Shown: positions 1 to 32,573 of the stretch, piece by piece | Position numbering within the stretch: position 1 is the stretch's first letter | Layout of the letters: every line of letters starts with the position of its first letter | Origin: a virus | Virus record (IMG/VR): IMGVR_UViG_3300009507_003477 | Coordinates: 1 to 32,573 of that record | Reading direction: 5' to 3' (one strand) | DNA: 32,573 nucleotides | Notes under the pieces: model-generated | The model's database searches: none | The model's input: only the letters and a program-made list of their open reading frames with translations | What the model was told of the DNA's origin: nothing | Position numbers and translations under genes: made by a program

Positions 1-56
1 AAAAGATACAAGGTCAACTTGATAAAATAAAATCTACATTAAACTTTACGGAGTAA
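1..56 (+). CDS. 3' end of an upstream gene (partial)
   Basis: An open frame enters from the left edge (codons begin at position 3) and stops at TAA 54-56. The visible tail reads KIQGQLDKIKSTLNFTE, a charged helical-looking C-terminus. The stop lies three bases before the ATG at 60, the tight spacing seen between the other structural genes, so this is probably the last part of a preceding structural gene. Too little is visible to name it, and the other two frames close sooner. Confidence 0.45.
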   Translation, partial: KIQGQLDKIKSTLNFTE

Positions 57-59
57 ATT

Positions 60-1070
60 ATGTCTTGGAAATTGTTCAAAGTAAATATGTTAATGTACAT
101 GAACAATCCAATGGGGGTTGTTACATCTGCTCAATTTGTAATTAAACTTGTTACTGAATACGATTCGTGTATGAGACGAGGTGGTCAATTAATAGGTAAA
201 GAATCTGTATTAGTAGGTAATATTGGCTTAATGACTACACTTCTTAATGTTGCCCATGCGAAGGCACTTACAAAAACCCAACCGGCTAAACATAATTTTT
301 TAATGGATGCTGGTGATGCAATAAAAGGATATTGGACTGGGGCAACTTTACAACCATTTCCTATATACCCAATACCAGCACCAGGTTCTATACAAAATAT
401 AATTTTAAACTCTGGTATGGTAACAAACCCAGGTCAATGGCCAACAACACCATTTGAAATACCAACAAAATCTTGTTTAACTTTTATAGAAGCATTTACA
501 ATGTTTGCAAAAATTCATTTGTTTACCTTACAAGGTATGTTTATGACAACCTCATTATACCCATCAGTTCCCTCACCAATTCCAGCACCCGGTGTTGCAA
601 ATTGGCAAGCTTATATCATACCAGATACACCAATGTTTGGATTAAAATTTGGTAATGAGGGTGGTGATTTAAGTAATAATGATATTGATTTAGAAAATAC
701 TTCGGGTAAAGGAAAGTACCCACAAGTAAACAAGAAATCAAAACCACTAGTATCTCCAAACATTCTATCTAATAGTAATGCAGATGGATTATCTACTACA
801 AACAAAGAAGATGAAATTGATGATAACTTAATTTCTGATTTAGGAAGTGGTTCTGATATTAGTGGTGATGAAAAACTTGATAAAATTTTAGATGCAGAAA
901 GACAAAAAGATTTAGCAGGAATTGATAGATTCTATTCTTCTGCTATTCAAGCAATAGGTAATTTTAAAAATCTACAACCAGATACTGATGCACAGTTTAA
1001 AAAGAATTTAAGTGATTTACAAAAAGAATTACAAGATGAAAAAGATAACTGTTGTGTAGATTGTGATTAA
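60..1070 (+). CDS. Hypothetical phage structural protein, 336 aa
   Basis: I do not recognise the family. The ATG is preceded by GGAG about six bases upstream. The first ~220 residues are fairly hydrophobic and rich in Pro, Gly, Met and Phe, with repeated short 'PIPAPG'-type stretches near residues 104-109 and 172-178, suggesting a compact virion-associated domain. From about residue 220 the chain turns Asn/Asp/Lys-rich and probably disordered, followed by a charged helical segment (~275-330) and a Cys-rich end (CCVDCD). It lies just upstream of the baseplate genes, so a role in tail or baseplate assembly is a context inference only. No catalytic motif is visible. Confidence 0.6.
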   Translation: MSWKLFKVNMLMYMNNPMGVVTSAQFVIKLVTEYDSCMRRGGQLIGKESVLVGNIGLMTTLLNVAHAKALTKTQPAKHNFLMDAGDAIKGYWTGATLQPFPIYPIPAPGSIQNIILNSGMVTNPGQWPTTPFEIPTKSCLTFIEAFTMFAKIHLFTLQGMFMTTSLYPSVPSPIPAPGVANWQAYIIPDTPMFGLKFGNEGGDLSNNDIDLENTSGKGKYPQVNKKSKPLVSPNILSNSNADGLSTTNKEDEIDDNLISDLGSGSDISGDEKLDKILDAERQKDLAGIDRFYSSAIQAIGNFKNLQPDTDAQFKKNLSDLQKELQDEKDNCCVDCD

Positions 1071-1092
1071 AACCTAGAAAATCAACAAAGAT

Positions 1093-1101
1093 ATATTTAT
1101 A
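1093..1101 (+). promoter_or_regulatory. ATATTTATA putative late promoter element (copy 1)
   Basis: An exact ATATTTATA lies in the gap between two genes, 27 bases before the ATG at 1129. The same nonamer precedes five other forward genes or operons and one reverse gene in this window. It would start the transcript carrying the gp25-gp6 baseplate run. No -35-like partner is evident, as in T4 late promoters. Confidence 0.6.
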
Positions 1102-1128
1102 TTAAGATAAAAGGAAATTTTTACAAAA

Positions 1129-1701
1129 ATGGATAATAAACAACTTATAAAAGTAATAAAGGCACTAGTGGAAGTTGAAGTAGCAAAGAAACATGAGACG
1201 TTTCTTAAGAACCAATTTCCAGCAATACTTGATGAAGCCGTTAAAGGTAAAATGAAAACTTTGAAAAAAACTACAACAAAAAAAGTAGTTAGTGAAGAAG
1301 TAGACCCATTTGAAATGGCAAATCAAGTATTACAAAACGAAAGAGAAGAACAACCAAAAAGACAATTCAGTAAAAACGCTGCAATTAATGAAGTTCTTAA
1401 TAATACACAACCATTCTCTAAAGAACAAAGAAGTGGAGGAACACAAGTTAAATCTGTGTTAGATTCATTTCAGAAACCACAAGTGAATGAAAGTATGGAT
1501 AAAACAGTTGAGTTTACTCAACAAGGAGCAGGAGCAGGTTTAGATGGAGTAAGAGCTTCAATGGCAGCACAAATGGGATATGGAGATATGCCAGGTGTTG
1601 GTGGAAAAAAACAAGGCTTGGGTGTAACAACTGGTTTAGCTGGATTAGATAGAATATTAAACAGAGATAACTCTGCGTTAGTTAAAAAATTTAAAAAATA
1701 A
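1129..1701 (+). CDS. Hypothetical protein of the baseplate operon, 190 aa
   Basis: Not recognised. It has a Lys-rich helical N-terminus (residues 1-55), a polar low-complexity middle rich in Gln, Glu and Asn (55-130), a Gly/Ala/Met-rich stretch (~132-165), and a basic end (KKFKK). The composition suggests a largely disordered assembly or scaffold-type protein rather than an enzyme. AAAAGGAAA about 12 bases upstream may serve as a weak ribosome site. It is the first gene after a putative late promoter. Its stop overlaps the next start (TAATG), so it is translationally linked to a small membrane protein and then gp25. A role in tail or baseplate morphogenesis is inferred from position. Confidence 0.6.
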   Translation: MDNKQLIKVIKALVEVEVAKKHETFLKNQFPAILDEAVKGKMKTLKKTTTKKVVSEEVDPFEMANQVLQNEREEQPKRQFSKNAAINEVLNNTQPFSKEQRSGGTQVKSVLDSFQKPQVNESMDKTVEFTQQGAGAGLDGVRASMAAQMGYGDMPGVGGKKQGLGVTTGLAGLDRILNRDNSALVKKFKK

Positions 1702-1820
1702 TGGTACAAGGATTAATCGTATTAATACTATTGGGAACTTCTGTTTTCGTTCTTACTAAAACTTTAAAAAAGAAAAGTTCTGGTGAGTGTGGATGTAGTG
1801 GTTGTCAATGTGGGGAATAA
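1701..1820 (+). CDS. Small Cys-rich single-pass membrane protein (FeoB-associated type), 39 aa
   Basis: This short gene starts inside the upstream stop codon (TAATG) and ends three bases before the gp25 start, so it fits the operon exactly. Residues 3-19 (QGLIVLILLGTSVFVLT) form one hydrophobic helix. A basic patch follows (KTLKKK, 20-25), then a cysteine cluster with C30, C32, C35 and C37. This architecture matches the FeoB-associated Cys-rich membrane proteins common in Bacteroidota: a short N-terminal helix, Lys-rich stop-transfer, and CxCxxCxC tail. What such a protein does in a phage baseplate operon is unknown. Metal binding, membrane anchoring of assembly intermediates, or a lysis-related role are guesses. 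The reading frame and placement are solid; the family call is by pattern only. Confidence 0.65.
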   Translation: MVQGLIVLILLGTSVFVLTKTLKKKSSGECGCSGCQCGE

Positions 1821-1823
1821 TAA

Positions 1824-2255
1824 ATGTCATACATTTTACCAAAAAGAATTGTAAAGGATACCGATGAGGCTTTAGATAACTATGCGTATGGTTTAGATTA
1901 TTCAGTAATGATTGGTTCTAATATGTTCAAATCCACATTTACTCTAGCAGATGCTGCAAGAGCTAATATTAGAAACCTTTTACAAACAAGAAAAGGTGAA
2001 AGAGTAATGCAACCAGAGTTTGGTACTGGTTTGGATGAATTACTTTTTGAACCAATGACTGGTGAGTTTGAAACAAAGGTTCAAAAAGAAATAACTAATT
2101 CGGTAAATTATTGGTTACCTTACGTTACAATAGAAGAAATTGAAATTGAGATGACAGATGAAATGAAAGATAGAAATAGAGCAACCTTAAATCTAACATT
2201 TAGAGTTGGTGAATCTATCGATTTAAATCAAGTATCATTATCAATACAGGGATAA
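1824..2255 (+). CDS. gp25: Baseplate wedge subunit gp25-like (GPW/gp25 family)
   Basis: At 143 residues it is close to T4 gp25 (132). It has the family's core: a run of Asn/Leu/Arg residues leading into 'GERVMQPEFGTGLDELLFEP' (about residues 57-76), which is the hallmark R-x-M-x-P-x-x-G-x-x-L/LLFEP motif of the GPW_gp25 fold. Alternating beta-type segments with acidic residues follow (IEEIEIEM) to the C-terminus. In contractile tails this protein sits in the inner baseplate and nucleates sheath assembly, contacting gp6 and gp53. The next gene, four bases on, is gp6-like, the usual order in T4-like and related contractile systems, which strengthens the call. Confidence 0.9.
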   Translation: MSYILPKRIVKDTDEALDNYAYGLDYSVMIGSNMFKSTFTLADAARANIRNLLQTRKGERVMQPEFGTGLDELLFEPMTGEFETKVQKEITNSVNYWLPYVTIEEIEIEMTDEMKDRNRATLNLTFRVGESIDLNQVSLSIQG

Positions 2256-2259
2256 CAAC

Positions 2260-4302
2260 ATGGCATTAAATACATCAAATAAGAAAAACAAAGGTAGGGA
2301 TATAAAGTATCTCAATAAAGATTTTGGTCAATTTAGAGAAAATCTAATTGAATATGCTAAAACATATTTCCCAACCACATATTCAGATTTTAACGAATCA
2401 TCACCTGGAATGATGTTTATCGAAATGGCATCTTACTTAGGAGATGTTCTTGGATATTACATCGATGATAACTTAAAAGAATCGATGATTCATTCTGCAG
2501 AAGATAGAAGTAATGTTGTTGCTCTTTCAAACTTCTTAGGATACAAACCAAAAGTTACTTCTCCTGCATTAACAACGATTGCAGTTTATCAAATAACACC
2601 AAGTAAAAGAAGAGCAAGTGGTAACTTGTATGATGGTGATAATAGATTTGAAATGGATGAGGGATATCTATTTAGGGTTAAAGAAGGTATGGAATTGACA
2701 TCCGATGCTGGTGTTGTATTTAGAACAACTGAATTACTAGATTTTGCAGATGATTATGAAAGAGAAGTAAATGTATATCAAAGAAACGCGTTAGGTGAAC
2801 CAACCTTTTATTTAATCAAAAAATTTGTAAATGCCATCTCTGCCGAAATTAAAGAAGTAAATGTTCAATTTAGTTCACCAAAACAATTTGATAAAATAGA
2901 TTTAGGTGATACTAATATAATTTCAATTTACGATGTAAGAGATTCAAATGGAAACAAATGGTATGAAGTTCCTTATCTTGCACAAGAAATGATTTATACT
3001 GATTATCCAAATACATCACAATTTGATAAAGATTTGGTTCAATTTAAAGATTCAGTACCAAGTATTCTTAAAGTAACGAAAACATCGAGAAGGTTTGTAA
3101 GACAAGTAAACGCAGATAATACAACTTCAATTGTATTTGGAGCAGGTAATTCAGCATCCTCAGATGAAACATTCTTACCAAACTTTAAGAATGTAGGATT
3201 GGGACTAAATAATTCAATCGATAGATTGGATGCATCATTTGACCCTGCTAACTTTTTAAAATCAAAATCATATGGACAAGCACCTGCTAATACAACATTA
3301 ACAATTAAATATTTAGTTGGAGGTGGTGTACCTGCAAACGTATCCAAAGGTTCTCTTAAGAGAATTACTAAGTTGGAATTTGATGAAGATTTAAGTTTGT
3401 TTGATAATGATGAACTACAAATGTATGGAACTGTTAAAAACTCCATTGCTGCAGAAAATGAAATACCTGCAACAGGTGGTAGAGGTGCAGAAACAATCGA
3501 TGAGATTAGAGAAAACGCACTTGCACACTATGGTTCACAAAACAGAGCAGTAACAAGAAAAGATTACCAAGTTAGAGCTTTGGCATTAGACCCAAAATAT
3601 GGTGGTGTTGCAAAAGCATACTGTGCACCAGATGGAGAGTTAGATAATAACTCACCTAGTTCCATATTGAACACTCCTGATACATTAGAAGAATTTGCTG
3701 GATTAGTACAAAGACTTGGTGGAGATGGAAAAACTGAAACTGAAATTAAAACAGAACTACAAAGATTTTTAGTAGGAAAACAGAGTAACTCTAATAGTGT
3801 AGAAAAAAATAATCCATTCGCTATTAATCTTTATTTACTTGCATATGATTCAAGTAAACACCTAACAGTTCTTAATAAAGCAGTTAAAGAAAATGTAAAA
3901 ACGTATCTTTCAGAATACAGAATGTTAACAGATGGTATAAATCTTTTAGATGGGTTTGTAATTAACATTGGTGTTGATTTTGAAATTATGACATATAACT
4001 CTTATAACAAACGAGAAGTTTTACTACAATGTATTACTGAAGTAGAAAATTATTTTAACATTGATAATTGGACTTTCAACACACCAATTAACATTTCTGA
4101 ATTAGAATTAATAATTGCAGGAGTTGAGGGAGTATTATCAGTACCAAAGTGCCAGATTGTAAATAAATGTGGTGGTGTTTATTCTAAGAATAAATACAAC
4201 ATTGAATCAGCAACAAAGGGTAAAATGGTTTATCCATCATTAGACCCTTCGGTATTTGAATTAAAATATCCTGGTAAGGATATAAAAGGGAGAGTTGTAT
4301 AA
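2260..4302 (+). CDS. gp6: Baseplate wedge protein gp6-like (Baseplate_J family)
   Basis: It has 680 residues (T4 gp6 has 660). The N-terminus contains the typical 'YFPTTYSDFNESSPGMMFIE' stretch (about residues 37-56), followed by 'LGDVLGYYIDDNLKESM', where gp6/gpJ proteins carry the conserved ASY(L/V)xDxLxYYID helix region. A later 'GGRGAETIDEIRENAL...NRAVTRKDYQ' segment (about residues 407-435) is the second well-conserved Baseplate_J signature. gp6 forms the continuous inner ring of the wedge and links neighbouring wedges. It lies directly after gp25, and its TAA overlaps the following gene by one base. I see no frameshift or missing region. Confidence 0.9.
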   Translation: MALNTSNKKNKGRDIKYLNKDFGQFRENLIEYAKTYFPTTYSDFNESSPGMMFIEMASYLGDVLGYYIDDNLKESMIHSAEDRSNVVALSNFLGYKPKVTSPALTTIAVYQITPSKRRASGNLYDGDNRFEMDEGYLFRVKEGMELTSDAGVVFRTTELLDFADDYEREVNVYQRNALGEPTFYLIKKFVNAISAEIKEVNVQFSSPKQFDKIDLGDTNIISIYDVRDSNGNKWYEVPYLAQEMIYTDYPNTSQFDKDLVQFKDSVPSILKVTKTSRRFVRQVNADNTTSIVFGAGNSASSDETFLPNFKNVGLGLNNSIDRLDASFDPANFLKSKSYGQAPANTTLTIKYLVGGGVPANVSKGSLKRITKLEFDEDLSLFDNDELQMYGTVKNSIAAENEIPATGGRGAETIDEIRENALAHYGSQNRAVTRKDYQVRALALDPKYGGVAKAYCAPDGELDNNSPSSILNTPDTLEEFAGLVQRLGGDGKTETEIKTELQRFLVGKQSNSNSVEKNNPFAINLYLLAYDSSKHLTVLNKAVKENVKTYLSEYRMLTDGINLLDGFVINIGVDFEIMTYNSYNKREVLLQCITEVENYFNIDNWTFNTPINISELELIIAGVEGVLSVPKCQIVNKCGGVYSKNKYNIESATKGKMVYPSLDPSVFELKYPGKDIKGRVV

Positions 4303-5366
4303 TGTATCATTTCGTAACCGCATCTAAAGATGCAACTATTTACTTACAACAACCATCTCAGAATACTGGGTTGGATGAAATATTAGAAGTATCTAAAACT
4401 TATTATGGTAGTTTAAAAGATATTGCACATTCTGTAATTAAGTTTGAAACAACTCCACTTTCACAATCTATTGCAAGTGGTGAAGTAACAATGAGTGCAG
4501 CAGATATGATTTTAAGAGAATGTGAATCTTCTGAAATCCCAATTGATTATACAATATATGCTTATGCAGTAACACAATCGTGGGAAATGGGTATTGGTAC
4601 TCGTTTCGATGATATTACAACTGATGGTGTAACTTGGAACTCTGTAAGAACAGGACAAGATTGGTTATCACTTGAAGAGCATTCTGCAGATACAACTGGT
4701 TCATTTAATGGTAAGGGTGGAACTTGGTTCACTGGTTCATATTCTTCACAATCATTTTCATATGAATCATCTGATATAGAAATGGATGTTAAAACAACCA
4801 TGGATGAGTGGATTGGTGGAACTCTACCAAATGAAGGATTTATTATAAAATACGATACAGCATTAGAAAACGATACTAATGATTATGGACAATTAAAATT
4901 CTTCTCAAAAGAAACAAATACAATATACCAACCTAAACTAAGAATTGGTTGGGATGATTCTTTATTCTCTACTGGTTCTTTAACCGCACTTACCTCTGAT
5001 GATATTCATGTAACCTTTAAACGATTAAAGACTAGATATAAACAAGGAAGTAAACCTATAATCAGAGTTTTTGGAAGAGAAAAATATCCTCTTAAAACTT
5101 ATACCAAACAATATTCTTATACAGATGTATATTTTTTACCATCAACAAGTTATTATCAAGTAAAAGATGTATTGACAGATGAGATAATAATTCCATTCGA
5201 TGATAATTACACAAAAGTTAGTTGTGATTCAAGTGGTAACTATTTTAAACTAGATTTAACAAATTGGGAATACAATAGAAATTATTATATTCAGATTAAA
5301 ATAGATAGAGATGGTGTAATAGAATACTTTGAAGATAAGGATTTAACTTTTACAATAGAGAAATAA
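4302..5366 (+). CDS. DNRLRE-like virion protein, 354 aa
   Basis: The start overlaps the gp6 stop by one base (TAATG). The N-terminal ~215 residues have the pattern of DNRLRE-type beta-sandwich domains: 'SKDATIYLQQPSQNTGLDE' at the start, alternating strands, a conserved WEMGIGTR (about residues 91-98), then GVTWNSVRTGQDW and DVKTTMDEW. The C-terminal part (~225-354) looks like one or two further beta domains rich in Tyr, Thr and Asp. Its place between gp6 and a coiled-coil structural protein suggests a baseplate or tail-peripheral component. Domain recognition is by residue pattern and is not a confirmed family assignment. Confidence 0.6.
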   Translation: MYHFVTASKDATIYLQQPSQNTGLDEILEVSKTYYGSLKDIAHSVIKFETTPLSQSIASGEVTMSAADMILRECESSEIPIDYTIYAYAVTQSWEMGIGTRFDDITTDGVTWNSVRTGQDWLSLEEHSADTTGSFNGKGGTWFTGSYSSQSFSYESSDIEMDVKTTMDEWIGGTLPNEGFIIKYDTALENDTNDYGQLKFFSKETNTIYQPKLRIGWDDSLFSTGSLTALTSDDIHVTFKRLKTRYKQGSKPIIRVFGREKYPLKTYTKQYSYTDVYFLPSTSYYQVKDVLTDEIIIPFDDNYTKVSCDSSGNYFKLDLTNWEYNRNYYIQIKIDRDGVIEYFEDKDLTFTIEK

Positions 5367-5367
5367 A

Positions 5368-6654
5368 ATGGCATTAGATAACAGATTTAGATTTGATGAA
5401 TTGGTAAAACAAGGTTCACAAGTAATTGTGTCTGAGGACCCTACCAATAAAAACCATACATTTATTGATGGTTCATCTACTTTTGTGTCCGCATCTCAAG
5501 ATGTACCATATGACCATTTAAAAGGTGAACGAGATGGTGAAATTACTTCATTTATTGAGAAACCAGCATATACTGAAGAACAATTAAAAAAGGCAATCGA
5601 TGTTAATATCGATGAATTAGTTAAACCACAAGGACCACCAAGACCAGATGTTGTTCCGAGAGCAGTATATGATGAATTAGAAAATAAATTTCAACAAGCT
5701 ATTGAAGATTTAGAGTCTGCACTAAATAAAATTTTAGGATTAGAAGGAGACGTTGCTCAATTAACAGCTCAATTACAAGCAGCACTTGTAGAGAATGATT
5801 CCTTACAAACTCAAAAGGCAGTTGTTGATAATCAGTTTCAACAATCAACTGAACGATATAAAGACCAAACTTCTAAATTAACACTTGCAATTATTAAATC
5901 AACTAAAGAAGCAAACGAAAGAGTTAGATTAAATGCACAAGTAGAAGGTTTAGTTGCTCAAAAAGATGTATTAAGACAAGAACTTCTTTCATTAAGAAAG
6001 ATTGTATCTGGTCTTGAAGGACAGGTTGCGGCTGGGGTTGAATCACTAAAAGTACAAACAGAGGCCGCTGCGGCACAGAGAGAAGCCCAAGCTGCAGCAG
6101 CAGAAGCTCAACGATTGGCTTTGGAAAATCAACAAAAAGCATTAGAATCTCAATTATCTGGACAAGCAGCAGAAACGGCTGCAGCTGCAGCAGGATTCTC
6201 TCCATTAAGTGATGGAGAATCATATTATCAAGTTAAAAAAACAGGTTCTGGTTCATCCGATATTGAATGGGGTACTTCAGTAGATAACCCAAAACCAGGT
6301 GCTGTTGGTACTCTTAATGTACAAAATTTAAAAGATAGTGGTGCTAAAATTACTCAAGTAAGTATAAGAGTAACTGGTGGTTTATCCAGTTACGGTCCAC
6401 TTGGATTTGGCAGTGATAATGGTAAACCAAAAACATCACAATCCATAAATGTAGCTAAAGGGGCTAAAACTTCTATTAAACTATACATGAATAGAAAAAT
6501 TGGTGGTAGGAATCAACCAGAACCAGATAGAAGTAACTTTTTAAATAAAGCACAAGATTATAATGGTAATTTTCAGGCTACTTTTAAATACGATGATGGT
6601 ACAACTACTAATAGCGATAGTTTAAGTTGGCACATAAGAAAGAATAAAAGATAA
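5368..6654 (+). CDS. Coiled-coil structural protein, 428 aa
   Basis: Three parts are visible. Residues 1-95 are a polar N-terminus ending in a Pro-rich stretch (PQGPPRPD). From about 105 to 275 there is a long heptad-rich coiled coil whose last third is almost pure Ala/Gln/Glu (QTEAAAAQREAQAAAAEAQ), typical of a trimeric or dimeric stalk. Residues ~277-428 form a Gly/Ser/Thr-rich beta domain. This stalk-plus-head layout suits a tail spike, fibre adaptor or baseplate pin. It begins one base after the previous stop and is followed three bases later by the Hint-containing protein. No enzymatic motif is seen; the specific role is unknown. Confidence 0.65.
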   Translation: MALDNRFRFDELVKQGSQVIVSEDPTNKNHTFIDGSSTFVSASQDVPYDHLKGERDGEITSFIEKPAYTEEQLKKAIDVNIDELVKPQGPPRPDVVPRAVYDELENKFQQAIEDLESALNKILGLEGDVAQLTAQLQAALVENDSLQTQKAVVDNQFQQSTERYKDQTSKLTLAIIKSTKEANERVRLNAQVEGLVAQKDVLRQELLSLRKIVSGLEGQVAAGVESLKVQTEAAAAQREAQAAAAEAQRLALENQQKALESQLSGQAAETAAAAAGFSPLSDGESYYQVKKTGSGSSDIEWGTSVDNPKPGAVGTLNVQNLKDSGAKITQVSIRVTGGLSSYGPLGFGSDNGKPKTSQSINVAKGAKTSIKLYMNRKIGGRNQPEPDRSNFLNKAQDYNGNFQATFKYDDGTTTNSDSLSWHIRKNKR

Positions 6655-6657
6655 TAA

Positions 6658-8919
6658 ATGAAGGATTTTAAAAACATAGAAGAAAAAAAAGGCTATCGAG
6701 TTGAGAAAAAAGATAGAGATATTTTTGAACGCGAAGTTCGAAGAGGTCTATTTGGTATTGATGTTGGTGATATCATTGAATTTATACTCTATGATGGAAA
6801 CGATAATCCACTTCCACAAGAGTTTACTAATGGAAAATTAGTAAGATATATTTCTTATACAGATGAAAATATTAAAAAATATTTTAGTAAAGTAAATCAA
6901 ACCAAATATAATATTAAAAGAAATGGTGCTGATGAATTTTTTATTGATTTAGAAAAATTAATTAAAGAAGCTGGATACTCTCAAGGTGTCTTTAAAACAT
7001 CAGTAGCTTTACTTAATAGAAGATTAGGTTCAGAAGAACGTAAGTTTGATAGAGCATGGATACATGAAATTTCTCCATCAAGAACCGAAGTAAGAGTTTT
7101 ACCAGTAATCGATGAATCAACTGGTAAACCAAATTCAGATTTACAAACTCGATATGATACATTCACAAGTGGTGAAGATTTCGCAGCTGATGTAATTACG
7201 TTTTTAGATGAATTTGCTGCACAATTTGATATACCAACCATTTTAAAAAATATGTTAACCTTACGAGGTAAGGTTGCAGATGGTGAGGGATATATAAAAT
7301 TAATTCAAAAAGAATTTAAAATAGATAATTTTGAAAGATGGTTATCTCTTGTAAAAATATCTTTTGATAAAGCATTAGACCATTTCAGAAATAATAGATA
7401 TTCTAATATTTTAGAACAAGAAAAATTTGGTCAACCAACTGGTGAAACTTTTGGTATTAACTTTAATTCAAAAGGAATAATACATCAACTTTGTGATATT
7501 GGAGAACAATGTGTAAATTATCATTTACCAAATCAAGAAATACGAAGTGAAACAATTAGAACACGAGGTCAACAAAAAACTATTGATTCATTAAAAAAGA
7601 TTTTAAAAACAGTAACATCAGATGGGGAGTTTTTAGCAGAAGCCCCAACAGAAAAGAAACCTGCTATTAGAGGATGTAGAGACCCTAAAGCCACAAATTA
7701 CAATGCGGCTGCAACTGTGGATGATATATGTCAATATACTGTGAATGTAACTAAGTATAAGAAAATTGCTATACCTCCACCTCCACCACCTCCAGCTCCA
7801 CCACCGTCACCAAGACCACCGGCACCAAGACCAAGTCCACCAAGACCTAAACCAGCAAGTGGTGGATATTCAATTAGTGCATCACCAATTGAAGGACAAC
7901 CAGCATCTAAAAATGGTAGACTTATACAACAATTTAGAGTACAAGCATCTCCATCGAATATTAAAAAATTTGGTGCAAATGCACACCAAGCAACAATTAC
8001 TGGTGCACCATCTTGGTGTAAGATAACCGTACCAAGTAGAAATTTAAGTTATAGTAGGGGGAGTTGTTTATTAAGAGTAAGAATGTATAAAAACGATGGA
8101 CCTGCACGTAGTGGTACTGTTTCTTTCAGTTCTACATTACCAGGAAATCCAACAACATCTGTAACCATACGACAGGAGGGTGAGGGTGCATCAGCCCCAC
8201 CACCAAGAACACCAGTACCAAGACCAAAACCAACACCACCTGCAAATCCAGCATATGGTTCTGGTAGAACAGAAAAGTGTATTCCAAATTCACCTGAGTT
8301 TGAACTTGCGATTAGATACGCAGATGGAAAGGGTGGATGGAAAACTGAATCGGTGTTAAACGCAACTAAATGTGGGTATAGAGCACCATCACCACCATCA
8401 CCACGCGGAGGCGGCGGAGGAGGAGGCGGAGGATGCTTAGTTGGTAATACCCAAACAGAAATGTCAGATGGTAGTTTTAAATCAATTAAAGATGTTAAAA
8501 TAGGAGATTCATTAATGGGATTAGATATTAAAACACTTTCTGAATGGTTTGAAGTTGAAGATAATTGGAAAGGTTCTAATATTGAACAATATGATTTTGA
8601 TGAATATCAAGTAACTAATACTATGGAAATTACTGATGCTGAAGTTTATTCTATCAATGATGGTTTATTGGAAGCTAGTGAGGACCACAAGCATCTAATA
8701 AGAAGAAATGATTTATGGATGATTCAAACAACATTACAATTACAACCTGATGATGTTTACATGGATAGAGATAAAAATGAAGTTGTGATTCATACAATAT
8801 CATGGGATAGAATAGATACTGTGTATTTGATTACGTTAAATGGTAAACATACATACTTTGCAAATAACATTTTAACCCACAATTACAAAGGAGAAGGTGT
8901 TAGAATGGCTGCAAGGTAG
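6658..8919 (+). CDS. Mosaic virion protein with BACON-like and C-terminal Hint (intein-type) domains, 753 aa
   Basis: Residues 1-330 form a conserved-looking structural module (GDIIEFILYDGND; WIHEISPSRTEVRVLP). Residues 339-360 carry the Bacteroidota/marine-virus motif GCRDPKATNYN...ATVDDICQY. A Pro-rich linker (~372-400) leads to a BACON-like beta domain (~402-511; PSWCKIT, TTSVTIRQEG). A second Pro-rich linker and a short Cys-containing segment follow, then nine glycines. The last 161 residues hold a Hint domain: C593 starts block A (CLVGNTQTEMSDGSF), a block-B-like SEDHKHLI follows, and the domain closes with HTYFANNILTHN, Asn at 742. Only 11 residues remain (YKGEGVRMAAR). The nucleophile Cys and terminal His-Asn are intact, but the +1 residue is Tyr rather than Cys, Ser or Thr. 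Cleavage of the tail therefore seems more likely than classical splicing. No homing-endonuclease insert is visible (150 aa Hint only). Confidence 0.75.
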   Translation: MKDFKNIEEKKGYRVEKKDRDIFEREVRRGLFGIDVGDIIEFILYDGNDNPLPQEFTNGKLVRYISYTDENIKKYFSKVNQTKYNIKRNGADEFFIDLEKLIKEAGYSQGVFKTSVALLNRRLGSEERKFDRAWIHEISPSRTEVRVLPVIDESTGKPNSDLQTRYDTFTSGEDFAADVITFLDEFAAQFDIPTILKNMLTLRGKVADGEGYIKLIQKEFKIDNFERWLSLVKISFDKALDHFRNNRYSNILEQEKFGQPTGETFGINFNSKGIIHQLCDIGEQCVNYHLPNQEIRSETIRTRGQQKTIDSLKKILKTVTSDGEFLAEAPTEKKPAIRGCRDPKATNYNAAATVDDICQYTVNVTKYKKIAIPPPPPPPAPPPSPRPPAPRPSPPRPKPASGGYSISASPIEGQPASKNGRLIQQFRVQASPSNIKKFGANAHQATITGAPSWCKITVPSRNLSYSRGSCLLRVRMYKNDGPARSGTVSFSSTLPGNPTTSVTIRQEGEGASAPPPRTPVPRPKPTPPANPAYGSGRTEKCIPNSPEFELAIRYADGKGGWKTESVLNATKCGYRAPSPPSPRGGGGGGGGGCLVGNTQTEMSDGSFKSIKDVKIGDSLMGLDIKTLSEWFEVEDNWKGSNIEQYDFDEYQVTNTMEITDAEVYSINDGLLEASEDHKHLIRRNDLWMIQTTLQLQPDDVYMDRDKNEVVIHTISWDRIDTVYLITLNGKHTYFANNILTHNYKGEGVRMAAR

Positions 8920-8974
8920 ACAAGCAACTCTAAACCAAAGATAAAATAATACTTCCAACAAATAATTGAATAAG

Positions 8975-8983
8975 ATATTTATA
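8975..8983 (+). promoter_or_regulatory. ATATTTATA putative late promoter element (copy 2)
   Basis: Exact nonamer in the 85-base gap after the Hint protein, 21 bases before the ATG at 9005. A good ribosome site (AGGAGAG) lies between the motif and the start. It would drive the 1725-residue tail gene independently of the preceding operon. Confidence 0.6.
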
Positions 8984-9004
8984 TACTAATAGGAGAGATA
9001 AATA

Positions 9005-12000
9005 ATGGCAAAACCAACAAGACCCGGAGCATATACCAACGAAAACATCGATGGCTGGCTGTGGAGTGAAGCTATTGGTGATTGGATAGATTTAACAGGT
9101 CTTATGAATTTAGATTTTTCTGGTTTAGGTTCTGGTCTTGGTACGATAGATATAGACAAAGATGCCATACGAAAAGGTGTAAAAGAATCCATGGGATTAA
9201 CATATGGAGAAATCACACCTCTTCAAGATGGACAGGTTATTGGTATAGGAAATAGTTTTGGTACAATAACACTACCAGATTTTACACCTACACCTGTACC
9301 TCCATTAAATTTCCCATTAAAAATAAATCTAAAAAGTGTTCCTTCTCATAAAAAAGGATTTATCTTTACTGATAGTGGACAATCTGTACCAGCTCCAGGT
9401 GGTATATTTTCTGCTAATGCAAAAGATTTTTTATCATCAAAACAAATAGGTGCAAAAAGTTCTATAAAAGCAAAAGAAGTTTATACACTAAAAACATTGG
9501 TTAATGGTAATCAGTATAACGTACAAGCCTTATTAAATGGTAGGGTTGTTGGAACTGCATCACCAAGTAGACCTGGTTTAAATTTAGTATTTAATTATCC
9601 ACAAGAAATTGTTATACCAGACCCACCATCACAAGATGTTAAAGTTACTCTGCAGTATGAATTTCCAGCAGGAGTTTCTGCAACGGTTAATCTTGGTGGT
9701 AAAACTACAACAATTAAAGATAGCGGTCAAACTGATATAGTTAATGTAGACCCAAAAACACTAGATGTTAACCCAACTAGTAATAGTTCATATAATCATG
9801 TATATACTTTATATAATGCATCTGGTACAAAGGTTGCAGCTACAAATACACCAAAGTTTACATTTGGAAAATTAGTTGCTAAATCAAACTACAAGTTAAG
9901 AATTGCAGTATCAAAAGGAGAAATTCCAAAAGACCCCCCTGCAGACCCACAACCACCTGCTAGTCCAACATACAGATATGAAAAATATATTGTAACTGAG
10001 AAAAGAACATCGGGTGAATCTGCTCCAGGATATACAAAACCAAGTTTAGAATTAACAGATGGTGGACTTTATACTTTCAATATTGGAGAGGGTGGTAATA
10101 CATCAGTTGAAGTACCATTTACAACTCGTAATACAGATTGGGTAAATGTTAGAACAAAAAATGGTGTAAGAAAAAATAATTTCAATACTAAATTAGTTTT
10201 AAAAGAAAGTGATTTCAACGGCCCGGGTGCATATCAAGTTTGGTTACAACCAGATTCTAATATTAATGGTACTGGTGAAGCAAAAGCAGTAGCAATAAAC
10301 GTAATTCAAAAAGATTTCCTACCAGGACCGGATATTACAAGAATTGAATTTCCTGAAACTATCCTTGGTGAAGATTACAAGGGATATAATATTGATTTTG
10401 GTGTAAATTGGGAATCGGTAAATACAAACTATATTGATGTTTTTATTGGAAAGGTATCAAATACTACACGAATATTAAAAGGTGGACCTGCTATAGGTTC
10501 TCAACAATTTAATATTGGTAAGATATTAAAACAAGCTGGAGAATCATTACAAGATGTAGCAGGATATGTTTATTTTGATTTATATTTTATTCCTTACAAT
10601 GAAGAAGGTGATGAATTAACTAAAGGAATAACAGAATCAATTAAAATTGCATTTGATAAAGGTGATATATTACTTCGTAGACCTGAGGTAATGAGAGATA
10701 TTTCAGATGCCATATGTGAAAACTTTGACTCATCAGCTCTTGCACAAGATAACTCTAAATTTTTAACTCATTTAATGCACTTTGGTGATGGGGATAATAA
10801 ACTTATCGCAACATGGTGTACTGATTATGAAGAATTTTCTCAATATGAAGATGTAATTCAAAAGGTTGAAAATGATGAAGGTGAGTATGTAGACCAAATC
10901 GTTCGTAAAAAAACAAACGAAGAAGAAACTTTGGTATTCAAAATGTACGAACCACTTCCAAGAAGTGTTCAACCGAATGAACAGATTTGGGTATCTAAAA
11001 TACAATCAATTCCACTTATTGAACAGGTAACTCTTGTTAATGAAGAATTAAAAGATTGTATTGAATTAAGACCAGACTTTGGCCAAGGAGTTTGTGGTGA
11101 AAATATTGGATTCCAAATTTATGATGAATTAGTATCTAGTGGTTCTGTAACTACAACATCTTTATTATCACAATTTGTAAGTGGTAGTGGATTTTCTTTA
11201 AAGAATCTTGATATACAATATGTAAGTTCTTCCAAAGAAATTAGTGGTTCACTTATTATAGATTCTACTACAAGTTGGGGATGGGATAATTTTGTTAAAT
11301 ACTCTTCTGCAGAAGAACGAGTAAACAACTTTTTATATAAAATAAAATTATTAGAATTCTACGATGAAAAGGTAGAACAATTACAATCAGGCTCATTCTA
11401 TACAGGTTCAGTAAGAATGCAAAAAGAAATAGAATCAAATAAAATATCAAAACAAAAACTAATTGATAATTTAGATGGGTTTGAATCTTTCTTATATACA
11501 AGTTCATCAATAGATGGATTAACTTATCCCGGTGCAGGACAAACATCTATATCTGCATCTACATCTAATGATGCGGTAAATTGGTATAGTGGTATTATAG
11601 ATTCAGCACAAAATTATGATTATTATAATAAAGATTTCTTAGTAAATAATTTACCACAGCATGTAATTGATGACCAAGAAGGACCTGAGTTTATCACATT
11701 CTTTAATATGATGGGTCATCATTTTGATGTTCTTTGGTCTTATACAAAATCAATAGCAGAAAAGAAAAATTTAGAACACAAATATTCAAGTGGTATAAGG
11801 GATGGATTACTATCTCAAATGTTAAAATCTCTTGGATGGGATGCTAAAATGGGTGCTAACGCACAGGCACTTTGGCAATATGCATTTGGTACAACAGAAG
11901 ATGGTACTTCTGTAAACTCAATGACGGGTAAGGATAGACAGAACGAAGTTTGGAGAAGATTACTAAATAACTTACCTTACTTGATGAAACACAAAGGTTC

Positions 12001-14182
12001 AAGTAGAGCAGTAAAAGCAGCACTTGCTTGTTATGGAGTTCCTTCATCAATGTTAACTATAATGGAGTTTGGTGGACCAAGAAATGGAGATGGTGGTGTA
12101 ACTAAGTATTCATTTGAAGATAGAACTGCTGCAATAAACATAAGTGGTTCTGAATCTATATTGATTCCATGGAAAGAATATACAGAAACAGTAGACCATC
12201 CAAATTCAGTTGAAATTCGATTGAATACAGAAGAAAGACAAACTCAAACATTTATATCATCAAGTGGGTGGAATGTTGGTGTTGTCTATCCTGGCACTGG
12301 TACTCAAGGTAAAGTAGAATTCCAATATTTAAGTGGTTCTACAATATTATCGCAATCATCTGAACTAATGCCATTCTTTAATGAAGAATATACTCAGATT
12401 GTAGTACAACATCTTGGAACTGGTTCGTTTGAAGTATTTGCAAAAGAAGCTTTTAATGAACGAATTAGAAATGCAGTATCAATGTCAATTAATAATGTAC
12501 CTACTTCATCTTGGGAATTGGATAACCAATTAACAATCGGTGGTTCTACATTTACAGGTTCAGTTGATGAATTTAGATATTGGACAACCGCATTATCAGA
12601 ATCAAGAATTGATAACCATACTTTAATGCCAGATGCAATTGATGGAAATCATCATTCATCTTCTACCGAAGATTTAATTCTTCGTTTAGATTTTGAATAT
12701 CCAAAAGATAGAAATGCAGATACTTCTATTAAAAATGTTTCAATTAACGAAACATATGACGTTGATTTTGTAACTGCATCAAACTTTGATAGTAATAGTA
12801 CTTATCCATATCATTATACAACATATGAAAGAACTGTAACTGCAAATGTTCCTTCAAGTGGATTTAATGTTGGTAATAAATTTAGATTTGAAGTACAAGA
12901 GGCTCTATCACCAACAGAAAATATAACAAATGGATTAAGTCTTTCTTATAGAGAACGTTCAACTAAAAAATCATTTGATACTGCACCAATTGATTCTAAC
13001 AAATTAGGATTATTTTTCTCACCAATTAAAGAGATTAACAATGATATCCTTAAATCAATCGGACAATTTGAATTAGATGAGTATATTGGAGACCCTAATG
13101 ATAGATATAATCACGAATATACTGAATTAAAGAAACTTAGAAACTATTATTTTGAAAGATATACAATAAATCTTTATGAATATATTCAATTAGTAAGATA
13201 TATAGACCAATCCTTGTTTGAAACACTAGAAACACTTGTTCCTGCTAGAGCAATTACATCAAGTGGATTATTAATTGAACCACATATACTTGAAAGAAGT
13301 AAAGTAGAGCATAAAAAACCAACTGCTATTGATGTTCTTGCAAAAATTAAACAACCTACGATTAATTTAAGAGATACAGTTAAAATCAGACCACAAAATA
13401 TTAAAAGACAAGATACTCGTGTGAATCTTTTTGATAGATTTAAGTTTAAAACTGATGCAAGAAGAATAAATCCTGGTATTTTAAGAAGATTTACTCCAAG
13501 ATTTACATTTAATAGAAGTCAGTATAATGGTATTTTAAGAAGTGTTGGACCAACATTTGTATCTTCTGTTGATTTACAAGATGGTAGAATTACAGATACA
13601 CTTAAAATTCAACAGTTATTAAGACAGTTTGATGTTCGAGGTGGTCAATCACAAATTGGTATAGACCCAAGAAATCTTAGAAATGGTCTTGCTGGAATTC
13701 TTGCTAGAAATGGAGTTGCAAATATTACTCGTTTAGATGGTAATGGAAGATTGATAAAAGAAAGAAAACAAGTTTGGATTGTAACTGAACAATATACAGA
13801 AAAGGAAAGACAAGCAATTCCTGGTACTGGTCAGAAAACTGCCGATGGTAAAAGATGGTTCAAAGAACCACTATATAGATTGGTTGATGTTACTAAAACA
13901 AGAAAAATAGTAGTGTTTAATGAAATAGGAGACCCTGCACCAAGTGGAGATAATATTTTATCTGCTGTTGCAGCTAATTCAAATGGTGGAAGATTACCAG
14001 GTTCAAACTTAGGTGATAAATATGGTAAAAGAGGATTTAAATCTCCTTCAATACAAACATCAAGAACAACTTTAGATGGTCGTTCACCTGTAGAAACTTT
14101 CTGTACGAATCCTAATATTCTTAAAGTTTCTGATACAGCAAGAGGAAAAGGTGAACCAATTTTAGAGGTTGATAAGAAATAA
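9005..14182 (+). CDS. Giant multidomain tail/baseplate protein with LamG-like insert, 1725 aa
   Basis: A strong AGGAGAG lies 9 bases before the ATG. Residues 1-~570 are Pro/Gly/Thr-rich, probably a string of Ig-like or other beta domains. Residues ~885-1020 look like a tail-associated helical module: 'EGPEFITFFNMMGHHFDVLW' and then 'LLNNLPYLMKHKGSSRAVKA', reminiscent of P2 gpI-type and other large-phage tail proteins. Residues ~1040-1240 resemble a LamG/ConA-like lectin domain (TGSVDEFRYWTTALSESRI). Near 1390-1435, LVRYIDQSLFETLETLVPAR...SSGLLIEPHILERSKVEHKKP matches a motif I recall from large marine phage structural proteins. The C-terminal third is basic and rich in Asn and Arg. Likely a baseplate or tail-fibre-network protein that may also bind glycan. 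Exact T4 counterpart unclear (gp7-like by position and size is one option). Confidence 0.65.
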   Translation: MAKPTRPGAYTNENIDGWLWSEAIGDWIDLTGLMNLDFSGLGSGLGTIDIDKDAIRKGVKESMGLTYGEITPLQDGQVIGIGNSFGTITLPDFTPTPVPPLNFPLKINLKSVPSHKKGFIFTDSGQSVPAPGGIFSANAKDFLSSKQIGAKSSIKAKEVYTLKTLVNGNQYNVQALLNGRVVGTASPSRPGLNLVFNYPQEIVIPDPPSQDVKVTLQYEFPAGVSATVNLGGKTTTIKDSGQTDIVNVDPKTLDVNPTSNSSYNHVYTLYNASGTKVAATNTPKFTFGKLVAKSNYKLRIAVSKGEIPKDPPADPQPPASPTYRYEKYIVTEKRTSGESAPGYTKPSLELTDGGLYTFNIGEGGNTSVEVPFTTRNTDWVNVRTKNGVRKNNFNTKLVLKESDFNGPGAYQVWLQPDSNINGTGEAKAVAINVIQKDFLPGPDITRIEFPETILGEDYKGYNIDFGVNWESVNTNYIDVFIGKVSNTTRILKGGPAIGSQQFNIGKILKQAGESLQDVAGYVYFDLYFIPYNEEGDELTKGITESIKIAFDKGDILLRRPEVMRDISDAICENFDSSALAQDNSKFLTHLMHFGDGDNKLIATWCTDYEEFSQYEDVIQKVENDEGEYVDQIVRKKTNEEETLVFKMYEPLPRSVQPNEQIWVSKIQSIPLIEQVTLVNEELKDCIELRPDFGQGVCGENIGFQIYDELVSSGSVTTTSLLSQFVSGSGFSLKNLDIQYVSSSKEISGSLIIDSTTSWGWDNFVKYSSAEERVNNFLYKIKLLEFYDEKVEQLQSGSFYTGSVRMQKEIESNKISKQKLIDNLDGFESFLYTSSSIDGLTYPGAGQTSISASTSNDAVNWYSGIIDSAQNYDYYNKDFLVNNLPQHVIDDQEGPEFITFFNMMGHHFDVLWSYTKSIAEKKNLEHKYSSGIRDGLLSQMLKSLGWDAKMGANAQALWQYAFGTTEDGTSVNSMTGKDRQNEVWRRLLNNLPYLMKHKGSSRAVKAALACYGVPSSMLTIMEFGGPRNGDGGVTKYSFEDRTAAINISGSESILIPWKEYTETVDHPNSVEIRLNTEERQTQTFISSSGWNVGVVYPGTGTQGKVEFQYLSGSTILSQSSELMPFFNEEYTQIVVQHLGTGSFEVFAKEAFNERIRNAVSMSINNVPTSSWELDNQLTIGGSTFTGSVDEFRYWTTALSESRIDNHTLMPDAIDGNHHSSSTEDLILRLDFEYPKDRNADTSIKNVSINETYDVDFVTASNFDSNSTYPYHYTTYERTVTANVPSSGFNVGNKFRFEVQEALSPTENITNGLSLSYRERSTKKSFDTAPIDSNKLGLFFSPIKEINNDILKSIGQFELDEYIGDPNDRYNHEYTELKKLRNYYFERYTINLYEYIQLVRYIDQSLFETLETLVPARAITSSGLLIEPHILERSKVEHKKPTAIDVLAKIKQPTINLRDTVKIRPQNIKRQDTRVNLFDRFKFKTDARRINPGILRRFTPRFTFNRSQYNGILRSVGPTFVSSVDLQDGRITDTLKIQQLLRQFDVRGGQSQIGIDPRNLRNGLAGILARNGVANITRLDGNGRLIKERKQVWIVTEQYTEKERQAIPGTGQKTADGKRWFKEPLYRLVDVTKTRKIVVFNEIGDPAPSGDNILSAVAANSNGGRLPGSNLGDKYGKRGFKSPSIQTSRTTLDGRSPVETFCTNPNILKVSDTARGKGEPILEVDKK

Positions 14183-14205
14183 AAACAATAATTTTAAAAA
14201 TAGTT

Positions 14206-14214
14206 ATATTTATA
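14206..14214 (+). promoter_or_regulatory. ATATTTATA putative late promoter element (copy 3)
   Basis: Exact nonamer in the short gap after the giant tail gene, 25 bases before the ATG at 14240. An AGAGGAA ribosome site lies closer to the start. It would serve the two-gene unit ending at the terminator near 16141. Confidence 0.6.
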
Positions 14215-14239
14215 TATTGAATAACATAGAGGAACAATT

Positions 14240-14869
14240 ATGGCATATTTAGATAACGCAGAAATTACAGTAGATGCTATCCTTACAAGAAAGGGTAGAG
14301 AACTACTAGCAAACGGTGGTGGATTAAACATCACAAAATTCGCATTAGGTGATGATGAGATAGATTACTCATTATACGAACCGGCACATCCAAAGGGTAG
14401 TGCTTATTATGATGCAGCAATTAAAGCAATCCCAATTACTGAGGCTTCACCAGATGAAACTCAGGCATTAAAATATAAATTGGTAACTTTACCAAAGGGT
14501 ACAAAGAAAATTCCAAAAGTAGAATTTGGTATTCCTTCGGTTTCTGTAAATCAGAATTCAGGTCAAGTATCTCTTACTCCAACAACTTCACCAGCTGGTA
14601 ATTCACAAAGTGGATATACTATTATTCTTTCAAACAAGAATGCAGGTTCTATTGTAGGACAAGGTTTAGCAGCAACTTCAGGTACAATTCCTCTAGCACT
14701 TGGTGATGAAATTACTACAACTGCTGCAATTGAAACTGGATTATCATTTACATTTATTGCTAATCCAAATATTACAGCAACTATTAAAACAACGATTACT
14801 GTATATGGTAATGAAACTGGTGGTTCACAAACTATTCCAGTAACAGTTACATATGTACAGCCAAAATAA
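14240..14869 (+). CDS. Virion structural protein, 209 aa
   Basis: The N-terminus (residues 1-50), 'ILTRKGRELLANGGGLNITK' followed by FALGDDEIDYSLYEPAHPKGSAYYDAAI, is a pattern I associate with a small structural protein found beside tail-fibre genes in marine T4-like phages; its biochemical function is unknown. From residue ~95 a separate Thr/Ser/Gly-rich beta domain follows with an Ig-like look (PSVSVNQNSGQVSLTPTTS ... ITVYGNETGGSQTIPVTVTY). The gene begins a two-gene unit behind putative late promoter copy 3 and has AGAGGAA upstream. The gap to the next start is only 17 bases. No catalytic residues are recognisable. Confidence 0.65.
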   Translation: MAYLDNAEITVDAILTRKGRELLANGGGLNITKFALGDDEIDYSLYEPAHPKGSAYYDAAIKAIPITEASPDETQALKYKLVTLPKGTKKIPKVEFGIPSVSVNQNSGQVSLTPTTSPAGNSQSGYTIILSNKNAGSIVGQGLAATSGTIPLALGDEITTTAAIETGLSFTFIANPNITATIKTTITVYGNETGGSQTIPVTVTYVQPK

Positions 14870-14886
14870 TTAAGGAACTATAAAAG

Positions 14887-16122
14887 ATGGCACAAATAAC
14901 AGGACAAGCAGGAGTAAATCTATCATCTGATTTAGCAGCATATCTATCTTCTCAGAATGGTAACGTTACTTCTGAACAATTATCGGAAATCATCAACCAA
15001 TATTTAAGTGGTGGTGATAAAGTTGCAGCACAAGGTGGAAACCTTTCGACTGGAATCTATAAAAGATTTGGAGAGTTTGATACTGTACAAGGAAAAGTAG
15101 AAACTGTAACAACTGGTCTTTGGACTGGTGATACTGGTTCTCTATCTAATTTCTTTACTTCATCAGCACAAACTGCAGCTTCAACAGAATATTATTTAAA
15201 TGTATATTCAACAGACCCTGGTACTGATGCATCTGCAGAAGTACAATACGCAGTAGCATTTGGTAACAAATATGGTAGTGGTTCAACTTCATTAGGAAAT
15301 GATGATACATCTACCCAAGCATCCAAAGCAACTTACGCTCAATATAGACAAATACTACTAGAACAAGATGATGAGTTATTCTCATTTGCATCTGCTTCAG
15401 GTACTTCAATAGATTCAGATGATATTTTTGTTATCAACATAGCACGTGCCCGCTATAAAGAATCAGTTGACCCTGGTAACTTAGAATTCATTTTAAGTGG
15501 TTCTAATGGTACTTTTAGATATATTGATGATAGTGGTAAGAAATTCTCAGATACCGTAGGAAAAGCGGGAAGAGTGTTTAATATTGCAAGTGGTTCACTT
15601 AACTTAGGAACAGAGAACCCAGCAACAATAAAACAACTTTACTCAAGTGCATCAGCTGCAGAAGGACAAGGATATGGTAAGTTTTATCCAGACCAAGGTT
15701 TAATAGTACTTAACCCATCAGCTATTATGGCTGAAGTTGGTTTAAGTGTTGACAGTGGTTCAAACGAACTTGCATCACTTTACAAAGGATTTGATTATGA
15801 AGGAAAGAACCAATACTTAATACATCATATGTTAGAACGTGGTGGTGATTTCCAAGCAAGAAGAGTAGAAAATCTTTCTACATCTCACTACTTTGTAAGA
15901 GCACAGAACAGAGAATTTAACTTTTCAAATAACCCAACGTTTGTAAGCGGTTCAGATGGTACTTTTAGAGAATCATCATTTGAAAAAGACCCTAGAACTT
16001 ACATAACATCAATTGGACTTTATAACGATGCTAACGAAATGTTAGCAGTGGCTAAAACTTCACAACCTATTGAAAAATCATTTGATAAAGAAGTACTTAT
16101 AAAAGTTAAACTTGATTTTTAA
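14887..16122 (+). CDS. Virion structural protein, 411 aa (paralogue of the next gene)
   Basis: The C-terminal ~85 residues contain REFNFSNNPTFVSGSDGTF and then 'TYITSIGLYNDANEMLAVAK' with SQPIEKSFDKEVLIKVKLDF at the very end. The next gene closes with the same pattern (CEFNYSQNPS, TFVSTIGLYDDNNNMVAVAK, PIKNYPD..LNFIVRIDL). This end module resembles structural proteins of marine T4-like phages. The first ~300 residues are Ser/Gly/Thr-rich and beta-type and differ from the neighbour. The ribosome site is weak (AAGGAAC, about 8 bases further upstream than usual). It is the last gene before a clear terminator. A tail or neck-fibre role is plausible but not shown. Confidence 0.65.
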   Translation: MAQITGQAGVNLSSDLAAYLSSQNGNVTSEQLSEIINQYLSGGDKVAAQGGNLSTGIYKRFGEFDTVQGKVETVTTGLWTGDTGSLSNFFTSSAQTAASTEYYLNVYSTDPGTDASAEVQYAVAFGNKYGSGSTSLGNDDTSTQASKATYAQYRQILLEQDDELFSFASASGTSIDSDDIFVINIARARYKESVDPGNLEFILSGSNGTFRYIDDSGKKFSDTVGKAGRVFNIASGSLNLGTENPATIKQLYSSASAAEGQGYGKFYPDQGLIVLNPSAIMAEVGLSVDSGSNELASLYKGFDYEGKNQYLIHHMLERGGDFQARRVENLSTSHYFVRAQNREFNFSNNPTFVSGSDGTFRESSFEKDPRTYITSIGLYNDANEMLAVAKTSQPIEKSFDKEVLIKVKLDF

Positions 16123-16140
16123 AATAACTTAACCTCTAAT

Positions 16141-16169
16141 AAACCCCACCGTGAGTGGGGTTTTTTGTT
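16141..16169 (+). terminator. Rho-independent terminator
   Basis: A nine-base-pair hairpin has arms 16141-16149 (AAACCCCAC) and 16155-16163 (GTGGGGTTT), a five-base loop, and a T-rich tail (TTTTTTGTTT). It lies 18 bases after the stop at 16122 and is the only convincing intrinsic terminator I found in the window. A putative late promoter begins at 16175, almost directly after it, so the next gene is probably insulated and transcribed on its own. Confidence 0.9.
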
Positions 16170-16174
16170 TCGAT

Positions 16175-16183
16175 ATATTTATA
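16175..16183 (+). promoter_or_regulatory. ATATTTATA putative late promoter element (copy 4)
   Basis: Exact nonamer six bases downstream of the terminator and 15 bases before the ATG at 16199, the shortest spacing of the seven copies. GAGGAG follows directly as ribosome site. The terminator-promoter junction supports this motif being a real transcription start signal. Confidence 0.65.
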
Positions 16184-16198
16184 TAGAGGAGTAAATAT

Positions 16199-17494
16199 AT
16201 GCTAAAGAACATACCAAAATCAAACGTATCTAATAGACAATTTAAAGTTTATAAAAGATTTGCTGCAACTCATGCAGATTATCCTGTATTAAAGATATAT
16301 GATAAGAGTTCTGTATATCATACAGGTAGTGGACAATTTGATAGTAGTTCATTTGATAGAACTATAAGTGGTTCTATTAATGATTCTTTCCATAAATACC
16401 CAATGTATCAATCTATTAAACACAAGTATTTTACCGATAATGGTTTAATAAATATGTTTGGTATGGTAACAGATATGGGAGATTTTTCAAATGAAAGAAG
16501 AATCGATGAAACTCTTTTCTTAATACCAATAACTCAAAGTAGAGTGGGTGAAGGGATAAAACCAGGTTCAGTAAAGCTTTATTCAGACCAATTAAACTCT
16601 GGTTCTTTAATTTATGATGATGGATTTGGAAATCTTGTAGGTGAACGAAAAAAATATCAATTTTTAGATGCAGATTTTGGTTCATTTGGAACTGGTTCAT
16701 TAAGTAATAATGGAGATTTAGATAAAGGAGTATATCTTAAGGTATCGGATACACTTGTAACTGAATCTGTAAAACTTAGTTATGGGTTGGATTTAATGAA
16801 TCCTACAATGACATTAACATTAGAAGGTGATACTGATATTCATACACTTGAACGATGGGATATGTTTACAAACGATATTGGTGGAGAATATATTTCAGGT
16901 TCATCTGATATTAGAACACAAGGTACAATACATTTTACAGAACCTTTAAATTTCTTAGGTTCACCATTAAAACCATTACAGTATGGTAATGTATTATATC
17001 AAGATGGTTTAATAGCAATTACCACACACGATGTTCACAATGATGTTAGTTTAGAAGATGTTACAACATATGATTTACAATATCGTTCTACTAAAACATT
17101 AAATGAATTGGAAGTTCTTTGTTCTGTAAAAGATTGCGAATTTAATTATTCACAAAACCCATCTGCGGTAAATGTAACTCTAAGTGGTTCATATGATTTT
17201 GAAACAACTGAGATTTTCAATGTTAGACCAGGAGGGGCAAGAAAAATAAAAGAAATAACAGATATTAGTAGAAAAGAAGAATACTATGGAACTACTGGTT
17301 CAATAACAGGTTCATGGGATGATTACTATTCAAAGACAATAACAGACCCGACTGGTTCATATTTAACAACATTCGTATCAACAATAGGGTTGTATGATGA
17401 TAACAATAACATGGTAGCAGTGGCAAAGTTACCTAAACCAATAAAAAATTATCCAGATATGGCACTCAATTTTATCGTTAGAATTGATTTATAA
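16199..17494 (+). CDS. Virion structural protein, 431 aa (paralogue of the preceding gene)
   Basis: It shares its C-terminal module with the 411-residue protein upstream: 'CEFNYSQNPSAV', then 'TFVSTIGLYDDNNNMVAVAK' and a closing PIKNYPDMALNFIVRIDL. The rest is different: an N-terminus beginning MLKNIPKSNVSNRQFKVYK, then Ser/Gly/Asp-rich beta segments. GAGGAG lies eight bases before the ATG. It sits between a terminator plus late-promoter motif and a second late-promoter motif, so it appears to be a single-gene transcription unit. Such paralogue pairs often form different parts of one tail or neck appendage; that role is inferred. Confidence 0.65.
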   Translation: MLKNIPKSNVSNRQFKVYKRFAATHADYPVLKIYDKSSVYHTGSGQFDSSSFDRTISGSINDSFHKYPMYQSIKHKYFTDNGLINMFGMVTDMGDFSNERRIDETLFLIPITQSRVGEGIKPGSVKLYSDQLNSGSLIYDDGFGNLVGERKKYQFLDADFGSFGTGSLSNNGDLDKGVYLKVSDTLVTESVKLSYGLDLMNPTMTLTLEGDTDIHTLERWDMFTNDIGGEYISGSSDIRTQGTIHFTEPLNFLGSPLKPLQYGNVLYQDGLIAITTHDVHNDVSLEDVTTYDLQYRSTKTLNELEVLCSVKDCEFNYSQNPSAVNVTLSGSYDFETTEIFNVRPGGARKIKEITDISRKEEYYGTTGSITGSWDDYYSKTITDPTGSYLTTFVSTIGLYDDNNNMVAVAKLPKPIKNYPDMALNFIVRIDL

Positions 17495-17495
17495 C

Positions 17496-17504
17496 ATATT
17501 TATA
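17496..17504 (+). promoter_or_regulatory. ATATTTATA putative late promoter element (copy 5)
   Basis: Exact nonamer starting two bases after the stop at 17494 and ending 21 bases before the ATG at 17526, with AAAGGAAA as ribosome site. It would drive the 62-residue gene and perhaps read on into the sulfotransferase. Confidence 0.6.
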
Positions 17505-17525
17505 TAATACAAAGGAAAACAAACT

Positions 17526-17714
17526 ATGGCTTCAATTAAAGACTTGTACGACAAATCAGAATTTGCAAAACTTGCAGATAAAGGAAAAGATAAAACTCCA
17601 ATATCAGCAGGAGATTTTGATTTAAAGAAACTATCAAAAGATGAAAAGGCTCTAGCAGCAGCAAGAGGTGGTAAGTTAAACCAAACTCCTTATTCATCTA
17701 CCGTAAAATTATAA
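17526..17714 (+). CDS. Small hypothetical protein, 62 aa
   Basis: Not recognised. The protein is highly charged and Lys-rich (IKDLYDKSEFAKLADKGKDK, DLKKLSKDEKALAAARGGK) and probably part helical, part disordered, with no membrane segment. A late-promoter-like motif and AAAGGAAA precede it, and its own promoter suggests a product needed in quantity, such as a minor virion or assembly protein. Its reading frame is intact and it is well placed between neighbours (10 bases to the next start). Confidence 0.6.
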   Translation: MASIKDLYDKSEFAKLADKGKDKTPISAGDFDLKKLSKDEKALAAARGGKLNQTPYSSTVKL

Positions 17715-17724
17715 ACTATATAAT

Positions 17725-18297
17725 TTGAGTTTATTAATAAATCGTTCCAAAAAATGGGGATTTATTCATATACCTAAAACTGGTGGTACATCTATTACAT
17801 CGGTACTACAAAACGTAGTGGGTACTGAATGGGTTTCTAAATCACATAATCATATTGGTAAATTTGAGAACATAAAGGATTACTACATCATGTGTTTTGT
17901 AAGAAATCCTTACACTCGATTTGCATCTGCATATAATCATCAATGTAGAAAAGATGGATTTATGTCAGTACATAGATTCATAGAAACTATCGATAAAAAT
18001 GATTATTTGTTTTTTCCCCAAAGCTATTTTATACGAAATGGGAGTACCAAAGATAAAAAAGTAAGTTTTATTGGTAGGTATGAAAATTTCATAAACGATG
18101 TGAATTTTATTTTAGATAAAGTAGAATCAAATGAAAATATACCACATCTAAATCGTAATCCAATTTATGATAAACATCCAGAATTAAATCAATACAATTT
18201 TTACAAACATCTATATATTGATAAGGATGTTCTAACTTGGGTACGAGAGAGGTACTTAAATGATTTCAAAATTTTTAACTATGATATGGACATATAA
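17725..18297 (+). CDS. Sulfotransferase family protein, 190 aa
   Basis: Predicted to transfer sulfate from PAPS to a glycan or other hydroxyl. FIHIPKTGGTS (residues 13-23) is the 5'-phosphosulfate-binding loop, with the lysine and 'TGGTS' typical of carbohydrate sulfotransferases. FVRNPYTRFASAY (58-70) is the 3'-phosphate-binding motif, with the conserved Arg60 and Ser68. 'VSFIGRYENF' further on is another family-typical stretch. At 190 residues it is compact but contains both cofactor motifs. The start is taken as TTG at 17725 because the P-loop begins at residue 13 and no in-frame ATG precedes it; the first internal Met (residue 56) would remove the P-loop. Its last 38 bases overlap the next gene. 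The acceptor is unknown. Confidence 0.8.
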   Translation: MSLLINRSKKWGFIHIPKTGGTSITSVLQNVVGTEWVSKSHNHIGKFENIKDYYIMCFVRNPYTRFASAYNHQCRKDGFMSVHRFIETIDKNDYLFFPQSYFIRNGSTKDKKVSFIGRYENFINDVNFILDKVESNENIPHLNRNPIYDKHPELNQYNFYKHLYIDKDVLTWVRERYLNDFKIFNYDMDI

Positions 18298-18754
18298 AGG
18301 TCATCCAATAACAGAACTATCAGATATGCCAGAGGGAACTTTTGGTTTTATCTACAAAATAACAAATGGAAAAACTGATGAATACTACATTGGAAAGAAA
18401 CAAGTAGTATCAATTAGAAAACGTAAGTTCGGAAAACGAGAAATAGCAGCATTAGAAGATAAAAGAATGAAAAAATATGAGATGGTTCATAAAGAATCAG
18501 ATTGGAAAGAGTATCGTTCATCTAATAACGTTGTTAAAGGTTGGTTTGAAGAAAACGAAAGATTGTTAAAAGAAGATAATAGGGATGATATCAATGATAG
18601 ATTGGAATTAAGAATTCTTAGATTTTGTTCTAGTAAGAAATCCCTTACATATTATGAACTGCAAGAACAATTCTCACACGATGTCCTAGCAGATGAATTA
18701 TCACTAAATGATAACCTTTTAGGAAAGTTTTTTAGAAAAGATTTGGAAAATTAA
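18260..18754 (+). CDS. GIY-YIG-like nuclease-family protein, up to 164 aa
   Basis: A GIY-YIG core is visible: G29-F-I-Y32-KITN, then EYYIGKK (41-47). It is followed by a basic segment (SIRKRKFGKREIAALEDKR) and 'ESDWKEYRSSNNVV', a pattern common in phage-encoded GIY-YIG proteins related to Seg/Mob-type endonucleases. Near the C-terminus, 'FCSSKKSLTYYELQEQFSHD' resembles the acidic motif region that holds the catalytic Glu. The long form overlaps the sulfotransferase by 38 bases. An ATG at 18281 (MIWTYKGHPITE...) would give a 157-residue protein that starts closer to the conserved core and is perhaps the true start. It could be a free-standing homing endonuclease or a genuine phage nuclease; the neighbours do not decide this. 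Confidence 0.65.
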   Translation: MISKFLTMIWTYKGHPITELSDMPEGTFGFIYKITNGKTDEYYIGKKQVVSIRKRKFGKREIAALEDKRMKKYEMVHKESDWKEYRSSNNVVKGWFEENERLLKEDNRDDINDRLELRILRFCSSKKSLTYYELQEQFSHDVLADELSLNDNLLGKFFRKDLEN

Positions 18755-18773
18755 ATTATTTTTCGTATATTTG
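18742..18773 (+). promoter_or_regulatory. Bacteroidota-type promoter (TTTG-N20-TATATTTG), copy 1
   Basis: TTTG at 18742-18745 and TATATTTG at 18766-18773 are separated by 20 bases and match the Bacteroidota primary-sigma consensus (-33 TTTG/TTG, -7 TAnnTTTG). It overlaps the end of the GIY-YIG gene and lies about 28 bases before the ATG at 18802. The flanks are nearly the same as in the second copy near 19953 (TTTGGAAAATT ... TTCGTATATTTGTA). Confidence 0.75.
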
Positions 18774-18801
18774 TATGTAACCCTTATAATATAAACTAAT
18801 T

Positions 18802-19971
18802 ATGCAGTTTTATTGTTATAATTTTAAATCCTTTACACCTTTGGTTTATGACCTATTGGATATACTTGGATTATCTACTGTTGAAGAATTAATTGATGAA
18901 GAAATACCAGAAGGTTCTTTCTTTATAACTTCATTTAATGAATTTAAAAACAACGCAGAACCAATAAAACGTATATTTTTAAAAAATCCTAATAAAAAGA
19001 TAATTGTAGATTGTAGTCAAGAAGGAAATCCAGATATTGGAGAGTATGATATCATACTTGATTATTTTACAGAAAATTTATTACTTACAGATAATATTGT
19101 TTTTTTAACAAATAATTCTATAATAGATAAATTTAAAACAGTTGAATTTAGAAAATATAAATTCAATATACTTCATTATCCTGGCTTTTTTAATTCTTTT
19201 AACAAAGCTGAGTATTCAAATAAAAAATTAATAGAAAAAACAAACTTTATCGCAGGTAACCCAATAAATTCACCAGATGACGATATAATAAAATATAGAA
19301 CAAAAAAACCACAAACTGATTTTCTAATACTTAATAAATCAGTAAAAGAGTTTAAATTAAAGTTTTTAGAAAAGATTTGGTCTAATAATTTTTTTAAAAA
19401 ATACAAACTAAGATATACGTTAGTTGACTTAATAAACATTGAGTTTTTCAAATTTAATATAGATTTTAGAAGAGAATTATTTGGAGACCTTGGAGATAAT
19501 ACAGTAAAAACACTACCAAACGAATATCCAATTAATAAAAACCTAAAAGTTGGGATTGATGGTGTAAAAGTTAAATGGTTATTTGATTCAAAAGTAAATA
19601 TAATTGTTGAAAGTATATACAAACAACCAGAACAAAGATTTTCAGATGTAGTACATATATCAGAAAAAACATGGAGATGTCTAGCATATGGAGTTCCTTT
19701 TGTTGTAGTATCTACAAAAAATACTCTAAAATATATTAATGATTATGGTTTTAAAACATTTAATGTTTGTATTGATGAAAACTATGATACACTATCAGAT
19801 TCAGAGAGAATGCAAGCAGTATCTGATGCAGCAGAAGAGTTATTATCTAAATGGGATGATAATAAAATAGAAAAAATATGTAATTTTAATAGAGATTTGT
19901 ACAAAAATAAAAAACATAAAAGAAAATGGCTTGAAACAAATTTCTTAAATTATTTGGAAAATTGGAAATAA
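18802..19971 (+). CDS. Glycosyltransferase-like protein (GT10/fucosyltransferase-type C-terminus), 389 aa
   Basis: The C-terminal third holds SEKTWRCLAYGVPFVVVST (from residue 287). This corresponds to the (T/S)EK-hydrophobic-G-x-P-(F/V) motif of the sugar-nucleotide-binding half of GT-B enzymes such as alpha-1,3-fucosyltransferases. Before it are alternating beta/alpha segments, and after it 'KYINDYGFKTF' and a helical, Lys-rich end. The protein encoded at 20943 has the same length and its matching SEKLW also at residue 287, so both belong to one family. No membrane segment is seen. It is transcribed from its own host-type promoter. It is probably an enzyme decorating a glycan on virion or host surface, with substrate unknown. 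The N-terminal half is not recognisable. Confidence 0.55.
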   Translation: MQFYCYNFKSFTPLVYDLLDILGLSTVEELIDEEIPEGSFFITSFNEFKNNAEPIKRIFLKNPNKKIIVDCSQEGNPDIGEYDIILDYFTENLLLTDNIVFLTNNSIIDKFKTVEFRKYKFNILHYPGFFNSFNKAEYSNKKLIEKTNFIAGNPINSPDDDIIKYRTKKPQTDFLILNKSVKEFKLKFLEKIWSNNFFKKYKLRYTLVDLINIEFFKFNIDFRRELFGDLGDNTVKTLPNEYPINKNLKVGIDGVKVKWLFDSKVNIIVESIYKQPEQRFSDVVHISEKTWRCLAYGVPFVVVSTKNTLKYINDYGFKTFNVCIDENYDTLSDSERMQAVSDAAEELLSKWDDNKIEKICNFNRDLYKNKKHKRKWLETNFLNYLENWK

Positions 19972-19984
19972 TTTCGTATATTTG
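19953..19984 (+). promoter_or_regulatory. Bacteroidota-type promoter (TTTG-N20-TATATTTG), copy 2
   Basis: TTTG 19953-19956 and TATATTTG 19977-19984 have the same 20-base spacing as the first copy and an almost identical context. It lies over the 3' end of the GT-like gene, 20 bases before the ATG at 20005, and would drive the coupled operon primase, GT-like, SGNH and SbcDC. Confidence 0.75.
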
Positions 19985-20004
19985 TAGAGTTTAAAGTAGT
20001 AACC

Positions 20005-20946
20005 ATGCTTTCACACCACGAAAAACAATCAGTTATAAACATATTAGATGATGTCTTAGGACCAGGTACATCCATGAAAGGGGATGAACAAGCACACTAT
20101 TGCCCATTCTGTCATCATCACAAGAAAAAGTTACAGATAAACTTACAAAGTCAAAAGTGGCATTGTTGGGTTTGTGATTCTAAGGGAAAACGAATCCAAA
20201 GTTTACTTAGAAGATTGCACGTAGATTCTCGTAAGTTAAAAAAGATATATGAGGTTTATGGTGATGATTATGTTGTATATAGTAATAATACCGAAGAAGA
20301 AAAGGTAGAGTTAAGGTTACCGAGTGAGTTTCAATCACTTCTAATAGAACCAAAGGGTATTAACCCATTGTTCAGAAAGGTGAAAGAATATGCAAGAAAA
20401 CGAGGTATTAGCGAAGGGGATATTAAACGCTATAATATTGGTTATTGTGATGGTGGCCATTATGCCAATCGTATTATTATTCCAAGTTATGATAGCGATA
20501 ATAGACTCAATTACTTCATCGCACGTTCTGTATTCGATGAAGAAACGTTTAAGTATAAGAATCCGCCGGTTTCGAAAAACGTTATCATGTTTGAGAATCA
20601 AATAAATTGGGATGAACCCATTACTTTAGTAGAGGGAGTATTTGATGCAATGGCTGTGAAGAGAAATGCAATCCCGCTACTTGGTAAATTTGTACCAAAA
20701 AAATTAAATGATACTATATACGAAAAAGAAGTTAAAAGTATTAATATTTTATTAGATGAAGATGCACAACAACAAGCATTATATTATACAGTTCAATATC
20801 AGAATCAAGGAATCGATACAAAAAATATAAAACCCACAGATAAAGATGCATCTGATATGGGGTTCTCTGAAGTGAACACTAAATTAAAAGAATCCGAAGA
20901 GACTGGGTTTGGTGATATTATTTCACAAAAATTAAAAGGGTTATGA
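20005..20946 (+). CDS. gp61: DNA primase (CHC2 zinc finger plus Toprim), T4 gp61/DnaG type, 313 aa
   Basis: It makes RNA primers for lagging-strand replication with the phage helicase. The N-terminal zinc finger is complete, with C33-PF-C36 and C54-WV-C57 (AHYCPFCHHHKKKLQ ... WHCWVCD). The Toprim catalytic fold follows: E210 in LVEGVFDA and the D251-E-D253 pair in ILLDEDA, with 'KYARKRGISEGDIKRYNIGY'-type RNA-polymerase-domain helices before it (about 125-152). At 313 residues it is slightly shorter than T4 gp61 (342) and far shorter than bacterial DnaG, lacking a helicase-interaction domain of DnaG size. It is the first gene of a host-promoter operon; its stop overlaps the next start (ATGA). 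Confidence 0.9.
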   Translation: MLSHHEKQSVINILDDVLGPGTSMKGDEQAHYCPFCHHHKKKLQINLQSQKWHCWVCDSKGKRIQSLLRRLHVDSRKLKKIYEVYGDDYVVYSNNTEEEKVELRLPSEFQSLLIEPKGINPLFRKVKEYARKRGISEGDIKRYNIGYCDGGHYANRIIIPSYDSDNRLNYFIARSVFDEETFKYKNPPVSKNVIMFENQINWDEPITLVEGVFDAMAVKRNAIPLLGKFVPKKLNDTIYEKEVKSINILLDEDAQQQALYYTVQYQNQGIDTKNIKPTDKDASDMGFSEVNTKLKESEETGFGDIISQKLKGL

Positions 20947-22118
20947 TAAAGTATTTTGGTGGAGAATATTCTATTAATAAAAAAGAATCTCAATTAAAGT
21001 GTACAAAAGATATACTAGATACATTGTATATTCCATATGTTCATGTTGCGGAGTGTAAACCATCACATGAATGGAATATACAAGAAGTTATAAGAAATCA
21101 TAAAGATTCCTTAACAAAAGATGATTTAATTGTTTTTGACCATTTTTCAAACTACGATGCAACTAATAGTGATTACGATAAAATATTACATGAATTTAAA
21201 GATTTATCATTTTTAATTTTTTGTTACGATATTGTAAGTAAAATTACTGAAGATGATTTGTATTACAAAGTTACTAAAAAAAATTATAGAGTTGTTACTC
21301 CATGTGTATTTAATACATCTGCAGATTCGTTTAACTACTATGCGTGGAATTATTCTAAATCAAGTGATTTACAAGTATCAAAATATTTATTTGATTCATT
21401 TAGTGATAATCTAAAATATAAAAAATTTATAGCACCATTTGGGTTTTTAAGATGGGATAGGTTTTTAACATACCAATCTCTTATAAAAAATAATAATTTA
21501 AACGATGGGTGGGTTTCTTTTTCAATGAAACATAACTATGGTGAAGAACATTGGAATTTTCTACATGACCAAATATTAGGATTTGGTGCATTTGATGAGA
21601 TAGATAACAAACTTCTTGAAGAAACTAAAAATAAAATTCCTTTTAGTTTTGATAGAAATAGAAATGAAGAATACATAAAAAAATATTCAAAATATAGTTT
21701 TACAAATAAAAATTCAAGATTAGAATTACTTCATAGACACAATAGTTATGTGGGTATTGTAAATGATACACAAGTAGAAAACAAAATTCCCTTTTATACA
21801 TCTGAAAAATTGTGGAAACCTTTTTTAACTTTTCAATTTCCATTTATAATTGGAAATAGTTTTACTTATAAATTTTTAAAAAATCTTGATTTTGATTTAT
21901 TTGATGATATTTTCGAAATGGATATGAGCGATACATTAAATACAGTAGATTTGGTAAAATTACAATTAGAATGCTTAAATAAATTTTTATCAAAAGATAA
22001 ATTAGAAATACATAAAATTTATCAAAAAAATAAAATAAGATTAATTCATAATTTTAATAAAATGGAAGAGTATGGAAAAAACCAAGAATCACATTTAAAA
22101 ACATTTTTATATGAATAG
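20943..22118 (+). CDS. Glycosyltransferase-like protein, second member of the family, 391 aa
   Basis: It starts within the primase stop (ATGA overlap), so it is translationally coupled to it. SEKLWKPFLTFQFPFIIGN begins at residue 287, aligned in position and spacing with SEKTWRCLAYGVPFVV in the 389-residue protein. After it come TYKFLKNLDFDLFDD and a helical end. This fits the donor-binding half of GT10-type or related GT-B enzymes, where the SEK/TEK Lys contacts the nucleotide sugar. The N-terminal half is not recognised, and overall identity between the two proteins is low by eye. The gene appears more AT-rich than the adjacent primase, suggesting separate acquisition. Alternative: a phage-specific protein with this fold but a different donor. 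Confidence 0.55.
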   Translation: MIKYFGGEYSINKKESQLKCTKDILDTLYIPYVHVAECKPSHEWNIQEVIRNHKDSLTKDDLIVFDHFSNYDATNSDYDKILHEFKDLSFLIFCYDIVSKITEDDLYYKVTKKNYRVVTPCVFNTSADSFNYYAWNYSKSSDLQVSKYLFDSFSDNLKYKKFIAPFGFLRWDRFLTYQSLIKNNNLNDGWVSFSMKHNYGEEHWNFLHDQILGFGAFDEIDNKLLEETKNKIPFSFDRNRNEEYIKKYSKYSFTNKNSRLELLHRHNSYVGIVNDTQVENKIPFYTSEKLWKPFLTFQFPFIIGNSFTYKFLKNLDFDLFDDIFEMDMSDTLNTVDLVKLQLECLNKFLSKDKLEIHKIYQKNKIRLIHNFNKMEEYGKNQESHLKTFLYE

Positions 22119-22890
22119 ATTAGTATCCTATGGATGTTCGTGGACAGAGGGTGAAGGGGCAGATGTTTCTATTGAATCAACATTATCTCCAAATGAAAAA
22201 AGAATATTCAGAAATGAAAATTCCTGGCCTAAATTTCTTTCTGATAAATTGAATATTCCAAAATATCTAAATAGAGGTATTAGCGGAAATTCAAACAGAA
22301 AAATGTTTAATGATATAGTTAAAGATATTGAGAATGGAAATGTAACATCTGATGATTTTGTTTGTGTAATGTTTTCATCTTCACTAAGAGATTATGTACC
22401 TTACTTACCAGATGGTGAGTGGATATCTTGGTCTGTAAAACATTTATTAGAAACGCCTGATAGATTTTATAACTCATATGATGAACATGGGGTTTCCTCA
22501 AAATTTAATAACTTTTTAACAAAATATAAAAAATTCTTCGTTACAGAATTATTTACTCAAGATTATTATAATATAACAAATCAAAACTATATTATTTTTT
22601 TACAAAAATTATTTAGACATTACAACATAAAATATGTTATGATGGAATCTTTTGAAAAAATGGTTCAACCTCCTCTTAAAAATGATTTTACAAATCAAAT
22701 AGATAAATCTACTATCTATGGTGGTTTAAATTTTACTTTTAGAGAATTGTTAAATATGACAAACAGAAAAGATATTTGGGAACATTTAGAAAGGCATGAT
22801 ACTCGTGCCACCCAACATCCAAACAAAGAAGGATATACAATAATTGCAAGTGAACTTTATTCGTTCATTAAAGAAAACAAAATTTTATGA
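22111..22890 (+). CDS. SGNH/GDSL-hydrolase-like protein, 259 aa
   Basis: The N-terminus RLVSYGCSWTEGEG (residues 3-16) matches block I of SGNH hydrolases with nucleophile Ser10. NRGISGNSN nearby supplies the block II Gly and block III Asn. Near the end, DTRATQHPNKEGY provides the block V His (H236), but the usual Asp three residues before it is Ala; the nearest Asp is D230. Such proteins act as esterases, acetyl-transferases or deacetylases on glycans. The start overlaps the previous gene by eight bases and its stop overlaps SbcDC by four, so it is tightly coupled in the replication operon. Activity is likely but uncertain because of the shifted Asp. Confidence 0.7.
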   Translation: MNRLVSYGCSWTEGEGADVSIESTLSPNEKRIFRNENSWPKFLSDKLNIPKYLNRGISGNSNRKMFNDIVKDIENGNVTSDDFVCVMFSSSLRDYVPYLPDGEWISWSVKHLLETPDRFYNSYDEHGVSSKFNNFLTKYKKFFVTELFTQDYYNITNQNYIIFLQKLFRHYNIKYVMMESFEKMVQPPLKNDFTNQIDKSTIYGGLNFTFRELLNMTNRKDIWEHLERHDTRATQHPNKEGYTIIASELYSFIKENKIL

Positions 22891-25800
22891 TTATAAATAA
22901 GATTTATCATCTTGCGGATTTACATATTAGAAATCTGCAAAGACATAAAGAATACAGATTAGTATTTAAGAAATTTTTAAAACAAGTAAAAGAAGATAAA
23001 ATAGAAGATTCTATTATTTATCTTGCGGGTGATATTGCTCATGCTAAAACAGAGATGTCACCAGAACTAGTACAAGAAATAAGTTGGTTCTTAACAGAAT
23101 GTGCTAAGTTGCGTGAAACTGTATTGATTACAGGTAATCACGATTGTAATTTAAATAATTCACATAGATTAGATGTACTTACACCAATTATTGAAAATCT
23201 TAAAAACGATAGGATTCATTATCTTAAAGATACTGGAGTTTATAATCTTCATAATCTTACTCTTGTTCCTTATTCCATTATGGATGATAAGGAAAACTGG
23301 CCGAAGGGAAAAGATGTAGACGGAGAAAATAAAATAGTTTTATTTCATGGACCAGTAAACAAAGCACAGACCGATATCGGTTATACTGTATCATCCAATT
23401 CATTTAAAGTAGATATGTTTGATGGATATGATATGGCTCTCTTAGGAGATATACACAAAAGACAGACATTTGGAGAAGGATATGAGTGGGTTGCCTACGC
23501 AGGTTCGATGATTCAACAGAATCATGGAGAACTACTCGAAAATCATGGTTACTTATTGTGGGATGTTCCCACTCGAACCTTCACCGAACATCATCTACAT
23601 AACGATTATGGATTCTTAACTGTTGATGTAGTAGATGGCGAAATACCACAATGGGTATATGATGAGGTTGGAACTAAACTTCCAAGGTATCCAAGATTAA
23701 GATTAAGGTTCACCAATACTGAACCAAGTGATATGAAACGAAAAATAACTGAACTAAAGAAGTTATTTAAAGTTGCTGAAGTTACTGTAACAAGAACCGA
23801 TACAATAGGACAATTAAAGACAAATCAAAAGGTAAACAAAAACATTGTTGGTGATGTAAAAGATACAACTTTCCAAAATTCTCTAATACGAGATTACTTA
23901 GAAAGACAGTATCTATTAGAAGCAGAAGAATTAGATAAGATACAAGATATCAATTCAGAACTTAATACACAAATAGATACCTCTGAAATTGCTGGCAACA
24001 TTCTTTGGACACCAAAACAATTTAACTTTTCTAATATGTTCTCCTATGGGGAAGATAATCTTATCAGATTCGATAACGCAAGAGGTATCATGGGTATCTT
24101 TGCTCCTAACGCATCAGGTAAATCATCTATGTGGGATGCACTCTCATTCTGTATCTACGATAGAACATCTCGTACAAACGTTTCTAAGAACGTTTTAAAC
24201 AATCGTAAAGATAACTTTTATTGTAAGTTTAACTTTGAGATAGATGGGGTAGATTACTTTATAGAACGAACTGCTAAGTGGACAAGAAAGAAAACCAATC
24301 TCAAGGTAGATGTATCTTTTTGGAAAGAAGATGGTGGTGTAATCGAATCACTTAATGGAGAACAACGAAGAGAAACTAATAAGAACATTGAAAAATACTT
24401 AGGTAAGTTTGAGGATTTCGTTTTAACTGCCCTTTCCCTACAAGGAAACAACGCACTATTCATTGATAAATCACAATCGGAACGTAAGGAGATATTATCT
24501 CAATTCATTGGAGTAGATATATTTGATAAACTATATCAAAAGGCATCTGATGAAAATAGGGATAATGCAACACTTATCAGAAAATTCAAGTCTGATGATT
24601 TTACTCAAAAACTAGCAGACATCGACACTGAATTAAAAACCGACAAGAATGAGTACAAACTTTTAGAGATGTCTCAAAAAGCCTTGAAGGAAGAAGATGA
24701 TATCCTTAATAGACAAATTATTAAGTTAAATGAAAAGATAGTAAAGTTAAATTCTGATAGCGGGGTTTCAATCGAGGAATTAGAAAAAAGATTGAAAAAC
24801 CTCGAAACGAAGGTAGGAGGACTCGAAACAACAAAAGGTTCTTTACAAGATAGGATAACCTTTAGAGAAGAACAACAAATTGTATTAGAAGAGATATTAG
24901 ATAAATTTGATGAAGAAGATTTAGAAGAGGGAATAAATACATTAACTAGCCTTAAAACAAATATTGGTACTATTGAAGGTGAAATTGATAAAATCAATAT
25001 TAAAAAAGATTCTTTATATGAACGAAAAGAACATTTAGATTCTCACAAATATAATGAAAATTGTGATATCTGTATCGAAAATTCACAAACAATATTAGAA
25101 CAAAAGGATAGTGTTAACTCTAAAATAAAAGAAATAGAAAGTAATCTACAAGAGGTTGAGAAAGAAAAATTAGATTTGAGTATTGAGATTGATTCTCTAA
25201 AGGGATATGCGGATGAATGGGATAAATACAAAGATGCTAAAGATAAGGAAGATAAATTAGATAGAGAAATTTATCAACTTATTAACAAGTTATCAACAAC
25301 AGAAACCGAAGAAATTCGTTTAGATACTCAAGTTACACAACAAACGCAACTAATTGATGAGTATTACAAGAATGAAAAACAAATTCAGAAGAATAAAGAG
25401 ATACGAAATCAGATTACTGATGTAAGACAAAAACAATCAGGCGTAAAGGATGAATTAAAGAGAATCAATAGTGATGTTCTTAAATTAAATGGGAAGATAT
25501 CTGCTCTTCAAAATCAAAAAGAAACGATTGAAGATAGAATCCAAGAAGTAAAAGATTTAGAAGAACAATCTAAGTTGTTTGATTTTTACTTAAATGCACT
25601 TGGTAAAGATGGTGTATCATATGAATTGATTGAGAAATCTTTACCAATGATTGAAGGTGAGGTAAACAATATCCTTGCACAAATCGTAGAGTTTGGAATG
25701 CAGTTAGAGATTGATGGTAGAAATATTAATGCATATCTTGTGTATGGAGACCAAAGATGGAGTTTGGAAATGTGTAGTGGAATGGAAAGATTCATTAGTG

Positions 25801-26045
25801 GTTTAGCAATCAGAGTTGCTCTAATAAATGTATGTAACCTTCCAAGACCTAATTTCCTTGTGATAGATGAAGGATTTGGTACATTAGATAGTGAAAACCT
25901 ACAATCCCTCTTTATGTTGTTTACATACCTTAAAACACAGTTTGATTTCGTTATGGTAATATCACACATCGACTCGATGAGAGATGTTGTAGATGGATTA
26001 ATTGAAATTAAAAAGGTAAATGGATTTTCAAATGTTAAGTTCTAA
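22887..26045 (+). CDS. gp47-gp46: Fused SbcD-SbcC (T4 gp47-gp46) recombination nuclease/ATPase, 1052 aa
   Basis: One continuous frame contains both subunits of the Mre11-Rad50 type complex, which processes double-strand ends for recombination-dependent replication and repair. Residues 1-~330 are Mre11/SbcD/gp47: D11-L-H13, GD49, GN84-H85-D86, FH154G and GDIH190. Residues ~380-1052 are Rad50/SbcC/gp46: Walker A APNASGKS (406-413), coiled coils, a zinc hook C726-DI-C729, ABC signature SGMER (964-968), and Walker B FLVIDEGFGTLD with D994/E995. The junction (~330-385) is helical and charged. All catalytic motifs of both halves look intact. T4 and bacteria normally encode the two proteins separately. 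Its start overlaps the SGNH gene by four bases and its end overlaps the minus-strand RHH gene by 11. Confidence 0.9.
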   Translation: MIINKIYHLADLHIRNLQRHKEYRLVFKKFLKQVKEDKIEDSIIYLAGDIAHAKTEMSPELVQEISWFLTECAKLRETVLITGNHDCNLNNSHRLDVLTPIIENLKNDRIHYLKDTGVYNLHNLTLVPYSIMDDKENWPKGKDVDGENKIVLFHGPVNKAQTDIGYTVSSNSFKVDMFDGYDMALLGDIHKRQTFGEGYEWVAYAGSMIQQNHGELLENHGYLLWDVPTRTFTEHHLHNDYGFLTVDVVDGEIPQWVYDEVGTKLPRYPRLRLRFTNTEPSDMKRKITELKKLFKVAEVTVTRTDTIGQLKTNQKVNKNIVGDVKDTTFQNSLIRDYLERQYLLEAEELDKIQDINSELNTQIDTSEIAGNILWTPKQFNFSNMFSYGEDNLIRFDNARGIMGIFAPNASGKSSMWDALSFCIYDRTSRTNVSKNVLNNRKDNFYCKFNFEIDGVDYFIERTAKWTRKKTNLKVDVSFWKEDGGVIESLNGEQRRETNKNIEKYLGKFEDFVLTALSLQGNNALFIDKSQSERKEILSQFIGVDIFDKLYQKASDENRDNATLIRKFKSDDFTQKLADIDTELKTDKNEYKLLEMSQKALKEEDDILNRQIIKLNEKIVKLNSDSGVSIEELEKRLKNLETKVGGLETTKGSLQDRITFREEQQIVLEEILDKFDEEDLEEGINTLTSLKTNIGTIEGEIDKINIKKDSLYERKEHLDSHKYNENCDICIENSQTILEQKDSVNSKIKEIESNLQEVEKEKLDLSIEIDSLKGYADEWDKYKDAKDKEDKLDREIYQLINKLSTTETEEIRLDTQVTQQTQLIDEYYKNEKQIQKNKEIRNQITDVRQKQSGVKDELKRINSDVLKLNGKISALQNQKETIEDRIQEVKDLEEQSKLFDFYLNALGKDGVSYELIEKSLPMIEGEVNNILAQIVEFGMQLEIDGRNINAYLVYGDQRWSLEMCSGMERFISGLAIRVALINVCNLPRPNFLVIDEGFGTLDSENLQSLFMLFTYLKTQFDFVMVISHIDSMRDVVDGLIEIKKVNGFSNVKF

Positions 26046-26196
26046 CCTTTAAAATATTCTGAGGTTTTGGTGTACCCACTTTCTGTTTAATCAGAGTTTC
26101 AACCAAACCACTTAATTTATACCCATGTTCCTTGCAATACCCTTGTAAGAGTTCATGGGTTTCTTTTTTTATCTGTATTGTAGTATATTTTCTCAT
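26035..26196 (-). CDS. Ribbon-helix-helix DNA-binding protein, 53 aa
   Basis: The only minus-strand gene I can support. The reverse strand reads MRKYTTIQIKKETHELLQGY..., a classic RHH/CopG-Arc layout: N-terminal beta strand with alternating residues (KYTTIQI), helix 1 (KETHELLQGYCKEHG), a turn, and helix 2 (SGLVETLIKQKV), then a basic tail. RHH proteins bind DNA as dimers through the strand. It converges on SbcDC (11-base overlap) and diverges from the giant fibre gene. Its ATG is 26 bases from a reverse ATATTTATA copy, and an AGAAAG lies about nine bases upstream. It could repress its own and the divergent promoter, where the two ATATTTATA sites form an inverted repeat; this is inferred. Confidence 0.75.
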   Translation of the reverse strand: MRKYTTIQIKKETHELLQGYCKEHGYKLSGLVETLIKQKVGTPKPQNILKVRT

Positions 26197-26222
26197 TCTA
26201 TAACTTTCTATGTATTTCTATA

Positions 26223-26231
26223 TATAAATAT
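26223..26231 (-). promoter_or_regulatory. ATATTTATA putative late promoter element on the minus strand (copy 6)
   Basis: Reads TATAAATAT on the plus strand, so ATATTTATA in the sense direction of the RHH gene, ending 26 bases before its ATG. It keeps the same orientation to its gene as the forward copies, which argues that the motif is directional. Confidence 0.6.
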
Positions 26232-26250
26232 TCAATAACTATTTTGTACG

Positions 26251-26259
26251 ATATTTATA
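26251..26259 (+). promoter_or_regulatory. ATATTTATA putative late promoter element (copy 7)
   Basis: Exact nonamer 22 bases before the ATG of the giant fibre gene. With the minus-strand copy it forms an inverted repeat whose arms are 19 bases apart, so this 85-base gap could hold a divergent promoter pair and possibly an RHH operator. Confidence 0.65.
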
Positions 26260-26281
26260 GAAGTATTAATAGGGATTATAT

Positions 26282-29200
26282 ATGGCGTGTATAGTAAAGG
26301 TTGGTAACAAATTTGAGAATTTAAGTGGTTATAACACTTATATAACCGATAAAGAACTAAATTCAGAATATTTTAGAGTAAGTAAGTTTGCAGATATATT
26401 TACTGCAGGTAAAAATTTATTTCTATTAGAAGGTTCTGAATGCTTAAGAGAATCCACCGAACTTAAAATAGAAATTGTAGATGCAGATGGTGGTACTATT
26501 TATGTAGAACCAGGTCGTGGTGTACCTGATTATTATGAAGGGAACTCAGTTGTTCTTTCCTCTCACGTTTATCAAACAACACCAGTTGGTCCAGCTAAAA
26601 TCACCATACTTGGTGAATTAAAAGATTATTTTGATGTAGATGGATTAAAAAAACCAGTACCCGAAGAATGGGTTGGTGCTTACAATGTTAAGTGGGAAAA
26701 GAATTTTTTCATCAATAAAAATGAAAGCAATAAAACTCCTGTAATATTTTATAAAAAACCGTCAATTGATATAGAAGAGGTTGAATCTGTTATTGTAGAA
26801 CAAACTGCACCCGAAATAATACAATCTGGTTCTTTGATTGGATTAGCAGAAACACCACCAGTTGGAACTAATTTAGATACATGGAGAGCAGGAACTTTAT
26901 ATAGATTAGAAAAACAAAGTGGTAATAATTTCAAATCAGCGATGGATGAAAATATTATAAAAATCCCATCATTGAATTATGAAGCCACAATAAAAGAAGT
27001 TATAAACAGCAACACTTTACTAGTAGATAAACCATTTGTAGATAGTGAAAACAATATTATAAATAATTCAACACCAGTAAGTTTTGAAACAACATTTACT
27101 GATTTTGCTGCGAGAACAACAGTTAACTCTGCGGTTACAGCATCTTTCGGTAAAATCAAACTTAAAAACTTAGATACGTTTACTGGTAATGTTGATAAAA
27201 TGAAAATATATAAAAAATCACGTTCTGATGTTGGTGATTTTAAATTTCAAGATGAAATAAAGATTGTAGCAGGAAATCTTTTAAGAGACCCTCTTGTTCC
27301 TGGTTCTGAATTAGATGGTGGGTTTGGTAAATTAAGTGCGGGAAATGTTGAGAGATATTGGACAACTTCATCTTTACAAATTAGTGGTTCTTCTACTGAT
27401 ATATCATTTGATGATGATTTATTATATGAATCTATAAAAATAAACGTACCAACAAGTAGTCAACAAACAGAATCAATTGATTTATTAGTTGATACTAATT
27501 TTGATTTATATGAAAATGTTGATTACGAATTAAATTTTAAAACTTTAGTTAGTGGTTCGGTTGAAGATATAATCATAGGAGAAACAACAGTTGTTTCTGA
27601 ATCTTATGCAAGAACTTACTTTTATCAATTTGATTCAAGTCAATTACCTGAAGTAGAACCAACTTATGTTTCTGAAAGTTCTTATAGTGGAATAGAAACA
27701 CCAAATTCATCTAGTGTAAATTTAACCAAACCATTAGTTTATGATGATACACGATTATCATTTTTTGATACTCCACAAAACTCAACAGGTTCAGTTTATA
27801 CAGCAATACCAAGTGGATTTGCATATACACATTCACACGATACAACTTTAACATTTGATACAACAAGTGGGGATTGGGGAACGAATTCACGAGTACAAAC
27901 AGATTCTTCTAATAAAACAAACATAGTTGCACGTTCAGGGTCTTTCTGTGGTGAGTTTAATCTTGTAGTTTGGTTAGATAGTGGTTCGTTTACTTTACCA
28001 ACTGGTGGTTCACCAACCGATGTTAGAACTATTGTTGAAACATATGATTCTGGCTCAACAAGAATTGCATTGTTTGGATTAGAAAACATAGGAACAGATG
28101 CTAAATTTTATTATAAACACAGTTCAACTGAATTAGATGAACTAGAATCATTTAGAACATCTACTGAGTATTCTTTGGAAAATATTGATACAAATGATTA
28201 TAATGATACTTCAGTTATATCAACATGGGATACTGGTTCACAAACAATTATAGATTATAATGATAGCGGTTATCATTACGTTCATATTGATTATAGAACT
28301 TTAAGAAATATAGAACCACTTAACGCAGAACTGATAAATGTAAAAAGATTAGATTCTCTTGATGGTGATATTTTGTATGGAACTACCTACGAAATAAACT
28401 CAATGAACTTTGATACTGGTGATATAACGTTTTCACATAATTCAACTGATGGTACATTAAGTGGAGTAGTAAGTTTAGTAAATGGTCAAGCAGTTCTTAC
28501 AATTGGAAGTGATACAACGACTGGATATATTGTTGAATTAGATTTTGAACAAGGAATAATGGTATTTACTGGTGAGTTGGATTTCACAGAACTAACACCA
28601 GCACAACGTTCATATGATTTATACGATTTATTTGATTTAAGTGGTTCAAATTGGATTTCAACAGGTTCTACTGAATTATTTGTACCAAGAGTACCACCAA
28701 GGGGTGGGGATTATATTTATGGAAGTAGTGGGTATCCATACTCATCGACTGAATTTAGTGATAGAAACTTTTTAACAACAGAATTCACATCTCCATCATC
28801 ATCTGATGATAATTTTACAAAACCATTACAGATTCCATACATTTTTAGAAATGATAATGATGTAATTGAAAATGTTTATGTAGAACAGTCAGACCAAATA
28901 TATGTAGCATCATCTATATCATCTTCAAGTGATATTAATAATACTGATTATATATACGACCAAGATGTTGTATTTACTGGTTGGTTTCCAACTGGTTCTT
29001 TAACTGGTAGTGTTCATGTAGATGATACATTACATAGTGATACTTATAAAACATCTCTTGCAAATTATAATTCATTAATTACTGCAACAAATCCAATCTC
29101 ATCCTCAATCGGTCAGTTTAATATTGTTTTATTAACCGATAGTGGGTCATCCTCAATACCAACAAATACAGGTTCAGTTGAATTTCAGATAGAATATTAT

Positions 29201-32200
29201 CAATCTGCTTCACAAGAATTAAGAGCAGCAATTGCATTAAGAAACGTAGAAACAGATGCAATGTTCTTTTATAATAATTCTGCAACATCTCAATCTGTAT
29301 TACAATCATATTCTGGCAGTACAAATATTATTTTAGATTCAATTGATAGTGGTGATTTTACAAGTACTCCAACTTGGTTTTTATCAACTGGTTCTCAAGC
29401 TATTTTTGATTTACAATCTGGTAGTAATTCTCACTTTATTTATATTGATTACAGAACCAATAGAACATCCGAACCTTTAAATGCAAATTTACATGAAATA
29501 ACTGCAATATCTGATATTGGTACGAATTCATTTAGTTCACTAAAAGCAAGAGAAATATTTCCATTATCTGGTAGTACAACAATAACTGGTTCAGTTACTT
29601 CAACTGATTATTATACATCACAACTTCCACTAATTGCAGGAAATTCATTATACAATTTATCTAATTATCCTTTTGTTACTACAGCAACCGATGGAACTTA
29701 TATTACAGATGATTTTGATATTACAACCGATGTAACCATACCAGATACTACATTTAACATTCCTTATGTATTTGATACAGTAGATGGTATTGTGGAAAAT
29801 GTATTAGTAGAAAGATTAGATAGTATCTATACTGCATCTTCAGTAAATGGAACAGATACAACTACGTTTACAGAACCAGCAGTGTTTGTTTCTCGTTCTT
29901 TAAAAGAACCAGATACTATTGTACCTAAAACAATTAATGCTTATATAACAGGTTCTTACCCAAGTGGTGGTATTGATAATCCTTTTTATGAAAGTTTAGT
30001 ATCATATACCGCAACTTCAGCATTTAATTCAAGACAACAAATACAACATTTGTTTACCATGCCATATTCTGGTTCGGGTAAATTAGGATTTTCGTTTAGA
30101 GGGGATGGTTGGCAAATAGCTAGTGTAGATTTAAAACCTTCACAAGATGCATCATTTTCACCAAAAGTTTTTGATGTATTTGATGAACAAGATAGAACAT
30201 TACCAGTAGAAACATTTGATTATCGTTTTGAGTTATACGATGTAAATAATAATTATATTCCAGTTGAATTAAAGGCAAGTAAAGAATTTAGTGGTGGTAA
30301 TAAGGTTAGTGATGAAGTAGTTAAATTACTTACATTTGAAACTGATAGAACTGCTTTTAGATTTTATAGTGGTTCAATAGCAAATCCTAACTTTCAACAA
30401 ACTAGATTTAATTTTTCCAAAACAAATGCTTTAACTGGTTCTATAACATTCGAATCTTCTGCTTTTGATAAAAATGGAAATTACATAGACCCATCAACAT
30501 ATAGTGGAGATTATCCTGGTGGTTTAACAAATATAACAGAAACTAATGCACTTCTTACAGTTGCAAACTTTAGTGGTAGTGATACTACTTATGATGTTGG
30601 TTCTGTAGTCTACACTGCTTCAGTTGATGATGTACAAGAGTTTGAAACTATTTTTAGATTAGAAGATGGTATTACACCTGCAGATTTAATTGTTAATAAT
30701 GATAGAAGTGTAATCACGTTTAAACAAAGTGATGGAAATGTAAACCCATCAACACAAGTATCTACTATTACAGTTAAAAGAAAAAATTTAGCTACAAATA
30801 CCGAAACAATTACAGCAAATTCTGCTTCAGTAGTTGGAAGTGCACCACCACTAACTCTTTTATCTGATGATTCAACATCAGGTGTTCAAACATATTTCTT
30901 AAGTGGTTCATCACTCGATATTAATTCAGGTTCTTTAACATATGCCTTTTCAGCATCAGATTCATTTGGAGTTCAAGTAGATAACTCAACAACAATAACC
31001 CCAATATCTTTCTTAGGTGGAGTTGTTCTTGTTCTAAGACCCGAAATAGGTATATTACCTGCTTTTTATAGTGGTCTAATTCCATCATCATCTTATGTTT
31101 ATACAAGTGGTTCTACAACACTTTATGTAGAGGGTGATGAAATAACATATGATAATAATGGTGGAAATAACACTTACAGAATTTCTGGTGTAACTGGTTC
31201 CGGTATTACACCAAATGAAGTTGCACCAACAACAAATAATTATGGTGGTGTACCTGGTACGATGTTAACAGAATCATCATCATTACAAATTAATGTAGAT
31301 TATACTGATGAATTGGGAACTACATATTTCTTTGGTAGAGAAGCACATTTCAACATTGTTAGAGAAGGTGAACAAGGTCAACCCGGCCTTAGTGGTTCTA
31401 ATGGACCTGGTCTTGTGTTTACTGGTCTTTGGACCGGTAGTAGAGATTATTCATTCAATGAAAGTGATGCTTTATCAAGAGCAGATGCAGTTTTATACAA
31501 TGATATATTTTACTTAGCTATAACAGGTAGTGGACCTGGTACAGATTCTGGTGCTCAAACACCTCCAAATGCTACATATTGGGAAGAGTTAGGAAGTGGT
31601 TCTCGTTTTGTAGCAGCAGAATTAGCAATATTCTCAGAATCATATGTACAAAACACAATAAACATTGGTACAAATAATAGTGGTTCAACTTCTGCGGCAA
31701 ATATTACAATAGCAGGTGGAACAAATTATCCTTGGATTTCAATAGACCAATCGGCCGATACTGGTACTCAAGGATATAATGTTGGTAGTGGAATTTTCTT
31801 AGGAATTAATGGAAATACCGGTACTGGTTCATTCTCAATAGAAAGTGGATTGTTCGGAGATGAATTACTTTGGGATGGGAATTCATTAACTATTAGAGGT
31901 TCGATACAATTTTCTAATGTACCTGACCTTATTACAGAAACTCTAATTACTTCTTCTCTTTACACAAGTGGAGCATTAGATTCTGCTTCATTAGCACAAA
32001 GTACCGCAGATTTCGCATCTGCATCTTCAGCACAAGTAAATAATGATTTACAAGGTGTGATTGATGGTACAACTGCTTTAGAAGATGGTGATGGAAATAC
32101 ATTTATAGATGAAGGATTTATTTACTCACCAAATATTGGTGGTACAAATGGATATATCTCAAATGTATTTGGTGTTGGGCAAAATGGTATTAGATTAGCA

Positions 32201-32573
32201 GCTGAAAGTGGTAGTTTTCCTAATAGAATATATATTGGTTCTGGTAGTTTTAATAGTTCAGGTACCCCATTTTATGTAGATGATAGTGGTTCTGTTGGTA
32301 GAATGTCTTTAGGTAATAAACTTGTTTGGGATGGAGAAGCATTATCAATAAGTGGAAATATTACATTGGGTGATGGTAGTGATTTGGGTAACAACCTACC
32401 CGCTGGAATTATAAGTGGTTCGGAACAATTGCCTGATGGAATTATAAGTGGTTCAGAACAATTGCCTGATGGAATTATAAGTGGTTCGGAACAATTTCCC
32501 GGTGGTATTGTATCAGCATCAGGTTGGGAATACGCTATGTCATTTGGACCAGATGCACTCTTCCCTCTTGCAA
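26282..32573 (+). CDS. Giant fibre-like structural protein, at least 2097 codons, runs off the right edge
   Basis: The frame opens at ATG 26282 behind TTAATAGGGA and a late-promoter motif, and stays open to the end of the window with no stop, so the 3' end is missing. The N-terminal ~160 residues (TIYVEPGRGVPDYYEGN; VPEEWVGAYNVKWEKNFFIN) look like a conserved virion-attachment module. A Ser/Thr/Gly/Asp-rich beta region follows with duplicated blocks (residues ~556-690 and ~943-1071). Residues ~1694-1708 are a short collagen-like stretch (GEQGQPGLSGSNGPG). Next is a W/Y-rich segment resembling a CBM5/12 carbohydrate-binding domain (~1710-1775). Near the end are two LWDG/LVWDG fibre repeats and a GIISGSEQLPD tandem repeat. 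Most likely a long tail fibre or adsorption protein. The receptor is unknown. Confidence 0.75.
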   Translation, partial: MACIVKVGNKFENLSGYNTYITDKELNSEYFRVSKFADIFTAGKNLFLLEGSECLRESTELKIEIVDADGGTIYVEPGRGVPDYYEGNSVVLSSHVYQTTPVGPAKITILGELKDYFDVDGLKKPVPEEWVGAYNVKWEKNFFINKNESNKTPVIFYKKPSIDIEEVESVIVEQTAPEIIQSGSLIGLAETPPVGTNLDTWRAGTLYRLEKQSGNNFKSAMDENIIKIPSLNYEATIKEVINSNTLLVDKPFVDSENNIINNSTPVSFETTFTDFAARTTVNSAVTASFGKIKLKNLDTFTGNVDKMKIYKKSRSDVGDFKFQDEIKIVAGNLLRDPLVPGSELDGGFGKLSAGNVERYWTTSSLQISGSSTDISFDDDLLYESIKINVPTSSQQTESIDLLVDTNFDLYENVDYELNFKTLVSGSVEDIIIGETTVVSESYARTYFYQFDSSQLPEVEPTYVSESSYSGIETPNSSSVNLTKPLVYDDTRLSFFDTPQNSTGSVYTAIPSGFAYTHSHDTTLTFDTTSGDWGTNSRVQTDSSNKTNIVARSGSFCGEFNLVVWLDSGSFTLPTGGSPTDVRTIVETYDSGSTRIALFGLENIGTDAKFYYKHSSTELDELESFRTSTEYSLENIDTNDYNDTSVISTWDTGSQTIIDYNDSGYHYVHIDYRTLRNIEPLNAELINVKRLDSLDGDILYGTTYEINSMNFDTGDITFSHNSTDGTLSGVVSLVNGQAVLTIGSDTTTGYIVELDFEQGIMVFTGELDFTELTPAQRSYDLYDLFDLSGSNWISTGSTELFVPRVPPRGGDYIYGSSGYPYSSTEFSDRNFLTTEFTSPSSSDDNFTKPLQIPYIFRNDNDVIENVYVEQSDQIYVASSISSSSDINNTDYIYDQDVVFTGWFPTGSLTGSVHVDDTLHSDTYKTSLANYNSLITATNPISSSIGQFNIVLLTDSGSSSIPTNTGSVEFQIEYYQSASQELRAAIALRNVETDAMFFYNNSATSQSVLQSYSGSTNIILDSIDSGDFTSTPTWFLSTGSQAIFDLQSGSNSHFIYIDYRTNRTSEPLNANLHEITAISDIGTNSFSSLKAREIFPLSGSTTITGSVTSTDYYTSQLPLIAGNSLYNLSNYPFVTTATDGTYITDDFDITTDVTIPDTTFNIPYVFDTVDGIVENVLVERLDSIYTASSVNGTDTTTFTEPAVFVSRSLKEPDTIVPKTINAYITGSYPSGGIDNPFYESLVSYTATSAFNSRQQIQHLFTMPYSGSGKLGFSFRGDGWQIASVDLKPSQDASFSPKVFDVFDEQDRTLPVETFDYRFELYDVNNNYIPVELKASKEFSGGNKVSDEVVKLLTFETDRTAFRFYSGSIANPNFQQTRFNFSKTNALTGSITFESSAFDKNGNYIDPSTYSGDYPGGLTNITETNALLTVANFSGSDTTYDVGSVVYTASVDDVQEFETIFRLEDGITPADLIVNNDRSVITFKQSDGNVNPSTQVSTITVKRKNLATNTETITANSASVVGSAPPLTLLSDDSTSGVQTYFLSGSSLDINSGSLTYAFSASDSFGVQVDNSTTITPISFLGGVVLVLRPEIGILPAFYSGLIPSSSYVYTSGSTTLYVEGDEITYDNNGGNNTYRISGVTGSGITPNEVAPTTNNYGGVPGTMLTESSSLQINVDYTDELGTTYFFGREAHFNIVREGEQGQPGLSGSNGPGLVFTGLWTGSRDYSFNESDALSRADAVLYNDIFYLAITGSGPGTDSGAQTPPNATYWEELGSGSRFVAAELAIFSESYVQNTINIGTNNSGSTSAANITIAGGTNYPWISIDQSADTGTQGYNVGSGIFLGINGNTGTGSFSIESGLFGDELLWDGNSLTIRGSIQFSNVPDLITETLITSSLYTSGALDSASLAQSTADFASASSAQVNNDLQGVIDGTTALEDGDGNTFIDEGFIYSPNIGGTNGYISNVFGVGQNGIRLAAESGSFPNRIYIGSGSFNSSGTPFYVDDSGSVGRMSLGNKLVWDGEALSISGNITLGDGSDLGNNLPAGIISGSEQLPDGIISGSEQLPDGIISGSEQFPGGIVSASGWEYAMSFGPDALFPLA
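27950..28345 (+). repeat. Internal protein duplication, first copy
   Basis: The stretch coding GEFNLVVWLDSGSF ... GTDAKFYYKHSS ... STWDTGSQTIIDY ... HIDYRTLRNIEPLNAEL matches in order a second block at about 29110-29497. Similarity is at protein level and visible by eye. Confidence 0.6.
29110..29497 (+). repeat. Internal protein duplication, second copy
   Basis: Codes GQFNIVLLTDSGSS ... ETDAMFFYNNSA ... PTWFLSTGSQAIFDL ... YIDYRTNRTSEPLNANL, the counterpart of the first block. A further shared element follows each: IPYIFRNDNDVIENVYVEQ (about 28830-28890) and IPYVFDTVDGIVENVLVER (about 29755-29815). Confidence 0.6.
32405..32503 (+). repeat. 33-base tandem repeat, three copies (GIISGSEQLPD)
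   Basis: Units at 32405-32437, 32438-32470 and 32471-32503 code GIISGSEQLPD, the same again, and GIISGSEQFPG; a decayed fourth copy (GIVSASGW) follows. Units one and two differ at a single base, so the expansion is recent. It stays in frame with the giant fibre gene. Confidence 0.9.

Follow-up and report, generated by a model that had tools for sequence, protein, structure and literature searches.

The window analysed here is a 32,573-nucleotide stretch of viral DNA that carries, close to its left end and on the plus strand, a compact block of genes in which a very small reading frame lies immediately upstream of a baseplate gene. The block opens with a 190-aa gene (1129–1701), referred to as the "LNRDNSxLVKKFKK" or LNRDNS gene, a counterpart of which stands before gp25 in loci L105–L109. 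It is followed directly by the gene for a 39-aa microprotein (1701–1820), a gene for a gp25-like baseplate wedge protein (1824–2255; PF04965, 54.6 bits; phrog_261, 69.3 bits) and a gene for a gp6/gpJ-like baseplate wedge protein (2260–4302; phrog_219, 89.4 bits). The initial annotation had described the microprotein gene as wedged between a structural gene and gp25; the gp25 assignment is confirmed, and the 190-aa gene is likely structural by its place, its Pfam and PHROG matches lying below cut-off or at chance level. An AlphaFold2 model of the 190-aa protein from its single sequence is helical or disordered and of low confidence (mean pLDDT 59.5), and tblastn found no match for it in cultured phages.

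Other genes of the window have features of their own. The 336-aa protein encoded upstream of the block (60–1070) ends in NCCVDCD, and its C-terminus is highly modular among relatives, which have a CCxxC tail, short forms of 186–193 aa or long forms of 465–469 aa. A tie between the CCxxC tail and the microprotein was considered and rejected, as the tail occurs without the microprotein in L010, L028 and L035 and the microprotein without the tail in L012 and L064. A baseplate-region protein encoded at 6658–8919 has one BACON-like stretch, scoring 21.1 bits where Pfam requires 25, and also a poly-Gly run. Its C-terminus resembles a Hint/intein segment (GCLVGNTQTEM...ILTHN, then a short tail), for which the Pfam matches to Hint families are weak and below cut-off. 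A Sulfotransfer_2 ORF (17725–18297) overlaps a SegE-like GIY-YIG endonuclease ORF (18260–18754), and a single 1052-aa ORF (22887–26045) unites a Metallophos part with an AAA_23/SbcC-like part, an arrangement like a fusion of T4 gp47 and gp46.

Ahead of the gene block, a conserved, late-promoter-like intergenic motif, GATATATTTATATTAAGATA, occupies positions 1090–1109 of the plus strand. Of 125 contexts, 37 were excluded as duplicate, too short or unclear as to where the LNRDNS gene starts. Among the 88 distinct upstream sequences that remained, the 20-mer is present in 17 and its core ATATTTATA in the other 71, so that none is without it, whether the space between the LNRDNS gene and gp25 (hereafter the slot) is filled or empty. 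The core occurs seven times in the window, against a mean of 2.68 in shuffled sequences, and none of 100 shuffles reached seven. Six of the sites are on the plus strand and intergenic as judged by the listed ORFs (beyond 8 kb, those of at least 80 aa), at 1093, 8975, 14206, 16175, 17496 and 26251, some of them directly upstream of ORFs (those at 1129, 9005, 14240, 16199 and 26282). ATATTTATA is probably a late promoter element of this phage group. A second sequence, TTTCGTATATTTGTA, is found in two exact copies ahead of 18802 and 20005, at promoter-like sites 18761 and 19972, and fits the Bacteroidetes −7 element, TAnnTTTG. The phage records nearest by gp6 are a Microcystis phage (39.8%), an uncultured phage (38.8%) and Flavobacterium phages (36.9%). 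A host among the Bacteroidota appears likely from these sequences.

The microprotein gene runs from the ATG at 1701 to the TAA at 1818–1820, and its translation, MVQGLIVLILLGTSVFVLTKTLKKKSSGECGCSGCQCGE, has the organization of a single-pass membrane protein with a cysteine tail. Hydrophobicity is highest over residues 4–18 (1710–1754), with a 15-residue Kyte–Doolittle mean of 2.74, and AlphaFold2 predicted one helix over residues 2–26 (pLDDT 84 over residues 1–20), followed by a low-confidence cysteine tail without structure. The predicted helix is followed by a Lys patch (K20 and K23–25) and by a CxCxxCxC tail at residues 30–37 (1788–1811), formed by Cys30, Cys32, Cys35 and Cys37. The stop codon of the upstream gene (TAA, 1699–1701) shares one base with the microprotein ATG in a TAATG overlap, and the three-base gap to the gp25 ATG at 1824 (1821–1823) is itself a second TAA. 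Thus, the length, the single predicted membrane helix, the Lys patch, the cysteine pattern and both junctions all agree with the first description of the gene.

Codon-level comparison indicates that this is a real gene and that selection is purifying in each of the four Cys-bearing types of slot occupant. In the type of the window copy (GLI, 39 codons), dN/dS was 0.17 over ten distinct DNA sequences, with 11, 7 and 24 variable sites at the first, second and third codon positions; the 38-aa form in L004–L006 differs in length and was omitted. For the other types, dN/dS was 0.31 for MQE (n = 9; 0.23 with an earlier set of 5), 0.23 for MYIP (n = 5) and 0.38 for MKIP/MFIP/MNIP (n = 5), and a value of 0.71 came from a Cys-less pair, too few for judgement. 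The proposed test of conservation and dN/dS in related phages therefore points to constraint at the protein level, and together with conservation across types it rules out a chance ORF. A frame broken in close relatives, or one lacking the cysteines, would have spoken against the gene; the frame is unbroken throughout the window's own clade (nine loci, L001–L009), close relatives retain the cysteines, and it is in more distant relatives that the slot is empty or its occupant Cys-less.

The position of the microprotein between the LNRDNS gene and gp25 is fixed, while its presence is facultative and its type exchangeable. In a first set of 80 contigs fetched with gp25, the slot was visible in 78 (the contigs of L020 and L045 begin too late), of which 27 have a microprotein with the Cys tail, one (L021) has a microprotein without cysteines and 50 have none. 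Further gp25 scans enlarged the collection to 292 loci, of which many come from overlapping parts of one contig and 11 were unparsable; it collapsed to 123 contexts that are distinct by sequence and related by descent. In 81 of these the slot is empty, with no more than 45 bases, and in 42 it is occupied by a microprotein, of which 38 have cysteines and 4 are membrane-only, the microprotein-bearing contigs being uncultured and mostly fragments. With microprotein-seeded loci added, the 125 contexts comprise 81 empty, 39 helix-plus-Cys, 4 membrane-only and 1 other. This last one, L205, counted among the 38 Cys-bearing contexts, has a 20-residue Cys-only frame, MINKNKLDGGCGCGCGCGGK, that overlaps both neighbours; as listed before gp25 at 1917, the 20-aa frame GGCGCGCGCGGK is without a membrane helix. 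Because 81 of the 123 contexts are empty, baseplate assembly can generally dispense with the microprotein, and the membrane-only contexts together with L205 imply that neither the helix nor the Cys module is essential to the slot.

The occupants include GLI, MQE and P-type sequences, and GCxxC is present in all 26 distinct helix-plus-Cys peptides among the 31 slot peptides tabulated. Membrane-only occupants are MVEGLIIIVMGLVIIIATIQSFFK in L021, MVEGLIVIVMGVIVVITIIQHYIKGE in L138, L140, L141 and L143, and MVSGLIIVVMGIILIITIIQNLFK in L236. In L186, gp25 at 2001 is preceded by a pair of membrane peptides in tandem, 33 and 27 aa long, each with a single helix and no cysteine. Since the GLI start is common to MVEGLIIIVMGLVIIIATIQSFFK, MVEGLIVIVMGVIVVITIIQHYIKGE and MVSGLIIVVMGIILIITIIQNLFK, gain or loss of the Cys tail seems to have happened inside a single family.

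Searches that started from the microprotein itself led back to the same place. With alignment A1, it was at the slot in all 23 confirmed loci (6 checked anew and 17 on contigs already catalogued), and with A3 in 13 of 14, the fourteenth (L126) being an unrelated Cys-rich frame. The A1 profile run over whole records matched in 11 of 41, once each and consistent with the slot listing. A filter for a helix and three cysteines on short ORFs of the loci gave 43 distinct peptides, 17 on the plus strand (all slot types) and 26 on the minus strand. By tblastn, whose sensitivity is low for such short queries, the window peptide found nothing in cultured phages or plasmids, and the MYIP and MQE peptides nothing in phages. 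PHROG (E up to 1) and NCBIfam gave no match, and no solved structure was found for the microprotein.

Turnover at the slot has been frequent. A gp25 plus gp6 tree of 54 rows (53 labelled) requires at least 7 changes of presence and at least 10 of type, and for 125 distinct core/gp25 pairs, of which 40 have a filled and 85 an empty slot, presence changed at least 14 times on the tree of the upstream (core) gene or at least 15 times on that of gp25, these being quick trees on which gain and loss are indistinguishable. Sister backbones differ in type (GLI in L012, MIYP in L103), and L048 has an MQE gene, the rest of its clade having GLI genes or empty slots. A preferred partner for the microprotein was sought in the trees and dropped, as core and gp25 gave no clear difference (16 versus 18 changes of type and 14 versus 15 of presence). 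Farther away, Flavobacterium phage immuto 3-5A, Microcystis phage Mel-JY01, the uncultured phage LR756508 and the MAG contigs L108 and L109 have a helical core gene, a gp25-like gene and a gp6-like gene in the same order as the window. They differ from it in that core and gp25 overlap or lie at most 4 bases apart in all five, which leaves no room for the microprotein.

The last codons of the microprotein gene contain a GGGG (1812–1815) that resembles a Shine–Dalgarno sequence for gp25. An SD-like motif is found ahead of gp25 in 41 of the 42 contexts with a microprotein and in 63 of the 81 without one; given this difference and the placement of GGGG, translation of the microprotein and gp25 is probably coupled. 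By the positive-inside rule, the more positive flank of a membrane helix faces the cytosol; this is the segment following the helix in 30 of 31 tabulated slot peptides, which would place the Cys tail on the cytosolic side. Based on these features, we tentatively favour, at somewhat less than even confidence, the view that the microprotein is an accessory of the baseplate block, made late and seated in the inner membrane, whose cytosolic tail binds metal or a partner. The microprotein would be expressed late from the same message as gp25 and in translational coupling with it, and its helix would insert N-out/C-in, so that the Lys patch and the Cys tail come to lie in the cytosol. The tail may then bind a metal ion (Fe2+, Zn2+ or an Fe–S cluster), possibly shared between copies, or alternatively a partner that bears cysteines or metal. 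Tethered in this way, the microprotein could serve as an optional aid to assembly of the baseplate or hub, or to the timing of assembly at the membrane. As a counterpoint to a baseplate role, the gene may sit where it does simply because the operon is expressed late.

The initial annotation had assigned the microprotein to the FeoB-associated type, a family that accompanies ferrous iron uptake in bacteria. Against the Pfam model FeoB_associated (PF12669; cut-off 27 bits), the window copy scores 30.9 bits (28.7 in a six-frame search), and two other GLI sequences pass with 27.1 and 27.2 bits, with three further GLI sequences at 26.3–26.6 bits when scanned singly. The other slot types score 16–22.5 bits overall or not at all: MIYP 22.5 bits, MKIP, MFIP and MYIP 16.7–18.5 bits, MQE from none to 18.5 bits (4 scanned), and MNIP and the Cys-less slot peptides none. 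For one MQE peptide, a eukaryotic metallothionein model scores equally well (15.9 bits), a sign that the Cys tail drives the weak PF12669 scores. In six-frame searches, 2 of 50 records passed the cut-off and 0 of 28 in a second set, the matches in L004–L006 extending beyond the stop of the 38-aa form; among control genomes, 0 of 14 passed and 13 of 14 gave some match at E up to 10. Weak matches in 5 of 28 phage records were the slot peptide in L145 and L146 and three other frames, one of them containing stops.

FeoB-associated proteins, like the window copy, have about 40 aa, an N-terminal membrane helix (predicted for the window copy) and a Cys-rich C-tail. In one published account, the family has the motif Cx3-5Cx2-3Cx6-8C, is encoded downstream of feoB and is predominant in Firmicutes and Bacteroidetes, and the authors treat its translation, its orthology and a role of the bacterial members in Fe2+ uptake as open (PMC8749426). 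In contrast, the cysteines of the window peptide are spaced by 1, 2 and 1 residues, which does not fit this motif, and its neighbours are the LNRDNS gene and gp25 rather than feoB. FeoB_C was found in none of 19 and none of 6 records (24 distinct, the record of L064 being in both), and FeoA in none of 7, including records of 288,673 and 287,455 bases, the records being mostly fragments in both cases; the microprotein is present once in the 288,673-base record and was not found in the 287,455-base one. Bacterial relatives were sought in genome contigs, where 127 pattern matches yielded none confirmed, and the A2 profile gave one match in 200 genomes of one phylum, containing an internal stop. 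In the phylum reached via the genome of L109, 4 of 192 matched PF12669, one over the cut-off (27.2 bits), all spanning model positions 2–29 only and three of them in frames of 191–327 aa; this set was unsuitable for comparison. In the literature consulted on FeoB-associated proteins together with phages, no phage protein of this kind appeared, and feoB was named in bacterial gene lists.

As judged from sequence, the microprotein is therefore built like the FeoB-associated proteins but is not filed in the family: a Cys-tailed membrane protein scoring 30.9 against 27 bits agrees with the assignment, while the published Cys spacing and the other slot types do not, and homology statements are weak for peptides of this length. 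An ancestry shared with host genes is possible. The suggested tie to ferrous iron uptake is not upheld, given the spacing, the lack of FeoB_C in 24 and of FeoA in 7 records, and the Cys-less slot occupants.

Under the iron reading, the phage would carry an auxiliary iron gene whose FeoB-associated product enhances or readjusts host FeoB late in infection; we regard this as rather unlikely. Apart from the three scores over the cut-off, the Bacteroidetes-type promoter-like sites at 18761 and 19972 would agree with it in hinting at a Bacteroidota host. Published data show a response to iron or to an iron regulator for bacterial members in Porphyromonas gingivalis (1.8-fold up, P 0.040) and Bizionia (PMC10434189, PMC9478572), and the domain is also part of some FeoAB fusions (PMC8980893). 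However, the Cys spacing departs from the published motif, no bacterial relative was confirmed, the slot beside gp25 is fixed and some occupants have no cysteine; FeoA and FeoB were not found in the records searched, up to 288 kb, although host FeoB could serve.

It is also conceivable, but unlikely, that the microprotein acts on the membrane late in infection, in lysis timing or second-phage exclusion, and sits in the baseplate operon for late expression. Very small single-pass proteins with frequent gain, loss and swapping would suit such a role, as would the membrane-only occupants and the tandem membrane peptides of L186. Against it, cysteines are present in 38 of 42 occupied contexts and would have no obvious use in such roles, and Pfam found no lysis family in 18 window proteins, with two large ORFs outside the scan and the record being a fragment. 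A virion component, packaged in the baseplate and carrying metal or entering the host membrane at injection, seems improbable: the gene is encoded and coupled with baseplate genes, and T4 tail fibres contain iron, as cited in PMC11705849, but the AlphaFold2 helix with its unstructured tail suggests no packing domain and the microprotein is absent from 81 of 123 contexts. A translated leader that merely couples translation of the upstream gene to gp25 would account for the TAATG overlap, the G-rich final codons and the SD-like motif in 41 of 42 occupied contexts, but it is highly improbable in view of the protein-level constraint (dN/dS 0.17–0.38), a helix and GCxxC maintained across dissimilar sequences, and an SD-like motif that stands without the microprotein in 63 of 81 empty contexts.

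The inner-membrane accessory of the baseplate block would not require FeoB despite its FeoB-associated-like build. A broader proposal, which we consider quite unlikely as a whole, is that the baseplate operon of these uncultured tailed phages has a dedicated, exchangeable slot for membrane microproteins, the usual occupant being a membrane-tethered metal-binding peptide, an arrangement that would connect baseplate assembly or the tail tip with both the inner membrane and the supply of metal. A known system in which a membrane component engages a baseplate offers a works-like analogy only. It is built from much larger proteins than the microprotein. In the literature searched, mostly titles and the starts of abstracts with thin coverage of subscription papers, no report of such a strategy was found.

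Small phage membrane proteins are easily missed and rarely assigned a defined place. The present case also cautions that a PF12669 score over the cut-off need not imply ferrous iron uptake. Repeated swapping, loss and truncation at one fixed position amount to a natural experiment, in which like baseplate genes occur alongside a microprotein with a Cys tail, one that is membrane-only, or none at all. Should the tail bind metal, the slot would bear on how such phages handle the iron or zinc of their hosts.
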